64,000 nucleotides of DNA from Lentilactobacillus parabuchneri DSM 5707 = NBRC 107865. Its GTDB lineage: Bacteria > Bacillota > Bacilli > Lactobacillales > Lactobacillaceae. Shown in pieces: positions 1-64,000 of the stretch. Every line of letters starts with the position of its first letter. Position 1 is the first letter of the stretch. The stretch is taken from NCBI RefSeq assembly GCF_001435315.1, contig NZ_AZGK01000005.1, forward strand, positions 1 to 64,000. The letters are read 5' to 3'. Under the pieces are notes generated by a model, which had not been told where the DNA came from, searched no databases, and saw nothing but the letters and a program-made list of their open reading frames with translations. A program made the translations under genes and the position numbers.

Positions 1-203
1 CTACATTTTTAAACTGCCCTTGACAACTATGTATATTTACCTCCTAAAAGTTAATATAATTAGACGTTTTTTCACGATTGTAGGGTGTATACGTTCGAAC
101 AGTGTGTTTAATGATTTTTTTTGTGATTCATTAGTCTAAATGAATCAGATTGAAAGAGTCCCTATTGGGGGCTCTTTTTTATTGCTTGGAGGTGAACTAA
201 AAA
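1..203. other. Gene-free region before terS, possible packaging site
   Basis: No gene is visible. There is a palindrome GTTCGAAC at 93-100, a perfect 8-bp hairpin at 125-146 (GATTCATT/AATGAATC, 6-nt loop) and a terminator at 155-180. In phages with this gene order the packaging recognition site (cos or pac) usually lies next to terS, so this stretch is the natural place for it. That role is inferred; no cos sequence is recognised. Confidence 0.35.
155..180 (+). terminator. Intrinsic terminator upstream of terS
   Basis: An 8-bp stem (AGAGTCCC at 155-162 with GGGGCTCT at 168-175, one G-T pair), a 5-nt loop and a run of T form a Rho-independent terminator. It separates whatever precedes the window from the packaging genes. 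Confidence 0.75.
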
Positions 204-722
204 ATGCCAAAACAAATGAAACTAACTACAGACAAGCATGCTCGCAAGGATCAGCGAGTTAGAACTCAAAAACTAATAACGGAAACTTCTGGAATGGATT
301 TGATTCAAAAGAGTTGTCCAAAATATCTGTCAAGTTATGCGCGAGCAATGTGGACGAAACTTGTACCAATTTTGCAAGCATCAGGATATGTTAAACAGGC
401 CGACAAGGGAACAATTGAAGCGTTTTGTATTAACTATCAATTATTGCGGAAAGGCTATGACTCAATTAAAACAGATGGTGTTGTCACCAAGGTTTCTAAG
501 ACTGTGGTCAATCAACGAACTGGAGAAACATATGAAGACAACGCAGGCTGGAAACGTAATCCGGCATCACAAATTATTGATTCTGCTACGGCAAAATTAA
601 ACAGCTTAGCACACGAATTAGGCTTAACACCATCTGCACGAGCCTCATTACTGCAACTCTCAGATGACAACGATGAGGAACCCAATATTAAAGAGATGTT
701 AAATGGGGGAAGTGAGTTTTAG
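204..722 (+). CDS. Phage terminase small subunit, P27-like family
   Basis: This is the 172-residue DNA-recognition subunit of the packaging motor. It binds the phage genome near the packaging site and hands it to the large subunit. The sequence shows a basic N-terminus (residues 1-25) and a helical middle, and it resembles P27-family small terminases of lactobacillus phages (for example NPASQIIDSATAKLNSLA, then GLTPSARASL). The ATG lies behind GGAGGTG at 188-194. The stop codon shares one base with the GTG of the large subunit, so the two are translationally coupled. Its place directly before terL supports the call. Confidence 0.85.
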   Translation: MPKQMKLTTDKHARKDQRVRTQKLITETSGMDLIQKSCPKYLSSYARAMWTKLVPILQASGYVKQADKGTIEAFCINYQLLRKGYDSIKTDGVVTKVSKTVVNQRTGETYEDNAGWKRNPASQIIDSATAKLNSLAHELGLTPSARASLLQLSDDNDEEPNIKEMLNGGSEF

Positions 723-2617
723 TGGTACAGGGATTTGATTTTACTCAAAGAAATACTAACTTGGATAAAATATTTCAGCAGCTTGATGGGAAAGGCTACT
801 TTGATGAAATCAAAAGCAAATACCGTGATCCGGCCACTGTTTATTGTTACCGGGTATTAACTGGTCAACAGTTAGCCTGCAAAACAATTAAACTAGCAGC
901 GTTTAGACATTTGAATGATTTAAAACGATCTACGGAGGATAAGTTTCCATATTACTACGATTTGGATAAATGCCGAAACATCTGTAACTTCGCACGCATG
1001 TGCCCTGATGTTTCTCAAAACAAGCCAATACCACTGATGATTTGGCAACAAGCAATCTTGTGCCTTTCTCAGGGATGGCGAACAAAGGAAGACAAGCAAA
1101 AGCGATTTGAGCGATGTATGGTTTCAGTGGCTCGGACTAATGGCAAGTCATATTTATTGAATATCTTGATACTTTACGCTTACTTGGTCGAGGCTAGTGA
1201 CCAGTTTAACGCTGATTTGTGTTACTTGGCACCAGTTGATAAGCAGTCTAAGAAGTCTTGGCGTTACATTAAACAGACTTTTAACAGCTTACAAGAAATG
1301 CCTGGATTTCGTAAATTAATCAAGGATCAGAATATTGCGATTAATGATGATGTTTTGAAATCTACGAAGACTCAAAACCAGATATTACGAATGACAGCTG
1401 GTAGTGCACAATTAGATGCCTTTCATTTCCTCTTTGCCACTGTGGATGAATACGGGGATGAAAACTTTAATTCAGATGTGATTTCTAAAGTCACCTCTGG
1501 ACAAGTTCAAACCAGTAACCGGCAAACATTTTTTATCAGTACGGCATACAGTAACCCTAAAGTCCCGATGTATAGTGATGTTAGACGACTCACTAAGGTG
1601 ATGGAAAAAGATTCTAACCGAACGGAAGATTCAACGTTGGCATTAATTTGGCAGCAGGATGACCAAGATGAAGTTGAGAACCCCGAAACATGGGTGAAAA
1701 GTAATCCATTACTAGATTTACCGGCTAAGCATGATACCCTACTGAAAGGGTTAATTAGTGAACGTGATTCTAAGCTGGAAGACGGCACATTAAATGATTT
1801 CATTAACCGTAACCTCAATATGTGGTTGCAGACTGCTAAAGATAAATATTTGAAATTAGAGGATATACAAAAGTCAGTTGTTTCTGATTTCGAAATTGAT
1901 AATCAAGATTGCTATGTGGGTTTTGATTTATCACATGCTTCAGATGATACGGCTTATAGTTTTGTTTTCCCACATTTGAATGGCGAACAAAAGAAATATT
2001 TCATCTTGCAGCATTCATTTGTTCCGTTAGCCCGAGCAGATAATTCCATTATTGTGAAAGAAAAACAAGATGGAATTAATTACTCAAACGCAGAAAAGTT
2101 AGGCTTTTGTGATATTTCGCAAAATTCTTATGGCTTAATTGATGAAGATTTTGTTGGCCGTTGGTTCCTGGATTTTGTTAACGATCATCATTTGAAAGTT
2201 AAGGCCTTCATTTATGATCCTTATCAGGCTAGTGCAATTACTGATTGGTTGGATAATAATATGCCAGAAGTGCCTTTTATTACTTTAAAGCAAGGGACGG
2301 TTAGTTTGAGCTCGCCCACAGTATTTTTGAGAAATCAGTTTATTGCGGGAAATATTGAGATGCTGGCTGATCCGATTTTGCAGACCTGCTTGGCTAACGC
2401 TGTAACAGTGGCTAATCCATATGGTATTAAAATTGATCGAACGGCGTTGACTTCGAAAATTGATTGTGCCGATGCCACTATCGATGCCATGTCTCAAGCC
2501 CTTTTTTATTTTGAAAATCCTAATCATGGCCTTAAAGAAGATAAAAAGAATCCATTTAATGGAATGAGTAATGAGGAGGTCAACGAATTCTTTACCAGTG
2601 ATCGTTTTAGTTTTTAA
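722..2617 (+). CDS. Phage terminase large subunit
   Basis: This 631-residue ATPase-nuclease pumps DNA into the prohead and cuts the concatemer. A Walker A-like segment ARTNGKS lies near residue 139 and an acidic Walker B segment FATVDEYGDE near 238. The RNase H-like nuclease domain starts around residue 399 (VGFDLSHASDDT) and continues with YDPYQAS near 498 and DCADATIDAM near 580, which supply the metal-binding aspartates. It starts with GTG overlapping the terS stop. The length is normal for HK97-type large terminases and I see no truncation. Confidence 0.93.
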   Translation: MVQGFDFTQRNTNLDKIFQQLDGKGYFDEIKSKYRDPATVYCYRVLTGQQLACKTIKLAAFRHLNDLKRSTEDKFPYYYDLDKCRNICNFARMCPDVSQNKPIPLMIWQQAILCLSQGWRTKEDKQKRFERCMVSVARTNGKSYLLNILILYAYLVEASDQFNADLCYLAPVDKQSKKSWRYIKQTFNSLQEMPGFRKLIKDQNIAINDDVLKSTKTQNQILRMTAGSAQLDAFHFLFATVDEYGDENFNSDVISKVTSGQVQTSNRQTFFISTAYSNPKVPMYSDVRRLTKVMEKDSNRTEDSTLALIWQQDDQDEVENPETWVKSNPLLDLPAKHDTLLKGLISERDSKLEDGTLNDFINRNLNMWLQTAKDKYLKLEDIQKSVVSDFEIDNQDCYVGFDLSHASDDTAYSFVFPHLNGEQKKYFILQHSFVPLARADNSIIVKEKQDGINYSNAEKLGFCDISQNSYGLIDEDFVGRWFLDFVNDHHLKVKAFIYDPYQASAITDWLDNNMPEVPFITLKQGTVSLSSPTVFLRNQFIAGNIEMLADPILQTCLANAVTVANPYGIKIDRTALTSKIDCADATIDAMSQALFYFENPNHGLKEDKKNPFNGMSNEEVNEFFTSDRFSF

Positions 2618-2677
2618 TATTTTCAACACTTGTTGGGTGATATATGTAGTGAATAAATTATTAGGGAGGCAGATTAG

Positions 2678-2842
2678 TTGAATCTGAAACAACTATGGAC
2701 AGGTTTAATCACTAACCTGTCTTTTATATTATTTTTATTTGGGTTAATTGCATTTGTGGTTGCCGCAAGCCTTATTAATTTTATTGTAGGTTGGGTAGTG
2801 GCCGGGATTGCTTTAATCGTTTTAGCCTATGTCATTTCGTGA
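2678..2842 (+). CDS. Small phage membrane protein, DUF1056-like
   Basis: This short gene encodes 54 residues and starts with TTG (2678) behind GGGAGG at 2664-2669. After a short polar N-terminus (MNLKQLWTG) nearly all the rest is hydrophobic, enough for two membrane segments (about 13-33 and 35-53). A small protein of this kind, DUF1056, commonly sits between large terminase and portal in lactobacillus phages; its function is unknown. The stop codon TGA at 2840-2842 is followed at once by the portal's ribosome binding site. The family call rests on size, position and hydrophobicity. Confidence 0.7.
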   Translation: MNLKQLWTGLITNLSFILFLFGLIAFVVAASLINFIVGWVVAGIALIVLAYVIS

Positions 2843-2855
2843 AAGGAGGCGTTGA

Positions 2856-4004
2856 ATGCTGAACCCCTTTAAAAATTTTATGTCAAAACAAACACAAACA
2901 ATTAGTACCACCGGGTATTCACCATTTATGTTAAATGGTACATTGTTATCCACTAACACTGTGGATGCAGACGGAGCACTGCAAAACAGTGATATTTATG
3001 CGGTGATTAATCGAATTGCAGGTGATGTGGCCAGCTGTGAATTTAAAACAGACCAATATAGCAACATGCTAAATCAGCCCAGCACATTATTGAGTGCTTA
3101 TAATTTTTGGCAAGCAGTTAGTGCTCAAATGATGTTAACTGGCAACGCCTTTGTTCTAATTCAGCGAAATGGCAATGGAAGTCCAGCAGGGTTGACCTTA
3201 ATCCCGTTTTACCAGGTCAGCATTACTTTAGATAATCAACAAAATGTTCTTTATTACACAGTTAATTACGGTGATGACCGAGGGCAGGTGACATATTTAG
3301 CTGCCGACGTTTTACATTTCCGATTGTTTGTTTCCGGACAAGTTGCCACTGAACTAGTGGGTAGCAGCCCGCTAAATAGTTTAGCTAAAGAAATTAACAT
3401 CCAGAATTATAGTAATCAATTGTCACTGAGCAGTTTAAAGAATGCAATTGCGCCTAGTTATACGATTACGGTTCCGGCGGCCAAATTGGAACCGGAAGCT
3501 AAAGAAAATATTAGAAAATCGTTTGAAAAACAAAATTCTGGTGCTAATGCTGGTCGACCAATTGTTTTGGATCAATCTGCTCAGCTTGATTCCTTACAGA
3601 TTAATCCGGATATAGCTAAATTATTAAATAATGCCACGTTTAGTCAGACCCAGATTGCCAAGGCTTTTTGTGTTCCAGATAGTTATTTAAATGGTCAAGG
3701 TGACGAACAATCATCAATTGAGATGATTCGTTCTTTGTATCAAAATAGTTTGAGCTTATACATTCGGCCAATTGAATCAGAATTGTCTTTAAAGTTGGGA
3801 ATCGACATTAAAATGGATATTAATTCGGCTATTGATGTTGATCATCAGCAATTAATTAGTAATATTACTAAATTAAGTACTGGTCAGTCACCAGCATTAA
3901 CGCCGCAACAAGCGCAAACAATTCTGAAACAAGCGGGAGTTTTTCCTGATTTGAAAGTTTCAGCAGTGGAAGGAGGTGATGATAATGACAACAGTACCAA
4001 TTAA
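2856..4004 (+). CDS. Phage portal protein, HK97 family
   Basis: This 382-residue protein forms the dodecameric ring at one head vertex through which DNA enters and leaves. Recognisable portal features are the N-terminal NSDIYAVINRIAGDVA segment (about residues 44-60), the QMMLTGNAFVLIQRNGNG strand region and the C-terminal helix with FSQTQIAKAFCVPDSYLNG. It starts at ATG behind AAAGGAGG. Its last 20 bases overlap the start of the protease gene, a common arrangement in HK97-type head modules. Confidence 0.92.
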   Translation: MLNPFKNFMSKQTQTISTTGYSPFMLNGTLLSTNTVDADGALQNSDIYAVINRIAGDVASCEFKTDQYSNMLNQPSTLLSAYNFWQAVSAQMMLTGNAFVLIQRNGNGSPAGLTLIPFYQVSITLDNQQNVLYYTVNYGDDRGQVTYLAADVLHFRLFVSGQVATELVGSSPLNSLAKEINIQNYSNQLSLSSLKNAIAPSYTITVPAAKLEPEAKENIRKSFEKQNSGANAGRPIVLDQSAQLDSLQINPDIAKLLNNATFSQTQIAKAFCVPDSYLNGQGDEQSSIEMIRSLYQNSLSLYIRPIESELSLKLGIDIKMDINSAIDVDHQQLISNITKLSTGQSPALTPQQAQTILKQAGVFPDLKVSAVEGGDDNDNSTN

Positions 4005-4686
4005 AGGTGTTGTATCTAGTGATGATGATGCTGAAGTATATGAATTCTTTGGCTATTCAACAGTTACTCCTTCCGCAGTTAAAGATGCGTTAAGCACTGC
4101 AAATGGTCAAAATATTGTTGCCGAAATTAATTCACCTGGTGGCGATGTGTTTGCGGGTTCTGAAATATATACCGCACTTAAGAATTATACCGGTAATGTG
4201 GAAGTTGACATTGTTGGATTAGCAGCGAGTGCGGCCAGTGTCATTGCAATGGCTGGTGATACGATTAAAATTTCGCCAACGGCTCAATTAATGATTCATC
4301 GAGCTTCCACCGTATCTCAAGGCAATGCAGACAATTTATCCAGCGATTTACAAGGCTTGAACTCGACTGATCAATCAATTGCAAATGTTTATGTGCAACG
4401 AACGGGTTTGGATCCGCAAACAGTCATGCAAATGATGGCCAAGGAAACTTATATCAATGCAAAAGATGCCGTTGAACAAGGATTTGCAGACGAAATGATG
4501 TTTGACGATCAACCAGCCAAAGTTACTAATATGCTCTCGCCGGTTATGTTGAGTAATCAGGCAATTAGTAAAATTAAATCATTGTTAACCAAAGTAAAAG
4601 AAAAGCCTAAAGAAACTAATAGCCAAACTAGTGACCAATTGCGATCACATAAGTTGGCTATTTTATTTAAGAAAGAAGGAAATTAA
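3985..4686 (+). CDS. Prohead maturation protease, ClpP-like (S14)
   Basis: This serine protease cleaves the capsid delta domain during head maturation. It has the ClpP fold signatures: EINSPGGDVFAG for the oxyanion region, GLAASAASVIAMAGD with the nucleophile serine, and AQLMIHRAST with the catalytic histidine. An upstream in-frame GTG at 3976 would include the Shine-Dalgarno AGGAGG (3971-3976), so ATG 3985, 8 bases after it, is the better start, giving 233 residues. The C-terminal 40 residues are lysine-rich and polar. It lies between portal and capsid as expected. Confidence 0.9.
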   Translation: MTTVPIKGVVSSDDDAEVYEFFGYSTVTPSAVKDALSTANGQNIVAEINSPGGDVFAGSEIYTALKNYTGNVEVDIVGLAASAASVIAMAGDTIKISPTAQLMIHRASTVSQGNADNLSSDLQGLNSTDQSIANVYVQRTGLDPQTVMQMMAKETYINAKDAVEQGFADEMMFDDQPAKVTNMLSPVMLSNQAISKIKSLLTKVKEKPKETNSQTSDQLRSHKLAILFKKEGN

Positions 4687-4689
4687 ATT

Positions 4690-5931
4690 ATGGATTTAAA
4701 TAAGCTGCACGATGCTTGGCTTGAAGCTGGTCAAAAAGTAACGGACCTTCAAGAAAAGCGTAATCAAATGGCAGTTGAGTTGAATGATTCTCCTGAAAAA
4801 TATTCAGATGAGGATCTAACTAAAATTGCTGATTCAATTGATAAAGCAAAGAAGACCCGAGATTTTGCTAAAGGTGCATATGATGATGCCCTGGCAACTG
4901 CTAAATTAGTAAAGCCTGATAAACCAGCTGCAGGTGGTCAAAAAGATGTTACGCCAAAAGACAAGCCTAAGTTTATTAATATTGTCAAGGGAGCCTTAAA
5001 GGGTGATCCAAAGTTTTTGAATTTGATGTCTAGTGGACTTGATGCCAACGGAAATGGTGTTGGTTTGACTATTCCGGCAGATATTCAAACAGCCATCAAC
5101 ACTTTAAAGCAAACCTTTACATCATTGGAGCCACTAGTAACTGTGGAAGGAGTTAGCGCACCATCTGGTTCACGAGTTATTGAACCACGTCAGTCAGTAA
5201 CTCCATTTGCTAATTTGGACGATGAAACAGCTCAAATTGGGAATAATGATGATCCGTCAGCCTTTAAGCCATTAACTTATAAAATTCATCGATATGCCGG
5301 AATTTCTAGTATTACAAATACTTTGATGAATGATAGTGATGCCAACCTCTTAGCATATTTGGAAAACTGGATTGCTAAGAAAGATGTTATTACTCGAAAC
5401 AGTGAAATTTTAAAAGCGTTGGCTAAGTTACCAAGCGCACAAAAAACCACAGTTGATAGTTTTGACGCCATTAAGGATATTTACAACAAGGAATTGGATC
5501 CACTGATTTGGAATGAATCTGCATTTGTTACTAACCAATCAGGCTTTGCTGTTCTGGATAAAGTCAAGGATAATAACGGACAATACGTCATTCAACCTAA
5601 CCCGCTTAATCCATCACAAAAAATGTTGGCTGGTAAGACAATTACAGTTATTGCCGATGCCTTTCTGCCCAATGATGGAAACAGTTTCCCACTTTACATT
5701 GGTGCTTTGACGGAAGCTGTTCGTCTATTCGACCTTCAGCAGATGTCTTTGTTGGCCACCAACATTGGCGCCGGTTCTTTCGAAAATGACTTGACTAAGA
5801 TTCGTGCCATTGATCGCTTTGACGTTGAGTTGTGGGATACTGAATCGGTCATTTATGCACCATTTACCGGATTAGCAGATTTAACTCCTGCTGCAAAGAC
5901 TAGTGGGACTACTAGTTCAACTGGCAAGTAA
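4690..5931 (+). CDS. Major capsid protein, HK97-like
   Basis: This 413-residue protein builds the icosahedral head. The first roughly 95 residues are charged and helical (KVTDLQEKRNQMAVELND) and look like the delta or scaffolding domain removed by the neighbouring protease. The HK97 core follows, with GLTIPADIQTAINTLKQTF, the spine and loop region around RVIEPRQSVTPFANLDDE, and a C-terminal domain with FVTNQSGFAVLDKVKDNNG. The C-terminus ends in a short Thr/Ser tail. The start ATG follows GAAAGGAAA. Confidence 0.92.
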   Translation: MDLNKLHDAWLEAGQKVTDLQEKRNQMAVELNDSPEKYSDEDLTKIADSIDKAKKTRDFAKGAYDDALATAKLVKPDKPAAGGQKDVTPKDKPKFINIVKGALKGDPKFLNLMSSGLDANGNGVGLTIPADIQTAINTLKQTFTSLEPLVTVEGVSAPSGSRVIEPRQSVTPFANLDDETAQIGNNDDPSAFKPLTYKIHRYAGISSITNTLMNDSDANLLAYLENWIAKKDVITRNSEILKALAKLPSAQKTTVDSFDAIKDIYNKELDPLIWNESAFVTNQSGFAVLDKVKDNNGQYVIQPNPLNPSQKMLAGKTITVIADAFLPNDGNSFPLYIGALTEAVRLFDLQQMSLLATNIGAGSFENDLTKIRAIDRFDVELWDTESVIYAPFTGLADLTPAAKTSGTTSSTGK

Positions 5932-5994
5932 TTTAAATAAGTCGCCAATGAAATAAACAATACAGTGATGGGCGGCTGTTAGGAGGGGTGTCAT

Positions 5995-6285
5995 GTGACG
6001 GTTAATCCGACAGAATTAATGGATGAGTTGCATATTGACCAAAGTCCGACTGAATTAACGACTGTTACCAATTTGATTAATGAGGCAACTGAGATTGTCA
6101 ATCATTCAGTCAGTTCAACTGAAACCCAATATCAAGCCTCATCAATTTACGACTTAGCAATAAAAACACTGGCAACTCAATTATATTATGATCGGGAATT
6201 ATCTAGGGGGATGTCGGCTGGTTTGTTGATGATGCTAGATCAACTCCAAGGAATGGTTTCAGGAAGTGATCCGGATGGCACTTAA
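5995..6285 (+). CDS. Head-tail connector, gp6-like (Phage_connect_1 type)
   Basis: This 96-residue helical protein is expected to form the ring below the portal. It matches the gp6-like connector pattern: an N-terminal helix (TELMDELHIDQ), a middle helix with NLINEATEIVNHSV, and the AIKTLATQLYYDRELS helix typical of the family. It starts at GTG 5995, 6 bases after AGGAGGGG; the nearby ATG at 5993 runs straight into a stop. It overlaps the next gene. Confidence 0.8.
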   Translation: MTVNPTELMDELHIDQSPTELTTVTNLINEATEIVNHSVSSTETQYQASSIYDLAIKTLATQLYYDRELSRGMSAGLLMMLDQLQGMVSGSDPDGT

Positions 6286-6637
6286 TAAATTTAGTCCGGA
6301 GCAGTTTAATCGGCAAGCCCAGTTTGGAACGGCTTTACCAACAATTAATCCTAATACTGGTGCATCAGGAACGCAATTTAAACCACAGTTCGTGTTATGG
6401 TGCATGCCTTATACGCGAACTAACGCACAGAACGTTTCGCTTTTGGGAACGGATTTTGAAGATACTATTCAAATTGTTATTCGACACAATCCTTTAATTG
6501 ACAAAGGTCTGCTAGTTCAATATCAAGACCAACTGTATCAAATCGTTAATTTGAGTTTAGATGATAGCAATAAAATTGTGACTTATGACATTTTGACTCT
6601 ACAGATTAATGAGAGGGTTGGTAAAAAACATGGTTAG
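6275..6637 (+). CDS. Head-tail adaptor (head closure) protein
   Basis: This 120-residue protein resembles phage head-tail joining proteins (SPP1 gp16-like), with the typical QIVIRHNPLIDKGLLVQYQDQLYQI strand pattern split over the beta barrel and a closing strand YDILTLQI. I chose ATG 6275, preceded by AGGAAG at 6261-6266, instead of an in-frame GTG at 6266. The gene overlaps the previous one by 11 bases and the next one by 8, so all four connector genes are translationally coupled. Confidence 0.78.
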   Translation: MALNKFSPEQFNRQAQFGTALPTINPNTGASGTQFKPQFVLWCMPYTRTNAQNVSLLGTDFEDTIQIVIRHNPLIDKGLLVQYQDQLYQIVNLSLDDSNKIVTYDILTLQINERVGKKHG

Positions 6638-7028
6638 TATGGCCGAACAATTAGACGATTATTTAGCGAAAATAAAGCGATTGGTACCCAACCGGGCGGA
6701 AAGAACTATAATCACTAAAGCCGGTGCCGATGTTTTACAAAAGAAATTAGCTGATGAAACTAAACGGCTACATTATAGTAATCGAATTGCTACCGGAAAT
6801 GATCCTCACTTGGCTGATAGTGTATTAGTTAGTTCGAAAAATATTGATGGTGATGTGGATGGGACAGCGACAGTTGGCTGGGTCAAGAAAAAAGCAGTGA
6901 TTGCTCGCTGGCTAAATGATGGCACTGTTTACATTGTCGGTGACCACTTTGTGGAAAAGACCCGTGAGGAAGCTCGTTCTGATATATTAAAAGCTGAATA
7001 TATTAAATGGAAGGAGTTGGGTCACTAA
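6630..7028 (+). CDS. Tail-component protein, HK97 gp10-like
   Basis: This 132-residue protein resembles the HK97 gp10 family of head-tail morphogenesis proteins: an amphipathic N-terminal helix (LDDYLAKIKRLVP), then RTIITKAGADVLQKKLADE, a LADSVLVSS strand, and the conserved C-terminal helix after HFVEKTREEARSDIL. ATG 6630 is preferred; an upstream in-frame ATG at 6609 lies well inside the previous gene, and ATG 6639 is a third option. Its stop shares a base with the next start. Confidence 0.78.
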   Translation: MVSMAEQLDDYLAKIKRLVPNRAERTIITKAGADVLQKKLADETKRLHYSNRIATGNDPHLADSVLVSSKNIDGDVDGTATVGWVKKKAVIARWLNDGTVYIVGDHFVEKTREEARSDILKAEYIKWKELGH

Positions 7029-7417
7029 TGGAATTACCAGTTATGACTGTTTATCAGTTAATTCAATCTTTGCACTATGGTTGGATTGACCAGCTTTATT
7101 CCATGAACATTCCTCCCGGAGCTGATACTTCTGGAAAACAGACCATTGTCTTGATTACTTCCATTACTGAACCGTTGGGCGGATATCGGAACGATCAATT
7201 TAGTAATATGCAAGCTAATATTCAAGTTCAAATATTTTGGAAAAAAGATACACAAGAAAATATTTTTAATGAAGAAGTTGCCCTAATGAATAATTTGGAA
7301 AATCAGGATTGGCTGGTTAGCTCACATGAGCCTAACACTGTGGATCCAGATACCGATCAAATTACGGCAACTTTTTCAGTTTCTAAGACAATTACAATGA
7401 AGAAAGAAGGATTTTAA
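7028..7417 (+). CDS. Tail completion protein, DUF806-like
   Basis: This 129-residue protein occupies the tail-terminator slot just before the tail tube gene. It looks like the DUF806 family of lactic acid bacteria phages (VYQLIQSLHYGWIDQLYS, then QANIQVQIFWKKD, and a C-terminal SVSKTITMKK strand). The ATG at 7028 overlaps the upstream TAA as TAATG and lies behind AAGGAG (7011-7016). The terminator role is inferred from position. Confidence 0.72.
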   Translation: MELPVMTVYQLIQSLHYGWIDQLYSMNIPPGADTSGKQTIVLITSITEPLGGYRNDQFSNMQANIQVQIFWKKDTQENIFNEEVALMNNLENQDWLVSSHEPNTVDPDTDQITATFSVSKTITMKKEGF

Positions 7418-8176
7418 ATGTCAACACATGGTATTAAAGATGTCACCTTTGGTTTGGTTGATGCTAATGGTAAATTACTGACTAGCGATGCAGGAGTAGG
7501 AACTAATGGTATCTATTTAGTTGATGGCGATGCTAAAGGCGCTACGACGGCCACAGTTTCTGGCTTGGAAGCCGAGGGTACTGTCGCCTATGCTAATGAT
7601 GAAGCAAAACGAGTTTCAAATGGTCAGGCACAACCAGAGGTAGCACTGGAATTCTTGGATATTGATTTTGACGAGTTGCAAAAACTCAAAGGATATATTC
7701 AGGATGCGGCTAATGGTGGTTGGACACGTCAATTGCCAAAGCCCCATGTAGCAATGTTGTTACATTTTCGTTCATACACGAACATTGATATGTACGAAGG
7801 CTTTGCTAATGGTCAACTAATTGAAACTGGTAGTTCTCATGCAACGGATAATAATGCTGAAACTGATGCCAATACGGCGTTAACTTACCAAGCATTAACA
7901 CCGGCTGACAATACCATCTTCAACGGAGAACCGTACAAGATTTGGATGTCTCAAGATGTTGGCTTTGATAAAGCCAAAATGCTGGCTGAAGTCTTTGGTG
8001 GTTATTCAGCTACTACCGGTGGTAGCACGACTGGTTCAACCACTGGATCGACTACGGGTAGCACGACTGGTTCAACCACTGGATCGACTACGGGTAGCAC
8101 GACTGGTTCAACCACTGGATCGACTACGGGTAGCACCACTGGTTCAACGACTGGCGGTACAACACCAGGAAAATAG
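7418..8176 (+). CDS. Major tail (tube) protein with GSTT-repeat tail
   Basis: This 252-residue protein is the tube subunit. The first roughly 200 residues contain the core expected of Firmicutes tail tubes (ATVSGLEAEGTVAYANDEA, an acidic LDIDFDELQKLKGY helix, PYKIWMSQDVGFDKAKMLAE near the end). Many relatives end in an immunoglobulin-like domain. Here the core is followed instead by about 50 residues of pure Gly-Ser-Thr-Thr repeats encoded by a perfect 36-bp tandem repeat. This tail would project from the tube as a flexible, possibly glycosylatable linker. The stop comes directly after the repeat. Confidence 0.85.
   Translation: MSTHGIKDVTFGLVDANGKLLTSDAGVGTNGIYLVDGDAKGATTATVSGLEAEGTVAYANDEAKRVSNGQAQPEVALEFLDIDFDELQKLKGYIQDAANGGWTRQLPKPHVAMLLHFRSYTNIDMYEGFANGQLIETGSSHATDNNAETDANTALTYQALTPADNTIFNGEPYKIWMSQDVGFDKAKMLAEVFGGYSATTGGSTTGSTTGSTTGSTTGSTTGSTTGSTTGSTTGSTTGSTTGSTTGGTTPGK
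8021..8152 (+). repeat. 36-bp tandem repeat, 3.7 copies, inside tail tube gene
   Basis: Three identical 36-bp units occupy 8021-8056, 8057-8092 and 8093-8128, followed by a partial fourth unit with single-base changes to 8152. Each unit codes for GSTTGSTTGSTT. The identity at DNA level, including wobble bases, suggests recent expansion by slippage or unequal recombination. Confidence 0.95.
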
Positions 8177-8182
8177 ATCAAG

Positions 8183-8200
8183 GCGGGGGATATTCCCCGC
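8183..8200 (+). other. Hairpin after tail tube gene
   Basis: A 6-bp all G+C stem (GCGGGG at 8183-8188 with CCCCGC at 8195-8200) closes a 6-nt loop. No T run follows, so it is more likely an mRNA stabiliser or processing site protecting the abundant tail-tube transcript than a terminator. That role is inferred. Confidence 0.5.
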
Positions 8201-8234
8201 ATACATAATCAAATAAAATAAAGGAGCTTTGATC

Positions 8235-8612
8235 ATGAAAATTAATATTGCCAAATTAGGTTTACGTAAAAAGTCAGCTGAAGTTAAAACCACTGTGGGT
8301 GTTGTTGAGAAAGCCCAAAATTTACAAATTCAATTGTTGAAATCAGATGCAGTTGATTTTACTAATGATGACCCACTAGCAGTTTTGGAAACGCAAAAGA
8401 AAATGGTTCAAGGATTATTGCAATTTATGATTGATATTTTTAAGCTATCCGACAAAGAAGTTGAAAAGATTAAATCCACTTTGGATTTTACGGATTTTCA
8501 AAATTTCATGGCCTATGTATTATTCCGGTTTCAAGGTATGAGCGATGAAGATTGGGAGACTGTTACTAAACAACAAACTGAGGAATCAGCAGACCCAAAA
8601 GAAAGCAATTAA
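8235..8612 (+). CDS. Tail assembly chaperone, gpG-like
   Basis: This 125-residue acidic protein fills the gpG slot between tail tube and tape measure. It is helical (PLAVLETQKKMVQGLLQFM, LSDKEVEKIKSTLDF) and ends in an acidic tail (EESADPKESN). ATG 8235 lies 8 bases after AAGGAG (8221-8226); the longer TTG start at 8229 is less likely. Near its 3' end sits a canonical -1 slippery heptamer, so some ribosomes extend it into the T part. Confidence 0.85.
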   Translation: MKINIAKLGLRKKSAEVKTTVGVVEKAQNLQIQLLKSDAVDFTNDDPLAVLETQKKMVQGLLQFMIDIFKLSDKEVEKIKSTLDFTDFQNFMAYVLFRFQGMSDEDWETVTKQQTEESADPKESN

Positions 8613-8821
8613 GATTAGCCAAATTAATTAATGACCTAAGCATATCCCAACAAGATATGCTTTTTTTTAAACAACAAATGATGAAGCAAGGAATCTTACC
8701 AGATGAGTTAAACCGACAAGATTACTTTGAATTTATGGCAGTCTTAAATGCTAAAGATAAGAAGAAACAAGTAACAGATCCGGTTGTCGAGTTATTAAAT
8801 AAACGAAAGGGGACTGACTAA
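8235..8821 (+). CDS. Frameshift product gpG-T tail assembly chaperone
   Basis: A -1 shift at CCCAAAA (8594-8600) moves ribosomes from the G frame to a frame that is open from AGA 8600 to TAA 8819-8821. The extension of about 73 residues reads RKQLRLAKLIND and later DMLFFKQQMMKQGILPDEL, the kind of sequence found in T domains that contact the tape measure. The T frame has no ribosome binding site of its own, and its stop overlaps the tape-measure ATG as TAATG, so it also couples translation to that gene. Seen: slippery site and open frame. Inferred: that the shift is used. Confidence 0.8.
8594..8600 (+). promoter_or_regulatory. Programmed -1 frameshift slippery site CCCAAAA
   Basis: In the G frame the bases read GAC CCA AAA, so the heptamer C CCA AAA fits the X XXY YYZ rule exactly. 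After the slip the tRNAs would re-pair with CCC and AAA. It lies 10 bases before the G stop. I see no strong hairpin at the usual 5-9 bases downstream; the next clear hairpin begins at 8639. Confidence 0.8.
8639..8668 (+). terminator. Terminator-like hairpin inside the T extension
   Basis: A perfect 8-bp inverted repeat (AGCATATC at 8639-8646, GATATGCT at 8654-8661) with a 7-nt loop is followed by seven further T. It lies within the gpT reading frame, between chaperone and tape measure. The stem is A/T-rich, so efficiency is probably partial. Confidence 0.6.
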
Positions 8822-11800
8822 TGGCTACTATTAATGATGTAATGAGTACTTCAATTCGCTTGGATGCAGTACAACCCGCACGGTCATTAAAAACTTTAAC
8901 TAATTACATTAAAGCTAATACCAATGCATGGCGTTCTCAGGAGGTGGCCTTAAAATCTTCTGGAGATAAACTAGATGCTTTAAAAACTAGGTATCAAGGA
9001 ATATCAGAAGAAATCAAAGGTTATAACTTAAAAATTGATGAGCTGAAACGTCGACAGTCAGGCCTTGATCAAACAACCAACCAAGGATCAGAAAAATATG
9101 CTAAATATGCTAATCAGATTGCTAAAGCACAAGAGAAGATTGCTGGATTAAATGATCAACAGTCTAAGGCGGAAAAGCAATTTGAATACCTTAATTCAGG
9201 ACTATCTGGATTACAGCGCAACTATCATAACCTTAATCAGGTAACTAATTCTTATGTGGATGCGCTAAAGGCTCAAGGAAAGATTAACCAGGCTGGTCAA
9301 GCAAAGCTTAAGAGCCTTAAAGAAGGCCTGAATAGTTTATCTGACCAGTACAGATTGCAAAATAATGAACTTAATAAAAATTCGCAGACTTATAGGCAAG
9401 CCCAGTTGGCCTATGAAAAACAACAAAATGTTGTTAACCGCCTCGCCAATGATACCCACAAGAATGCGGATGAATATGTTCAAGAAAAGGAAAAACTTAA
9501 TCAATTAAAAGGTAGCTTGGACATTGCTAACGAAGCTTTTAACACCCAACAAGTACGAGTCAACAAAACAGCCACTTCACTGGCCAATGTGCGTTCTGAT
9601 GTGGTCAAGTACGATTTACAAGTCGGTCACATGAGTGATGCCATGGCTCGGATGGGTGACAAAGCCAACGTTGCTAAGAATAAGATTAAGAATTCATTTG
9701 GATCAATTAAAGGTAGTTTACTAGGTGCTAGCGTAGCGATGGGGACATTGGGAGCAGCTGCATTTTCTGGTGCTAAAAAAGCGACTGAACTTCAAAATGT
9801 TTATAAAGTAAACCGGAACTTGTTAGTTACGGGTGGTGATAAGACTAAAACTGCCATTAAGACCGTCACCGAAATGCAAAAAGATGGGACTAAGTACGCT
9901 CTCAAATATGGGGTTAGTCAAAAAGAAATTGCTGATCAATACCAGGATTTAATCAAGCGTGGTCATACAGGTGCTGAATCATTAGCGGTTATGAAAACTG
10001 AACTACAAGCCAGTGTGGCTTCTGGTGATGACTTTAAAGATGTGGTTAAAGTATCAAGCCAGGCGATCGAAGCATTTGGCATGAAAACCAATAATACGGC
10101 AAAAATGATGCACAACACTAAACGTGTAGTTAATGCATTAGCTTATTCTGCTGACATGACTGCTACTGACTTCCACAGCTTAGGCAAAGGCATGGAATAT
10201 GTAGGTGATTCAGCTAATAATGCGGGCTTTAGTATTGAGCAAACTTCAGCTGCTTTAGGTGAATTGAGTAACCACGGTCTGGAAGCTGATAAAGCCGGAA
10301 CAGGTCTGCGAAAAATTATTACTAGTTTAGCAGCACCAACTAATTCAGCTATGGGTGCTTTGAATGACATTGGAATTAAGTCAACTAAAATATTCCAAAC
10401 TGCCAATGGCAATTTCAAAACATTGCCTGCAATTTTTAAAATTATTGAAGAACATACAAAAAAACTTGGCGGAGCTGATACAGCACGCATATTTAAAAAT
10501 GTTTTTGGTCAAACCGGAATGCAAGCAGCTCAAATCTTAGCTAGATATAATGGTCAGTTGGCTGATTTAACTAACAATGTTTCTAAAGCAAGCAAGGCTG
10601 GGACTTACGTTCAAAGATTAGCTAACAAGAATGCACAAACTGCCCAAATGTCTCAGAAACGATTTAAGCAAGCTTGGGATCAATTATCAATTATGTTTGG
10701 GTCTAAGTTGTTGCCGTATATGACAAAAGCAGCTAATCAAATGACCAAACTCTTTGGTGAAAAAGGATTTCAGAAAGATATTGGTAAAACGGCTACTTTA
10801 ACTGCACATGTGGCAGAAGGAATCGCCAATATTGGCATTTTTGCTGTTAAACATTATGAAGGTGTCAAGCGCTTTGGTGAAGCATTAACTGCAATTTGGG
10901 CAGTGGGTAAAGTTTATAAGTATTTCAAAATATTTAGTGACATTACCTCTGTTTTTGGTGGTCAAAGATTAAAGGTGAACCGATTAACATCAGCATATGA
11001 TGATCAGACCCTAGCTATTGAACGTAACACTAAGGCTAAAGAAGCTAATGTGGATGCCGGGAATGAAACTAGCACAGTTGATGATATTGCTGATAACGCT
11101 GGTGGTGAAGGTAAGGTTGCCGAAGATGCTGAAAAAGACGGTAAAACAGCGGTTCACGACATAGATGATACAAGTAAAGTCACCGAAGATACCGGAAAGA
11201 TAGGCCGATTCGCTAAATTAGCTGAAAAGTTTAAAGGTGTTAGCAAATTAGGAAAGGTTGTTGCAGGCTCTGTCGGTGTCTTAGACGTTTTAAATTCAGC
11301 AACTGATTTAATTGGCATGAAAAAGAAGAGTGCCGGTTCACACATTGGCGCTGCTACCGGTTCATTAGGTGGTACTGCAGCAGGTGCAGCAATCGGGACA
11401 GCTATTTTTCCTGGAATTGGCACAGCTGTCGGCGCTGGCTTAGGTGGCTTGGTTGGTGAAGGTGTTGGTCGTAAGTTTGGTAAAGCTATTCAAAAAGGAC
11501 TTTCAGCACAAAAAATCCATACACCTAAATTATCTACTAAGTCTTCTTTCAAGAAACTTTCTGATGAAGCGACAAGCTATTATAAAAACCGTGAAGCTCA
11601 GGACAAGAAGAACTTACAATTACTTTATAAAAATGGGGATATTACTAAAAAAGAGTATGAAAAACGTCTGCAAGTCATTACGGGTGAAGGTTCTAAAGCC
11701 AATCGATTAACTCTGATGAGTCAGAAAGATCAGCAAGCAATTGCCAAATATTATGCACAATCACGGCAACGACTAACGGAATCATGGAATAAAAAGATTC

Positions 11801-14397
11801 TAAAAGCTGAGAATAAATATGGTAAGGGATCCGTTCAAGTTGAAAAGTTGCAGAAGGAAAAGAAAGAAGCACTTGAGAAACAACATCTTAAATTTGCTAC
11901 GAAAGTAACTGCTAAGGAAGCCGAACTGCATACTACCTTAGCTGGCCAGATTAAATTGTCTACTAATAAGATTGCTAAAGATTATAAAACGCTCACTGAA
12001 AAGAGTAAAAAGTATTCCAAAGAAAAAATGATTAAATTGGTGGCTAATGCCGATGAAGAGCAAAAATCTGTCAGTAAAAAAGCCAACGATGAATATCATA
12101 GTGTCTATAACGCTGCTTGGAAGAAATATAAAAATACAGTTAAAGCAGCAGATGAAGAGTACAAGGGAAATAGTTCGGCTGCCAAGGCACAACGCCAAAA
12201 AATTATTGAGGAGGCTCGTAAACAAAGAATTGGTGTGATTAATCATGCCAATAAACAAAAAAACGATTCAATCACTAAAGCAAAACAGCAGTCTGATAAG
12301 GTTTACGATTATGCGCATAATCAAAATCAGAAGGTAACAGCTCAGGCTGTTTCTCAATATGAGAGTATTAAGAAAAATAATTCCAAAACCAAAGACAATT
12401 ACAGTCTCTCCTGGCATGGCATCTGGAAGTCAGTTGGTAATTGGATTGGCAAACTGGTAAATGGGATGAATAAGAATGCCATTTCAGCCCAGAACAAAGT
12501 CTTTAAACAATACGGTGGTTCACAAACTTTGGATCAGATTCCAACGGTAGCCTGGGCAACAGGTACCGGATTATTGAAAAATGGTTTATTAACCCAACCG
12601 GTTTTGGCTAAGCTTAATGATGGTCACGATTCACCAGAAACACATAATAAAGAAATCATTGTCCACGCAGATGGGCAATTAGAACCAGTTGAAGGTAAAG
12701 ATACTCACCGGTTCCTAGAAGCTGGTTCCGGCGTTTTAAATGCTACAGAGTCTAAGATGTTAATGGCTTTAAATGGCATGCAGCACTTTGCGTCAGGTAC
12801 TGGTTTATTTGGTGGTATCGGGAAACTCTTTAAAGGCATTTGGGGTTCTTTAAAACAGAAGTTGTCGGCACTATCACACATTGCTAATCATTCTGATGCA
12901 ACTTTCAAACAAGTTTTTCAACCTAATTTTGGCGATATAAAGGGAACAGTTGGGAAGAACTTTGCCAATATGTTTGGCAAACGCGACAAGCAACAGGGTT
13001 CGGTTTGGTGGGATACTGCCTGGAATATGCTACATGGCATGGTTTCCGAAGGCGGTGGTCAGACTGATTCAGCATTTTTGAATGAAGCTAAGAAATTGGC
13101 AAATCGTGCCCATCACCGATATTCTGAAGGCTCTAATGTCCGCTTAGGTCCGAATTATTATGATTGTTCTGGCTTAGTTTATGAGACTTTGAAACACATG
13201 GGAATTACAGTTCCAGGTGGATCTACCACGGTTCCGGAATACAAATACTCAAAACCCGTATCGTGGAAGAATGCTAAAACTGGTGATTTGGCTTTCTTCG
13301 GTGCTGGAGGAAGCCAACACGTTGGTATTGTGGTTGATAATAGTGGCTCTGGGCATATGTTCAGTGCCGAAAATCCAAAGGACGGGATTAAATATTCTAC
13401 CATCAAGGGATTCGGTGATTTTGTTGGGATCCGAAGAGTACCTGGATTGATTGACAAAGTTAAAAAGTCAACTAAATCTCATAAACAAAGTTCCGGATTA
13501 CAATCACTAGTAAAGTCGCAATTAAAGCATTCCGGGGTTTGGAGTTGGGTATCAAAAAACTTAAAACCATTATGGCAAAAATTGTTCGGTAGTTTAAGCA
13601 GTTTTGGATTAAGTGGTGATGTGGCAGCTAGAGCCAAAACTTTAGCTAAAGCATTGAAAAAGCTGGATCCACGCGCAACCAAGGCAGGAATTGCTGCAAT
13701 CCTTGGCAATTGGGAATTTGAGTCGGGATTAAATCCTAATGCAAGAAATTCATCTGGTGGAGCCTCCGGTCTTGGACAGTGGTTGGGTGGTAGATTGAAT
13801 CATTTGAAATCATATGCTCATCGTCATGGTGAAAACTGGCGCAATGCAGCTACCCAATTAAAGTTTGCGTTAAGCGATGACAGTTCTGATTCTTCTGTAT
13901 TTAAACGAATCCTGGAAGGCCACGGTTCGATCGCTTCGTTAGCCAGTCAGTTTTCTGAAGATTGGGAACGTGGCGGTTATACGGGGCAGCATGTTAATGG
14001 TGCGAAGAAAGTTGCTAATTATTTAGGATATGCGAATGGTGGCTTAGTTGATCAAGAACAGTTAATTAAAGTGGCCGAACGTAATAAACCAGAAACCATC
14101 ATTCCGTGGGATATTAACAAACGGGGACGGGCCTATGAACTTTTGGCTGATACCATGGCTCATTTTAAGCAAACAGATCAACAGCCCAACCAATCAAGCA
14201 ATTCGGATGGTCAGGCTGTCAAAAGACTTGAAGCAAAGTTTGATACAATGATTAAACTTATGAGTCAATTGGTCGATGGCCAAAACAATCCGATTCCGGC
14301 AGTAGTGACTGACAAGCAAGTTGTTCAGGCAGTCAATAAGCATAACAAACGAACAACGGCTAAGAATAATTGGGGAAGAGGTGTAACCTTTGGCTAA
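8821..14397 (+). CDS. Tape measure protein with NlpC/P60 and lysozyme-like domains
   Basis: This 1858-residue protein sets tail length and lies inside the tube. Residues about 35-260 are coiled coil. The TP901-type tape measure domain spans about 340-600 (GLRKIITSLAAPTNSAMGAL). A glycine-zipper segment near 850-890 (GTAIFPGIGTAVGAGLGGLV) is a plausible membrane-spanning part. A second coiled coil covers about 900-1200. Near the C-terminus lies an NlpC/P60 peptidase domain (about 1420-1540; nucleophile in YYDCSGLVYE, histidine in SQHVGIVVD), then a phage-tail lysozyme-like domain (about 1595-1740, NWEFESGLNPNARN). Both would help the tail breach the cell wall. It starts at the overlapping TAATG. 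Confidence 0.95.
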   Translation: MATINDVMSTSIRLDAVQPARSLKTLTNYIKANTNAWRSQEVALKSSGDKLDALKTRYQGISEEIKGYNLKIDELKRRQSGLDQTTNQGSEKYAKYANQIAKAQEKIAGLNDQQSKAEKQFEYLNSGLSGLQRNYHNLNQVTNSYVDALKAQGKINQAGQAKLKSLKEGLNSLSDQYRLQNNELNKNSQTYRQAQLAYEKQQNVVNRLANDTHKNADEYVQEKEKLNQLKGSLDIANEAFNTQQVRVNKTATSLANVRSDVVKYDLQVGHMSDAMARMGDKANVAKNKIKNSFGSIKGSLLGASVAMGTLGAAAFSGAKKATELQNVYKVNRNLLVTGGDKTKTAIKTVTEMQKDGTKYALKYGVSQKEIADQYQDLIKRGHTGAESLAVMKTELQASVASGDDFKDVVKVSSQAIEAFGMKTNNTAKMMHNTKRVVNALAYSADMTATDFHSLGKGMEYVGDSANNAGFSIEQTSAALGELSNHGLEADKAGTGLRKIITSLAAPTNSAMGALNDIGIKSTKIFQTANGNFKTLPAIFKIIEEHTKKLGGADTARIFKNVFGQTGMQAAQILARYNGQLADLTNNVSKASKAGTYVQRLANKNAQTAQMSQKRFKQAWDQLSIMFGSKLLPYMTKAANQMTKLFGEKGFQKDIGKTATLTAHVAEGIANIGIFAVKHYEGVKRFGEALTAIWAVGKVYKYFKIFSDITSVFGGQRLKVNRLTSAYDDQTLAIERNTKAKEANVDAGNETSTVDDIADNAGGEGKVAEDAEKDGKTAVHDIDDTSKVTEDTGKIGRFAKLAEKFKGVSKLGKVVAGSVGVLDVLNSATDLIGMKKKSAGSHIGAATGSLGGTAAGAAIGTAIFPGIGTAVGAGLGGLVGEGVGRKFGKAIQKGLSAQKIHTPKLSTKSSFKKLSDEATSYYKNREAQDKKNLQLLYKNGDITKKEYEKRLQVITGEGSKANRLTLMSQKDQQAIAKYYAQSRQRLTESWNKKILKAENKYGKGSVQVEKLQKEKKEALEKQHLKFATKVTAKEAELHTTLAGQIKLSTNKIAKDYKTLTEKSKKYSKEKMIKLVANADEEQKSVSKKANDEYHSVYNAAWKKYKNTVKAADEEYKGNSSAAKAQRQKIIEEARKQRIGVINHANKQKNDSITKAKQQSDKVYDYAHNQNQKVTAQAVSQYESIKKNNSKTKDNYSLSWHGIWKSVGNWIGKLVNGMNKNAISAQNKVFKQYGGSQTLDQIPTVAWATGTGLLKNGLLTQPVLAKLNDGHDSPETHNKEIIVHADGQLEPVEGKDTHRFLEAGSGVLNATESKMLMALNGMQHFASGTGLFGGIGKLFKGIWGSLKQKLSALSHIANHSDATFKQVFQPNFGDIKGTVGKNFANMFGKRDKQQGSVWWDTAWNMLHGMVSEGGGQTDSAFLNEAKKLANRAHHRYSEGSNVRLGPNYYDCSGLVYETLKHMGITVPGGSTTVPEYKYSKPVSWKNAKTGDLAFFGAGGSQHVGIVVDNSGSGHMFSAENPKDGIKYSTIKGFGDFVGIRRVPGLIDKVKKSTKSHKQSSGLQSLVKSQLKHSGVWSWVSKNLKPLWQKLFGSLSSFGLSGDVAARAKTLAKALKKLDPRATKAGIAAILGNWEFESGLNPNARNSSGGASGLGQWLGGRLNHLKSYAHRHGENWRNAATQLKFALSDDSSDSSVFKRILEGHGSIASLASQFSEDWERGGYTGQHVNGAKKVANYLGYANGGLVDQEQLIKVAERNKPETIIPWDINKRGRAYELLADTMAHFKQTDQQPNQSSNSDGQAVKRLEAKFDTMIKLMSQLVDGQNNPIPAVVTDKQVVQAVNKHNKRTTAKNNWGRGVTFG

Positions 14398-15640
14398 TAA
14401 CGATAATTATGATGTAAACACATTTGATTTTGCGTTTGATGAAGATGGAAATGGTGGTTTTAATTCGGAAGACGATTTAGGCATATTTCTAAATCATGTA
14501 TCGAAACCGTTAGCCCCCAATATTACTGAGTCATTTCAAGACGTCCCTAAACGTTATGGTGGTGTGTACTTGGGAACAGATTACGGTGAAAAGGAATTTG
14601 ACATTCCAATTACTTGTTTCTGTACCACCCGCGATGAATATAACGAACGAATTAAAACATTAACTAATGTTTTAGTTAATACCAGCAGTGATGCTGATAC
14701 TGAATATCCGCTGAGGTTTAATGATGATCCAGATGTAACTTATTATGGACACTTTACGAGTATTCCAACACCGACATTTATTAATGAAGGTGTTCAGGAC
14801 TTTCAAACCACGTTAGTCTTCATGCTGGCGGATCCTCGCGGTTTCCTGCCGCAAAAAGAAATAAAAATTACGGACAATGATCAGCAAATTATTCCTGAAG
14901 GAAATACTGAAGTTGATCCAATTATTCATATTATTCCGAAAACCGATCTTTATTATGTGGGTTATGAAACAAATGATGACTATGTAGCGGTTGGATATAA
15001 CGTTGATGACGGTGATACGACTACGGATAGTGATGGTAACATTACAGTCATGGGACAATCCCAAACTCAACAGGTTGACGACCCCTGCAACTCATTAGCA
15101 ACGTGGATTCAATGTAGTGAAAATACACAAGCTTTTCCAATTTATAAGGGTGAGTTAGATGGAAAATCGGCAGCCACTGGTACTTCAATTATGGTGGCTA
15201 AAGATAAAGATGATCATTACGAATGGGGATCTCGTGGGAAACACAAGAATTTTTACGGACCAGCGGTTATGCATAATGGTCTACCGAAAATTACTCCCTA
15301 TTGGAAAGTTTCGGTACGCTTACATCATGTTAAACGAATGAAAAATGAGCGGGCGATGGGAAAAATCGAAGCTTATTTGTTGGACAATAACGGTAATGTT
15401 TGTGGAAGAATGGGCATTGAAGATTATTCGATGGGCCGTTATCCACGGGCGTTTATTCAATTAGGCAATAATTTTGATAGTAGTAACTCTGATAGTTATT
15501 TGACATTGCTGTTTGATGAAGGTAATGGTCAGGAGAAGCATAACGGCAAACCAAAGCATGTTAAAGTTGCCTACACCAAAACGGTCACCGTTAAGAAGAA
15601 GACAGCCAAAAAGAAGAAGACAGCCAAAAAGAAGAAGTGA
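14390..15640 (+). CDS. Distal tail protein (Dit), N-terminal part
   Basis: This 416-residue protein is the hub between tail tube and baseplate. Residues about 1-155 form the Dit core (RYGGVYLGTDYGEKEFDIPI, FQTTLVFMLADPRGF). The second part looks like one half of an inserted carbohydrate-binding sandwich (GKIEAYLLDNNGNVCGRMG). It ends in repeated TAKKKK segments. TTG 14390 overlaps the tape measure stop. The closing half of the Dit and sugar-binding domain is encoded by the next gene in another frame. As far as I recall, relatives carry one continuous protein, so this gene pair looks split at a lysine-rich linker. Confidence 0.8.
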   Translation: MANNDNYDVNTFDFAFDEDGNGGFNSEDDLGIFLNHVSKPLAPNITESFQDVPKRYGGVYLGTDYGEKEFDIPITCFCTTRDEYNERIKTLTNVLVNTSSDADTEYPLRFNDDPDVTYYGHFTSIPTPTFINEGVQDFQTTLVFMLADPRGFLPQKEIKITDNDQQIIPEGNTEVDPIIHIIPKTDLYYVGYETNDDYVAVGYNVDDGDTTTDSDGNITVMGQSQTQQVDDPCNSLATWIQCSENTQAFPIYKGELDGKSAATGTSIMVAKDKDDHYEWGSRGKHKNFYGPAVMHNGLPKITPYWKVSVRLHHVKRMKNERAMGKIEAYLLDNNGNVCGRMGIEDYSMGRYPRAFIQLGNNFDSSNSDSYLTLLFDEGNGQEKHNGKPKHVKVAYTKTVTVKKKTAKKKKTAKKKK

Positions 15641-15645
15641 TATAA

Positions 15646-16395
15646 ATGAATCTACAATTCTTTGCGCGGAAGAAACGAAAAACTCGTAAGAAGACTAAGA
15701 CTAAAAAGAAACGAGTTGTGAAATCTAAAAAGGGTGGCAAGAAGAGTAGTAGTAAAGGGGGCAAAAAAACATCAGCTCCCAAAGCTACAACAAAGAAGAA
15801 AAAGGAAAAAGAATATGTAACTGAAACCTCGTATATGAATAAGGATGCCTACTCGAATTTTTATGGTGAATTTATTCTTGAACGACAGAAAAAATCGGAT
15901 AGTTCGGGGAATGTTTACGACAACTGGGTAGCAGAAATTAACCAGTGGGATCCTAAAACCGGTGAGCCATATAGTGTTAACAATACAAGTAAAACTCACA
16001 TGCATAAGGAAAAGTTGGATAAATCCGGTAAGTTTGGTTTTGCTTTAGCCAACTTAGGCGTTTTCTTTGGTAAGCATGATATTAAAGAGGACTTAGTTAA
16101 TCCAGTGGTGGCGTATAAGTCGGATTATGAAGCTTTAACCAATTATGAAGAATGGCGCAGTGATGGCTCTACTGATCCGGATGATACACCACATATTATT
16201 GCCAAGGCTGGTCAAGAAATTATTATTGATACGGCCAACAATAAAGTTACTATTGATGGAAAGCCGGCCGATAAATACGTTTCATGGTTATCGACTTTTC
16301 CTAAATTAACTGGTGGAGTTCCACAAACTCTACACTTTTTCCCGGATCCCAAAAATGCCGATGTAACAATTGAATATCGACCAGCAATTAAGTAG
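15646..16395 (+). CDS. Distal tail protein, C-terminal part with MNLQFFA leader
   Basis: The 249-residue product starts MNLQFFARKK, continues with about 45 Lys/Arg-rich residues, then has a beta-rich domain (YSNFYGEFILERQKK, FGFALANLGVFFGKHD) and a C-terminal Dit-like barrel closure (AGQEIIIDTANNKVTIDGK and ADVTIEYRP). It therefore appears to complete the preceding gene. ATG 15646 follows its TGA by 5 bases with only a weak site (AAGAAG), so it probably depends on re-initiation. MNLQFFA-like openings are familiar from phage head proteins; their purpose is not known to me. The stop codon lies inside a terminator. Confidence 0.72.
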   Translation: MNLQFFARKKRKTRKKTKTKKKRVVKSKKGGKKSSSKGGKKTSAPKATTKKKKEKEYVTETSYMNKDAYSNFYGEFILERQKKSDSSGNVYDNWVAEINQWDPKTGEPYSVNNTSKTHMHKEKLDKSGKFGFALANLGVFFGKHDIKEDLVNPVVAYKSDYEALTNYEEWRSDGSTDPDDTPHIIAKAGQEIIIDTANNKVTIDGKPADKYVSWLSTFPKLTGGVPQTLHFFPDPKNADVTIEYRPAIK

Positions 16396-16418
16396 TCACG
16401 AAAGCGACTACTTTTTTT
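16391..16418 (+). terminator. Intrinsic terminator between Dit part 2 and Tal
   Basis: A 7-bp stem (AGTAGTC at 16391-16397, GACTACT at 16406-16412) with an 8-nt loop is followed by six more T. It overlaps the stop codon of the upstream gene and stands in the middle of the late operon. Confidence 0.75.
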
Positions 16419-16443
16419 ATACATAAATAAGGAGGTTAGAGAT

Positions 16444-19026
16444 TTGTATATTATCCTGGATAAAAATTTAAAGCGAGTTGCCACGTTATCGACTAATTCA
16501 GACGCCAACCCGTTTTGGGGTGAAGTAGTTGAACGCCAAATTGCCGATGATAACAGTAACTCGGATGATGGTATTACTGGCGTTAGCACTTTTAATAGTA
16601 CGGATCCGAATGCTAACTCTAAAAGTTGGAATGATACATTAACAGGACTAACCATGTTGCAAAGTGCCCCTGCGGCTCAATACTTAACGGTTGGTAATAG
16701 TGTTGCTGTGTATGATGATGTGCATAATCATTGGCGTATTTATCGAATTTATCAGGTTGATGAAACTATTGATGCCACTAGTGGGGCTCACTTAGTAACG
16801 GTGGATGCTATTAACCTAGCAATCTATAAACTTAATAAGACCATTCCACCACAAAAAGAAATTAAAGATTGTAAATTAGATCAAGCCATGCAGTGGATCA
16901 TGGCTGATACCGGTTGGGATTTACAAAATAATTGCTCTTCAGGATTATTTGCCGATATTAGCTTTGATGGTACGGCTTCTAGTCAAGCTGCCTTACAGAC
17001 AGTCTTATCAACTTACGATGCAGAAGCCGATGCCTATTGTCATATTGACTCCAACGGTATTGTGACTGACCTGATTTTAGAATTAGCTGATCAATTGGGA
17101 GAAGATGAAGGTAAGTCAATTACCTATGGGCAAAACATGTTATCCGTTCAACGAGAAACAGTTGATACTAATTTAGTAACCAAGCTTTACATTGTGGGCG
17201 CAAATAATGCTTCAATTGCCTCGGTTAATAACGGCAAGAATTATATTACTGACGTTTCAGCAAATTCTCTTTATAACACTGATCAGAACACCTGGCTGGA
17301 AGGAACGATTACTAGTGACACTATTACTGAACCTAAAGCATTACTTGATTGGGGATTGCGGGAATTAAGATTGTACAATCATCCACGAATTAACTATGCC
17401 GTGGAGGTAACTCAAGATTTTCAAGCTAACTTGGGCGATACTATTAAGGTGATTGATTTATCTATGAACCCGATTTTAACCACGGAGGCAAGAGTCATTC
17501 AGCAAACTACCTCAGAAAGTGACCCAAGTCAAAATAAAGTTGTATTAGGTGAGTTCAGTACAGTTAAAGTAATTACGCCGGCGTTTATTCGCAATATGGA
17601 ACAGCGTTGGAATGACCACGTTAAGAAACTATTTGAAGATGCCCGAGAGAATGCCAATGCAGCCACAGTCAGTTTGATTACGCCGTTAGGTTCAACTTGG
17701 TATAACACGGATACTTCCAAACGGGTGATTGCAAGACTATTTATTGAAGGTGAGAATGTAACCTCTTATTTGTCACCGCAAGCTTTTAATTGGCAAAAAA
17801 TTAATATGGACGGCACCCGTGATATTGGCTGGGAAGCTGACCATGCAAAAGATGGTTATCAGGTTACTATCGAACCACCATTTGTTGGGACACTATTAGT
17901 CACCATTGATGATACTTATGTGAAAGATGAGGCAGAGATGTGGATTGATACCAGCAATTCAGCTGATGGTTCCTGGAATAAGCTTTGGGAAACGAAAGAT
18001 GCCGCCAACAAAGATTTTAATGGCGATCAGCACATTGGGGCTTTACAATTTTCATATTTATTGAGTGATGGTTCAGTGTTGTCTAGTTATCACTACACTA
18101 AAGACAAAAGCCATTCTGATTGTGAGTTTATTAAATGGAACACCGATGGAACATTGCAAAGCATGATGTTTGTGACTGGAGGTGGTCATTGTGGTTCTTT
18201 TGGTTATGATGAAGGTTCCAACACAATTTATACAGAAATAAAAGATCAGAATGATGGGAAATATTATTTGGTAACAATGGCATACCAAGCCAATACAAGT
18301 GCTAGTAATATAACCAAGTGGTGCCAAGTAAAACAATATTTTCGAGTTAACGTTGATTTGAAGAACAATCTGTGGTTGGGAAGTACGACGAGTGGGAAAG
18401 TGTATGTTTGTCAAATTAGTGATTTACAAGCTGGAAACTTCAAACCAATCATTGAATTTAAATTGCAAGATTTTAAGTGGAAACCATTACCAGCTGGAAC
18501 CACTAATAATGGCGCTTATAATACTCTTCAAGCGAATGGGATTAGTTATCCATTTGCTTTTTTTACGGCTGGTGATGTGAACAACGCTGATGACAAGCAT
18601 GTTATGTGTATTAATTTAATTACACAGTCAATGGTATTTGACTATGTAGTGGAGCCAATGCAGGACATTAAGTTAGCAGTGCCGTTGGAAAATGGCGGGC
18701 ATTTGGAGCCGGAGGGCATATATGAAGATGTTAATAATTCTAGGTTAATTGTTGGCTTTAACGTTTCTGAATATAGGGATGCTGCACACACTGTGTCTAT
18801 TGCTCATAGTGCATTATATACGGCTCCCCTTAAAATCCGTGATGATTCTAAAGACTTAGCTGTTGAATATCCTGAACAAGATGAAGGTGAAAATGATGAA
18901 GCTGAACAACCAGTAATTGCTGGAAATGATAATGCGGATGATTCGGATGCAAGTTCAGATAGTGATGAAGATGGTGATGAGTTAATTGGTGAAGGAACCG
19001 AAATTGAGGATGGTGATAACGATTGA
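16444..19026 (+). CDS. Tail-associated protein (Tal) with propeller-like receptor domain
   Basis: This 860-residue protein closes the tail tip. Residues about 1-385 form the Prophage_tail hub region (YRIYQVDETIDATSG, LLDWGLRELRLYNHP). After a spacer of immunoglobulin type, residues about 520-800 look like a beta-propeller of the P68 RBP/TagC kind (GGGHCGSFGYDEGSNTIYTE, GGHLEPEGIYEDVNNSRL, the EPEG motif being typical). The last 50 residues are strongly acidic. No peptidase motif is seen, in contrast to many Tal proteins; the wall-degrading domains sit in the tape measure instead. It starts with TTG 16444, 8 bases after AGGAGG. Hub call firm, propeller call moderate. Confidence 0.8.
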   Translation: MYIILDKNLKRVATLSTNSDANPFWGEVVERQIADDNSNSDDGITGVSTFNSTDPNANSKSWNDTLTGLTMLQSAPAAQYLTVGNSVAVYDDVHNHWRIYRIYQVDETIDATSGAHLVTVDAINLAIYKLNKTIPPQKEIKDCKLDQAMQWIMADTGWDLQNNCSSGLFADISFDGTASSQAALQTVLSTYDAEADAYCHIDSNGIVTDLILELADQLGEDEGKSITYGQNMLSVQRETVDTNLVTKLYIVGANNASIASVNNGKNYITDVSANSLYNTDQNTWLEGTITSDTITEPKALLDWGLRELRLYNHPRINYAVEVTQDFQANLGDTIKVIDLSMNPILTTEARVIQQTTSESDPSQNKVVLGEFSTVKVITPAFIRNMEQRWNDHVKKLFEDARENANAATVSLITPLGSTWYNTDTSKRVIARLFIEGENVTSYLSPQAFNWQKINMDGTRDIGWEADHAKDGYQVTIEPPFVGTLLVTIDDTYVKDEAEMWIDTSNSADGSWNKLWETKDAANKDFNGDQHIGALQFSYLLSDGSVLSSYHYTKDKSHSDCEFIKWNTDGTLQSMMFVTGGGHCGSFGYDEGSNTIYTEIKDQNDGKYYLVTMAYQANTSASNITKWCQVKQYFRVNVDLKNNLWLGSTTSGKVYVCQISDLQAGNFKPIIEFKLQDFKWKPLPAGTTNNGAYNTLQANGISYPFAFFTAGDVNNADDKHVMCINLITQSMVFDYVVEPMQDIKLAVPLENGGHLEPEGIYEDVNNSRLIVGFNVSEYRDAAHTVSIAHSALYTAPLKIRDDSKDLAVEYPEQDEGENDEAEQPVIAGNDNADDSDASSDSDEDGDELIGEGTEIEDGDND

Positions 19027-19853
19027 TTATTGCAACGGGAACTTTAAATATTGATGAAAATGCTAAGCTTGCCCAGCAAGCTTCTGACGATGCCAAAAGT
19101 GCCGCTAATTCTGCAGCTGATGAAGCGGGTAAGGTTAAAACATCGTTGGATGGGAAAATCACTGTTTCATCGCAAGAGCCTTTTGATGATGGGAAAAATC
19201 ATGATGAAGGTGATATTTGGTATGTTCAAGACAGTAACCATATGACTAGTGAAATGTATACCTACGATGGTTCGGACTGGGTTAAGACTAAAATGTCTCA
19301 AACTGTCCTATCGGTTGGACAGCTTTCAGCATTAACTGCTGATTTGGGAACTATTGAAGCCGGATATTTGAACTCTGTGGAAGTTGACTCATCAATCATT
19401 AAAGGTGGCAGTATTTCTGGTTCATCTTTGTCGTTAACAAATGGAAATACTAATTATTGGTTAGATCAGAACGGGTTTCATGACAGTTATTATGGAAACG
19501 ATATATTTAATGGATATGTAAAAAAAGATGTTTGGATTAATGAATCAGGAATTTCAATTTCTGATGGAAATTATAAGGCTGATATTCAACCAGAACAAAT
19601 TAAAATGTCTGGCGATGGTGGAACAGGAACTATTTGGTCTACGAATATTAATTGGCCTGCTATTACAATTTCAGATAACATTCAAATAGATTCTAAACAC
19701 ATAATTCACAGCAATGATTATGGAGCTTTGTATTTTGAAGGAGGTTCTGATGGTGGTGAAGATGGTATTGACATTCATGCCGGCGGGGTTTACTCACATG
19801 GAACCAATTTACTTAGTGAAATTAATAAGATTGAAAAGAAATTGAAAATGTAA
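19023..19853 (+). CDS. Tail fibre protein, gp58-like
   Basis: This 276-residue protein begins with a short alanine-rich helix (AQQASDDAKSAANSAADEAG), continues with a segment GDIWYVQDSNH found in many fibre proteins, and then has the repeating strand pattern DLGTIEAGYLNSVEVDSS / IIKGGSISGSS typical of gp58-like fibres. It ends in a short coiled coil (LLSEINKIEKKLKM). The TTG start overlaps the Tal stop by 4 bases. It is expected to trimerise and decorate the tail tip. Confidence 0.75.
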   Translation: MIIATGTLNIDENAKLAQQASDDAKSAANSAADEAGKVKTSLDGKITVSSQEPFDDGKNHDEGDIWYVQDSNHMTSEMYTYDGSDWVKTKMSQTVLSVGQLSALTADLGTIEAGYLNSVEVDSSIIKGGSISGSSLSLTNGNTNYWLDQNGFHDSYYGNDIFNGYVKKDVWINESGISISDGNYKADIQPEQIKMSGDGGTGTIWSTNINWPAITISDNIQIDSKHIIHSNDYGALYFEGGSDGGEDGIDIHAGGVYSHGTNLLSEINKIEKKLKM

Positions 19854-19862
19854 GGTGATCTG

Positions 19863-20003
19863 ATGAATGATATTAACGCGCAAGATTTAATTAACCAATT
19901 AGTTAATGAGTACAGTCAAGATATGGCAGCAAAAAATCAACAAATTGCGTTATTAAAAATTGAAAATAATCAGCTTAGAAAGAAGGTGAAAACTAATGAG
20001 TAA
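19863..20003 (+). CDS. Small coiled-coil phage protein, unknown function
   Basis: This 46-residue ORF starts at ATG 19863 behind AAGGTGA (19852-19858) and overlaps the next gene by 8 bases. It is almost entirely one predicted helix with heptad leucine/isoleucine spacing (LLKIENNQLRKKVK at the end). Short coiled-coil proteins at this position are frequent in lactobacillus phages and may be fibre chaperones or linkers. I do not recognise a named family. Confidence 0.65.
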   Translation: MNDINAQDLINQLVNEYSQDMAAKNQQIALLKIENNQLRKKVKTNE

Positions 20004-21750
20004 GGAACTCGCATTCACGGATGATAATGATGTGGTTAAATATTTAGATACAACCACTGCTTTTAATCTGGCACTCACGGCCGACGGGGTGGCCTTTGAT
20101 TTAACTAATGCTAAGTCAATTTTGGTAAAAATAGCTAACGATGATGGCTATATCATGCAACAAACTATTGATTTAACCACTGTAACTAGTTCGCTTGGTG
20201 GAACACTAAGCTTTCCAATTAATCAGGATATCATGAACACATTGGTTCCAAATGATTATGATATTGAAGTTTGGGTTACTATGAATGATGGTACGCAGGC
20301 TATCTTTCCAAGTGATGGTACATTAGGCTTTTCAATTGAAGAGAACCTCATGAGTGATACTGGTGAAGTAATTCCGACAATCACTTTGAATGATTTTCAG
20401 CAACAATTTGATGATCTAAGTAGTCAAATGGAGAATGCAGTCCACAATGTGCAGAAGGGTGATCAAGGTAATCCTGGTAATGGTATTAAGTCTGCTAACA
20501 ATCAGTATCAGTTAAGTGATTCACCAGTTACAGTTCCCACAGGGGGCTGGTCAGATACTATTTTGGCAACAACTGATCAACTTCCTTATCTGTGGACTAA
20601 AATTATTTTTATCTACGATGACGGAACAACTAAAGAAACTAATTTTGTTTCTAGCCGAGGTGACACCGGTAGCCAAGGTCCAATTGGCCCGGAAGGGCCG
20701 CAAGGGAAACAAGGAAATGGTTTGGTTGTTAGGGGGAAAGCTGATAAAGAGGAAAATTTACCCACAACGGGTAACAACCAGGGTGATGGTTACTTAGTCG
20801 GAACGGACTTATATATCTGGATAGATGGTTCATGGCAAAACATGGGAAGCATTACGCCTGATTTAGCTGACTATGTAAAAGTAGCTGATATGCGTAAACC
20901 AGCCAGTGATGTAGCGGGGATTGAAGAGGTTAACGCCAAACAAGATAAAATTGGTTACACGCCTGCTGATGATTCCAAAGTAGCCCACCTATCTGGCGCA
21001 AACAACTTTGACACCGTTCCAACTGTTAAAAATAATCCGTTATTACTAGCAAGCAGTTTACCATCTGACCTAGCACGAACGGGCTCAGATCAAGAGTTTA
21101 CGGGTAAGAACACTTTTGATACTGCACCAATTGACAAGACAACCGGTCATCCATATATCACCAAAGACGGTGTGCCAGCAGTTCCTGATACTTTGGCAGA
21201 TACCACGAAAGATACTAACTTTACAGGAAAACTTCAAAAGTCTGGAATTGACGTGGCAACTACGTCAGATGTTAGTAAGGCAGTAAATACGGCTACTGCA
21301 AATATGGCAAATACTACAAAGTTAGCAAACTTTACAGCTGGCTTACAAGTTAATGGTAAAGATGTTGGCACAGGTGGTGGCGACAAACTAACAACACCTT
21401 GGGTTGTGACTAATTATCAATCAACGGACACGATGGGTCCACATGGCTGTAACGAAGCAACCGGATGGCGTATTTATAATGACATACTGTATTACTACGG
21501 TTATTTTTATGGGGCTACGGTATCAGAAGCTGTTATTTTTAATCTTTACACCGCTTATCCAGATTTTAAAAAGACTTTTAAAACTCTTGGTAGCAGTCCG
21601 GAATTAATGCATCAAACGTCATCTGGTTTTTGGGCTTTTAATGATTGGGGGAATCAGATGGTGAGAAATGAGGGCAACCTATTAATAGGTATTAAAGATA
21701 CCGCGACACCACTTTCTGTAAATATTGTTTATCCATTGGATCGCTTATAA
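19996..21750 (+). CDS. Baseplate upper protein (BppU family) with collagen-like stretch
   Basis: This 584-residue protein has an N-terminal BppU-like domain (about 1-135; TADGVAFDLTNAKSILVKI, LSFPINQDIMNTL) that docks to the baseplate, a helix, a short collagen-like Gly-X-Y run (GDTGSQGPIGPEGPQGKQG near residue 223), a linker with WIDGSWQNMG, fibre repeats containing TGKNTFDTAP and FTGKLQKSG, and a C-terminal globular head from about 470 with many aromatic residues. The head is the probable receptor-contact part. It starts at ATG behind GAAGGTGA. Confidence 0.82.
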   Translation: MSKELAFTDDNDVVKYLDTTTAFNLALTADGVAFDLTNAKSILVKIANDDGYIMQQTIDLTTVTSSLGGTLSFPINQDIMNTLVPNDYDIEVWVTMNDGTQAIFPSDGTLGFSIEENLMSDTGEVIPTITLNDFQQQFDDLSSQMENAVHNVQKGDQGNPGNGIKSANNQYQLSDSPVTVPTGGWSDTILATTDQLPYLWTKIIFIYDDGTTKETNFVSSRGDTGSQGPIGPEGPQGKQGNGLVVRGKADKEENLPTTGNNQGDGYLVGTDLYIWIDGSWQNMGSITPDLADYVKVADMRKPASDVAGIEEVNAKQDKIGYTPADDSKVAHLSGANNFDTVPTVKNNPLLLASSLPSDLARTGSDQEFTGKNTFDTAPIDKTTGHPYITKDGVPAVPDTLADTTKDTNFTGKLQKSGIDVATTSDVSKAVNTATANMANTTKLANFTAGLQVNGKDVGTGGGDKLTTPWVVTNYQSTDTMGPHGCNEATGWRIYNDILYYYGYFYGATVSEAVIFNLYTAYPDFKKTFKTLGSSPELMHQTSSGFWAFNDWGNQMVRNEGNLLIGIKDTATPLSVNIVYPLDRL

Positions 21751-21771
21751 AATAAAGGAAGATAAAAACTT

Positions 21772-21900
21772 ATGTTAAACGAATTATTAAAATCATTCAA
21801 TTCATTACAAGTAACCGGTGCAGTTGTTTTTATGGTACTGCTTAAGCTTGTTAAGACACTGTGGAAAAATAAAATTGTCACTTGTTATTGGTTGGAATGA
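21772..21900 (+). CDS. Short holin-N-terminus-like ORF, probably a remnant
   Basis: Forty-two residues starting at ATG 21772 behind AAAGGAAG. The first half (NSLQVTGAVVFMVLLKLV) resembles the N-terminus of the real holin 600 bases downstream (NSLKATGLVAFLIAVIPA), including the single hydrophobic segment. It then ends in an unrelated tail after running into the next remnant. It could be a small membrane protein still in use, or debris from a duplication or recombination in the lysis region. Confidence 0.5.
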   Translation: MLNELLKSFNSLQVTGAVVFMVLLKLVKTLWKNKIVTCYWLE

Positions 21901-21979
21901 ATTAACCAAAGATCAGTTTACTGATATTACTGGTAAGAATTATGACACAGGGGTGGAAAATTCATCAACTGCTTCTTAA
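21848..21979 (+). pseudogene. XkdX-like C-terminal fragment
   Basis: In a frame different from the preceding ORF, the bases up to TAA 21977-21979 read VIGWNELTKDQFTDITGKNY, which matches the C-terminal half of the small XkdX family (gene normally found between baseplate and holin). No N-terminal half or convincing start is present; upstream in this frame the sequence is unrelated. The fragment is fused to the holin-like ORF by what looks like a deletion. Confidence 0.5.
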
Positions 21980-22066
21980 TTGACGGTCAGTTGAGTACAC
22001 TCACATGTAGACGTTTTTTGGAATGCAAGTTTAATTAAATTAAAGTCCGTCACTTTTTTGGAACAG

Positions 22067-22075
22067 TGGTATAAT
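22067..22075 (+). promoter_or_regulatory. Extended -10 promoter P1 before the lysis genes
   Basis: TGGTATAAT (22067-22075) is a perfect extended -10 element (TGN then TATAAT). The -35 region is poor (CCGTCA at 22047-22052). The predicted start is near 22082, exactly where a strong hairpin begins. Confidence 0.6.
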
Positions 22076-22081
22076 CATTTT

Positions 22082-22214
22082 CGTAGGCATTAACCCCCTT
22101 AGTGCCTACGCATTCGAATATTCATCTGAGCATTTATGAATGCCCCATGCTCATACATTCCCCTCAATGTATGTGATGTATACACGCCCGTCATAAGATG
22201 GGCGTGTTTGTTTT
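22082..22214 (+). ncRNA. Candidate structured RNA 1
   Basis: Downstream of P1 about 133 bases hold four consecutive hairpins and no ORF. They are CGTAGGCA/TGCCTACG (22082-22110), TGAGCAT/ATGCTCA (22127-22153), CATACATT/AATGTATG (22152-22173) and ACACGCCC/GGGCGTGT (22182-22207), the last followed by T-rich sequence as a terminator. The second and third share two bases and could compete. Promoter, folded body and terminator together look like a discrete small RNA or a leader with attenuation. Not recognised as a known family. Confidence 0.5.
22182..22214 (+). terminator. Intrinsic terminator of candidate RNA 1
   Basis: A perfect 8-bp stem (ACACGCCC with GGGCGTGT) and a 10-nt loop are followed by TTGTTTT. 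Confidence 0.75.
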
Positions 22215-22224
22215 CAATAATTAG

Positions 22225-22253
22225 TTGTTACGACTAAATAATCGTGATACAAT
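22225..22253 (+). promoter_or_regulatory. Promoter P2 before the lysis genes
   Basis: TTGTTA (22225-22230), a spacer of exactly 17 bases and TACAAT (22248-22253), with TGA directly before the -10 box as an extended -10. The predicted start is near 22260. Confidence 0.65.
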
Positions 22254-22259
22254 GCGTTT

Positions 22260-22347
22260 GTGGAATTCCATTCCTCCAAGAAGGAATTTCATGTTCTTCA
22301 ATATGATAAGAATTGAGGACGCCCTTTAAAGCGGGGCGTTTTCTTTT
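22260..22347 (+). ncRNA. Candidate structured RNA 2 or holin leader
   Basis: About 88 bases without an ORF follow P2. They contain ATTCCT/AGGAAT around 22269-22286, TTCTT/AAGAA around 22295-22312, and end in a G+C-rich terminator. The layout repeats that of RNA 1: extended -10 promoter, hairpins, terminator. The holin start lies 26 bases after the T tract, so this unit may act as an attenuated leader of the lysis genes. Confidence 0.45.
22319..22347 (+). terminator. Intrinsic terminator directly before the holin
   Basis: Stem ACGCCC (22319-22324) with GGGCGT (22334-22339), 9-nt loop, then TTTTCTTTT overlapping the last base pair. Confidence 0.7.
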
Positions 22348-22372
22348 ACACAAATTTTATGGAGGTAATTTT

Positions 22373-22840
22373 ATGTACACACAAATTGTCGATATTTTTA
22401 ATTCTCTTAAAGCAACCGGACTGGTTGCTTTTTTAATTGCTGTAATTCCAGCAACTTACAAATTGGTTAAACCGTTGATTGAAGCTAAAATTAAAACTGA
22501 AAAGAATACTCATATCAAGCAAGGGATGGAATTAGGCTTGAAATTAGCGAATGCTTTCGTTCCTGTGGTGGCAAGTATGCCTGCTTTAAGTAACTCAGAT
22601 CGCAAAAAGGTGGTCAATCAATTTGTTGATTCTGGCTTAAAAGAGTCCGGCTTTAATTTTAAAGCAGAAACAATTGAAGGATTAGCAGAACAAGCTTACC
22701 AGTATTATAAACACACTCTAAAGGGAGATAATCACAAAGCACCTGTTACTCCGGCGCCTACAAATGACGTTACACCCGACGTTCCAGTCGATGACGATCC
22801 GGAAGTATTTAACGAACCCCAATCATCTGAACAAAAGTAG
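22373..22840 (+). CDS. Holin, LLH family
   Basis: This 155-residue membrane protein is expected to time host lysis by opening the membrane for the lysin. One N-terminal membrane segment (TGLVAFLIAVIPATYKLV, about residues 14-31) is followed by a charged amphipathic region with ESGFNFKAETIEGLAEQA as in the LLH holin family. The C-terminus is a proline- and aspartate-rich tail. ATG 22373 follows TGGAGG; longer in-frame starts would reach into the terminator. The lysin gene follows after 12 bases. Confidence 0.85.
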   Translation: MYTQIVDIFNSLKATGLVAFLIAVIPATYKLVKPLIEAKIKTEKNTHIKQGMELGLKLANAFVPVVASMPALSNSDRKKVVNQFVDSGLKESGFNFKAETIEGLAEQAYQYYKHTLKGDNHKAPVTPAPTNDVTPDVPVDDDPEVFNEPQSSEQK

Positions 22841-22852
22841 GAAGTGACGAAA

Positions 22853-23677
22853 ATGACAAAAAAGGTTGCTGATTTATCAGTATTTCAAGGAAGCTCCGAG
22901 TCTTATATGAAGTCACTGAAAAGTCACGGAATTGATACCACGGTGGTTAAATTGACGGAAGGCACTGGATACATTAACCCTAAAGCTAGAGAACAAGTGG
23001 CTAACGGATTCAAAGTATTTGGTACTGTGAGTGTTTATCATTTCTTTCATGGTCATGGTTCATCAGAAGCTAAGTATTTCTTAGCTTGGGTAAAAAGCTT
23101 TGGGTTGGATAAATCCACAGTCTTGGCCCTAGATGTGGAAGCACAAGACCTTCCTTGGAAGACTACAGCTGAAGTAAATACCTTTTTAAAGGAGTTAAAA
23201 GCCAACGGATTTACCAACGTTATTACTTATGGATCCGGTTCATGGTTTGCTGAAAAGCGAATTGATCGAGCGAAACTTATTGATAAGCATATTTGGGTAG
23301 CGGCGTATGGTGTTAGTCAACCGGGAATTGATAATGCGAATGCCTGGCAATATACCGATAACTATGATGGATTAAAGGTTGACGCCAGTTTAGATTTTGA
23401 TGGTTCACTGTCCGGAAGTGGGGTAGTTATTAAACCTGCTAAACCGGAATATTATCAAACTCCAGGCCTATACGAAGCAACACAAAGCGTAATTCACCAA
23501 TTTAACGATGCTGAATTCAAGTCTAAACGGCATACTCGTCTGATTAAAGGAAGTCGATTCTATGCTACCCCAATAAAATATGGTGAAATTTATCGCCTTT
23601 CTACACCAACCGGTTACTATACAGCAAACAAAGATAAAGTTAAATTTATTTTTGCAGTAAAGGCTGGTGATAAGTAA
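22853..23677 (+). CDS. Phage lysin, GH25 lysozyme with C-terminal wall-binding repeat
   Basis: This 274-residue endolysin cuts the glycan chain of peptidoglycan. The GH25 muramidase domain covers about residues 4-190 with the signature acids in KVADLSVFQG, VVKLTEGTGY and LALDVEAQD. The last roughly 75 residues contain GSRFYATPIKYGEIYRL and TGYYTANKDKV, a wall-binding repeat typical of lactobacillus proteins. No signal peptide is present, consistent with release through the holin. ATG 22853 is 8 bases behind GGAAG; the GTG at 22844 overlaps that site. Confidence 0.93.
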   Translation: MTKKVADLSVFQGSSESYMKSLKSHGIDTTVVKLTEGTGYINPKAREQVANGFKVFGTVSVYHFFHGHGSSEAKYFLAWVKSFGLDKSTVLALDVEAQDLPWKTTAEVNTFLKELKANGFTNVITYGSGSWFAEKRIDRAKLIDKHIWVAAYGVSQPGIDNANAWQYTDNYDGLKVDASLDFDGSLSGSGVVIKPAKPEYYQTPGLYEATQSVIHQFNDAEFKSKRHTRLIKGSRFYATPIKYGEIYRLSTPTGYYTANKDKVKFIFAVKAGDK

Positions 23678-23928
23678 TGGTGGAAGTTCCTGACGAAATT
23701 AACATGACTGAGATGTTAATTGGAATTAAAGAAGATATTTCTTCTATTAAACAGCAGTTAAATGATCAAGCTGATTTGGATGAAAAAGCAGATAAGGCTT
23801 TGGCCAAGTCCATCGAAAATGAACATCGAATTGATAATTTAACTCACATAAACTATGCATTAATTTCTTTAGTGGCAACGGGAATTATTGTACCGTTGAT
23901 TATTTATTTAATTGAGAAATTTATGTGA
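23677..23928 (+). CDS. XhlA-like haemolysin family protein, accessory lysis
   Basis: This 83-residue protein has an N-terminal helix with coiled-coil character (MLIGIKEDISSIKQQLND), a second charged helix (IENEHRIDNL) and one C-terminal membrane segment (ALISLVATGIIVPLIIYLI). This is the XhlA architecture known from Bacillus prophage lysis modules. The ATG overlaps the lysin stop (TAATG). It is the last recognisable phage gene here. Confidence 0.75.
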   Translation: MVEVPDEINMTEMLIGIKEDISSIKQQLNDQADLDEKADKALAKSIENEHRIDNLTHINYALISLVATGIIVPLIIYLIEKFM

Positions 23929-23932
23929 GATG

Positions 23933-23958
23933 AATCCCCCTTGAATGATTATGGGGGG
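23933..23958 (+). other. Hairpin after the last phage gene
   Basis: TCCCCC (23935-23940) pairs with GGGGGA around 23953-23958 across a loop of about 12 bases. No T run follows. It may protect the 3' end of the late mRNA. The sequence from here to 24560 has no convincing gene and is very A/T-rich. Confidence 0.4.
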
Positions 23959-24067
23959 AATACATATATTGGTATATATTAATTAATATTATTTTTTGCT
24001 TTTGATAATATTATGCATATATTAGCTTTTGGTTATTGAACTATCATTTTTGAGGACAAAATAGCTA

Positions 24068-24089
24068 ATAACGGTCAAATAACGGTCAA
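24068..24089 (+). repeat. Two 11-bp direct repeats near the prophage end
   Basis: ATAACGGTCAA occurs twice without gap (24068-24078 and 24079-24089). It is followed by two small hairpins (24103-24131, TGCCCTTA/TAAGGGGCA with one bulge, and TGCC/GGCA at 24136-24150). Short direct repeats beside an attachment core are typical arm-type binding sites of tyrosine integrases, so this is where attR is most likely. The core itself is not identified. Confidence 0.4.
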
Positions 24090-24166
24090 TTAAAATTATA
24101 AATGCCCTTATATCAACGTTTGTAAGGGGCACTTGTGCCTGCAGTCGGCATTATAGTACCATTTAA

Positions 24167-24213
24167 AAATAGGATTACTGTTAAAGATTGATTTAACAGC
24201 GGTCCTATTTTTT
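24167..24213. terminator. Strong bidirectional terminator at prophage-chromosome junction
   Basis: AAATAGGA (24167-24174) pairs with TCCTATTT (24203-24210), and inside it CTGTTAAA pairs with TTTAACAG around a 6-nt loop. T runs on the plus strand and A runs on the left side allow termination in both directions. It may insulate chromosome from prophage. Confidence 0.75.
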
Positions 24214-24395
24214 ATGTTTTCAGACACCATCCATTACGCTAGGAAATGTATTTCATGGAAACAACGCCAATATAGAATCCTAATTAACGTATCTTTTAAC
24301 CGGTGTATCTATCATGAAACAACGCGAAATTTCAACTTGGACAATGATACAACAAACGATTTGAAAACCTATGAAAATGGATAAAGCAGCGTCTA

Positions 24396-24523
24396 ATTGG
24401 TATAGTCATATTAATCATAATTGGTATATACTTGCATCATTTAATGAATCCGTGTTAAAAGGGAAGTTCAACTGATAAAATTAAAAAAACATCCTTGTGG
24501 TATACCTATTAATCTGTTATGCT
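24396..24523 (+). promoter_or_regulatory. Promoter with GntR-type operator-like repeats
   Basis: Two copies of ATTGGTATA (24396 and 24420) and a palindromic GTGGTATACC (24497-24506) lie before the IIB-like gene. The first, ATTGGTATAGTCATAT, resembles NagR/YvoA-type operators. The third overlaps a plausible promoter TTGTGG (24495-24500), 17-base spacer, TATGCT (24518-24523). Binding by a GntR regulator is inferred. The rest of 24214-24560 holds nothing I recognise. Confidence 0.4.
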
Positions 24524-24560
24524 GTATTGGTAAATTAATTTAATAAAGGGACTGACGATA

Positions 24561-24878
24561 ATGAAAAAAGTATTGCTTATCTGTGAAGATGAAATTTCTA
24601 GTGGCTTGTTAGTTCGTGCAGCAAAGCCATTTATCGAACTTTATGATGCCCATTTTGATTTTGAAGCCACTAATATTTTGAACGCACCCAAACATCTAGT
24701 TGAAGAAGTTGACCTTGTTTTGCTTGCTCCTGACGCAACGTATCATGAGGATGAATTGAAATTAATAGCGGATCAAACGCCAGTCACAACGATTCCAGAT
24801 GAAATTTACGCTTGGGGTAACGGGGAGAGATTGGTGAAGTTGATTACGAAGCAGTTTGCTCCTGCTGAAATTGCTTAG
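24561..24878 (+). CDS. PTS IIB-like protein, lactose/cellobiose type, stand-alone
   Basis: This 105-residue soluble protein has the size and fold pattern of a IIB component: strand KKVLLICED with a cysteine at residue 8 in the phosphorylation position, then SSGLLVRAA as the following helix, and VDLVLLAPDATYHED in place of the usual DVVLLGPQ strand. No IIA or IIC gene adjoins it, and a terminator follows at once. It may serve a transporter elsewhere or be regulatory. The ATG follows AAAGGGA. The upstream operator-like sites suggest sugar-dependent control. Confidence 0.6.
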   Translation: MKKVLLICEDEISSGLLVRAAKPFIELYDAHFDFEATNILNAPKHLVEEVDLVLLAPDATYHEDELKLIADQTPVTTIPDEIYAWGNGERLVKLITKQFAPAEIA

Positions 24879-24913
24879 AACTTAAAGATTATTCAATATA
24901 GAATTTTAAAATT

Positions 24914-24944
24914 AACGTCTGCCTAAACCAAGGCAAGCGTTTTT
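24914..24944 (+). terminator. Terminator after the IIB-like gene
   Basis: AACGTCTGCCT (24914-24924) pairs with AGGCAAGCGTT (24931-24941) with one mismatch and one G-T pair, followed by TTT. From here to 25154 I see no supported gene. Confidence 0.65.
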
Positions 24945-25154
24945 CTGTATGCTCGATTATCCGTTCGTGACAGATCGTTTTGAATATGAAATGAACATGA
25001 AAGTTAAAAATCATCTATATGACTTTGAGTGCTCATTTTTTCGAATACATAATTATGACATTTCACCCTTTGAAAGTGAAAGATTTTTGCGCTCAGCTTT
25101 ATTGGTGACTCTTGTCATTCCCACTGTTGATAACCTTTTCAACCGCTATCGAAG

Positions 25155-25183
25155 TTGAATTAACATTCACTTTGGCATATAAT
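25155..25183 (+). promoter_or_regulatory. dtpT promoter
   Basis: TTGAAT (25155-25160), a 17-base spacer and a perfect TATAAT (25178-25183). The predicted start near 25190 gives a leader of about 105 bases. Confidence 0.65.
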
Positions 25184-25234
25184 GGTTCATATGATTTATT
25201 CTTGGAATCTCTATCAGGAGTAATTAAAATTGAT

Positions 25235-25282
25235 AATCTAATCTGATTAACTTGTTTTGTTAATAAGATTAGATTTATTTTT
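25235..25282 (+). terminator. Attenuator-like hairpin in the dtpT leader
   Basis: AATCTAATCT (25235-25244) pairs perfectly with AGATTAGATT (25266-25275), with a second inner stem ATTAAC/GTTAAT, and is followed by TTATTTTTT. The Shine-Dalgarno GGAGGG starts two bases later. It can act as a terminator or shield the ribosome site. No aptamer family is recognised upstream. Confidence 0.5.
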
Positions 25283-25295
25283 TGGAGGGTATCAC

Positions 25296-26789
25296 ATGCA
25301 ACAACAAGATCAAACAGACCAGGAACGACGGGCAGACGCCTCGTTTTTCGGCCAACCTCGGGGACTGTCAACGCTGTTCTTCACCGAAATGTGGGAACGG
25401 TTCAGTTACTACGGAATGCGTGCCATTCTTCTTTACTACATGTATTTCAGTGTAACGAAAGGTGGACTAGGCTTTGATCAATCACTAGCCGCTTCTATCA
25501 TGGCAATCTATGGGTCACTTGTTTATTTAACATCAGTGATTGGTGGGTTTGTCAGTGACCGGATACTTGGAAGTCGCCGAACCGTGTTTTATGGCGGTGT
25601 TCTCATCATGCTTGGACATATTGCACTTTCGTTGCCAATGGGTGCCCCGGCGTTATTCACGTCAATTGTCCTGATTACGGTTGGGACGGGGCTGTTGAAA
25701 CCAAACATTTCTGAAATGGTTGGTGGCTTATACACCGAGTACGATAATCGTCGTGATTCAGGATTTACAATCTTTGTTTTCGGAATTAACTTGGGCTCGT
25801 TCGTTGCACCTTTGCTGGTTAGCTGGCTTGGGTTTAACGTCAACTTCCACCTTGGTTTTTCGCTCGCAGCAATCGGAATGTTCTTTGGATTATTGCAATA
25901 TGTTCGTGGTGGCAAGAAGCACTTGCCAAGCGCAAGTCTTTACCCAAGCGATCCATTGGAACCAAACGATGCTAAAAAACTGTCAATTCGAGTTGGCCTG
26001 GGCGTGGTGGTATTTGCACTCGTCCTGTTACTCTTACAGGTAATGGGGTCATTATCATTAAGTTCATTCATCACCCTGTTGAGTATCATCGCAGTGGCAA
26101 CACCGATTATTTACTTCATCATCATTATTTCCAGCAAAAAATTGTCTGATACCGAACGTTCGCGAGTCATCGCATACATCCCATTATTCATTGCCGCAGC
26201 CATTTTCTGGGCAATTGAAGAGCAGGGGTCCGTTGTTTTGGCCTTGTTCGCCGAAAACCAGACAAACAACAATTTCTTCGGTATTTTTAACATTCCTGCA
26301 GGCTGGTACCAGTCTTTGAACCCACTGTTTATCATGCTTTACACACCATTCTTTGCCTGGATGTGGATCAAGTTGGGTAAAAAGCAGCCAAGTTCACCAT
26401 CTAAATTTTCACTTGGATTGATGATTGCCGGTCTATCATACCTATTCATGGTTCTACCGGTCATGCTCTTTGGCTCATCGGCAAAAGTCAGTCCATTCTG
26501 GTTACTCGGAAGCTGGGCAATTGTTGAAATCGCGGAATTGTTGATTTCACCAATTGGACTTTCCGTCACCACGAAGCTGGCACCAAAGGCTTTTGAGTCA
26601 CAAATGATGAGTATGTGGTTCTTGGCCGATTCAGCGGGTCAGGCCGTCAACTCACAAATTGTTAAGTTCTATACGCCGGAAAACGAAATCAACTACTTTC
26701 TGATCGTCGGATTGGTTGCAATCGTTGCCGGAATTATTCTAATCTTCCTTGTTAAACCAATTAAGCATTTAATGGAAGGTGTCAATTAG
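25296..26789 (+). CDS. dtpT: Di-/tripeptide:H+ symporter, POT family
   Basis: This 497-residue integral membrane protein imports di- and tripeptides with protons, the main peptide supply in lactic acid bacteria alongside Opp. The POT signatures are present: the E-x-x-E-R-F-x-Y-Y motif in [18 protein letters not shown] (residues about 30-47), [13 protein letters not shown] in the loop after the third segment, and [17 protein letters not shown]. The N-terminal 20 residues are polar and cytoplasmic. ATG 25296 follows GGAGGG by 6 bases. It is monocistronic, with its own promoter and terminator. Confidence 0.93.
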
Positions 26790-26803
26790 AATTCAGATTG
26801 AAT

Positions 26804-26840
26804 AAATGTGTTATCCTAACTTGGATGGCACATTTTTATT
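26804..26840 (+). terminator. dtpT terminator
   Basis: AAATGTG (26804-26810) with CACATTT (26829-26835), and an inner ATCC/GGAT pair around a 6-nt loop, are followed by a T-rich run. Confidence 0.65.
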
Positions 26841-26857
26841 TTGGGGAGACAATTGTT

Positions 26858-27679
26858 ATGGTTAAAATTGCAGTTTCCAGTGATAATCATTTTGACATTA
26901 ATAAAGTTGATTTAACACCAACGATTCAAGCGCAGGTGGCATATTTGACCGATCAATCCGTGGATGATTACTTAATCGCCGGAGACTTATTTAATGACTT
27001 CACCAAATCTGCCGCATACGTCAAGCAGCTCTCCGATCAATTGCCAACAACCAAGGTGTATTTTATTGCCGGCAATCACGACATGATTCGCGGCGTGTCT
27101 TACGACCAGCTTGAACATGGAAAATGGCCTGGATATTTGAATAATCAGTTTGTCGACATTCCGGGGACCAATTATCGGATTATTGGCTTGAATGGGTGGT
27201 ACGACTACACGTTTGCGACAAATGAGGATAAAACAGAATCTGAATTTCACCGCTGGAAAATGGCTTACTGGATTGATGGCCTTATTTCGCAGCCTATGAG
27301 TGATTTGAAGCGTGAGGAGGTTGTTATCCAACAACTCAAAACACAGCTTCAGAACGCAAAAGACAGCCGAAAAAAGGTCATCCTAATGACGCACTTTGTC
27401 CCTAATCAGCATTTCATTCGCTATACGTCCGATTTTCGATTTTGGAACATGGCCAATGCGATGATGGGCAGCTTACAATTTCAAAAAGTGATCGAACAAT
27501 ATCAAGTCGATACGGTGATTTTCGGTCATATTCATCGGCGCATTGGACCGGTTAAAATCGGATTAACAACTTATTACAACGCGGCGGTGGGGTACCATAA
27601 CCGCCGCCATAATGAGTGGCAAACCAATGATTTTATGAGTGAATGGCAAAAACAGCTGCAAATGATTCAACTTTTTTAA
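26858..27679 (+). CDS. Calcineurin-like metallophosphoesterase
   Basis: This 273-residue enzyme of unknown substrate carries the complete metal-binding set: SSDNHFD near the start, YLIAGDLFND, FIAGNHDM, ILMTHFVP and FGHIHRR near the end, i.e. the D-x-H, G-D-x-x, G-N-H-D, H and G-H-x-H motifs of the two-metal site. It has no signal peptide or membrane segment. ATG 26858 lies 9 bases behind GGGGAG (26843-26848), and the in-frame upstream ATG at 26798 lies inside the dtpT terminator. Confidence 0.85.
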   Translation: MVKIAVSSDNHFDINKVDLTPTIQAQVAYLTDQSVDDYLIAGDLFNDFTKSAAYVKQLSDQLPTTKVYFIAGNHDMIRGVSYDQLEHGKWPGYLNNQFVDIPGTNYRIIGLNGWYDYTFATNEDKTESEFHRWKMAYWIDGLISQPMSDLKREEVVIQQLKTQLQNAKDSRKKVILMTHFVPNQHFIRYTSDFRFWNMANAMMGSLQFQKVIEQYQVDTVIFGHIHRRIGPVKIGLTTYYNAAVGYHNRRHNEWQTNDFMSEWQKQLQMIQLF

Positions 27680-27688
27680 ATAATGCGC

Positions 27689-27717
27689 TTGACGGAACCC
27701 GGAAAATTTTGTATTAT
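27689..27717 (+). promoter_or_regulatory. Promoter of the tRNA-Tyr/tRNA-Gln pair
   Basis: TTGACG (27689-27694), 17-base spacer, TATTAT (27712-27717). Confidence 0.7.
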
Positions 27718-27750
27718 TATATTCGTTGGTTTGATAGCAAACTCAGTTTC

Positions 27751-27833
27751 GGAGGGGTAGCGAAGTCTGGCTAAACGCGGCGGACTGTAAATCCGCTCCT
27801 TCGGGTTCGGTGGTTCGAATCCACTCCCCTCCA
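27751..27833 (+). tRNA. tRNA-Tyr (GTA)
   Basis: Acceptor GGAGGGG pairs with CCCCTCC, anticodon GTA lies in the loop CTGTAAA, a long variable arm (CTCCTTCGGGTTCGG region) marks it as class II, and the T loop TTCGAAT is intact. The discriminator is A; CCA is not encoded. Confidence 0.95.
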
Positions 27834-27840
27834 TTTTTAT

Positions 27841-27912
27841 TGGGCTATAGCCAAGTGGTAAGGCAACGGGTTTTGATCCCGTGATGCGCTGGTTCGAACC
27901 CAGCTAGCCCAA
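27841..27912 (+). tRNA. tRNA-Gln (TTG)
   Basis: Acceptor TGGGCTA pairs with TAGCCCA, anticodon stem ACGGG/CCCGT encloses loop TTTTGAT with anticodon TTG, T loop TTCGAAC. It lies 7 bases after tRNA-Tyr and shares its promoter. CCA is not encoded. Confidence 0.95.
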
Positions 27913-27917
27913 TTACT

Positions 27918-27958
27918 AAACGTTCATGACGAAAGGAACTCGTCGTGGGCGTTTTTTT
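27918..27958 (+). terminator. Terminator of the tRNA pair
   Basis: A 15-bp stem (AAACGTTCATGACGA with TCGTCGTGGGCGTTT, three G-T pairs) is followed by a T run. Confidence 0.85.
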
Positions 27959-28042
27959 GTTTGGGTAATTTGGCGATCACTGATCCAGAAATGGTGCGGA
28001 ATTTTTCGGTAATGGTGCAAAATTAATTTCTTTTCTTCTTTC

Positions 28043-28057
28043 TTGTAATCGCTTTCG
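28043..28057 (+). promoter_or_regulatory. cre-like site before 3-hydroxyacyl-CoA dehydrogenase
   Basis: TTGTAATCGCTTTCG matches the CcpA box WTGNAANCGNWNNCW in all but the last position. It lies 43 bases before the start codon, so carbon catabolite repression is plausible. Confidence 0.5.
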
Positions 28058-28099
28058 ATTCAGCATACTGTTAGCGTGGATTTAGAAAGGAAGGATATT

Positions 28100-28996
28100 A
28101 TGATAGTCAAGAAAGTTGTTATTTTAGGCGGGGGCGTTCTCGGAAGTCAGATCGCTTACCAATCCGCATTCTCGGGGATCAAAACCGTTATCTACGATAT
28201 TTCAGATGAAGCAGTCCAGCAGGCACAACAAAAGATTGACAGCTATCCACAGCAGTACAAGCAAGATATTGGGGCGACTGATGAGCAGGTTCAAGCAGCC
28301 AATGCCAATCTTTCACTCACAACTGATATGAAAGCAGCCGCAACGGATGCCGACGTCATTATTGAGGCGGTTCCGGAAAGGCTTGATATTAAAGAGTCGA
28401 CCTATAAGAGCCTTGCGCCATATATTACAGATCAGACGCTCTTATTAACCAACTCGTCAACGTTGATTCCCAGTCAATTGATTGACTTTGCACCTAACAA
28501 AAAACGGTTCATGGCAATGCACTTTGCAAACTTGATTTGGACTCACAACGTTGCCGAATTAATGTGGGCAAAAGACACGCCTCAGGCAACCATTGATGAT
28601 GCCGAGGCCTTTGCAAAGCAGATCCACATGATTCCAATTTTAATTCATAAAGAAATTTCCGGATACATCATGAACTCCATTTTCCTACCAATGATCAACG
28701 CTGCCTTAAAACTATGGGCAAACGGCTATTCCGATCCGTTATCAATCGATAAAAACTGGATGGTCAGCATGGGCGTTGACCGAGGACCGTTTGGATTCCT
28801 TGATATTATGGGCTTAAACACCGCGGTTAACATTGAAATGGGATTTTATCAGAATACGCACGATGAGGATTACAAGAAGATTGCCGATAAATTAACCGAG
28901 TATGTTCAGGACAACAAGTTGGGGGTCGCTTCCGGAGAGGGATTTTACCACTACCCAAATCCAGCATACCAAGATCCGGCATTTTTAAAGGCTTAA
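28100..28996 (+). CDS. 3-hydroxyacyl-CoA dehydrogenase family protein
   Basis: This 298-residue NAD-dependent enzyme has an N-terminal Rossmann domain with VVILGGGVLGSQIAYQS (glycine motif near residues 9-14) and IIEAVPERLDIK, the catalytic-histidine region MAMHFANLIW, and a C-terminal helical domain starting at GYIMNSIFLPMINAALKLW and RGPFGFLDIMGL. The family oxidises 3-hydroxyacyl-CoA or similar hydroxy acids; no other fatty-acid breakdown genes are nearby, so the true substrate is open. ATG 28100 follows AAAGGAAGG; the upstream in-frame GTG at 28076 would place a start in the leader. A cre-like site precedes it. Confidence 0.85.
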   Translation: MIVKKVVILGGGVLGSQIAYQSAFSGIKTVIYDISDEAVQQAQQKIDSYPQQYKQDIGATDEQVQAANANLSLTTDMKAAATDADVIIEAVPERLDIKESTYKSLAPYITDQTLLLTNSSTLIPSQLIDFAPNKKRFMAMHFANLIWTHNVAELMWAKDTPQATIDDAEAFAKQIHMIPILIHKEISGYIMNSIFLPMINAALKLWANGYSDPLSIDKNWMVSMGVDRGPFGFLDIMGLNTAVNIEMGFYQNTHDEDYKKIADKLTEYVQDNKLGVASGEGFYHYPNPAYQDPAFLKA

Positions 28997-29009
28997 ATCG
29001 TTACCTGAC

Positions 29010-29066
29010 GACTAGTTGACCGTATCGTTGGTCACCAAAATCTGGTCACTGCGAAATTAACTAGTC
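29010..29066 (+). other. Inverted-repeat structure downstream of the dehydrogenase
   Basis: GACTAGTT (29010-29017) pairs perfectly with AACTAGTC (29059-29066). Inside are a near-palindrome TTGGTCACCAA and two copies of TGGTCAC. It precedes the terminator. Function unknown. Confidence 0.35.
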
Positions 29067-29074
29067 CAATCAAG

Positions 29075-29114
29075 AAATGTCCACGACGAAAAGAACGCGT
29101 CGTGGGCATTTTTT
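29075..29114 (+). terminator. Terminator after the dehydrogenase
   Basis: AAATGTCCACGACG pairs with CGTCGTGGGCATTT (one G-T pair) and TTTT follows. Confidence 0.85.
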
Positions 29115-29142
29115 ATATTTTTTTCTGATAGACAACTTTATA

Positions 29143-29171
29143 TTGCAAAATTGGTTGATTTCCGCTATTGT
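29143..29171 (+). promoter_or_regulatory. Promoter of proC-nagA-nagR
   Basis: TTGCAA (29143-29148), 17-base spacer, TATTGT (29166-29171). The predicted start near 29178 lies just before the operator-like palindrome. Confidence 0.55.
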
Positions 29172-29184
29172 CAAATTAGTAACA

Positions 29185-29200
29185 ATTGGAATAGTCCGAT
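29185..29200 (+). promoter_or_regulatory. NagR (dre)-like operator
   Basis: ATTGGAATAGTCCGAT matches the NagR/YvoA operator ATTGGTATAGACCAAT in 13 of 16 positions and is itself nearly palindromic. It lies between the promoter and proC, in a position to block transcription. The GntR-type regulator encoded at the end of this operon is the obvious ligand-responsive repressor, so the operon is probably autoregulated by amino-sugar phosphates. Confidence 0.6.
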
Positions 29201-29221
29201 TGCAATATCAGGAGGGTTAAT

Positions 29222-30022
29222 ATGAAAATTGGATTTATCGGAGTCGGGGCAATGGCCCAAGCCATCATTCAGGGCTTATTGAACGCCAAATTTGTTCCCG
29301 CTGAAAATATATTGGTGCATAGCGCACATAAAGCCCATTATGAAAATTATGCCAAGCAGTACGGATTGACCGCTGAAGCAACCAACCAGCAAGTCGCAGA
29401 AAATAGTGATCTGGTGGTCCTTGCAGTGGTGCCGGCAATTGCCGCGGACGTTTTGGCAGAGATTCGAGATCAACTTTCAACTCAAAAAACTTTGATTTCA
29501 ATTGTTTCAGGCGTTTCATTGAATCGCTTGGAAGAATTGACCGACTACAACTTACCGATTCTCCGAAGCTTGCCAAACATTAATTCTCAGTATGGTCAGG
29601 GGATGACCGCAGTCGCTGCCAACGAGAATCTTTCTGGTGATCGGAAAGCGCAAGCAATTGCCATGTATGAAGCGACCGGCAGTGTCAGTGAGCTTTCGGA
29701 AAGTCAGTTTGCGGCATTCAGTGCGATTTCCGGCAGTGCCGTGGCGTACGTTGACTTCTTCATTGACAGTCTCAGCCGGGCCGGCGTTAAGTACGGTTTT
29801 ACCAAAGAAATGGCCACCCAGATTGCCGCTCAAACCACGTTGGGGTCTGCCCATTCATTGATGGCATCCGGTCAGACACCCGCTGAATTGATTGATAAGG
29901 TTTGTTCCCCGGGTGGCGACACCATTGCCGGTATCCTGGCGATGGAACAGGCCGGCTTTTTGCCTTCCATTATCAAGGGAATTGACGCGACGATTGCCAA
30001 GTCGACCGGCAACAACGGCTAA
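29222..30022 (+). CDS. proC: Pyrroline-5-carboxylate reductase
   Basis: This 266-residue enzyme performs the last step of proline synthesis, reducing pyrroline-5-carboxylate with NAD(P)H. It has the N-terminal dinucleotide fold MKIGFIGVGAMAQAIIQG, the VVLAVVPAIAADVL strand, and the C-terminal dimer domain with SGSAVAYVDFFIDSLSRAG and the family signature VCSPGGDTIAGI. It starts at ATG behind AGGAGGG and is followed after 23 bases by nagA, on which it is apparently cotranscribed. Its place behind a NagR-like operator is unusual. Confidence 0.93.
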   Translation: MKIGFIGVGAMAQAIIQGLLNAKFVPAENILVHSAHKAHYENYAKQYGLTAEATNQQVAENSDLVVLAVVPAIAADVLAEIRDQLSTQKTLISIVSGVSLNRLEELTDYNLPILRSLPNINSQYGQGMTAVAANENLSGDRKAQAIAMYEATGSVSELSESQFAAFSAISGSAVAYVDFFIDSLSRAGVKYGFTKEMATQIAAQTTLGSAHSLMASGQTPAELIDKVCSPGGDTIAGILAMEQAGFLPSIIKGIDATIAKSTGNNG

Positions 30023-30045
30023 ACAAATCAAGTTTGGAGATTTAA

Positions 30046-31182
30046 ATGTCAAAGGTATTGATAAACGCAACCATTTATACAGGCAAACGCGTGATTGACA
30101 AGGGCTATGTCCGATTCAATCAACAAATTCTTGATGCCGGTGAAATGAGCGACTACCAACAAAAACCAGACGATCAGGTGATTGATGCCAGCCGGAAATT
30201 GGTGGTCCCCGGTTTCATTGACGTTCACACGCATGGCGGCTACGGTGTTGACGCCATGAGCACGGATCCTGCAGCCATCAGCCAGATGGTCGATAAAATG
30301 ACTCAAGAGGGCGTCACAAGCGTTTTTCTGACCACCATGACCCAACGCCCGGAATTGATTTCTCAAGCCATGCAGACGATTTTACGGGCTGCTTCGATGA
30401 ATCCAAAAATTGTCGGAATTCATCTTGAGGGACCGTTTATTTCGCCCAAGTATAACGGGGCCCAACCGGAAAACCTCATTCAAAAGATTGACATTGGAAA
30501 ATTTGCTGAATGGGATCGGCTTTCTGGCGGATTGGTTAAATTGTTGACTTACGCACCTGAAATGGGGGTTGATGATGACGTTTCAACGTACTGTTCTGAG
30601 CACGGGATCGTCATGTCGGTCGGGCACAGCGGCGCAACTTATGCGCAATTAAAGGCCCTCAAACCGGCGCGGATTACCCATTTATTTAATGCACAACGGG
30701 GATTTGCTCAGCGCGAGGTTGGGGTGGTCGGCTACGCAATGCTTGATCGCGATGTCAAAGCTGAGCTGATTTGTGACGGTTACCACGTGGCCCCCGAAGC
30801 CGTTCAGATTGCCTATAAACTCATTGGACCGGATCGACTGGAGCTGATTTCCGATTCGATGGAAGCCAAAGGCGAGCCGGACGGCACCTATCAGTTGGGC
30901 GGCCAGCCGGTTAACGTCCATGACGGCCGGGCAACCTTAACCAACGGACATCTTGCCGGGTCGGTTTTAAAATTCAATCAAGCATTCAAAAATATAATCC
31001 AATTTGCCAACTGTTCGATTGCCTCCGCGGTGAAAATGAGCTCGACCAATCAGGCACTTGAGTTCTCACTGACACATAAGGGATTCCTAGAGCGCGGGTA
31101 TGATGCCGACTTAAATGTGTTTGACAAGCACCTAGACCTTATGGCAACGTATAGTTATGGCAAATTCGTGAATAAAGACTAA
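30046..31182 (+). CDS. nagA: N-acetylglucosamine-6-phosphate deacetylase
   Basis: This 378-residue amidohydrolase removes acetate from N-acetylglucosamine-6-phosphate, the first cytoplasmic step of GlcNAc use and of cell-wall sugar recycling. The metal-binding FIDVHTHGGYGVDAM motif is near residue 58, the LEGPFISPKYNGA loop near 129, and catalytic HSGATYAQL, HLFNAQRGF and LISDSMEAKG follow in the right order. It starts at ATG behind TTGGAG. The regulator gene begins 14 bases downstream. No nagB is seen in the window. Confidence 0.93.
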   Translation: MSKVLINATIYTGKRVIDKGYVRFNQQILDAGEMSDYQQKPDDQVIDASRKLVVPGFIDVHTHGGYGVDAMSTDPAAISQMVDKMTQEGVTSVFLTTMTQRPELISQAMQTILRAASMNPKIVGIHLEGPFISPKYNGAQPENLIQKIDIGKFAEWDRLSGGLVKLLTYAPEMGVDDDVSTYCSEHGIVMSVGHSGATYAQLKALKPARITHLFNAQRGFAQREVGVVGYAMLDRDVKAELICDGYHVAPEAVQIAYKLIGPDRLELISDSMEAKGEPDGTYQLGGQPVNVHDGRATLTNGHLAGSVLKFNQAFKNIIQFANCSIASAVKMSSTNQALEFSLTHKGFLERGYDADLNVFDKHLDLMATYSYGKFVNKD

Positions 31183-31196
31183 GGGAGTTGGTATCA

Positions 31197-31901
31197 GTGG
31201 GTTTACCAATTTATATTCAAATTCATAATGAGATTAAGCGAAATATTGAGGCGAACAAGTGGAAAATTGGTGATCGGATCCCCTCTGAACGCGAGTTGTC
31301 GACAGATTTCGGCGTGAGTCGGATGACGTTGCGGCAAGCTATCCAAACCTTGGTTGACGAGGGTATTTTGGAGCGCCGGGTTGGATCGGGAACGTTCGTT
31401 GCCAATCAAAAAGTGCAGGAGAAGATGGCCGGTGTGACCGGCTTTACGGACCTAATGCTTGCGCAAGGCAAGGTGCCGTCCAGCAAAACGATTTCGTATC
31501 ACACGATGGAACCATCATTAAGTGAAATGGAAAAGCTCCACATCACCCAGGACCAGGCGGTTTTGCGAATGGAACGAATTCGATACGGGGATGAAGTGCC
31601 GATTTGTTTTGAAGTCGCTACGGTTCCGGAAAATATTGTTGAAGGACTGGAAAAGTCTGAGGTCACCAGCTCACTTTACCGAACGTTGGAACAAAAAAAG
31701 GGCCTGCAGATCGGCAAGGCCCAGCAAACCGTCTCGGCAATGCTGGCATCCGAACGCATTGCGGAGTATCTAAACATTAAGCGGGGAGAAGCAATTCTGC
31801 GGCTCAGACAAATTACCTATCTTCAAGACGGTCGTCCCTTTGAGTATGTTCGAACCCAATACGTTGGGGATCGATTTGAGTTTTATTTGGAAAAAGAATA
31901 A
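31197..31901 (+). CDS. nagR: GntR/HutC-type regulator, NagR/YvoA-like
   Basis: This 234-residue regulator has an N-terminal winged helix (GDRIPSERELSTDFGVSRMT, then LVDEGILERRVGSGTFVA; residues about 20-75) and a C-terminal UTRA ligand domain (VLRMERIRYGDEVPICFEV, LRQITYLQDGRPFEYV). NagR of this type is released from DNA by amino-sugar phosphates. GTG 31197 is 9 bases behind AGGGAG; the TTG at 31188 directly abuts that site and is unlikely. It closes the proC-nagA operon. The name rests on context and on the matching operator. Confidence 0.85.
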   Translation: MGLPIYIQIHNEIKRNIEANKWKIGDRIPSERELSTDFGVSRMTLRQAIQTLVDEGILERRVGSGTFVANQKVQEKMAGVTGFTDLMLAQGKVPSSKTISYHTMEPSLSEMEKLHITQDQAVLRMERIRYGDEVPICFEVATVPENIVEGLEKSEVTSSLYRTLEQKKGLQIGKAQQTVSAMLASERIAEYLNIKRGEAILRLRQITYLQDGRPFEYVRTQYVGDRFEFYLEKE

Positions 31902-31931
31902 TCTGTGGCAGCTCAAGACTGCTATGTAAAA

Positions 31932-31979
31932 AAGGGGTTGTGACAAAACTAACATTTTGCCGACAGCCCCTTGTTTTTT
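31932..31979 (+). terminator. Terminator of the proC-nagA-nagR operon
   Basis: AAGGGGTTGT (31932-31941) pairs with ACAGCCCCTT (31963-31972), CAAAA/TTTTG pairs inside, and TTTTTT follows. Confidence 0.85.
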
Positions 31980-31999
31980 CAATTTTATATAGCCGGAAC

Positions 32000-32089
32000 G
32001 TGTGCCAAAAGGCCGCTTCCTAGGTTATGCAACGCCGGCCATGAAATGCCAAGCCTCTTTGGCGGAAGCAAGCCCGCCTTTTGGCACAC
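32000..32089. repeat. 90-bp nested inverted repeat
   Basis: Outer arms GTGTGCCAAAAGGC (32000-32013) and GCCTTTTGGCACAC (32076-32089) pair perfectly over 14 bp. Inside, GCTTCC (near 32015) pairs with GGAAGC (near 32064), and GCCAA/TTGGC forms a further hairpin near 32048-32063. It lies between two convergent genes, outside any ORF. It may be a dispersed repeat of the REP/MITE kind or a structured RNA. Confidence 0.6.
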
Positions 32090-32158
32090 TCCCTTTTTGA
32101 GTTGAAAGGATGGGAATCAAAACGCTTTGGATCGTTCATTTGCCTTTAATTTGATTGA

Positions 32159-32527
32159 TCACTGAGTTTTATCATCCGGGTGCTTGTGTTTCTTTGGCTG
32201 ATCATACCAACTCGCGTAACTTGTCCGAATCAGATCGGTTACCCAAGTCATGAAAGCTGCCACAAATGCGAACACAATCCAGGAAGTCCAGTCATAGTAG
32301 CTACCCGTTTGTCGCATGACGACCATCCATAACACAAAATAAATGACGTAAAAATTCAATCTCGGCATTCTTAAGTAGCTGGTGACGTAAGCCAGCCCGT
32401 AAATCCCCAGCATCCCATACTGAGTATCTTGAATAGCCGGCTCGTGTTCAACCAAGTTGAGGATAATTCCAAGGCCGACAAAAATAATCAAGAAGTAAGT
32501 TAAATATTTGGGCGAAACGACTTTCAT
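32159..32527 (-). CDS. Small membrane protein, unknown function
   Basis: A 122-residue protein with about four hydrophobic segments (YLTYFLIIFVGLGIILNLV, MLGIYGLAYVTSYL, FYVIYFVLWMVVM, WIVFAFVAAFMTWVTDLI) and a positively charged C-terminus rich in Lys and His. ATG at 32527 is 6 bases behind AAGGAGG; the adjacent ATG at 32530 is too close. It follows tagA by 21 bases and so shares its transcript, suggesting a cell-envelope link. No family recognised. Confidence 0.65.
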   Translation of the reverse strand: MKVVSPKYLTYFLIIFVGLGIILNLVEHEPAIQDTQYGMLGIYGLAYVTSYLRMPRLNFYVIYFVLWMVVMRQTGSYYDWTSWIVFAFVAAFMTWVTDLIRTSYASWYDQPKKHKHPDDKTQ

Positions 32528-32551
32528 CATAAACCTCCTTCATAAGCGTCC

Positions 32552-33295
32552 TTATGAGTGCTTCCGAAATCTTTCCTGAAAGACTTGCCACAAATAACGG
32601 GGAAGAACCATCAACCGACCGATACGGCTGGGTTCTTTAACGACGCGATAAAGCCACTCCAGATGCAGCTTCTGCCAAGATTTTGGTGCCCGCTTAACGG
32701 TTCCGGTCAAGACATCGAATGAACCGCCAATTCCCATCCACAGGCCGTTTGAGGCAATTCGATTTTTATCGATAAATTCTTCCTGCTTGGGGTAGCCAGT
32801 CGCGACAAATACCATATCCGGTTCGGTTCGGCGAACGTCCTTCACGATATTTCGGTCGTCTCCAAAATAGCCGTCGTGGGTGCCGGCAATTTGAAGGTCG
32901 GGATAGTTTTTTTCCACGACTTTGCGTAATTTGCGGATCACGTCGGCTTTGGCACCGATAAAATATGCCGATTTATGGTTGTCATTTCCCCATTCCAACA
33001 GGTGAATAAATAGGTCGTATCCTGTAATTCGCTCTTTGATGGGTGTTTTCAGCATTTTGGCGCCGATGACAATGCCGATGCCGTCGGCGACGATGTAGTT
33101 GGCAGAAGTGATCAGTTTCTGATACGCTGGATGTTCCTTGGCGTACATCACAATTTCCGGATTGGCGGTGACGACAAATGTATTGATGCGCTGATCAATC
33201 TTTTCGTGTAAGACGTTTTGAAAGGCGGTTTCTGTTGTGTTTACAAAGGGAATTCCCAAGATAGACACTTTTTGGCTGTGACTTTGGTTGTCCAT
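32552..33295 (-). CDS. tagA: WecG/TagA family glycosyltransferase
   Basis: This 247-residue enzyme of the WecG/TagA/CpsF family probably adds N-acetylmannosamine to undecaprenyl-PP-GlcNAc, the committed step of wall teichoic acid linkage-unit synthesis. Family marks are FVVTANPEIVMYAKEHP, YIVADGIGIVIGAKML with the catalytic aspartate, MVFVATGYPKQEEFI and GIGGSFDVLTGTVKRAP. It starts at ATG behind GAGGAG. No other teichoic acid genes are in the window, as is usual for a detached tagA. Confidence 0.88.
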   Translation of the reverse strand: MDNQSHSQKVSILGIPFVNTTETAFQNVLHEKIDQRINTFVVTANPEIVMYAKEHPAYQKLITSANYIVADGIGIVIGAKMLKTPIKERITGYDLFIHLLEWGNDNHKSAYFIGAKADVIRKLRKVVEKNYPDLQIAGTHDGYFGDDRNIVKDVRRTEPDMVFVATGYPKQEEFIDKNRIASNGLWMGIGGSFDVLTGTVKRAPKSWQKLHLEWLYRVVKEPSRIGRLMVLPRYLWQVFQERFRKHS

Positions 33296-33341
33296 GATTA
33301 CTCCTCAACAATTAATATCTTTCGAATCACTATCAATGCTT

Positions 33342-33369
33342 TTGTTAATAAACACAAAAATGATAGAAT
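33342..33369 (+). promoter_or_regulatory. pncB promoter
   Basis: TTGTTA (33342-33347), 16-base spacer, TAGAAT (33364-33369) with an extended TGA before it. It lies between divergent tagA and pncB. Confidence 0.55.
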
Positions 33370-33414
33370 ATAAACTAATTATATAACATTTACCTGGGAG
33401 GATAATGACACAAT

Positions 33415-34872
33415 ATGTCAGAACACGATAATTTAACGCTACATACCGATTTTTACGAGATCAACATGATGGCGACATATTTTCAAAAGCATATGGAAAA
33501 CCGCAGGGCAGTCTTCGAAGTCTTTTTTCGAAAGCTTCCTTTTGGCAATGGGTATGCGGTGTTTGCGGGGCTTGAACATATCATCCAGTACATTGAAAAT
33601 TTAAATTTTACTGATGATGATATCGATTATCTGCGAGAAGTTACCGATTATCCCGACAACTTTTTAGAATACTTAAGAAACTTTAAATTTAAGGGCACCA
33701 TCAAATCAGCTTATGAAGGCGACATTGTTTTTGCCAATGAGCCGATTTTACAGGTCGAAGGAACACTTTGCGAGTGCCAATTGGTGGAAACCGCGATTTT
33801 GAATATGGTCAACTACCAGACATTGATTGCGACCAAGGCGTCACGCATCCGAACGGTGGTTGGAGACGATCCGTTGATGGAATTTGGCACCCGGCGCGCC
33901 CAGGAAGTTTCAGCCGCCCTTTGGGGAACCCGGGCTACAATCATCGGTGGATTTAACGCCACGTCCAATGTATTGGCCGGCAAGAAGTTTGGCATTCCCA
34001 TCAGCGGTACTCACGCCCACTCATTGGTTGAGTCATTTGGCAACGACTACGACGCCTTCCATGCCTATGCGCAAACGCATCACGACTGTGTTTTTCTGGT
34101 CGATACCTACGACACGCTTAAAAGCGGGGTTCCAAGCGCGATTAAAGTCGCTAACGAAATGGGCGACAAGATTAATTTTGCCGGCGTCCGACTGGACTCA
34201 GGCGACATGGCCTACCTGTCCAAACGGGTTCGAGAAGTTCTCGACAACGCTGGATATCCCAATACCAAGATCTACGCGTCAAATGATTTGGACGAAACCA
34301 CGATTGCCAGCTTGAAGATGCAGCACGCTAAAATCGACGTGTGGGGCGTCGGTACCAAAGTGATTACCGCTTTTGATCAGCCCGCACTGGGAGCCGTCTA
34401 CAAAATGGTTTCCGTAGAAGACGGCAACGGTAAAATGGTGGATCGGATTAAAATTTCCGGCAACGCAGAGAAGGTCTCAACCCCCGGTAAAAAACAGGTT
34501 TGGCGGATTACCGACGCCAAGGACGGCAAATCAGAAGGCGATTATGTCACCTTAGCCGATGAAGACCCACGCAAAGAAAAGTCGATTTATATGTTCCATC
34601 CAAATTACACGTATATCAACAAGACGGTTGAGAATTTCGATGCCAAGCCGTTACTGAAGCCCATTTTTGAAAATGGCGAGTTGGTCTACGATCGGCCGAA
34701 CTTAAAGCAGGTGGTTCACTACGCCGAAAAAGAATTGGCGTCGTTGTGGCCCGAATACAAGCGGGAATTAAACCCACAAAAGTATCCGGTCGACCTTTCC
34801 CAGAAGTGTTGGGATAACAAGCGAGACATTATTGAAAAAGTCCGCCAGTACGTGCAAGATATCAAATACTGA
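33415..34872 (+). CDS. pncB: Nicotinate phosphoribosyltransferase
   Basis: This 485-residue enzyme joins nicotinate to PRPP, starting the salvage route to NAD. Characteristic segments are LTLHTDFYEINMMATY at the N-terminus, the EFGTRRAQ loop near residue 157, GFNATSNVLAGKKFGIPISG, GTHAHSLVESF with the active-site histidine, and the GVRLDSGDMAYLSK phosphate-binding motif near 256. nadE follows 12 bases later, completing the path. ATG 33415 is behind GGGAGG; an earlier out-of-frame ATG ends after a few codons. Confidence 0.94.
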   Translation: MSEHDNLTLHTDFYEINMMATYFQKHMENRRAVFEVFFRKLPFGNGYAVFAGLEHIIQYIENLNFTDDDIDYLREVTDYPDNFLEYLRNFKFKGTIKSAYEGDIVFANEPILQVEGTLCECQLVETAILNMVNYQTLIATKASRIRTVVGDDPLMEFGTRRAQEVSAALWGTRATIIGGFNATSNVLAGKKFGIPISGTHAHSLVESFGNDYDAFHAYAQTHHDCVFLVDTYDTLKSGVPSAIKVANEMGDKINFAGVRLDSGDMAYLSKRVREVLDNAGYPNTKIYASNDLDETTIASLKMQHAKIDVWGVGTKVITAFDQPALGAVYKMVSVEDGNGKMVDRIKISGNAEKVSTPGKKQVWRITDAKDGKSEGDYVTLADEDPRKEKSIYMFHPNYTYINKTVENFDAKPLLKPIFENGELVYDRPNLKQVVHYAEKELASLWPEYKRELNPQKYPVDLSQKCWDNKRDIIEKVRQYVQDIKY

Positions 34873-34884
34873 TTAGAGGGATGC

Positions 34885-35715
34885 ATGATGAGAGAAAAGC
34901 AACGAGAAATTATTGATGCACTGAAGGTTAAACCTAAGATTGACCCTGAAGAAGAGGTCCGCAGAAGCGTGGACTTTTTGAAGGCCTACCTCAAGAAGTT
35001 TACGTTCTTAAAAACGCTGGTACTTGGGATCTCTGGCGGACAAGATTCGACGTTGGCCGGCAAGCTTTCCCAAATGGCAATTGAAGAACTTCGGCAAGAA
35101 ACTGGGGATGCCAGCTATCAATTTATTGCGGTCCGATTGCCTTATGGAATTCAAGCTGATGAATCAGATGCCTTGGAAGCGATTAGTTACATCAACGCCG
35201 ACCAAGTTGCCCGAGTTGATATTAAGCCGGCAGTTGACGCTGCCGAAAAATCGGTTGAAGATAATCAGATTCAAATCGATGACTTTAACAAGGGAAACAT
35301 CAAGGCCCGCCAACGGATGATTGCCCAGTACGCAATTGCCGGGGCAAAGAAAGGGGCCGTTGTCGGCACTGACCACGCCGCTGAAGCCGTGACCGGCTTT
35401 TACACGAAATTTGGAGATGGGGCTGCCGACATTACCCCGCTTTGGCGTTTGGATAAGGAACAGGGCAAACAATTGCTGAAGCTGCTGGGCGCTCCTGAAC
35501 ATCTCTATCAAAAGGTTCCGACTGCTGATTTGGAAGACAATCGGCCGGCGCTTCCGGATGAAGTTGCCCTCGGCGTTACCTACCAAGACATTGATGCTTA
35601 TTTGGAAGGCCAAGATGTTTCGGTCAAGGCAGCTGAAACGATTGAAGGCTGGTACGACAAGACCCAGCATAAACGCCACACGCCGATTAACGTCTACGAT
35701 ACATTTTGGAAGTAG
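34885..35715 (+). CDS. nadE: NH3-dependent NAD+ synthetase
   Basis: This 276-residue enzyme amidates nicotinate adenine dinucleotide using ammonia. The ATP pyrophosphatase loop [14 protein letters not shown] lies near residues 48-61, [19 protein letters not shown] near 160, and the [15 protein letters not shown] loop near 212. It lacks a glutaminase domain, so it uses free ammonia. Two adjacent ATG codons (34885, 34888) fit the AGAGGG site. It forms an operon with pncB. Confidence 0.94.
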
Positions 35716-35722
35716 ATATTTA

Positions 35723-35751
35723 GTGACTTTTCATTAGTGGTTAGGTATAAT
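35723..35751 (+). promoter_or_regulatory. Promoter of the cation ATPase
   Basis: GTGACT (35723-35728), 17-base spacer and a perfect TATAAT (35746-35751) place the start near 35758, just at the riboswitch. Confidence 0.6.
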
Positions 35752-35755
35752 TACG

Positions 35756-35852
35756 ATAAATAAAGGGAGTAACCAGCAATTTCGATTGCGATTATCTCGT
35801 CAACGTGAAATACTCGTATTTCCGGGATAAATCTTAAATGGTGAGACTTATG
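35756..35852 (+). promoter_or_regulatory. yybP-ykoY (Mn2+) riboswitch aptamer
   Basis: The conserved pieces appear in order: AAAGGGAGTAAC (35762-35773), the loop TCGTCAACGTG (from 35797), a hairpin GAAATA/TATTTC followed by CCGGG, and the closing GGTGAGACTTAT (to 35851). They match the known manganese-sensing yybP-ykoY class, including the L. lactis yoaB example that also precedes a P-type ATPase. The closing strand of the first helix overlaps the 5' arm of the terminator, so metal binding would prevent termination. Confidence 0.88.
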
Positions 35853-35891
35853 AATTCTTTTAGCGAGGAATTTATGGGTCTCTTTTCTTTT
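35843..35891 (+). terminator. Riboswitch expression-platform terminator
   Basis: GAGACTTATGAATT (35843-35856) pairs with AATTTATGGGTCTC (35869-35882) over 14 bp with three G-T pairs, followed by TTTTCTTTT. Its first arm is part of the aptamer's closing helix. Confidence 0.85.
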
Positions 35892-35905
35892 AGAGGAGGA
35901 AATCA

Positions 35906-38569
35906 ATGAAACAAGAACAAAAACAGTTTTATCAGCGGACGGTCGATGACGTGATGAGCCAAATGAAGGCCAACCCGCGCGGCCTGACTGATCAGGAAGT
36001 CCGGGACCGTCGAGAACAGTTCGGTCCCAATAAATTAACGTCCAAGCGGCGGACAACGATCATCGAAAAGTTTTTTGCCCAGTTCAAGGATTTGATGATC
36101 ATCATTTTGATTATCGCCGCGATTATCGCTGGATTCGCCGGTGAAACGGTGGACGCCATCATTATCCTTGCGGTTGTAATTTTAAACGCGATCTTTGGGG
36201 TATTTCAGGAATCGAAAGCAGAAAACGCGATTGATTCACTCAAAGAAATGTCGGCGCCAATGGCAACGGTTCTTCGAAATGGCGAGTCCCAGTCGGTTAA
36301 AAGCGAGGATATTGTCCCGGGAGACATTGTTCTTCTGGAGGCAGGAGACGTCGTGCCAGCCGATATTCGATTGACTGAAGCTAATTCCTTAAAGATTGAA
36401 GAAGCAGCCCTTACAGGTGAATCTGTGCCCGTTAACAAGCAGGTCACGCCAATTGTTGATCATGATTTACCATTGGGCGACCGAAAAAATCTTGGATTTA
36501 TGAATAGTAACGTCACTTCCGGAAGGGCAGTCGGAGTGGTGATTGGAACCGGAATGAACACCGAAGTCGGAAAGATTGCCCACATGCTCAATACGACTGA
36601 AGAAACCACTACGCCACTTCAGGAAAACCTCAAATCGCTCGGGAAAATGCTGACCGTATTGATTCTGGTGATCGCGGTGATCGTTTTTGGTGTTGGGATG
36701 TGGCGGGGCCAGGAAAGCTTAATTAACATGCTTTTAACCGCCATCTCATTAGCTGTGGCCGCCATTCCTGAAGGACTCCCTGCGATCGTGACCGTGACGT
36801 TGGCGTTGGGAACCCAGCAGATGGCCCGCCACCGTGCGTTGATTCGTAAACTGCCGGCCGTTGAAACCCTTGGCAGTACGGACGTGATTGCCTCTGACAA
36901 GACTGGGACGTTGACCCAGAATAAAATGACGGTTGAAAAAGTCTTCCTAAACGAAAAGTTGACGGATTCAGCAGACGCAACGTTGTCTTTGAAGGATAAA
37001 ATCGCCCAAATCATGGTTTTGAACAATGATACCAAATTTCAGGGCAATGAATTGGCCGGAGACCCCACTGAAACGGCACTGGTATCATTTTATTTAAATC
37101 AGGCCCAGCCGGTTCAACAGTTTATCAACGATCACAAACGACTGGCTGAAATTCCGTTTGACTCCGAACGAAAATTGATGTCAACTTACAATCAAATGGC
37201 CGATGGCAACATCATCATGACCATGAAGGGCGCGCCTGATCAGTTACTGGAACGGGCGACCCAAATCCAAGACGGCGACCAAGTTCGGCCAATGACTGAT
37301 GAAGATAAACAACTAATTAGTCGGACCAACCATGATTTGGCGACTCAGGCACTTCGAGTGTTGGCCTTTGCCTACCGTAATGTTGATCAAGTGCCGACTG
37401 AGTTGACTTCGGCCGCTCAGGAACATGACATGATCTTCGTTGGGTTGATTGGGATGATTGATCCGGAACGGCCGGAAGTCGCCCAAGCGGTTGCCGAAGC
37501 CAAGTCGGCTGGTATCAAGTCGATCATGATTACCGGAGACCACCAGGACACCGCCCAAGCGATTGCCAAACGACTGGGCATATTGGGTCGTGGTGACAAT
37601 CCCGGCGGAAAGGTAATTAACGGCGCCCAACTTGACGAATTATCAGACGCACAATTTAACAAAGAAGTGACCGATATTTCCGTTTACGCCCGGGTTGCCC
37701 CCGAACACAAGGTTCGAATCGTGAAGGCTTGGCAGAAGCAGGGAAAGGTGGTTGCCATGACGGGAGATGGTGTCAATGACGCACCAGCGCTCAAAACTGC
37801 CGATATTGGTGTCGGAATGGGGATTACCGGGACCGAAGTTTCCAAGGAAGCCTCTGACATGGTTTTAGCGGACGATAACTTCGCCACCATCGTGACGGCC
37901 GTCAAAGCGGGACGAAAAGTCTTCGCCAACATTCAAAAGTCACTGCAGTACCTGCTGTCCGCCAACCTCGGTGAAGTATTGACCCTGTTTGTCATGACCA
38001 TGATGGGGTGGCAGATTTTGGCCCCCGTTCAAATTTTGTGGATCAACCTGGTAACGGACACGTTCCCGGCGATTGCACTGGGTGTTGAACCGGCTGAACC
38101 CGGTATCATGAAACGCAAACCACGGGGAAGAACGTCAAACTTCTTATCCGGTGGGATTATGACCAACATTTTGTACCAGGGCTTTTTTGAAGGGTTCATT
38201 ACGCTGGCCGTTTACGCCTTTGCGATTACCAATCCGGTCCACGCGTCAGATGCGCTGGCCCACGCGGATGCGTTAACGATGGCCTACGCCACCCTTGGCT
38301 TAATTCAGCTGTTCCACGCCTTTAACTCCAAAACCATTCACGAGTCCATTTTCAGAGTCGGCTTGTTTAAGAACAAGTTCTTTAATTGGGCTTTGCTGGG
38401 GTCGGCAATCTTACTCATCGGCACAATTGTGATTCCAGGATTCAACAACATGTTCCACGTGACCGAACTCACCGCATCTCAATGGCTGGTGGTTGTCTTC
38501 GCCGGCTTTATGATCGTTGTTGTGTCAGAAGTAGTAAAATATATCCAGAGACATATTTCCCACAAATAA
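35906..38569 (+). CDS. P2-type cation-transporting ATPase, probable Mn2+ (Ca2+) efflux
   Basis: This 887-residue ATP-driven pump of the Ca2+-ATPase type has an N-terminal cation-ATPase domain, TGES actuator motif (ALTGESVPV near 170), membrane segment four with AAIPEGLPAIVT (ion site), phosphorylation site SDKTGTLTQNK near 330, the KGAPDQLLERA nucleotide domain and GDGVNDAPALKTADIG near 620. Segment six keeps WINLVTDTFPAIALG. The Mn2+ riboswitch directly upstream makes manganese export its likely job, as for L. lactis YoaB, though Ca2+ is possible. It starts at ATG behind GAGGAGG. Confidence 0.9.
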   Translation: MKQEQKQFYQRTVDDVMSQMKANPRGLTDQEVRDRREQFGPNKLTSKRRTTIIEKFFAQFKDLMIIILIIAAIIAGFAGETVDAIIILAVVILNAIFGVFQESKAENAIDSLKEMSAPMATVLRNGESQSVKSEDIVPGDIVLLEAGDVVPADIRLTEANSLKIEEAALTGESVPVNKQVTPIVDHDLPLGDRKNLGFMNSNVTSGRAVGVVIGTGMNTEVGKIAHMLNTTEETTTPLQENLKSLGKMLTVLILVIAVIVFGVGMWRGQESLINMLLTAISLAVAAIPEGLPAIVTVTLALGTQQMARHRALIRKLPAVETLGSTDVIASDKTGTLTQNKMTVEKVFLNEKLTDSADATLSLKDKIAQIMVLNNDTKFQGNELAGDPTETALVSFYLNQAQPVQQFINDHKRLAEIPFDSERKLMSTYNQMADGNIIMTMKGAPDQLLERATQIQDGDQVRPMTDEDKQLISRTNHDLATQALRVLAFAYRNVDQVPTELTSAAQEHDMIFVGLIGMIDPERPEVAQAVAEAKSAGIKSIMITGDHQDTAQAIAKRLGILGRGDNPGGKVINGAQLDELSDAQFNKEVTDISVYARVAPEHKVRIVKAWQKQGKVVAMTGDGVNDAPALKTADIGVGMGITGTEVSKEASDMVLADDNFATIVTAVKAGRKVFANIQKSLQYLLSANLGEVLTLFVMTMMGWQILAPVQILWINLVTDTFPAIALGVEPAEPGIMKRKPRGRTSNFLSGGIMTNILYQGFFEGFITLAVYAFAITNPVHASDALAHADALTMAYATLGLIQLFHAFNSKTIHESIFRVGLFKNKFFNWALLGSAILLIGTIVIPGFNNMFHVTELTASQWLVVVFAGFMIVVVSEVVKYIQRHISHK

Positions 38570-38593
38570 AAAGTTAAAAGAAGGACTGATATT

Positions 38594-39025
38594 TTGAAAC
38601 CACAAGATATGCAACGATACGCAAAAGTTGTTTCCGACGTCATCAACGCCACCGAAGAAAACGGCGAAGATTTAAATGCTGACTACGAAACGTTAAGACA
38701 CGCCATTGATCATGACACCATTGCTGATTTGAGCGGCGACAAACTCAAAGCAATTAAGGATCATTTTCAAGCCGGAACCGATCAGTACCAAGATAACGTC
38801 AACAAGCTCCAGCAGGTGGCCGTTCCGGTCAAATTACTGGGCAGACACAAGGTGTTGATTCGCCATTACGAGGACTACGCAAACGCCTGCCAGGCGATGA
38901 CCGACAGTCTTGATCCGGACAATGACACGATTGATACCGACAAGTTCAATCAGTCAGAAAAGGATCAGGAAAGCAGCATTGCCAAGGTGTCCAGCGCAAC
39001 GACGCGGATTATGGGAAGTATTTAG
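38594..39025 (+). CDS. Hypothetical protein downstream of the cation ATPase
   Basis: A 143-residue soluble, acidic, helical protein without a family I recognise. It has no membrane segment or signal peptide; the sequence is rich in Asp, Gln and Lys (KLKAIKDHFQAGTDQYQDNV, LGRHKVLIRHYEDYANACQA). TTG 38594 lies 8 bases behind AAGGA. It follows the ATPase by 24 bases and precedes a terminator, so it is probably cotranscribed under the same riboswitch. Confidence 0.7.
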   Translation: MKPQDMQRYAKVVSDVINATEENGEDLNADYETLRHAIDHDTIADLSGDKLKAIKDHFQAGTDQYQDNVNKLQQVAVPVKLLGRHKVLIRHYEDYANACQAMTDSLDPDNDTIDTDKFNQSEKDQESSIAKVSSATTRIMGSI

Positions 39026-39081
39026 TCAAATATCGATTCGAGTTTGAGCACCTAAATTACTGAGGACATTTTCTGTTCTGA

Positions 39082-39137
39082 AAAAGCCTCCTGATTGCCG
39101 GATGAAAGGTCATTCATCCAGCAGTCAGGAGGCTTTT
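39082..39137. terminator. Bidirectional terminator between convergent genes
   Basis: AAAAGCCTCCTGA (39082-39094) pairs perfectly with TCAGGAGGCTTTT (39125-39137) and GGATGA/TCATCC forms an inner stem. A and T runs serve both the ATPase operon and fetAB. Confidence 0.88.
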
Positions 39138-39206
39138 GTGATACCAACTATCATTTGAAACGGGTATAGCAGCGCGATTGGGCCGGCTCAGCATTTAAGC
39201 GGGCAT

Positions 39207-39977
39207 TCACGATTTCATTGTTCGTAACTGTAAGTCGGCGTTAAAAAACTGTGGGTATGCCAAGTAGCAGGCAATCGTACTGCCGATGCTGGTAGCAGCC
39301 ATCAGCATGAAGGTGACCATGATTTGGTACATGATCGCCTTGGTTGGATCGACGCCGGCAAAAATCAAACCGGACATCATCCCCGGAAGACTGACCAGCC
39401 CAACAGTTTTGGCTGAGTCAACTGTCGGGCTCATTCCCGTTCGAATGGCTTCTCTAACCACATTAATCGCCGTTTGGTAGCGAGTCGCTCCCAGCGCCAG
39501 CTTTTCCAACAGTCCTTGGCGCTTATCGTGAAACTGACTGTTGAGGCTTCTGTAAGCCAGGCCAATAGCGACCATCGCGTTACTGGCAATCATTCCGGAC
39601 ACGGGCACAATCTGGCTGGGAACAAAGGCGATCGCTTTTGCCAACACCAGTAAGCCGATTGTGACGCCAGTGGCCACCGTGATTGCCAGAAGGCTAATCA
39701 CAAACGCATAGGGGATGCCGCGGGCACGTCCCCGAGCGTTCCAGGCGGCGTTAAAGACAATAATTCCTACCATGAGTAGTGTCAGCCAGGCGCGATTGAC
39801 CGAAATGATGTACGTCAAGACGTAACCGACAACCGTCAGTTGGATAACGGCTCGGATGACGCCGATCACCAAATCTTTTTCCAGCCCAATTTTTTCTTTA
39901 AGGCTGATAAAAAACGCCACAGCAACCAAGGCAACCGCAAAAATTAATGCAGTTGGCGTTACAATTAATTGATTCAT
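39207..39977 (-). CDS. fetB: ABC transporter permease, FetB-like (UPF0014)
   Basis: This 256-residue protein has about seven membrane segments and belongs to the UPF0014/YbbM family, of which E. coli FetB exports iron and protects against oxidative stress. Typical are GVIRAVIQLTVVGYVLTYI, the NARGRARGIP loop, PVSGMIASNAMVAIGLAY and LVSLPGMMSGLIFAGVDP. It overlaps the ATPase gene by 4 bases and is cotranscribed with it. Iron as substrate is inferred from family. Confidence 0.87.
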   Translation of the reverse strand: MNQLIVTPTALIFAVALVAVAFFISLKEKIGLEKDLVIGVIRAVIQLTVVGYVLTYIISVNRAWLTLLMVGIIVFNAAWNARGRARGIPYAFVISLLAITVATGVTIGLLVLAKAIAFVPSQIVPVSGMIASNAMVAIGLAYRSLNSQFHDKRQGLLEKLALGATRYQTAINVVREAIRTGMSPTVDSAKTVGLVSLPGMMSGLIFAGVDPTKAIMYQIMVTFMLMAATSIGSTIACYLAYPQFFNADLQLRTMKS

Positions 39978-40624
39978 GCCGTCACCGCCATTTCGCCAGC
40001 AGCGATGGTGATCAGTCGATCAGCCGCTGCTAATTCGGATTCATCATGCGTCACGGTGATGATCGTGACCCCCTGCTTCATGAAATTATTAATCACTTGA
40101 TGGACCGTGTCCTTTGAGTCGGCGTCCAGACCGGTGGTAATTTCGTCTAATAATAATACTTTTGGTGTAAAAATCAGATTCCGAATCAAAGCGACCCGCT
40201 GCTTTTCACCACCTGAAAGCTCTGTGATCGGCTTATCGAGCATATCGTCTGGCAAGTTGACTTCTGCCAGTGCGTTTACCATGCGGTCATGGTCAACTTG
40301 TTCCTGGCGGATTTGGAAGGGAAAGGCCAAATTATCCGCCACAGTTTCGCCAAATAGACTGGGTTGTTGATAACAGTATGAGACCAGGCGGCGGTAAGCA
40401 GTCTTGTCGTAAGTTTCCTGAGGACGACCTGAGAATAAAATCTGACCCTGTGTGGGTGTGAGTAGGGTCGCCAACAATAAGAGCAGGGTACTCTTGCCAG
40501 AACCCGACGGGCCGGTAATGGTTACAAATTCGCCGGGTGCCACCGTGAACGAAATATGCGCTAACAGTGTCCGCTTCGATACCGTCAAACCGACGTCTTG
40601 CAGGTCAAAAATTGTTTCTGCCAT
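39974..40624 (-). CDS. fetA: ABC transporter ATP-binding protein, FetA-like
   Basis: This 216-residue ATPase powers FetB. It has Walker A GPSGSGKST near residue 39, the Q loop YCYQQPSLF, signature LSGGEKQRVAL, Walker B VLLLDEITTGLD and the switch histidine in ITVTHDESE. The ATG follows AGAAGGAG. Pairing with the UPF0014 permease identifies it as FetA rather than a generic ABC protein. Its promoter contains a cre-like box. Confidence 0.87.
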   Translation of the reverse strand: MAETIFDLQDVGLTVSKRTLLAHISFTVAPGEFVTITGPSGSGKSTLLLLLATLLTPTQGQILFSGRPQETYDKTAYRRLVSYCYQQPSLFGETVADNLAFPFQIRQEQVDHDRMVNALAEVNLPDDMLDKPITELSGGEKQRVALIRNLIFTPKVLLLDEITTGLDADSKDTVHQVINNFMKQGVTIITVTHDESELAAADRLITIAAGEMAVTA

Positions 40625-40655
40625 TTCGACTATCTCCTTCTCATTTGATAAGTCG

Positions 40656-40684
40656 ATTGTATAAGATAGCGCTTACAATGTCAC
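40656..40684 (-). promoter_or_regulatory. fetAB promoter with cre-like box in the spacer
   Basis: On the minus strand GTGACA (40679-40684), a 17-base spacer and TACAAT (40656-40661) form a promoter. The spacer holds TGTAAGCGCTATCT (40664-40677), which matches the CcpA consensus TGWAANCGNTNWCA in all but the last position. A repressor there would cover both promoter boxes. Confidence 0.55.
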
Positions 40685-40949
40685 TTAAAGCGATTCTTAA
40701 TTTGTAACTATGACAAATTAGCTTTTTAAAGTAGCTCTTTTTATTTGCCGTTCAGTTGGATTTTACAGCGTCGTCAAAATTACCAAATATTAGACGAAAT
40801 TAATAATGATTCTATTCTGAGACTGATATGGGCAATCTATTTTGTTGATTGGCTGCGAATCATGTTGCAGATTTTAACACGGTTTAAGGCCAATTCAGTT
40901 AGCCCGGCATGCTATAATTAAACGTGACATTATTGACGAGGTGGAATAA

Positions 40950-43118
40950 ATGAACGAAGCATTGATACACAAGATTCATCACGATTTACCGAAAATCCGG
41001 GAAAAACAGATTGCCGAAACTTTGAAGATGCTCGATGAAGGCGACACGGTTCCTTTCATCGCCCGGTATCGAAAAGAGCGGACGGAAAATCTGGATGAAG
41101 TTGAAATCCGAGATATTCAAGACGCCGCTCACCGGATTCAAACCCTTGATAAACGTAAAGAAGAAGTTATCAAGATTATTGATGAACAGCAGGCGCTGAC
41201 CCCCGAATTAAAAAAGCAAATTGAACAGGCCCCAGTCCTTCAACAAGTTGAAGATCTTTATTTGCCGTACAAACAAAAGCGGCGGACCAAGGCAACGATT
41301 GCCAAAGAACGTGGTTTGGAACCTTTAGCAAAAGCGGCCGTGCGATTTGCTTCGGATTTATCCGCGCAAGTGAAACAAGCCGTTGATCCCGACAAGGAAC
41401 TCCCTGACGAGGCGGCCGTTTTGGCTGGTGTTCATGAAATTATTGCTGAAGAAGCCGGTGACCGCGCTGATTTTCGTAACTGGGTTCGTGGGAATACCCA
41501 AGCGTACGGCCAACTGGTCGCCAAAGTGAAACGAGATGGCAAAACCCTTGATGAAGAAGGGATTTATCAGCAATACTACGATTTCAGCCAGCCGATCAAA
41601 TCGATTCCATCATTTAGGACACTTGCAATCAACCGTGGCGAAAAAGAAAAGATTTTAAACGTTAAAGTCGATGTCAACGAAACGCCGATCCTGTGGCACT
41701 TAAAAGCCAACACGGTGGGAAACCGGCAGGGCTATGCCGCAGATATCGTCGCAGCCGCCATCGAAGATGCTTATCATCGATTTATCGGACCGGCGATCGA
41801 ACGGGAAATTCGCAAACAATTAACGGATATTGCGGCCGATCACGCGATCGATATTTTTGGCAAGAACCTCTACAATCTATTGATGCAGGCGCCAATGAAG
41901 GGAAAAGTCGTGATGGGCTTTGACCCGGCTTATCGAACCGGCTGTAAATTAGCCGTCGTCGATCCAAATGGTAAGTATTTGGACAAAACCGTTATCTATC
42001 CCCATAAGCCGGCAAGCGAAGCGAAACGCAAAGCGGCCAAGGGACTGTTCATTGATTTTATCAATAAAAATCACGTTGAAATGATTGCGATCGGAAATGG
42101 GACTGCCAGCCGGGAATCCGAGCAGTTCGTCGCGGATGCCATTAAAGACATTAAGTCGCCGGTGTATTACGTGATCGTCAACGAGGCTGGCGCGTCAGTT
42201 TATTCAGCCAGCCAAGTTGCCAGAGACGAATTTCCCGACTTTAGTGTTGAACAAAGGTCAGCTGTCAGCATTGCCCGTCGACTGCAGGATCCACTGGCTG
42301 AACTGGTTAAAATTGATCCACAATCAATCGGTGTCGGTCAATACCAACACGATGTTCCCCAAAAGCAGTTGGGGGAACAATTGGATCAAGTCGTTGAAAC
42401 AGCAGTTAACCGGGTCGGTGTTAATTTAAATACGGCCAGTCCGGAGCTGCTCGTTCATATTTCCGGGTTAACCAAAACGACGGCTCAAAATATCGTTTCG
42501 TATCGAAATGAAACTGGGCAGTTTGAGAATCGTTCACAACTCAAGAAGGTTCCCCGGCTTGGCCCAAAGGCATTTGAACAATCGGTTGGTTTCTTACGGA
42601 TTATCGGCGGTTCCAATCCCTTGGACAATACCGATATCCATCCGGAGAGTTACGCCGCCGCGAAAAAATTGATGAAACAACATGGCTTGGCCATTGATCA
42701 ATTAGGTGATGCGACCGTCTCAGCTGCTTTGAGTAACGTTCATTTAACTGAGGAAGCCCAGGCGATCGGTGTCGGTGAAGAAACCCTTAAAGACATTATT
42801 AAGGGCGTTGAAACACCTGGTCGGGATTTACGGGATGAAATGCCGGCACCACTCTTGCGAAAAGACGTGTTGACGATGGAAGATTTGAAGCCGGGGATGA
42901 AGCTTCAGGGGACCGTTCGGAATGTTGTGGATTTCGGTGTCTTTGTCGACATTGGCGTCAAACAAGATGGCCTGGTCCATATTTCCAAGTTAAGCGATCA
43001 TTTCGTCAAAGATCCCAGTAAAGTGGCTTCAGTCGGTGATATTGTGACGGTTTGGATTGAATCGGTTGATCTTGATCGACATCGGATCCAGTTGACAATG
43101 GTCGATCCTGAAGGTTAG
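40950..43118 (+). CDS. tex: Tex family S1 RNA-binding transcription accessory protein
   Basis: This 722-residue protein binds nucleic acid and influences transcription and stress tolerance. It has the helical N-terminal part (LPKIREKQIAETLKMLDEGD, TVPFIARYRKERTENLDEV), the YqgF-like fold with GFDPAYRTGCKLAVVDPNGK near 326, helix-hairpin-helix repeats with GVNLNTASPELLVHISGL, and a C-terminal S1 domain (KLQGTVRNVVDFGVFVDIGV, from about residue 650). It starts at ATG behind GAGGTGG. SprT follows after 13 bases, a frequent pairing in lactobacilli. Confidence 0.93.
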   Translation: MNEALIHKIHHDLPKIREKQIAETLKMLDEGDTVPFIARYRKERTENLDEVEIRDIQDAAHRIQTLDKRKEEVIKIIDEQQALTPELKKQIEQAPVLQQVEDLYLPYKQKRRTKATIAKERGLEPLAKAAVRFASDLSAQVKQAVDPDKELPDEAAVLAGVHEIIAEEAGDRADFRNWVRGNTQAYGQLVAKVKRDGKTLDEEGIYQQYYDFSQPIKSIPSFRTLAINRGEKEKILNVKVDVNETPILWHLKANTVGNRQGYAADIVAAAIEDAYHRFIGPAIEREIRKQLTDIAADHAIDIFGKNLYNLLMQAPMKGKVVMGFDPAYRTGCKLAVVDPNGKYLDKTVIYPHKPASEAKRKAAKGLFIDFINKNHVEMIAIGNGTASRESEQFVADAIKDIKSPVYYVIVNEAGASVYSASQVARDEFPDFSVEQRSAVSIARRLQDPLAELVKIDPQSIGVGQYQHDVPQKQLGEQLDQVVETAVNRVGVNLNTASPELLVHISGLTKTTAQNIVSYRNETGQFENRSQLKKVPRLGPKAFEQSVGFLRIIGGSNPLDNTDIHPESYAAAKKLMKQHGLAIDQLGDATVSAALSNVHLTEEAQAIGVGEETLKDIIKGVETPGRDLRDEMPAPLLRKDVLTMEDLKPGMKLQGTVRNVVDFGVFVDIGVKQDGLVHISKLSDHFVKDPSKVASVGDIVTVWIESVDLDRHRIQLTMVDPEG

Positions 43119-43131
43119 GTGAAAATTTTCA

Positions 43132-43599
43132 ATGAATGATCAAGAATTACAAACGTTAGTCGAAACGATTTCAATCAAATATTTTGCTAAACCGTTCGTC
43201 CACCGGGCATACTTTAATCGTCGGTTGAAAACAACCGGCGGCAGATATCATTTAAGCGATCACAACATTGATATCAATCCCAAAATGGACGATGGTACCA
43301 CCCACGAGGTATTGATCGGCATCATCAAGCATGAATTGTGTCATTATCATCTCCATTTGGCGGGATATAGCGCCGGCCACAACACCAAACAGTTTAAACA
43401 GCTGTTAAAAGCGGTTGGCGGCTCCCGGTACGCGCCACGAATTAACGGTCGCACGTCGCAAATCAAATATTTTTATCGATGTGTGTCCTGCGGGATGGAG
43501 TATCATAGAAGAAGAAGGATTAACACCGTCAAGTACGTTTGTGGCCGTTGCCATGGCAAATTGCAGCTGGTTAACGAGATCAAACAACAAGGCGCATAG
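43132..43599 (+). CDS. SprT-like metal-dependent protein
   Basis: This 155-residue protein has a zinc-protease-like core with KHELCHYHLHLAGY (H-E-x-x-H near residue 65) and a C-terminal zinc ribbon formed by CVSCGMEY and CGRCHGKL. The family is related to SprT/Spartan, but the activity of the short bacterial forms is not established. It starts at ATG with only a weak upstream site (GGTGAAAA) and is probably coupled to tex. Confidence 0.85.
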   Translation: MNDQELQTLVETISIKYFAKPFVHRAYFNRRLKTTGGRYHLSDHNIDINPKMDDGTTHEVLIGIIKHELCHYHLHLAGYSAGHNTKQFKQLLKAVGGSRYAPRINGRTSQIKYFYRCVSCGMEYHRRRRINTVKYVCGRCHGKLQLVNEIKQQGA

Positions 43600-43613
43600 A
43601 AAGGAGATTTGGC

Positions 43614-44492
43614 ATGGCAAAACTTATTATCAGAGTTCCAGCGACTTCAGCAAATCTGGGATCGGGGATTGATTCGGTTGGATTGGCGCTGCAGCTATAT
43701 TACACAGTGATTGTGGAAGAAAAAACCGACGAGTGGAAAGTCAACCACGCACTTGGAAAAGACATTCCAACCGATGAAAATAACCTGATTGTGCAAGCAA
43801 TTCTCAAAGTGAACGCGGAGATTCATCCCCACCAGCTCACGGTTATTTCGGACGTTCCTATCGCCCACGGCTTAGGCTCAAGTACGACGGCAGTGGTTGC
43901 CGGTATCAAAATTGCGAACAAATTAGGCGATTTGGGGCTCTCGATTGAAGACCAGATTAATTTGGGTGCGAAATTTGAAGGTCATCCGGAAAATGTTGCC
44001 GCAGCTTTACTGGGGAGCTTGGTCGTTTCGAGCTATGATGGTGACCAAACGATCGCCACATCGATTCCGATCCCCGATATTTCGGCTCTGATGTACATTC
44101 GACCAGATGGTGTCAGCGAGGAAAAGAGTCGCCAAAAACTGCCCAAACAGCTTGATTATGATCAGGCGGTTCAGCAAAGTAGTCGGGAAAACGTCTTTAT
44201 TGCGCTTGCGGCTCAAGGAAAATGGGACCAGGCAGTCTCCTTAATTGAAGCGGATCAGCTTCATGAGCCTTATCGCAAGGACTTGGTCCCTGAAATCGAT
44301 ACGATTCGAAAAACCGCCCACAAACTAGGAATTTACGGCACGTATTTAAGTGGTGCTGGGCCAACGGTGGCGACCTTAGGCGATCAAGCGTCGTTAACAC
44401 AACTTCGAATTGAATTGGAACAACAAAATTTAAATGGTAGTCTCAGGCTTTTGCGGATCGATACGGAAGGTGCAACCGTCCGCGGCGAATAA
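43614..44492 (+). CDS. thrB: Homoserine kinase
   Basis: This 292-residue GHMP kinase phosphorylates homoserine for threonine synthesis. The N-terminal substrate motif RVPATSANLGSGIDSVGLAL, the phosphate loop PIAHGLGSSTTAVVAGIK near residue 84, and the C-terminal motif YLSGAGPTVATLG are all present. It starts at ATG behind AAAGGAG. Neither thrC nor hom is in the window, so it is separate from the usual threonine operon. Confidence 0.9.
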   Translation: MAKLIIRVPATSANLGSGIDSVGLALQLYYTVIVEEKTDEWKVNHALGKDIPTDENNLIVQAILKVNAEIHPHQLTVISDVPIAHGLGSSTTAVVAGIKIANKLGDLGLSIEDQINLGAKFEGHPENVAAALLGSLVVSSYDGDQTIATSIPIPDISALMYIRPDGVSEEKSRQKLPKQLDYDQAVQQSSRENVFIALAAQGKWDQAVSLIEADQLHEPYRKDLVPEIDTIRKTAHKLGIYGTYLSGAGPTVATLGDQASLTQLRIELEQQNLNGSLRLLRIDTEGATVRGE

Positions 44493-44506
44493 TTTTAAAA
44501 AAGGGT

Positions 44507-44535
44507 TTGTCAATTGAGAAAATTTCTGCTATAAT
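44507..44535 (+). promoter_or_regulatory. Promoter of tRNA-Leu
   Basis: TTGTCA (44507-44512), 17-base spacer, perfect TATAAT (44530-44535). Confidence 0.75.
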
Positions 44536-44549
44536 TTTTAATTGTTGAT

Positions 44550-44634
44550 GCGGCCATGGCGGAATTGGCAGACGCGCAAGATTAAGGATCTTGTCGGGAT
44601 TATCCCGGTGGAAGTTCGAATCTTCTTGGCCGCA
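44550..44634 (+). tRNA. tRNA-Leu (AAG)
   Basis: Acceptor GCGGCCA pairs with TGGCCGC, anticodon stem CAAGA/TCTTG encloses the loop TTAAGGA with anticodon AAG, the long variable arm GTCGGGATTATCCCGGT is typical of leucine tRNA, and the T loop is TTCGAAT. The discriminator is A; CCA is not encoded. The first anticodon base is A, which is uncommon in bacteria outside arginine ACG. Confidence 0.95.
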
Positions 44635-44640
44635 TGGTTA

Positions 44641-44684
44641 AAGTTCGAATCACTATCATCTAAATAGTGATTCGGACTTTTTTA
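44641..44684 (+). terminator. Terminator of tRNA-Leu
   Basis: AAGTTCGAATCACTA (44641-44655) pairs with TAGTGATTCGGACTT (44665-44679) with one G-T pair; T run follows. Its first 11 bases repeat the T-arm of the tRNA just upstream. Confidence 0.85.
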
Positions 44685-44736
44685 TTGTGTTGTATGTGAT
44701 CTATTTTTCAAATAATAATATAGTTGGGGTGTCGGA

Positions 44737-45354
44737 ATGAATTACTTGATTTTTGATGTAGATGGAACATTGATTGATACTGAGAAAATGTACATGCTGC
44801 CGTTACAAAAAACGCTCAATGAAAATGGCTATGATTTTTCGTATGCCGACGTGGTCAAAGTATTTGGGATTACGTCACTTGATGCTGTCAAAATTCTGGG
44901 AGTCAGCGATCCGGAAGCGATCCAAAAGCAATGGTTTGCTAAAATCAAAGACTATACCCAATACACAACCGTTTATGACGGAATCGAACCTGTTTTGAAG
45001 ACCCTTCACGACCGGTCGGATGTCAAGATGGCGATCGCAACTTCCAAGCAAAAGGATGAATTTGAACGAGATGTTACCCGGTTTGGCTTGGATCAGTATT
45101 TTGACAAATTTGTATTCTCAAATGAAATCAAGCATGGTAAGCCCGCTCCTGACATGATTTTAAAGGGGATCGAAAAATTGGCTGCCGATCCGGCTTCAAC
45201 CATTTATGTTGGGGATACGGTGTATGATTTAAAGGCGGCTCACGCAGCTAACGTCGGCTTTGCTTTGGCGGGATGGCGAACGAAGAAAACAGCTGACTTC
45301 CAAACCAGCGACTATGATCTGAAGACGCCAAACGAACTGTTATCAATTGTGTAG
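44737..45354 (+). CDS. HAD-superfamily phosphatase, Gph/PgmB-like
   Basis: This 205-residue hydrolase has the four HAD motifs: FDVDGTLIDTE at the N-terminus (nucleophile Asp7), MAIATSKQKDEF, EIKHGKPAPDMILKG with the lysine, and IYVGDTVYDLKAAHAA with the metal-binding aspartates. The helical cap between the first two motifs marks it as subfamily IA, acting on small phosphorylated compounds. The substrate cannot be told. It stands between tRNA-Leu and the PTS genes. Confidence 0.85.
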   Translation: MNYLIFDVDGTLIDTEKMYMLPLQKTLNENGYDFSYADVVKVFGITSLDAVKILGVSDPEAIQKQWFAKIKDYTQYTTVYDGIEPVLKTLHDRSDVKMAIATSKQKDEFERDVTRFGLDQYFDKFVFSNEIKHGKPAPDMILKGIEKLAADPASTIYVGDTVYDLKAAHAANVGFALAGWRTKKTADFQTSDYDLKTPNELLSIV

Positions 45355-45435
45355 TTAACGGTCAATGATCATGTTTTTGTGATATATTTGGTGTAAACAA
45401 GTTTCGTCGATAGAGACAGAAAATAGGTGAACAAT

Positions 45436-45861
45436 TTGATTTCAATTCTTGTAGTCAGTCATGGTGATCTGGCCAACAGTTTGATTCACACGGCAGAAAT
45501 GATTGCCGGAAAACAAGAGCAGGTTCAAACCGTCACGTTGGCGGCCAATGATGGTGTTGACTCGTTGTCCGCAAAGGTTGACGCTGCGATGGCCAAGCTG
45601 CCGGCTGATCAACCGACGTTAATTTTCGCAGATCTGTGGGGTGGGTCGCCGTTTAACGCGGCAGCACAAATTGTCGGAAAAGATCCGACTCATACCGCCT
45701 TAATTGCCGGGGTTAATTTACCCATTCTTTTGGAAGCCTATATGGCGAGAAATTCAACACTGACTGAATTGGTGAATAAGATAACCGAAATTTCAACCGA
45801 TTCAATTCGCCAGTTTACAATGCCGACACAAGATGATGATTTGGGAGATGATTTGCTATGA
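45436..45861 (+). CDS. PTS mannose-family IIA component
   Basis: This is the first cytoplasmic phosphocarrier of a mannose-type PTS. ISILVVSHGDLANSLIHTAEMI carries the phosphorylated histidine near residue 8, and FADLWGGSPFNAAAQI is the second family block. TTG 45436 follows AGGTGA by 5 bases; the in-frame GTG 45427 lies inside that site but cannot be ruled out. The stop overlaps the IIB start. The sugar is not known from sequence. Confidence 0.87.
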   Translation: MISILVVSHGDLANSLIHTAEMIAGKQEQVQTVTLAANDGVDSLSAKVDAAMAKLPADQPTLIFADLWGGSPFNAAAQIVGKDPTHTALIAGVNLPILLEAYMARNSTLTELVNKITEISTDSIRQFTMPTQDDDLGDDLL

Positions 45862-46361
45862 CAATGGATATTCGACTCGCCAGAGTGGACAGCCGACTGC
45901 TGCATGGTCAAGTGGCAACTTTTTGGACGCGACACGTCAAACCCAACCGGATTATGGTAGTTTCCGACTCGGTCGCAAAGGACCCGTTGCGTAAAACACT
46001 AATTACGCAGGTTGCACCCCCTGGTGTGAAAGCCAACGTCGTGACAATTAACAAAATGATTCGGGCCTACTTTGATTCCCGCTTTGACTCATTTAATACC
46101 TTGCTGCTGACCGAAACCGTTGAAGATATGTTGAAGCTGGCAGAGGGTGGCGTTGATTTTTCCAAGATTGGCGTTAATATTGGCAGCATTGCCTATACGG
46201 ATGGCATGACCATGTTGACTGACGCAATTTCAATGAACCCAGAAATTGCCAAACAGATTCGGACGTTGGCGGGTGATTTTAAGTTGGATGTCTATGCCCA
46301 AAAGATTCCTGCCGAGAAAAAAGAGAATCTGTTAACGTTACTGGACAAAAAAGGTTTTTAA
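45858..46361 (+). CDS. PTS mannose-family IIB component
   Basis: This 167-residue protein takes phosphate from IIA and passes it to the sugar. LARVDSRLLHGQVATFW has the active histidine near residue 16, and RIMVVSDSVAKDPLRKTL follows as in the family. It overlaps IIA by 4 bases (ATGA) and precedes IIC by 18 bases, in the standard order. Confidence 0.92.
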   Translation: MTMDIRLARVDSRLLHGQVATFWTRHVKPNRIMVVSDSVAKDPLRKTLITQVAPPGVKANVVTINKMIRAYFDSRFDSFNTLLLTETVEDMLKLAEGGVDFSKIGVNIGSIAYTDGMTMLTDAISMNPEIAKQIRTLAGDFKLDVYAQKIPAEKKENLLTLLDKKGF

Positions 46362-46379
46362 TTTGTAGAGGATAAATTA

Positions 46380-47183
46380 ATGAGCTTTGGATCGTCAATT
46401 TTAGTGATGCTGATTGCATTCGTCGTCGGCGTAGACGGTATTTTGGACGAATGGCAGATTTTTCAGCCAATAGTTGCTTGTACACTCATTGGTGCCGCGT
46501 GTGGAAATTTAACCGCCGGCATCATTTTTGGCGCGACTTTACAAATGATTACCATTGGCTGGATTAATGTTGGGGCCGCAGTGGCGCCGGATATCGGACT
46601 GCCTGCCGTTGTTTCGGCGCTGTTGGTCTGTGGACCGGTGGCGCTTAGTATTAAGCACGGGATCGCGCTGACAATTCCGCTGGCGGTAGTTGGTCAATTA
46701 CTGAATGTCTTTATTCGAAAGACGATTGTTAAAATTACCCACCAGGCAGATCAGGCAGCTGCGACCGGTGATCTGGCCCGCCTCACTCGGGTACACTTAT
46801 TGAGTATGGGCGTTCAAGGCCTTCGGGTGTTGATTCCGACTATTTTGGTGATGCTGATTTCACCACCGGCGATCAAAATGGTGATCGATGACATCCCCAA
46901 TGCAGTGACCAATGGGATTGCGGTTTCAGTCGGGATGATTGCCGCCGTCGGGTTTGCCAACCTGATCAACATGATGGTGAGCCGATCGTTATGGCTGTGG
47001 TTTTTCCTGGGATTTTTGATAGCGATATTCACCCATATTAGCATTTTTATTTTGGCAGCAGCTGGGCTGATCGTTGCCATCAGTTACGTTTGGGTGATGA
47101 ACAAACGCCACGGCTCGTCCGCGGATGACGGTGGAAGTGGCGATGATTTGGACGATTTTGATAAGGAACTGGATGACTTGTAA
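46380..47183 (+). CDS. PTS mannose-family IIC component
   Basis: This 267-residue permease subunit is largely membrane-embedded. It shows the family pattern with IFQPIVACTLIGAACGNLTAG, GATLQMITIGWINVGAAVAPD and later MVSRSLWLWFFLGFLIAIF. The C-terminal 25 residues are very acidic and Asp-rich (GSGDDLDDFDKELDDL), which I do not expect in every IIC. It follows IIB and precedes IID. Confidence 0.92.
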   Translation: MSFGSSILVMLIAFVVGVDGILDEWQIFQPIVACTLIGAACGNLTAGIIFGATLQMITIGWINVGAAVAPDIGLPAVVSALLVCGPVALSIKHGIALTIPLAVVGQLLNVFIRKTIVKITHQADQAAATGDLARLTRVHLLSMGVQGLRVLIPTILVMLISPPAIKMVIDDIPNAVTNGIAVSVGMIAAVGFANLINMMVSRSLWLWFFLGFLIAIFTHISIFILAAAGLIVAISYVWVMNKRHGSSADDGGSGDDLDDFDKELDDL

Positions 47184-47196
47184 GGGGGAAGAAGCG

Positions 47197-48039
47197 TTGA
47201 TCAAAACGATGACTCATAGTGACTCAAACAACGGCGGTCCAATTCGGCTGCGATCAAGCGACTTTCTTCGCATCTTTTGGCGGTCCAGCTTTGAGCAGGG
47301 GTCTTGGAACTTTGAACGGATGCAAAACGTTGGATTTGCCTATATTATGGCCCCCGCTATCAATCGCCTCTATCCGGATTTAAATGACCGCAAGCAGGCG
47401 ATGAAACGGCACCTGCAATTCTTCAACACGGCGCCAATTATGCAGTCGCTGATTACCGGTGTCGTCCTTTCCATGGAAGAACAAAAAGCCAATGGCCTGC
47501 CGGTTAGCGATGAAAGCATCAATTCGGTTAAAACGGCTATGATGGGGCCGATGGGTGGCTTTGGCGATCCTGTCTGGCTGGGAACAGTTCGGCCGGTTTT
47601 ATCCGCATTTGCGGCTAGTTTGGTTTTGACTGGATTTGGCATTTGGGGGCCAATTCTGTTCTTCTTTGCTTGGAACATTTTAAGGTTGGCTTTTCGTTAT
47701 TTGACGCAGATGGCCGGCTACCGTCGGGGTGCCGATATTATTAATGTTTTTAATACCGGTATTATCAAAAATGCGGGTAATGCGACTTCCATTTTTGGGA
47801 CGTTCATGATGGGCGCAATCGTTGCCCGTTGGGTTAAAGTTGATTTTGCGTCGGTTTCGACGTTTATTTCAAACCATACGCTGGTTCAAGTGTTGAATTC
47901 AACGGTCGACGTGCTGGCCCCAATTGGACTGACGTTTGCTTGCATTTGGTTGATTCGAAAACAAGTTTCGCCCATTTGGATTATTTTAGGGTTGTTTTTA
48001 TTGGGAATCCTGGGTTATATGGTTGGCGTTTTAGTTTAA
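47197..48039 (+). CDS. PTS mannose-family IID component
   Basis: This 280-residue partner of IIC completes the sugar channel. FLRIFWRSSFEQGSWNFERM, VGFAYIMAPAINRLYP, the GPMGGFGDPVWLGTVRP block and the C-terminal membrane segment LGLFLLGILGYMVGVLV are typical. TTG 47197 is 8 bases behind AGGGGG; ATG 47209 is the alternative. A longer in-frame start inside the IIC gene is unlikely. A strong terminator ends the operon. Likely targets include mannose, glucose, fructose or amino sugars; undecided. Confidence 0.9.
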   Translation: MIKTMTHSDSNNGGPIRLRSSDFLRIFWRSSFEQGSWNFERMQNVGFAYIMAPAINRLYPDLNDRKQAMKRHLQFFNTAPIMQSLITGVVLSMEEQKANGLPVSDESINSVKTAMMGPMGGFGDPVWLGTVRPVLSAFAASLVLTGFGIWGPILFFFAWNILRLAFRYLTQMAGYRRGADIINVFNTGIIKNAGNATSIFGTFMMGAIVARWVKVDFASVSTFISNHTLVQVLNSTVDVLAPIGLTFACIWLIRKQVSPIWIILGLFLLGILGYMVGVLV

Positions 48040-48051
48040 AACAGGATACAT

Positions 48052-48101
48052 AAAACGAGAGTGAAACACGAGCATTTGCTCATGTCTCACTCTCGTTTTT
48101 T
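48052..48101. terminator. Bidirectional terminator between PTS operon and LCP gene
   Basis: AAAACGAGAGTGA (48052-48064) pairs with TCACTCTCGTTTT (48087-48099) with an inner GAGCA-containing stem; A and T runs flank it. Confidence 0.88.
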
Positions 48102-48111
48102 AATTTGTTAA

Positions 48112-49209
48112 TTAATAGCCGGTGTAACTGGAAGTCGACGATTGATCAGCGCCTTGGCCATCATCAGTTGCCGTTTGTGTCGATTGTAATTTTGAAGATT
48201 TACTCAAACCAAGTGATGCGCGAATATCATTAGAGACCCGCAATAGTTCAGTTTGTGGAACCACCTGATAGGAGAGGCCATCGATCATGGCGTTTTCTCC
48301 TTGGAGTGTTTGTGACTTAATGTGGTGGGTTGCATCACCGTACTTGGCGCGAATGGCAATCATATCATCAAATGTCATATCGGTTTTCATATTTCCGGAT
48401 AACGATGACAAAATCGACTTGTAACGGGGAAGGGAAGTAATGTTAAGCCCCTTCATGACCAACTTCTTGATGATTTGGCGTTGACGAGCTTGACGTCCGT
48501 AATCACCACGGGGATCGTCATCACGCATTCTGGAGTAATCCAGTGCCGCACGACCGTTTAAATGAATCTTCTTACCCTTGACGACGTTTGCTGCACCATA
48601 CTTAAATGTCAGTGGCGGGGTTACGTCAACGCCACCAACGGCATTGACCATCTTTTCTAAGCCGCCCATGTTAATGATCGCATAGAAATCAATCGGAACA
48701 TCCAATAGATTCTGAACAGTTTTAACAGCTGTCCCAGCACCACCAATTGTATAAGCAGCGTTGATTTTTTCATATGGCTGGGTATCACCTGGGACGACAA
48801 CCTTAGTGTCCCGGGCAATACTGGTCAAATGAATGGTCTTTTTCTTCGGGTTGACGGAAGCAACGATCATCGTGTCCGTTCGACCGGTATCGTGTCGGCC
48901 TAAGGCACCGGTATCAGTTCCTAACAACAGGATTGATAATGGTTTACCTTGCTGAATGACTGAAGAAACATTTCTAGCCTTTTGGACATTTGTAGAATCA
49001 TATGTCTTCGTAAAGGTTGACTTGGCACTTTTATAAGCACTGTAACCCCAGACCAATCCGCCGCCTAGCGCGAGGAGTAGTACAAAGAAAATACTCCAGC
49101 CAATAATCCGGCGTCTTCGATGATTCTTTTTCTTATAGTGGGGCTTTTTATCCGACCGTCTTGAATAGACTGGTTCAAAATCATTATTATTATCTTTATC
49201 TGATGGCAT
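48112..49209 (-). CDS. LytR-CpsA-Psr family cell-wall ligase
   Basis: This 365-residue membrane-anchored enzyme attaches teichoic acids or capsular polymers to peptidoglycan. A positively charged cytoplasmic N-terminus (HYKKKNHRRRR) precedes one membrane segment (IIGWSIFFVLLLALGGGLVWGY, about residues 35-56, shown here in two halves of the same helix). The catalytic domain has LLLGTDTGALGRHDTGRTD, TIHLTSIARDTKV and LDYSRMRDDDPRGDYGRQ with the conserved Arg and Asp residues. A Ser/Thr/Gln tail ends the protein. It starts at ATG behind GAGGAG. Confidence 0.9.
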   Translation of the reverse strand: MPSDKDNNNDFEPVYSRRSDKKPHYKKKNHRRRRIIGWSIFFVLLLALGGGLVWGYSAYKSAKSTFTKTYDSTNVQKARNVSSVIQQGKPLSILLLGTDTGALGRHDTGRTDTMIVASVNPKKKTIHLTSIARDTKVVVPGDTQPYEKINAAYTIGGAGTAVKTVQNLLDVPIDFYAIINMGGLEKMVNAVGGVDVTPPLTFKYGAANVVKGKKIHLNGRAALDYSRMRDDDPRGDYGRQARQRQIIKKLVMKGLNITSLPRYKSILSSLSGNMKTDMTFDDMIAIRAKYGDATHHIKSQTLQGENAMIDGLSYQVVPQTELLRVSNDIRASLGLSKSSKLQSTQTATDDGQGADQSSTSSYTGY

Positions 49210-49364
49210 ATTGACTCCTCATTTACAAAAAAATTCTTACAAAAGTATATTGCAGTTTAGTATTGGATTGCGTAAATTTCAGGTTATTTAAACATTATTT
49301 AACAATTGTAAGTGTCGTGCGTACAAAAACTTCTTTAATTATAACAAACTGTGGATTTTAATTG

Positions 49365-49373
49365 TGCTATAAT
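49365..49373 (+). promoter_or_regulatory. Extended -10 promoter of the AEC transporter
   Basis: TGCTATAAT is a perfect extended -10; no good -35 is visible. It lies 40 bases before the start codon. Confidence 0.5.
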
Positions 49374-49412
49374 GTTTCATTGTTATTGTTTTTTTAGAAT
49401 TGAGGAATGAAT

Positions 49413-50357
49413 ATGGGTGTATTTTACAACGCAGTTTCCGGGGTTTTAATCATTCTGATCATGATTGCCCTGGGCTTTATATTGGCGAGAAATGACTGGT
49501 TTGATAGCAAGATGACCAGCATGATTGCCCGGCTGGTCACTCAAGTTGCACTGCCGGCCTACATGATTTCCACCATTATGGAAAAATTCACCGCCCAAAA
49601 GCTGCTGACCACGCTTCCGGACCTGTTTTTTCCAATTGTTTCGATGCTTTTGCTTTATTTGGTTTCAATTCTCGTCGTCAAGTTTACCAAGATTCCCAAA
49701 ATGCATGCCGGCTTGTTCATGTCGATGTTCTCCAACTCCAACACGGTGTTTGTCGGGTTGCCGGTCAACATGGCTTTATTTGGGAAATCGAGTTTGCCAT
49801 TTGTTTTAGTTTACTACATGGCCAACACCACATTCTTTTGGACACTCGGTGTTTACCTGATTCAAAAAGATGGTAAGGGTGAGGGGCATTTTAGTTGGAA
49901 GCAGACCCTCAAGAAGGTTTTCTCGCCACCGCTGCTGGGCTTTATGGTCGGCGTTGTTCTTGTGTTGATGCACGTAACCTTACCAGACTTCTTGATGGAA
50001 GATTTTAATTACATAGGGAATTTAACGATTCCATTATCCATGATTTTTATTGGGATTTCGATTAACAGCGTTGATTTGTCCAACCTTCATTTTGATCGCA
50101 GCAACTTTTTGATTTTGTTTGGTCGCTTTTTGCTGGCACCGCTCGTCATGTCGCTTTTGGTTATTCCAACGCCACTGCCGACTTTGATGAAGCAGGTGTT
50201 CATCATGCAGTCAGCAATGCCGATTATGACCAATGCGCCGGTTGTTTCCAGGCTTTATCACGCGGATTCCGAGTATGCGTCAATCATGGTTGCCGAAACG
50301 ACGCTGCTGAGTTTAATTGTGATTCCGGTCTTGATGGTATTGGTTGAGAAGCTCTAA
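49413..50357 (+). CDS. AEC family transporter (auxin efflux carrier type)
   Basis: This 314-residue membrane protein of about ten segments resembles the malate/organic-acid permeases of lactic acid bacteria within the AEC family. Family features are LIMIALGFILARNDWFD at the N-terminus, RLVTQVALPAYMIST, MFSNSNTVFVGLPVNMALFG and the C-terminal MQSAMPIMTNAPVVSRLY. No malolactic genes adjoin it, so the substrate is open. ATG 49413 is 6 bases behind GAGGA; ATG 49407 abuts that site. Confidence 0.82.
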   Translation: MGVFYNAVSGVLIILIMIALGFILARNDWFDSKMTSMIARLVTQVALPAYMISTIMEKFTAQKLLTTLPDLFFPIVSMLLLYLVSILVVKFTKIPKMHAGLFMSMFSNSNTVFVGLPVNMALFGKSSLPFVLVYYMANTTFFWTLGVYLIQKDGKGEGHFSWKQTLKKVFSPPLLGFMVGVVLVLMHVTLPDFLMEDFNYIGNLTIPLSMIFIGISINSVDLSNLHFDRSNFLILFGRFLLAPLVMSLLVIPTPLPTLMKQVFIMQSAMPIMTNAPVVSRLYHADSEYASIMVAETTLLSLIVIPVLMVLVEKL

Positions 50358-50488
50358 GAGAAATGATAAACTGAATGCGTTGATTGAATCAACGGAGTGT
50401 ATTGAGAATCGATTAAAAGGTGACTACGGTCATCTTTTTTATCATCAATATTTGTGAACAAATTAATTTGAGTAAAGAGGATGTAACT

Positions 50489-51160
50489 GTGCCTACGTTA
50501 GTTATTATGCGTCATGGCGAAAGCCAAGCGAACCGCGATAATATTTTTACAGGCTGGAGTGATGTATCACTCACTGATAAGGGAATTTCTCAAGCCCATT
50601 CCGCAGGGAAGGTGATTGCAAAGTCCAAGCTGGCCTTTAACGATGTTCACACGTCTTTTTTAAAACGCGCCATTATGACCACCAACATTGTGTTGGATGA
50701 GATTGGGCAAAACTTTATCCCCGAACATAAGTCGTGGCGGCTTAATGAACGGCATTACGGTGGGCTTCGCGGTAAAAACAAACTGAAAGTCAAAGAACAG
50801 GTTGGGGCCAAGCAGCTCAAAATTTGGCGGCGGTCGTTTACCGTGGTGCCACCACTATTGACCAAACGTGATGAGGATCCGCGTTACGACCGTTATGGCG
50901 TCCAAATTCCGCTGGGAGAAAGCCTTGAAATGGCCCAGCAACGTTTGATTCCCTATTGGATTGATCAGATTGCGCCACGTTTACTGGATGGTCAAAACCA
51001 ACTGATTGTCGCTCACGGCAGCACGCTGCGGGCACTAATTAAATTTTTGGAGAACATTTCAGACGAAGACATTCCAAATGTTGAAGTCCCAAACGGAAAA
51101 CCAATCCGTTACGATTTTGACGATCAGCTAAACATTATCAATAAACAATTCATGCAGTAA
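50489..51160 (+). CDS. gpmA: 2,3-bisphosphoglycerate-dependent phosphoglycerate mutase
   Basis: This 223-residue glycolytic enzyme interconverts 3- and 2-phosphoglycerate. The catalytic [20 protein letters not shown] lies at residues 4-23, [15 protein letters not shown] near 85 and the second histidine in [19 protein letters not shown] 50489 lies 8 bases behind AGAGG. The family normally has GNSLR near the end; here it is GSTLR. Lactobacilli often carry several paralogues, so this may not be the main glycolytic copy. Confidence 0.85.
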
Positions 51161-51182
51161 CGATGATGGTGATGAGTAGAAA

Positions 51183-51224
51183 AAATACGACAAATCAGAA
51201 ATCCTGATTTGTCGTATTTATTAT
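51183..51224. terminator. Bidirectional terminator between gpmA and pepC
   Basis: AAATACGACAAATCAG (51183-51198) pairs perfectly with CTGATTTGTCGTATTT (51204-51219) around a 5-nt loop. Confidence 0.88.
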
Positions 51225-51246
51225 TTATAAGCGATTAAACGTGAAG

Positions 51247-52581
51247 TTAAGCAAGGGCACCCATCGGATCCCAAGGCTTCAACACGGTTGGTTCCTGCTT
51301 TTGAGCATCGAGTTGCGCATCCGTCAGGTACTTTTTGTTAATCACGAATTGATAAACAAATTCATTCATCCAGTCGTCACTCATGACAAAGTAACCCTTG
51401 GTGCCAACTTTTTCGCCCCAGCTGTTTTCAACTTTCCACTTGGTAGGTTGACCATTGACCAGATCAACACCGGTGATGACCATGGCGTGGGTCATCAAGC
51501 TTTCACCGTAGTCCAAGCGTTCTGCTTTAGACATTGAAAGGTCAGAATCAAATAATTCATCTGGCGCATATAAATTGGTATCCATGATGCCTTTTTTGGT
51601 GTTGGAACTTTGACCAACATCACTTCCGAACCAAACGGATTCGCCATTTTGTAATTGCTTAATGGCCAACTTCTTAAGGTCGCTCATTTCCAAGTTTAAA
51701 TGCTTAACCGGACGGCCGTTAACGACGTTTCCGAGCATTTCGATGGTGTAAGTCTTGTTAAATGGCTTATCGTCCGTGGGTGAATTAATCAGTGACACGT
51801 AATCTTCAAGGTTGAGGTTAACGTACTTCTTGAAAAATTCCTGTGGGGTGATGCCGGCATCAATGTGATAATTGTGGTCTTTATCGCGGTACTCGAAGTC
51901 AAATTTGGTTGCTGGTTCGCCAAGGGCGTATGTCAGCATTCGATAAACTTCGTTGAGCATGGTGTCCTTTGTTTCAGCAATTTTTGCCTCGGAGGCGTTG
52001 TCTGCGACCAGCTCTCTTAGGACTGTCGCGTCGTGTCTGAGTTTAAGGTTCAAATATTTGTTTAACTGAGCGGACCGATTGCTGTTAAATGTTTCCGGCA
52101 TTGCGGACTTTGGAACGATGCCGTATTTTTCAATTAATGCGCAAAGCATGTCCCATTGGCCACCGTCTTGTTGAGGGGTTGCCATCAACCAGGCGACTTT
52201 CCGTGAACTCAAGGGTTTATCGGCAGTCTTGAGGACGTTTTCCAAAAAGTAATTGGATTTTTCGAATTTATCCCAGAAGTTCGTGTAGTTTTGGGACAGT
52301 TCAAAGTCGTCGGCGACCTTGTAAGTGTTCATCAGGTGAATCCGCATGGTGTTTAATGCGGCAAACATCCAGCAACGGCCACTTTGCTTTTGATCAGCAA
52401 CTTTTCCCGTCGTCAGGTCAATTGAAAAGACCGGTGCCATCTTGCTTTCAGCAGTGAAGTCTTCACTGGTTTCAAGAATGCCTTGATGGGTAACGGCACG
52501 TTCAATCACTTTGGAATCTTTTCGATTATCAAGATTCTTTTGGTACTTGTTGATTTGATCTAAATTAATTTCTGCTGTCAA
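51247..52581 (-). CDS. pepC: Aminopeptidase C, bleomycin hydrolase type
   Basis: This 444-residue cysteine peptidase removes N-terminal residues from peptides brought in by Opp and DtpT. The catalytic cysteine is in QKQSGRCWMFAALNTMR near residue 69, the histidine in LMTHAMVITGVDLVNG and the asparagine in KWKVENSWGEK. It is cytoplasmic and expected to form hexamers. The C-terminus extends normally to PMGALA. It starts at ATG behind GGAGAG. Confidence 0.94.
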   Translation of the reverse strand: MTAEINLDQINKYQKNLDNRKDSKVIERAVTHQGILETSEDFTAESKMAPVFSIDLTTGKVADQKQSGRCWMFAALNTMRIHLMNTYKVADDFELSQNYTNFWDKFEKSNYFLENVLKTADKPLSSRKVAWLMATPQQDGGQWDMLCALIEKYGIVPKSAMPETFNSNRSAQLNKYLNLKLRHDATVLRELVADNASEAKIAETKDTMLNEVYRMLTYALGEPATKFDFEYRDKDHNYHIDAGITPQEFFKKYVNLNLEDYVSLINSPTDDKPFNKTYTIEMLGNVVNGRPVKHLNLEMSDLKKLAIKQLQNGESVWFGSDVGQSSNTKKGIMDTNLYAPDELFDSDLSMSKAERLDYGESLMTHAMVITGVDLVNGQPTKWKVENSWGEKVGTKGYFVMSDDWMNEFVYQFVINKKYLTDAQLDAQKQEPTVLKPWDPMGALA

Positions 52582-52746
52582 AAATGATCACTCTCCTTAA
52601 TAACCTTTTATTTTACGCTCATTTTTAGTAAAGAGCTAGTCATACGGGGATTCTGGCGTCACAGAAAAAGTGAGGATCACGACGCAATGATTTCCTGGTA
52701 CGCTGGCCACTGCTATTCCGCAAACGATTCAACTTAATCAGCATTG

Positions 52747-52786
52747 CGCAAAAAAGACGGAACCAAACGTTTCGTTTTATTCCGTC
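52747..52786 (-). terminator. rpiA terminator
   Basis: On the minus strand GACGGAA pairs with TTCCGTC (52756-52762 and 52780-52786), with an inner AAACG/CGTTT stem and a T run. The stretch 52582-52746 before pepC holds no gene I can support. Confidence 0.75.
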
Positions 52787-52812
52787 CACTGTTGATGATT
52801 TAGATTTTTAAC

Positions 52813-53496
52813 TTATCTGGCGTGAAGGACTTCTGGTCCGTCTTCTCGGCCAACGATGACGGTGTTCACCAGGTTCAAGAAAAGTCCGTGTTCGACGACG
52901 CCGGTCAGTTGATCCAGTTCAAGTGCCAACTCATTTGGGTGCTCAATTCGACCTAAATGAAGGTCAATAATATGATTATTCGAATCCGTTGTGACGTATT
53001 TGCCATCCTTCATTCGAAATTCGGGTTTGTATCCGCGGTTTTCCAAACGTTTAAATAATTGTTGGCTGCCATAGGGGATAACTTCCAGCGGGAGCGGAAA
53101 GGCACCTAATTGATCAACCATTTTGCTCTCGTCGACGATCCACATATTTTTGTGTGAATTGATGGCAACAATTTTTTCCCACAAATGCGCACCGCCGCCA
53201 CCCTTAATGCCTTGAAAGTTTTGATCGACTTCGTCCGCGCCGTCGATTGTCAAATCAATATAGTCAACTTCATCGATGCCCTTAGTTGGAATACCCAAAC
53301 TGTTGGCCTGCTTGCGAGTTCGCTCAGAGGTTGGTACGCCGACAATTGAAAGGTGCTCGTCTTTTACCCGTTGTCCCAGTGCATCCACCATGAATTTAAC
53401 GGTTGATCCGGTTCCGAGACCCACAATCGTGTTGTTTTCGATGAATTTGACAGCTTCTTGGCCGACCAATTGTTTGAGCTCGTCTTGATGTGTCAT
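52813..53496 (-). CDS. rpiA: Ribose-5-phosphate isomerase A
   Basis: This 227-residue enzyme interconverts ribose-5-phosphate and ribulose-5-phosphate in the pentose phosphate pathway. The signatures are [33 protein letters not shown], the catalytic [20 protein letters not shown]-type loop (shown here only in part) and the lysine in [13 protein letters not shown]. The ATG whose first base is at 53496 lies behind GAGGGG; a longer start at 53511 would include that site. Confidence 0.93.
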
Positions 53497-53641
53497 ATTT
53501 TGTCCCCTCATTTCAAAGTTGTTTAAAGGTTTTACTATACTCTAATACTGCGATAAATTACCGCGCTTGTCAATCTATCCAAACGGTGCGACATAGTTTA
53601 TACTACAATGATAGAATAAATGAGAAAAAGGAGCCAGACTT

Positions 53642-54181
53642 ATGAAACGTGGATTTGAAATTGTTTCAAAATATAACGATCAGGATTTGAACGTCCCTTA
53701 CCGAACAACTAATCATGCTGCCGGCTATGACTTTGAAAGTGCAGTTGATATGGTGATTCCCTCGATTTGGAAAAGCAACTTTTTGAAAGTCCTTTGGTCA
53801 ATTAAGCACGAAAAAGCGGTCGACTCGACCGCCCTTGAAGGGGCCAAAAAAGTCCTCAAGCCGTTTTTAATTCCAACTGGCATCAAGGCCTACATGCAGC
53901 CCGATGAGGTCTTGATTATCGCTAATCGCTCCAGCAACCCGCTCAAACGTGGGCTGGTGATTCCAAACGGGATCGGCGTGATTGATTCGGATTACTATAA
54001 TAATTCTGCTAATGAAGGCGAGATCTTCGTTCAGATTTTAAACTTTGGAATTTCGGATATTCACATCAAAAAGGGTGAACGAATTGGCCAGGGGATCTTT
54101 ATGCCATTTTTGATAAGTGATCAAGATGATGATCAAAAAAAGCAAACCCGAAACGGTGGTTTTGGTTCATCTGGTCAATAA
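53642..54181 (+). CDS. dut: dUTP diphosphatase
   Basis: This 179-residue enzyme hydrolyses dUTP to keep uracil out of DNA and supply dUMP. The five motifs of trimeric dUTPases are present: AAGYDFESA, NRSSNPLKRGL, IPNGIGVIDSDYYN, GERIGQGIF and the C-terminal arm RNGGFGSSGQ. An insertion of about 35 residues (after MVIPSIWKSN) makes it longer than the usual 145, as in other lactobacilli. ATG is behind AAAGGAG. It precedes radA as often seen. Confidence 0.9.
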   Translation: MKRGFEIVSKYNDQDLNVPYRTTNHAAGYDFESAVDMVIPSIWKSNFLKVLWSIKHEKAVDSTALEGAKKVLKPFLIPTGIKAYMQPDEVLIIANRSSNPLKRGLVIPNGIGVIDSDYYNNSANEGEIFVQILNFGISDIHIKKGERIGQGIFMPFLISDQDDDQKKQTRNGGFGSSGQ

Positions 54182-54273
54182 TTTATAAGATGCCTTAAAG
54201 TCCACGGTTATTCGGTCGAAGTTTAGTAATAAAGTGCTAAAATGTTGATAGTGTAAGTAAGAGGAGAATTTAG

Positions 54274-55647
54274 TTGGCAAAAGTTAAAACACAATTTGTA
54301 TGTCAAAACTGCGGCTACATTTCCCCAAGGTATTTGGGCCGCTGCCCGAATTGCAACCAGTGGAATACGTTAGTCGAAGAGACAATTGCACCGAAGAACA
54401 GTACCATGGCAACTCAGAGTCTTAGACGAAACGGAATCCATGACAACAAGCCCGAGGCGATTAACAAAGTTGAATTTCACCAAGATGTCCGTTTTAAGAC
54501 GGAAATGGAAGAACTCAACCGCGTGCTCGGCGGCGGTGTGGTTCCCGGCTCGCTGATTTTAATCGGCGGAGATCCCGGAATTGGTAAATCGACTTTGATG
54601 CTTCAAGTATCCGGTCAGCTCAGCAAATCCGGCACAATTCTTTATGTATCAGGAGAAGAGAGCGCCAGCCAAATTAAGATGCGGGCTGACCGTCTCGGGG
54701 TTAACGGTGACAATTTGTTTGTTTATCCTGAAACCGATATGGACGTCATCAAAGACACAATCAACGATATGAAGCCTGATGCGGTGATCATCGATTCGGT
54801 TCAAACCATGCAGATTCCAGAATTACAATCGGCCACAGGCTCGGTTGCCCAGATTCGGGAAGTGACCGCCGACTTGATGAATATTGCCAAGGGACAGGGG
54901 ATTACGGTATTCGTTGTTGGCCATGTAACCAAGGGCGGTGCAATTGCCGGTCCCAAAATTTTGGAACATATGGTTGATACGGTCCTTTACTTTGAGGGCG
55001 ACCTTCACCACTCGTACCGGATTTTGCGAACGGTAAAAAACCGGTTTGGCTCAACGAACGAACTTGGGGTTTTTGAAATGCGGACTGACGGTTTGCGGGA
55101 AGTCAAGAATCCTTCGGAGATTTTTCTGGAAGAACGGCTGAAGGATGCAACCGGATCAGCAATCGTGGTTTCCATGGAGGGAACCCGGCCAATCCTCGTT
55201 GAAATTCAAGCCCTGGTCACGGCATCTGTATTTGGAAATGCCCAACGAACGGCAACCGGCCTCGACCGCAACCGTGTTTCCTTAATTATGGCGGTTCTTG
55301 AAAAACGGGCCGGCTTAATGCTGCAAAACCAGGACGCCTATTTGAAGGCAGCAGGTGGTGTCAAACTTGATGAGCCGGCAATTGATTTGGCAGTTGCCGT
55401 CAGCATTGCGTCATCATACAAGAACCGGGGGACCAGCCCGACTGAGTGTTATGTTGGCGAACTGGGGCTAACTGGCGAAATTCGGCGAGTAACACGAATT
55501 GAGCAGCGGGTTGCCGAAGCCCAGAAGCTTGGGTTTAGACGTGTGTTGGTTCCCGCAAATAATCTTCAGGGATGGAACCCGCCCAAGGGCATCGACGTGG
55601 TTGGTGTTTCAACGTTGTCCCAAGCCTTGAAGCTTGCACTGGGTTAA
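54274..55647 (+). CDS. radA: DNA repair protein RadA
   Basis: This 457-residue helicase-like protein helps branch migration in recombination. An N-terminal zinc finger ([18 protein letters not shown]), Walker [13 protein letters not shown] near residue 99, the RadA-specific KNRFGST near 254 and a C-terminal Lon-protease-like domain with [20 protein letters not shown] are all present. It starts with TTG 54274 behind GAGGAG. The PIN-TRAM gene follows after 29 bases. Confidence 0.95.
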
Positions 55648-55676
55648 TGATTGATTTTTGAAAGAAGGCGATATTT

Positions 55677-56849
55677 TTGAAACGAAAGAGAATTGTTCAG
55701 ATTGTTTTTACGTTAGGTGGTGCCGCAATTGGTGCCAGCTATTTTCCAATGCTGTGGCTACTGCTTCAGGTAAGGTATGGCACGCTGTTCAACAACACTG
55801 CTACAAATGCAGTTGTGGGTGCAATTATTTTTTATATTATTTCGTTGTTGAGCGGTAATTATATTTTGAAGATGATTGATCGAATGGAAGCCAGATTGAC
55901 CAAGCAGAGCCCATTATCGTTGTTTTTTGGGACACTGGGGCTGATTGTTGGCCTGGTCATTGCGATCCTGATTTCGATTGTCTTCTTTAGAACCCATACG
56001 TTCTTCTTGAATACGATGATTCCAACCATCTTAATGCTTGTTTTAGGCTACTTTGGATTCCGAATTGGAAATACCCAAAGTGATCGTTGGCGTCACGTGT
56101 TTCAGTCCCGGCGGAAGTCGGATACCGCAAGGGGTGCTGAAGAAAAGATTATCGACAAGCCGGTTGACAAGAATTATCACCATTACAAAATTTTGGATAC
56201 CAATATTTTGATTGATGGTCGAATTTACGATGTTGTCAAAACAGGTTTTATCGAAGGCACACTGTTAGTTCCCAAATTTGTTTTGTACGAACTGCAGTAC
56301 ATTGCCGACTCCAGCGATAGTGTTAAACGGGTTCGCGGCCGACGTGGCTTGGATATTTTGAATAAGTTACAAAATGAAAACCTGATTCCGATTGAAATTT
56401 ACGAGAAGGATTACGGAGACATTGACGAAGTCGACACGAAATTAATTCAGTTGGCCAAAGACGTTGATGGCGTGATTATTACCAATGACTTTAATTTGAA
56501 CAAGGTGATTCAATTTCAAAACGTGAAAGTGTTTAATATTAACGCGTTGGCAAACTCGTTGAGACAAAAGATTTTGCCGGGTCAAAACCTGAACGTGATG
56601 GTGGTTAAGAACGGAACCGAACGTCAGCAGGGGGTTGCTTATCTGGACGATGGCACGATGGTTGTCGTTGAAGACGGGCGTTACTTCTTGAACGACCATA
56701 TTGATGTTGTGGTGACTTCAGCGATTCAGACGGACGCAGGTAAAATGGTCTTTGCACGTCCGGAGCATTCAACTAAAAATATTTCGGATAAGTCAGAGTC
56801 TGAAAAATCAAATGGCAATCGAAAAAATGGGACAAATCACAAGAAGTAG
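55677..56849 (+). CDS. PIN-TRAM domain membrane protein, YacL-like
   Basis: This 390-residue protein has four N-terminal membrane segments (residues about 5-140), a PIN ribonuclease-like domain from about 170 (ILDTNILIDGRIYDVVKTG, DGVIITNDFNLNKVIQF with conserved acids) and a C-terminal TRAM domain (GQNLNVMVVKNGTERQQG, YLDDGTMVVVEDG). The architecture is that of B. subtilis YacL, whose role is unresolved. It starts with TTG 55677 behind AGAAGG. Its place between radA and gltX is conserved in Firmicutes. Confidence 0.9.
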   Translation: MKRKRIVQIVFTLGGAAIGASYFPMLWLLLQVRYGTLFNNTATNAVVGAIIFYIISLLSGNYILKMIDRMEARLTKQSPLSLFFGTLGLIVGLVIAILISIVFFRTHTFFLNTMIPTILMLVLGYFGFRIGNTQSDRWRHVFQSRRKSDTARGAEEKIIDKPVDKNYHHYKILDTNILIDGRIYDVVKTGFIEGTLLVPKFVLYELQYIADSSDSVKRVRGRRGLDILNKLQNENLIPIEIYEKDYGDIDEVDTKLIQLAKDVDGVIITNDFNLNKVIQFQNVKVFNINALANSLRQKILPGQNLNVMVVKNGTERQQGVAYLDDGTMVVVEDGRYFLNDHIDVVVTSAIQTDAGKMVFARPEHSTKNISDKSESEKSNGNRKNGTNHKK

Positions 56850-56937
56850 TCGGGTTGCCTTTATTTTTCCGGTAGTTCATTGTAAACTCTAAATATTGAC
56901 AAAATTTTGATTCATTTTAAGAAAGAGGCGTTATACA

Positions 56938-58431
56938 TTGGCAAACAATGCAATTCGAGTTCGTTATGCTCCAAGTCCAACAGGCCACTTGCATATCGGA
57001 AATGCACGTACAGCCATTTTTAATTATTTATTTGCACGGCACAATAAGGGAAAGTTTATTATCCGAATTGAAGATACGGATACGAAACGAAACGTTTCCG
57101 ATGGTGAAAAAAGTCAGCTTGATAACCTGAAGTGGTTGGGCCTTGATTGGGATGAAGGTCCTGATGTTGGCGGCGACTACGGTCCCTATCGTCAATCAGA
57201 ACGAAAAGATATCTATACACCTTTAATTCAACAATTGATTGATGAAGGAAAGGCGTATGAGTCATATCGGACTGAGGAACAATTGACAGCTGATCGCGAT
57301 GCCCAAAAAGCCCGCGGTGAAATGCCTCATTATGAATACGAATATGCTGGAATGACAGAAGATGAAAAACAACAGGCAATTGCCGACGCTAAAGCAAAAG
57401 GTTTAAAGCCGGTGATTCGTTTCCGCGTTCCGAAGAACCACGATTATGCGTGGGATGATATTGTTAAGGGGAAGGTTTCGTTTAACTCCGACACAATTGG
57501 TGGTGACTTTGTTATCCGTAAGCGCGACGGCATGCCAACTTATAACTTCGCCGTTGTCGTTGACGATCATGAAATGAAGATCAGCCACGTTTTCCGTGGG
57601 GATGATCACGTTGCCAACACGCCTAAACAATTGATGATCTATGAAGCATTCGGTTGGCAGGCGCCGAAATTTGGCCATATGAGCTTAATTATTAGTGCTG
57701 ATACCGGCAAAAAATTGAGTAAACGAGACGAGTCCGTCCTTCAGTTTATTGAACAATACCGCAAGTTGGGCTACTTACCTGATGCAATGTTTAACTTCAT
57801 TTTATTGCTTGGTTGGTCACCCGTTGGTGAAGACGAAATCTTTACCAAAAAGGAATTCATCAAGATGTACGATGAAACTCGCTTGAGCAAGTCACCTGCT
57901 AAATTTGATTCCAAAAAGCTTGAGTGGATTAATAATCAATACGTTAAAGAAGCGGATAACAGCACGATCATGGACTTGGCTTTACGTCAGTTGATTGCCG
58001 GGGGAAACATTCCCGAAAATCCTGACAACAAGACAATCGAGTGGGCCCGTCAGTTAATCATGCTTTATAAACGGGAAATGAGCTACATGGCTCAAATTAA
58101 CGATATGGCCTCGGTGTTCTTCCAAGAACCAGATGAAATCGATGGCGATGCATTGGCTGAGATTTCAAATGACACGGCGCCGGTTGTTCTCCATGAATTT
58201 CTTGATCGCATCCAAAAATTAACAATTTTTGATTCGGTTGAGATTCTTAAAACCATCAAAGCAATTCAAAAAGACACCAAGATTAAGGGCCGTCAGCTCT
58301 GGATGCCGATTCGAATTGCGGTTACCCACGAGATGCACGGGCCAGAACTTCCGGAATCCGTTGAGTTGGTTGGTAAACAAAAAGCGATTGAGCATATCAA
58401 ACAAACTTTAGCTCAAATTGATAAAGCCTAA
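56938..58431 (+). CDS. gltX: Glutamate-tRNA ligase
   Basis: This 497-residue class I synthetase charges tRNA-Glu and, in bacteria lacking GlnRS, also tRNA-Gln for later amidation. It has [18 protein letters not shown] (HIGH-type motif near residue 18), the [15 protein letters not shown] block and the KKLSKRDES motif near 258. It starts with TTG 56938 behind AAAGAGG. A terminator separates it from cysS. Confidence 0.96.
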
Positions 58432-58458
58432 TTGATAAAAAATATTATTGTTTCGATT

Positions 58459-58488
58459 GGTCTCGTTGAAATTACAGCGAGACCTTTT
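58459..58488 (+). terminator. gltX terminator
   Basis: GGTCTCGTTG (58459-58468) pairs with CAGCGAGACC (58475-58484), one G-T pair, 6-nt loop, then TTTT. Confidence 0.85.
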
Positions 58489-58570
58489 ATTATGGGTTAT
58501 AGTTAAACTAATCAAAAAAATATGAATTATGATATTATTTGACTATATCAAGTAAAGAGAGGAATTCGAA

Positions 58571-59977
58571 ATGTTGCAGATATTTAATACCCTCACGCGG
58601 AAAAAAGAGAAGTTTGAACCCATTACCCCAGGTGTCGTTAAAATGTATGTCTGTGGCCCAACCGTGTACAATTACATCCACATTGGGAACGCAAGAAGCG
58701 CGATTGCGTTTGATACGGTCCGTCGGTACTTGGAGTATCGCGGGTATAAGGTAAAGTACGTTTCGAATTTTACCGACGTTGATGACAAGATGATTAACGC
58801 AGCCCGGGAAAATCATACGACCGTTGAAGCGATCGCCGATAAGTACATCAACGCCTTTAATCAGGATACTGCTGCATTAAATATTTCCAGTGACGTCGTT
58901 CATCCACGGGCAACCGAGAACATTCCCGAGATCATCGACTTTGTTAAAAAATTGGTTGATAACGGCTACGCTTATGATGTCGACGGCGACGTTTATTTCC
59001 GTGCGCGGAAGTTTCCTACGTACGGTGCGCTGCCTCACATCAACGTCGATCAGCTTGAAATCGGTGCCAGCCAGCACGTCAGTTCAGAAGAAATGGCCAA
59101 AAAAGCTGATCCAATCGATTTTGCTTTGTGGAAAAAATCCAAGGGTGATGAAATCTCGTGGGATTCGCCATGGGGCAAGGGCCGTCCCGGCTGGCACATC
59201 GAGTGCTCGGTAATGTCAACGAAGTATTTGGGCAAAACAATTGATATTCATGGTGGCGGAGAAGACCTGATTTTTCCGCATCACGAAAACGAACGGGCAC
59301 AAAGTGAAGCCAATACAGGACAGACCTTTGTCCGCTACTGGATGCACAACGGCTTCGTGACCATTGGTGACGACAATGAAAAAATGAGCAAGTCGCTTGG
59401 AAACTTTATTACCGTTCATGATTTGCTTAAGCATCTGGATGGTCAGGTGATTCGTTTGTTAATGTCAACCACGCATTATCGCCGACCCATTCAATACAGT
59501 GACGCCAGTGTGCAAGAGGCCAGCAGCAACCTTAAAAAGCTTCAGACGGCCTTCAATAACCTCACTTATCGGCTCCACAATGCCGATGAGGGAGATGATC
59601 CAAAGACGGATCAGGAAGTTCGCCAGATTGTCGCTGATTTCACGGATGCTATGGACGATGATTTTAACGTTCAAAACGGGATTGCCGCAGTCTATGAGCT
59701 TGCCAAATTTGCCAACACATACAGTGAGAGACAGACGGTCTTTAAATTAAGCTTGCAGTTTATCATCAACACGCTGCGTGAATTAGCCGGCGTCTTTGGG
59801 ATTAAGTTGGAACAAAGCGAACTGAAAGACGATGAAATTTGGGCACTGATTCATGAACGTGAACAGGCCCGTCGTGACAAAGACTTTATCCGCAGCGATG
59901 AGATTAGAGAAGAGCTAAAAGCCCGGGGAATTGTACTGGAAGATACGCCACAAGGAACCCGGTTTAGAAAGGAATAA
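58571..59977 (+). CDS. cysS: Cysteine-tRNA ligase
   Basis: This 468-residue class I synthetase starts with the zinc-binding [18 protein letters not shown] (HIGH-type motif), continues with the second zinc block [10 protein letters not shown] and [15 protein letters not shown], and has KMSKSLGNF near 270. It starts at ATG behind AAAGAGAGG. The TAATG overlap couples it to mrnC. I found no T-box in the 140 bases upstream. Confidence 0.96.
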
Positions 59978-60396
59978 TGGATTTAATGATTGATAATTTT
60001 TCCCAACTGAATGGGATTGCACTGGCTTATATGGGGGATGCCGCTTACGAAGTCTTTATTCGGCGACATTTAATTGCTCAAGGACTGACCAAGCCCAAGC
60101 GGCTGCAGCACGTTGCTACCAATTACGTTTCGGCCAAGGCTCAAGCAGCGTTGATTGATTTGATGAAGCAAGAGGGCCTATTAAACGAGACCGAGTGGGA
60201 TTATTTTAAGCGCGGGCGGAATGCAAACAGCCACACGCACGCCAAAAACACCGATGTGATCACTTACCGGATCTCAACTGGCTTTGAAGCGGTTTTCGGC
60301 TACCTGTCATTGAGCGATCAAACAGACCGAATGAAGCACATTGCCGACTGGTGCATTGAACAAGTAGAAAGTGGGAACCTTAAACATGAAAACTAA
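59977..60396 (+). CDS. mrnC: Mini-ribonuclease III
   Basis: This 139-residue RNase III-type nuclease lacks a double-stranded RNA-binding domain and matures 23S rRNA. The catalytic block [17 protein letters not shown] and the second acidic region around [16 protein letters not shown] match the family. It overlaps cysS by one base and rlmB by 11. Confidence 0.93.
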
Positions 60397-61183
60397 TCAT
60401 CAACATAACGAGCAGCAAAATAAGGACGGCCAAGATGACCATATCGAAGAGTTCGTCATTGGCCGCCATCCGGTTGTTGCAGCATTAAAAAGTGAAAATC
60501 CGGTCAATAAATTATTTATTCAATCCGGAATCAAGGACGACGACAACATTATTTCAGAGATTATGAAGCTGGCGCATAAAAAGCGCTTGGTGATTTCGAA
60601 AGTCCCTAAGCAGAAGTTGGATAAGCTCTCAGACAATCAAAATCACCAAGGGGTCGTTTTATCAATTGCGGCTTTTAAATATGCCAGTATTGATGACTTG
60701 TTTGACAATGCTAAGAAGCAGGGTACCGAACCGTTCTTTGTCATTTTGGACAATATCGAAGATCCGCATAACTTGGGATCGATTATCAGAACGGCCGATG
60801 CTGCCGGCGTCTCGGGGATTATTATTCCAAAACACCGGGCAGTCGGCTTGACCGCAACTGTTTCAAAAACGTCGGCAGGGGCGATCGAGCGGGTTCCGGT
60901 TGCTCGGGTCACGAATCTTTCAAATGCAATTAAAGAATTAAAAGAACGCGGAATGTGGGTCTTTGGAACGGATGTTTCAGGGACTGATTACCGGCGTTGG
61001 GATGCTAAAGGATCGGTGGCCGTCATCATCGGAAACGAAGGCAAGGGCATCTCTGCGTTACTCAAGAAGCAGGTAGATGAAATGCTGACGATTCCAATGA
61101 TTGGCGACATTCAAAGCTTAAATGCCAGTGTTGCTGCCAGTATTCTGATTTATCAAGGCTTTAACTCCCGCCATCCACTATAA
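60386..61183 (+). CDS. rlmB: 23S rRNA 2'-O-methyltransferase, RlmB/TrmH family
   Basis: This 265-residue SPOUT enzyme methylates guanosine in 23S rRNA. An N-terminal substrate-binding domain ([20 protein letters not shown]) precedes the knot domain with [33 protein letters not shown] and [14 protein letters not shown]. The first 20 residues are polar and Gln/Asp-rich, a normal variable region. ATG 60386 is preferred to GTG 60371. Confidence 0.93.
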
Positions 61184-61207
61184 AAAAAGTTAAGTTGGTG
61201 AGAAATC

Positions 61208-61738
61208 ATGAAAGAAGACTTGTTAATCGTCGATGCCTATAATATGATTGGCAATTGGCCGCACTTAAATAAGCTGAAGCAGGACAATCGTTTGGAAGAC
61301 GCGCGCGATGAGTTGTTAAAAGAGCTCTCCGAGTACAAAAAATACCGGGACATTAACATGATTGTCGTCTTTGATGCGATGTATGTCCCAGGAAACTCAA
61401 AGAGCTTTCGTCAATTTGACATGGAAATTGTGTGGACCAGTAAGGACCAGACTGCTGACAGCTATATCGAAGCCTTGGCTCATAAACGGCAGAATCGCTT
61501 TACCCAGGTAATCGTGGCAACCAGTGATCAAGCTGAACAGTGGACAATTTTTGCGGCGGGGGCCCTGAGAATTCCTGCACGGGAATTGCTACGGGACGTC
61601 AAGCGGGCCAAACAAGAAGTCGACATTGAAGCCAGAAAGATGACGGATCAATCACAAGTGTTTCGACACACCCCGTGGGATGCGAAGCAACTGCTCGAAT
61701 TGGAAAAACTCCGTGATAAGATGATGCATGACGATTAA
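61208..61738 (+). CDS. rae1: NYN-domain endoribonuclease, YacP/Rae1-like
   Basis: This 176-residue protein resembles Rae1 (YacP), a ribosome-associated mRNA endonuclease. The PIN-like fold has LLIVDAYNMIGNWP at the start, MIVVFDAMYVPG, and VIVATSDQAEQWTIFAAGA with conserved acids. It starts at ATG behind TTGGTGAG and ends the cysS-mrnC-rlmB series. Confidence 0.9.
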   Translation: MKEDLLIVDAYNMIGNWPHLNKLKQDNRLEDARDELLKELSEYKKYRDINMIVVFDAMYVPGNSKSFRQFDMEIVWTSKDQTADSYIEALAHKRQNRFTQVIVATSDQAEQWTIFAAGALRIPARELLRDVKRAKQEVDIEARKMTDQSQVFRHTPWDAKQLLELEKLRDKMMHDD

Positions 61739-61890
61739 TAAAAATATCAGTATTTTGATATTTTAAAATTGGTATAGGTATGAATTAAGGTGGCTGAACG
61801 ACGGTTCGTCTTGTCGAGGTACCCGTTCTCGTTTAATGTTTTTCATAATTATTAATTGATTATCAAAAACAGTAAAAGGGGAGAACAGAA

Positions 61891-62448
61891 ATGTTACCTA
61901 GTCAAGAAGAACAATTGATTCGTGCGGTTGCGAATCGCGACGATGAGGCATTTGCCAAATTATTCAAGAAGTATTATCCAATTGTCAGGAAATTTCGCCA
62001 ACAATACTACATCGAGGGTTATGACTTCGAAGATTTGGACCAGGAAGCAGGCATTGTTCTGTATCGATCGGCGTGTTGGTTTAAGCCGGCGCGTAAGGTC
62101 AGCTTCGGCAGCTTTTACAGCCTTAACTTGAGAAATCGGTTATTTGACTTGATTCGTTCCAATAATGCCCAAAAGCGGCTCCCAAGTGAACCGTTGACGT
62201 CCATTGAGGCCAATGAACGGCTGTATGAAGCAACGGTTGCCGATTATACTGCGAGTAGTCCGGAAACTGCTGCAATCATCGACGAAGAGTTGCGAAAGCT
62301 CTACAGCAAATGTTCGCCACTTGAAAAGCGGGCCTTTCATCTCATGATGAATGATCAAGAATTTTCCAAGCTTGATGCAGAGATTCGTCGGGCGATCATT
62401 AACGCTTTTGAACGCTGTCGGCGGAAGTTTGATGACGAGATAAATTGA
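61891..62448 (+). CDS. sigH: RNA polymerase sigma factor, SigH/ComX-like
   Basis: This 185-residue sigma-70 family protein has region 2 (AKLFKKYYPIVRKFRQQYY, then EDLDQEAGIVLYRSACWF for core and -10 contacts) and a reduced region 4 (LEKRAFHLMMNDQEFSKLD, RRAIINAFERCRRKF). In lactobacilli the gene between yacP and rpmG is sigH, which controls competence-like genes. It starts at ATG behind AAGGGGAG. The 150 bases upstream carry no gene. Confidence 0.85.
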   Translation: MLPSQEEQLIRAVANRDDEAFAKLFKKYYPIVRKFRQQYYIEGYDFEDLDQEAGIVLYRSACWFKPARKVSFGSFYSLNLRNRLFDLIRSNNAQKRLPSEPLTSIEANERLYEATVADYTASSPETAAIIDEELRKLYSKCSPLEKRAFHLMMNDQEFSKLDAEIRRAIINAFERCRRKFDDEIN

Positions 62449-62499
62449 CTCTAAACAATTTGAATGCTAAAATTACTATGCTTGTAAGGAGGTGCCGAT

Positions 62500-62649
62500 A
62501 TGGCACAAAGAAAAGTCGCTCTGGCTTGTTCGGTTTGTGGATCCCGGAACTATACGATCCCCGCAAATCCCAACCGAACCAAACGCTTGGAGCTCAATAA
62601 GTTTTGCAAGTATTGCGGCAAGTATACTTTGCACAAAGAAACTCGTTAA
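62500..62649 (+). CDS. rpmG: 50S ribosomal protein L33
   Basis: The 49-residue product [19 protein letters not shown] with a second cysteine pair in [15 protein letters not shown] is the zinc-binding form of L33. ATG 62500 follows AAGGAGGTG closely. Its place before secE is the conserved arrangement. Confidence 0.95.
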
Positions 62650-62673
62650 TCATAAACGTTAGGGGATAAAATT

Positions 62674-62850
62674 TTGAGATTATTTAATTTTTTCAAGAAA
62701 GTCGGCCAGGAAATGAAGTTGGTCACTTGGCCAAACGCATCACAGACACGTACTGATACCAGTACAGTTATCGGTACTTCAATTATCATGGCGATCTTTT
62801 TAGGCTTGGTTGATTGGATTGTTCAGTGGGCACTTCAATTTCTTGCATAG
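62674..62850 (+). CDS. secE: Preprotein translocase subunit SecE
   Basis: This 58-residue protein starts with TTG 62674 behind AGGGGA. It has the family motif KVGQEMKLVTWPNASQTR ahead of one membrane segment (TVIGTSIIMAIFLGLVDWI, about residues 31-49). SecE stabilises SecY in the translocon. It lies between rpmG and nusG as in most Firmicutes. Confidence 0.95.
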   Translation: MRLFNFFKKVGQEMKLVTWPNASQTRTDTSTVIGTSIIMAIFLGLVDWIVQWALQFLA

Positions 62851-62885
62851 CCATTTTGGCAAAACTTTGATATAGTTAAGTTGTT

Positions 62886-62914
62886 AAAACCTGCGAAAAG
62901 TGTCAGGTTTTTTT
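62886..62914 (+). terminator. Terminator between secE and nusG
   Basis: AAAACCTG (62886-62893) pairs with CAGGTTTT (62904-62911) around a 10-nt loop, with further T. nusG may therefore rely partly on its own promoter or on readthrough. Confidence 0.75.
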
Positions 62915-62957
62915 ATTTGAATTAATTTTAGGATGAATTGATGAAGGAGCAAAAATA

Positions 62958-63506
62958 ATGGTCGAGTCAGCAGAAAAGCAATGGTACGTGTTGCACACTT
63001 ATTCAGGTTATGAAAATAAAGTCAAAATGAACTTGGATAGTCGAAAGGAATCAATGGGAATGCAGGACTACATTTACCGTGTGGTCGTCCCCGAACAAGA
63101 AGAACATGAAGTTAAGAACGGCAAGGACAAAGTTAAGATGGACAAGACGTTCCCGGGTTATGTGTTAGTGGAAATGATCATGACTGACCAGGCCTGGTAT
63201 ATCGTCCGAAACACTCCTGGCGTTACCGGATTTGTCGGGTCCCATGGCCAAGGTAGTAAGCCAACACCGCTGCTTCCTGACGAAGTGGATTTGGTCCTTA
63301 AACGAATCGGAATGAGTTCACGCCATGAGGATCTTGATGTCAACATTGGCGATACGGTTAAGATTGTTGATGGGGCGTTTACCGGCCTCGATGGCAAAGT
63401 AACTGAAGTTGACAACGAAAAGCAGCGTCTGAAGGTAAACATTGAAATGTTTGGTCGTGAAACCAGCACTGATCTGGACTTTAATCAGGTGGATACTGCC
63501 CTTTAA
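62958..63506 (+). CDS. nusG: Transcription termination/antitermination factor NusG
   Basis: This 182-residue factor binds RNA polymerase and affects pausing and termination. The NGN domain (WYVLHTYSGYENKVKMNL, then FPGYVLVEMIMTDQAWYIVRNT in two strands) is followed by the KOW domain VKIVDGAFTGLDGKVTEVD. It starts at ATG behind AAGGAG. Confidence 0.95.
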   Translation: MVESAEKQWYVLHTYSGYENKVKMNLDSRKESMGMQDYIYRVVVPEQEEHEVKNGKDKVKMDKTFPGYVLVEMIMTDQAWYIVRNTPGVTGFVGSHGQGSKPTPLLPDEVDLVLKRIGMSSRHEDLDVNIGDTVKIVDGAFTGLDGKVTEVDNEKQRLKVNIEMFGRETSTDLDFNQVDTAL

Positions 63507-63525
63507 TTCAAAGTAGGTGGTCGTT

Positions 63526-64000
63526 ATGGTTGGAATAACGATTGGAATGATTGTTTTAGTGCTCTTGGTAATGATTCCCGCGTCTTTTAAGTTTGTCGCG
63601 CTGGGAAAACCCAAAACTCGGCAGACGGTCGGCGCTTTAGAACCTGCTGATCAAATTCCAACGATCTTTCTCCCTGGATATTTTGGCAACAGATTTTCAT
63701 TTGGTCGTCTGCTGAATCGGTTGTCGCTTCGGTATCAGGCAAACAAGTCGATGGTGGTTAGAGTTGACCTGCACGGCAGGATTCGGATTCGTGGAACCAT
63801 CAGTCAATCACGGCCAATGATTCAGGTATTGTTTGCCAACAAACTATCAAGACCTGAACAGCAGGCCACCTGGCTAGCTGATATTTGTCGGGCGCTTCAT
63901 GACCGATATGGGGTCAATCAGGTTAATTTGGTGGGACATTCGATGGGCTGCATTACTATATTCTGGTTTTTAACCCATCAGTCTGCGACCAGTATGGTAA
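63526..64000 (+). CDS. Alpha/beta hydrolase, DUF915-like, truncated by window end
   Basis: The first 158 residues are in the window. An N-terminal hydrophobic segment (GITIGMIVLVLLVMIPASF) suggests a membrane anchor or signal. Then come TIFLPGYFGNRFSFGRLL as the first strand and oxyanion loop and VNLVGHSMGCITIFWFL with the nucleophile serine in G-H-S-M-G. The pattern fits DUF915 serine hydrolases of lactobacilli, of unknown substrate. ATG 63526 follows TAGGTGG. The 3' end lies outside the window. Confidence 0.75.
   Translation, partial: MVGITIGMIVLVLLVMIPASFKFVALGKPKTRQTVGALEPADQIPTIFLPGYFGNRFSFGRLLNRLSLRYQANKSMVVRVDLHGRIRIRGTISQSRPMIQVLFANKLSRPEQQATWLADICRALHDRYGVNQVNLVGHSMGCITIFWFLTHQSATSMV

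Follow-up and report, generated by a model that had tools for sequence, protein, structure and literature searches.

Introduction

SprD, SprY and SprX, small RNAs (sRNAs) of Staphylococcus aureus, are single genes on mobile elements. SprY is prophage-borne. SprD uses a UCCC motif (PMC4132741). In Listeria, LhrC is present in five copies (LhrC1-5) of 111-114 nt with three CU-rich UCCC sites; the C-rich sites are single-stranded or in loops, an intrinsic terminator loop is present, and the RNA binds the lapB mRNA over its Shine-Dalgarno site (PMC4132741). The known LhrC targets named there are surface proteins, lapB and, from the title of a cited reference, OppA. AgvB and AsxR of Escherichia coli are sRNAs in the moron insertion site of prophages that measure 51-60 nt, are Hfq-linked, pair with host sRNAs and lie in convergent pairs (PMC4104026). 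A 2025 paper on a Listeria phage argued against sRNAs in that phage since intrinsic terminators and UCCC motifs were absent (PMC12282133).

Here we analysed a window of 64,000 nucleotides of Lentilactobacillus parabuchneri, in which two tandem units precede a prophage holin gene and form part of an apparently undescribed sRNA gene family found before the lysis genes of Lentilactobacillus prophages. The likeness to LhrC lies in C-rich exposed sites and an intrinsic terminator and, in part, in copy number (two units in the window and nine matches of our family model R3 in the array of locus L086); complementarity to Shine-Dalgarno sites was computed for the loops of our units. LhrC, however, is found in all Listeria species as five nearly identical copies, whereas the present units are prophage-borne and strongly diverged. 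With AgvB and AsxR they share the moron insertion site, yet unlike these they are ~90-160 nt long, tandem, equipped with C-rich loops and Gram-positive. They are Gram-positive like SprD, SprY and SprX, a sequence relation to which was checked via Rfam only. By the marks used in PMC12282133, unit 1 of the window has both a terminator and the motif (UUCCCC), and unit 2 has a terminator and UCCUCC instead.

Results

Two tandem units lie between the tail fibre gene and the holin

The late prophage genes of the window run from ~200 to 23,930; we could assign terminase, portal, head, tail and tail fibre functions among them, together with the holin and a GH25 endolysin. Between the tail fibre gene and the holin, the stretch 22067-22349 holds two tandem units. 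Each starts with an extended -10 promoter, continues in a structured, apparently non-coding body and closes with an intrinsic terminator, and the holin lies directly 3' of the pair (Table 1). A preliminary description had placed two tandem promoter-hairpin-terminator units before the holin, and this arrangement was confirmed; none of 60 dinucleotide shuffles gave such a unit. The region 21980-22372 (393 bases) contains two terminators, two extended -10s, three C-rich-loop hairpins and two promoter-terminator units, whereas the means over the 60 shuffles were 0.03, 0.18, 0.02 and 0, respectively.

Table 1. Coordinates of the two units and of their 3' neighbours in the window.
Feature	Position	Strand	Basis or remark
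Extended -10 promoter of unit 1 (TGGTATAAT)	22067-22075	+	read directly; invariant in 8 haplotypes
Unit 1, predicted small RNA of ~133 nt	22082-22214	+	z -7.0; R1 and R3 models
Unit 1 hairpin H1, C-run CCCCC (22094-22098) in loop	22082-22110	+	C-run unpaired probability 1.0
Unit 1 second C-run (CCCC), between hairpins	22143-22146	+	mean unpaired probability 0.56
Unit 1 hairpin CATACATT-CCCCTC-AATGTATG, third C-run in loop	22152-22173	+	unpaired probability 1.0
Unit 1 intrinsic terminator	22182-22214 (22182-22207 plus T tail)	+	terminator scan
Unit 2 promoter, TTGTTA-17-TACAAT, TG at extended position	22225-22253	+	read in sequence
Unit 2, predicted small RNA of ~90 nt	22259-22349	+	z -3.85; R2 model
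Unit 2 hairpin, CCTCC (22273-22277) in apical region	22260-22292	+	fold
Unit 2 intrinsic terminator	22315-22349 (22315-22343 plus T tail)	+	fold and second scan
Holin (phrog_2609)	22373-22840	+	E 2.8e-32; 3' neighbour of units
Endolysin (GH25)	22856-23677	+	3' neighbour

The fold of unit 1 reaches -51 kcal/mol and that of unit 2, with a moderate z, -30.8 kcal/mol; 0 of 200 shuffles were as good in either case. No clear -35 accompanies the unit 1 promoter (best 3/6). The unit 2 terminator, which ends 23 bases before the holin start codon, was absent from the first terminator scan. Four stems, two of them overlapping, are present in unit 1 as first described, although the suggested alternation of the overlapping stems is not conserved: the alternative pairing TGAGCAT/ATGCTCA has a mismatch in the L. 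sunkii haplotype, leaving a conserved switch unsupported.

We read an XkdX-like remnant with the tail fibre gene before the units. In 21772-21979 an XkdX-like C-terminal part is overlapped, in another frame, by a 42-aa ORF whose N-terminus resembles that of a holin, and the join differs in the relatives L016 and L002; judged by eye, this is an apparent scar of recombination.

Rfam at gathering scores gave no match at the units, which argues against a known RNA class, and reported only three tRNAs elsewhere in the window. Permissive scans (up to E 10) returned only matches far below gathering scores and none to LhrC, and membership of the units in the LhrC family was rejected on that ground. 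BLASTn against a phage collection found no match for the window region or for the L086 array. The units contain only short ORFs, and one haplotype has an 8-nt insertion; for small proteins encoded in the arrays described below no convincing match emerged, five array ORFs having no PHROG match below E 0.04. The open-access literature on Lactobacillus and Lentilactobacillus prophage RNAs or moron RNAs showed no such arrays among the matches listed, and on that literature the family looks as if it has not been described in print.

Both units are kept in close relatives

The window DNA matches 7 of 60 relatives, in one genus of 31, the weakest match being only 39 bases. Eight distinct haplotypes, the window's included, were taken from Lentilactobacillus genomes and viral contigs, each matching at least 400 bases, and six more distant holin loci that match from the holin side only were excluded from this alignment; all eight keep both units before the same holin. 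Variable columns number 21/100 in the XkdX-like end, 19/67 in the upstream spacer, 15/133 in unit 1, 4/89 in unit 2 (22259-22347) and 9/48 at the holin start, with 0/33 in the unit 1 terminator and 1/22 in the hairpin of the third C-run (22151-22172). No pair changed on both sides among these haplotypes, which are too alike for a test of base pairs; eight changed pair cells keep pairing by G-U exchange and seven break it.

A wider family with conserved structure and tandem arrays

Lentilactobacillus prophages carry RNA genes between the tail and lysis genes, as one or two units in most loci examined and as arrays in three. In locus L010 (L. parafarraginis) a unit before the holin has the same architecture in a different sequence, TGCTATAAT followed by C-rich-loop hairpins and a terminator (z -7.7). 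R1, the covariance model of window unit 1, gave weak matches in L057 (E 0.002) and L058 (E 0.004), a third one in L059 being little more than a terminator. Arrays precede the holin in L057/L095 (genome G019), L086 (G018, L. hilgardii) and L092 (G015), and the first two consist of 2-3 kb of largely non-coding DNA with successive promoter-hairpins-terminator units. The family units are tandem and ~90-160 nt long. Positions 640-3800 of L086 (3161 bases) contain 17 terminators against a shuffled mean of 0.18, and eight promoter-terminator units against 0.02. The L092 array holds an apparent insertion element, two adjacent frames at ~1990-3230 that we read from the sequence as an IS3-type transposase pair.

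The promoters of the family are mostly TRTGN-TATAAT. TGN stands directly before the best -10 in 24 of 30 units, 23 of which also match TATAAT in at least five of six positions, and is absent in the other six; the shuffled L086 array contains extended -10s of this quality at a rate of roughly one per kb (3.33 in 3161 bases). The -35 matches are 1-4 of 6 in the 24 TGN units and 5/6 in three of the other six. Such an appearance is that of independent sigma-A promoters with an extended -10. As six of the 30 units are without TGN and the -35 matches are weak, the promoters might need an activator.

Structural selection was assessed in an alignment of 15 units from eight loci, none from the window. 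Standard pairs fill 91.6% of 464 cells, 19 of 31 pairs show changes on both sides in one unit or more, and 44 cells carry double changes. Covariation scored 0.415, compared with 0.267 for shuffles, and not one of 500 shuffles attained the observed value; pairing falls to 30-49% when partners are slid by 1-3 columns. Covariation thus holds in the wider family, where conserved structure is evident, and is lacking within the window type. Stem cells with G-U outnumber those with A-C (53 vs 16; the p of 9e-6 is only indicative, the cells not being independent), and since G-U exceeds A-C in the stems, we take the + strand to be the RNA.

Two array haplotypes that are 97% alike, L086 and L302, differ at 1/238 hairpin-stem, 8/426 terminator, 2/136 terminator-tail, 1/81 promoter, 4/121 loop and 68/2167 other positions. 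Stems, terminators, tails and -10s together changed at 12/881 positions against 68/2167 elsewhere (p 0.006; stems alone p 0.012), and loops changed no more slowly than the remaining positions. That the units are merely DNA-level repeats or a recombination hot spot, with no function as RNA, would suit their inverted repeats and tandem duplication as well as L085, whose alignment to L086 is that of an array lacking an internal stretch; this reading is nonetheless very improbable in view of the strand-specific G-U excess, the terminators, the promoters close before the first hairpin and the covarying stems.

R3, the covariance model built from the 15-unit alignment and thus free of window sequence, covers the whole of window unit 1 (22077-22210) at a score of 30.2 bits, which gives E 8e-5 in 701 bases searched with no filters, the next best match having 14.3 bits. 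Over 174 kb the same match has E 0.02 and chance-like matches reach ~22 bits, and against the whole own genome (G000) R3 gave no match at E <= 0.1, so that unit 1 is not significant at genome scale. As score, strand, start point, slot and loops agree, and not by the score alone, we read window unit 1 as a diverged member of the family. Among the loci outside the window, L086 has nine + strand matches at E < 0.001, six of which are training sequences, and 9 of 11 viral-contig loci match at E <= 0.05, several of which duplicate loci that the analysis had covered before.

Distribution and genomic slot

R1, searched within the genus only, has strong matches in 6 of 24 Lentilactobacillus genomes and R3 matches 7 of the 24 at E <= 0.01; as the two sets share one genome, the family is present in 12 of 24. 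In a family-wide sample R3 matched 7 of 397 genomes, all in one of 40 genera, Lentilactobacillus. R2, the covariance model of window unit 2, matched 6 of the same number of family genomes, again all Lentilactobacillus; unit 2 is a separate type that is found only beside a window-type unit 1, and R2 revealed no relatives of it outside the window type in these 397 genomes. An order-level sample gave R3 matches in 0 of 395 genomes, which says little, as none of the known matching genomes was among the 20 of 395 rows listed. The large distribution runs used strict filters that lose weak matches, and a diverged form of the family may exist outside Lentilactobacillus.

Among the 1.5 kb regions upstream of holins, drawn from the holin places listed, at least two C-rich-loop hairpins were found in 10 of 21 Lentilactobacillus regions (L089 and L093 being near-duplicates and L083 only 115 bases) vs 0 of 82 in other genera; not counted in the 21 are the five remaining window-type places, each of which has units, and contig 107 of G018 (L013), which has none. 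With none among these 82, a holin-linked feature of all Lactobacillaceae is unsupported. As expected of morons, the units stand between late genes, in the tail-lysis slot, are variably present by these same counts, and have their own promoter and terminator as judged by sequence.

In L293, L294 and L295 a unit lies between a tail gene and a cargo gene common to all three, and the L295 prophage is of another type, having a baseplate J protein as well as a holin from a different family. The cargo gene, situated between the sRNA unit and the lysis genes, is PNPOx-like (PF01243 match in L295). The module thus seems to move between unlike phages while keeping the same slot, as morons do.

A terminator stands just before the holin in the window, L010 (3930-3975), L013 (3936-3978), L086 (3749-3780), L092 and L095, and in L013 it does so where no unit was found. 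As a terminator precedes the holin even where units differ or are absent, the lysis genes seem to need readthrough or antitermination. These terminators are what speaks for the main rival to an sRNA role, a cis-acting attenuator or insulator in which the promoters would be weak and transcription of the lysis genes would stop at the terminators until a late antiterminator or strong late transcription carries it through. One terminator would do for this purpose, yet the L086 array has 17, and own promoters and covarying hairpins with exposed C-runs are unneeded for attenuation; moreover, in L293-L295 the unit precedes a cargo gene, with another holin family in L295. We consider a cis-acting function rather unlikely as the main explanation, and the double attenuator delaying the holin that had been suggested is not favoured, as relatives stack many complete units and the unit can stand before a cargo gene. 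The terminator just before the holin may leave room for a secondary cis role, and such a role on lysis transcription could coexist with that of an sRNA.

Exposed C-rich loops and candidate targets

Folding of 32 units, some near-identical, gave a median z of -6.25, and all 32 have a C-rich run (CCC, CTCC or TCCTC) with a mean unpaired probability of at least 0.59. Unit 1 has three C-runs outside the terminator; exposed sites number one in unit 2, where the loop TCCTC has a mean unpaired probability of 0.61, and 1-6 in the other units. Across 28 units, 69 exposed CCCC were counted against 24.3 +/- 4.8 (highest 33) in 20 dinucleotide shuffles, and exposed GGGG were 0.

For each of the six loops tested, the energy of pairing with the start regions of 58 window genes has its peak where the Shine-Dalgarno site lies; the start codons of these genes had been chosen in part for a Shine-Dalgarno match. 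Letter order matters beyond composition in three of the loops (unit 2, the third C-run of unit 1 and family H2) and does not in the remaining three. The unit 2 loop and the Shine-Dalgarno site of the holin itself share six complementary bases (CCUCCA/UGGAGG, by eye). UGAGGGG, which is complementary to the CCCCUCA loop, has 25 listings ahead of an ATG in the own genome, one site appearing twice, vs 4 for the reversed control, and one of the sites is unit 1 itself on the other strand. Eight of the 11 ORFs of at least 60 codons behind such sites are membrane or exported proteins by a crude hydropathy rule vs 8 of 25 AAGGAGG ORFs, the latter from the first 30 of 91 sites (p 0.03), and an N-terminal hydrophobic stretch is present in 7/11 vs 4/25 (p 0.008); the signal is small and the sites were chosen after the loops had been seen. 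One UGAGGGG-site lipoprotein reads to us as OppA-like. Two relatives in which no units were detected show 7 of 14 UGAGGGG ORFs as membrane or exported (from 30 of 41 sites), and as the bias is also present there, we ascribe it to the genus as a whole. It points to host genes that the RNAs could hit and is no proof of targeting.

The start region TGAGGGGAGAAAATATGG is common to G005, G006, G008, G021 and G022, where from its N-terminus we read the protein as topoisomerase I, whereas the exact match in the own genome belongs to ribose-5-phosphate isomerase A; a conserved single host target is not claimed.

The C-rich loops could alternatively serve as sponges or decoys, titrating either an RNA-binding protein or some G-rich RNA of host or phage origin, with no direct repression of mRNAs. 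Phages of E. coli do encode anti-sRNAs in the moron slot (PMC4104026), many loops and copies suit titration, and two array units, at L095 4840-4880 in holin orientation and L086 3050-3090, carry G-rich stretches (GGGAGGAG and AAAGGAGGGC) complementary to the C-rich loops, possibly as built-in antagonists. Both of these lie outside the 32 folded units, in which the G-runs are base-paired (highest mean unpaired probability 0.20), and the search for G-rich partners covered start regions only; we hold titration to be unlikely.

Discussion

Based on our data we propose that the units are probably prophage-borne, independently transcribed and trans-acting sRNAs, "RNA morons" that would pair with Shine-Dalgarno sites in an LhrC-like manner. 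The gene anatomy, the structural selection, the strand, the exposed loops, the slot and the genus-limited spread in the searched samples are read directly off the sequences, and together with own promoters and terminators, a covarying family in relatives and no Rfam match they lend support to the initial view of small phage RNAs of no known class. Expression, action in trans, Shine-Dalgarno pairing and envelope targets are steps that we infer. On the best reading, by analogy, the units would work like LhrC and yet are not filed as LhrC.

According to this proposal, transcription of the units by the host sigma-A polymerase would not depend on the late operon and would probably occur in the lysogen already, and expression in the lysogen would possibly fit the moron-like layout. 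The RNAs would then act in trans. Their C-rich loops (CCCCC, CCCCUCA and CCUCC) would pair with UGAGGGG, GGAGG or similar G-rich Shine-Dalgarno sites and thereby block translation, as loops of this kind do in other Gram-positive sRNAs. As in Listeria LhrC, dose and avidity would gain from having several loops in each RNA and several genes in each array. Exported and membrane proteins would be the likeliest host targets, and a lysogen expressing the RNAs would have an altered cell surface. The sequences show that the units duplicate into tandem arrays and that their stems are kept through compensatory changes.

A bolder and rather doubtful extension of the sRNA reading is that an array forms an RNA-only prophage locus, a repertoire able to expand and contract, of up to ~nine diversified anti-Shine-Dalgarno RNAs, made in the lysogen, that might silence envelope genes, possibly phage receptors, or the start regions of incoming phages and thus bring about RNA-based superinfection exclusion.

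The cargo of prophages has mostly been sought as proteins. Through a family of covarying RNAs that have promoters of their own, here with arrays stacked in one food-fermentation genus, RNA cargo would become a class that can be measured. The arrays imply that transcription of the lysis genes in such phages must cross one or more terminators. The family would be a natural system in which to study target sharing among near-redundant sRNAs, and it would also address whether lysogens reshape the surface of their host by RNA.
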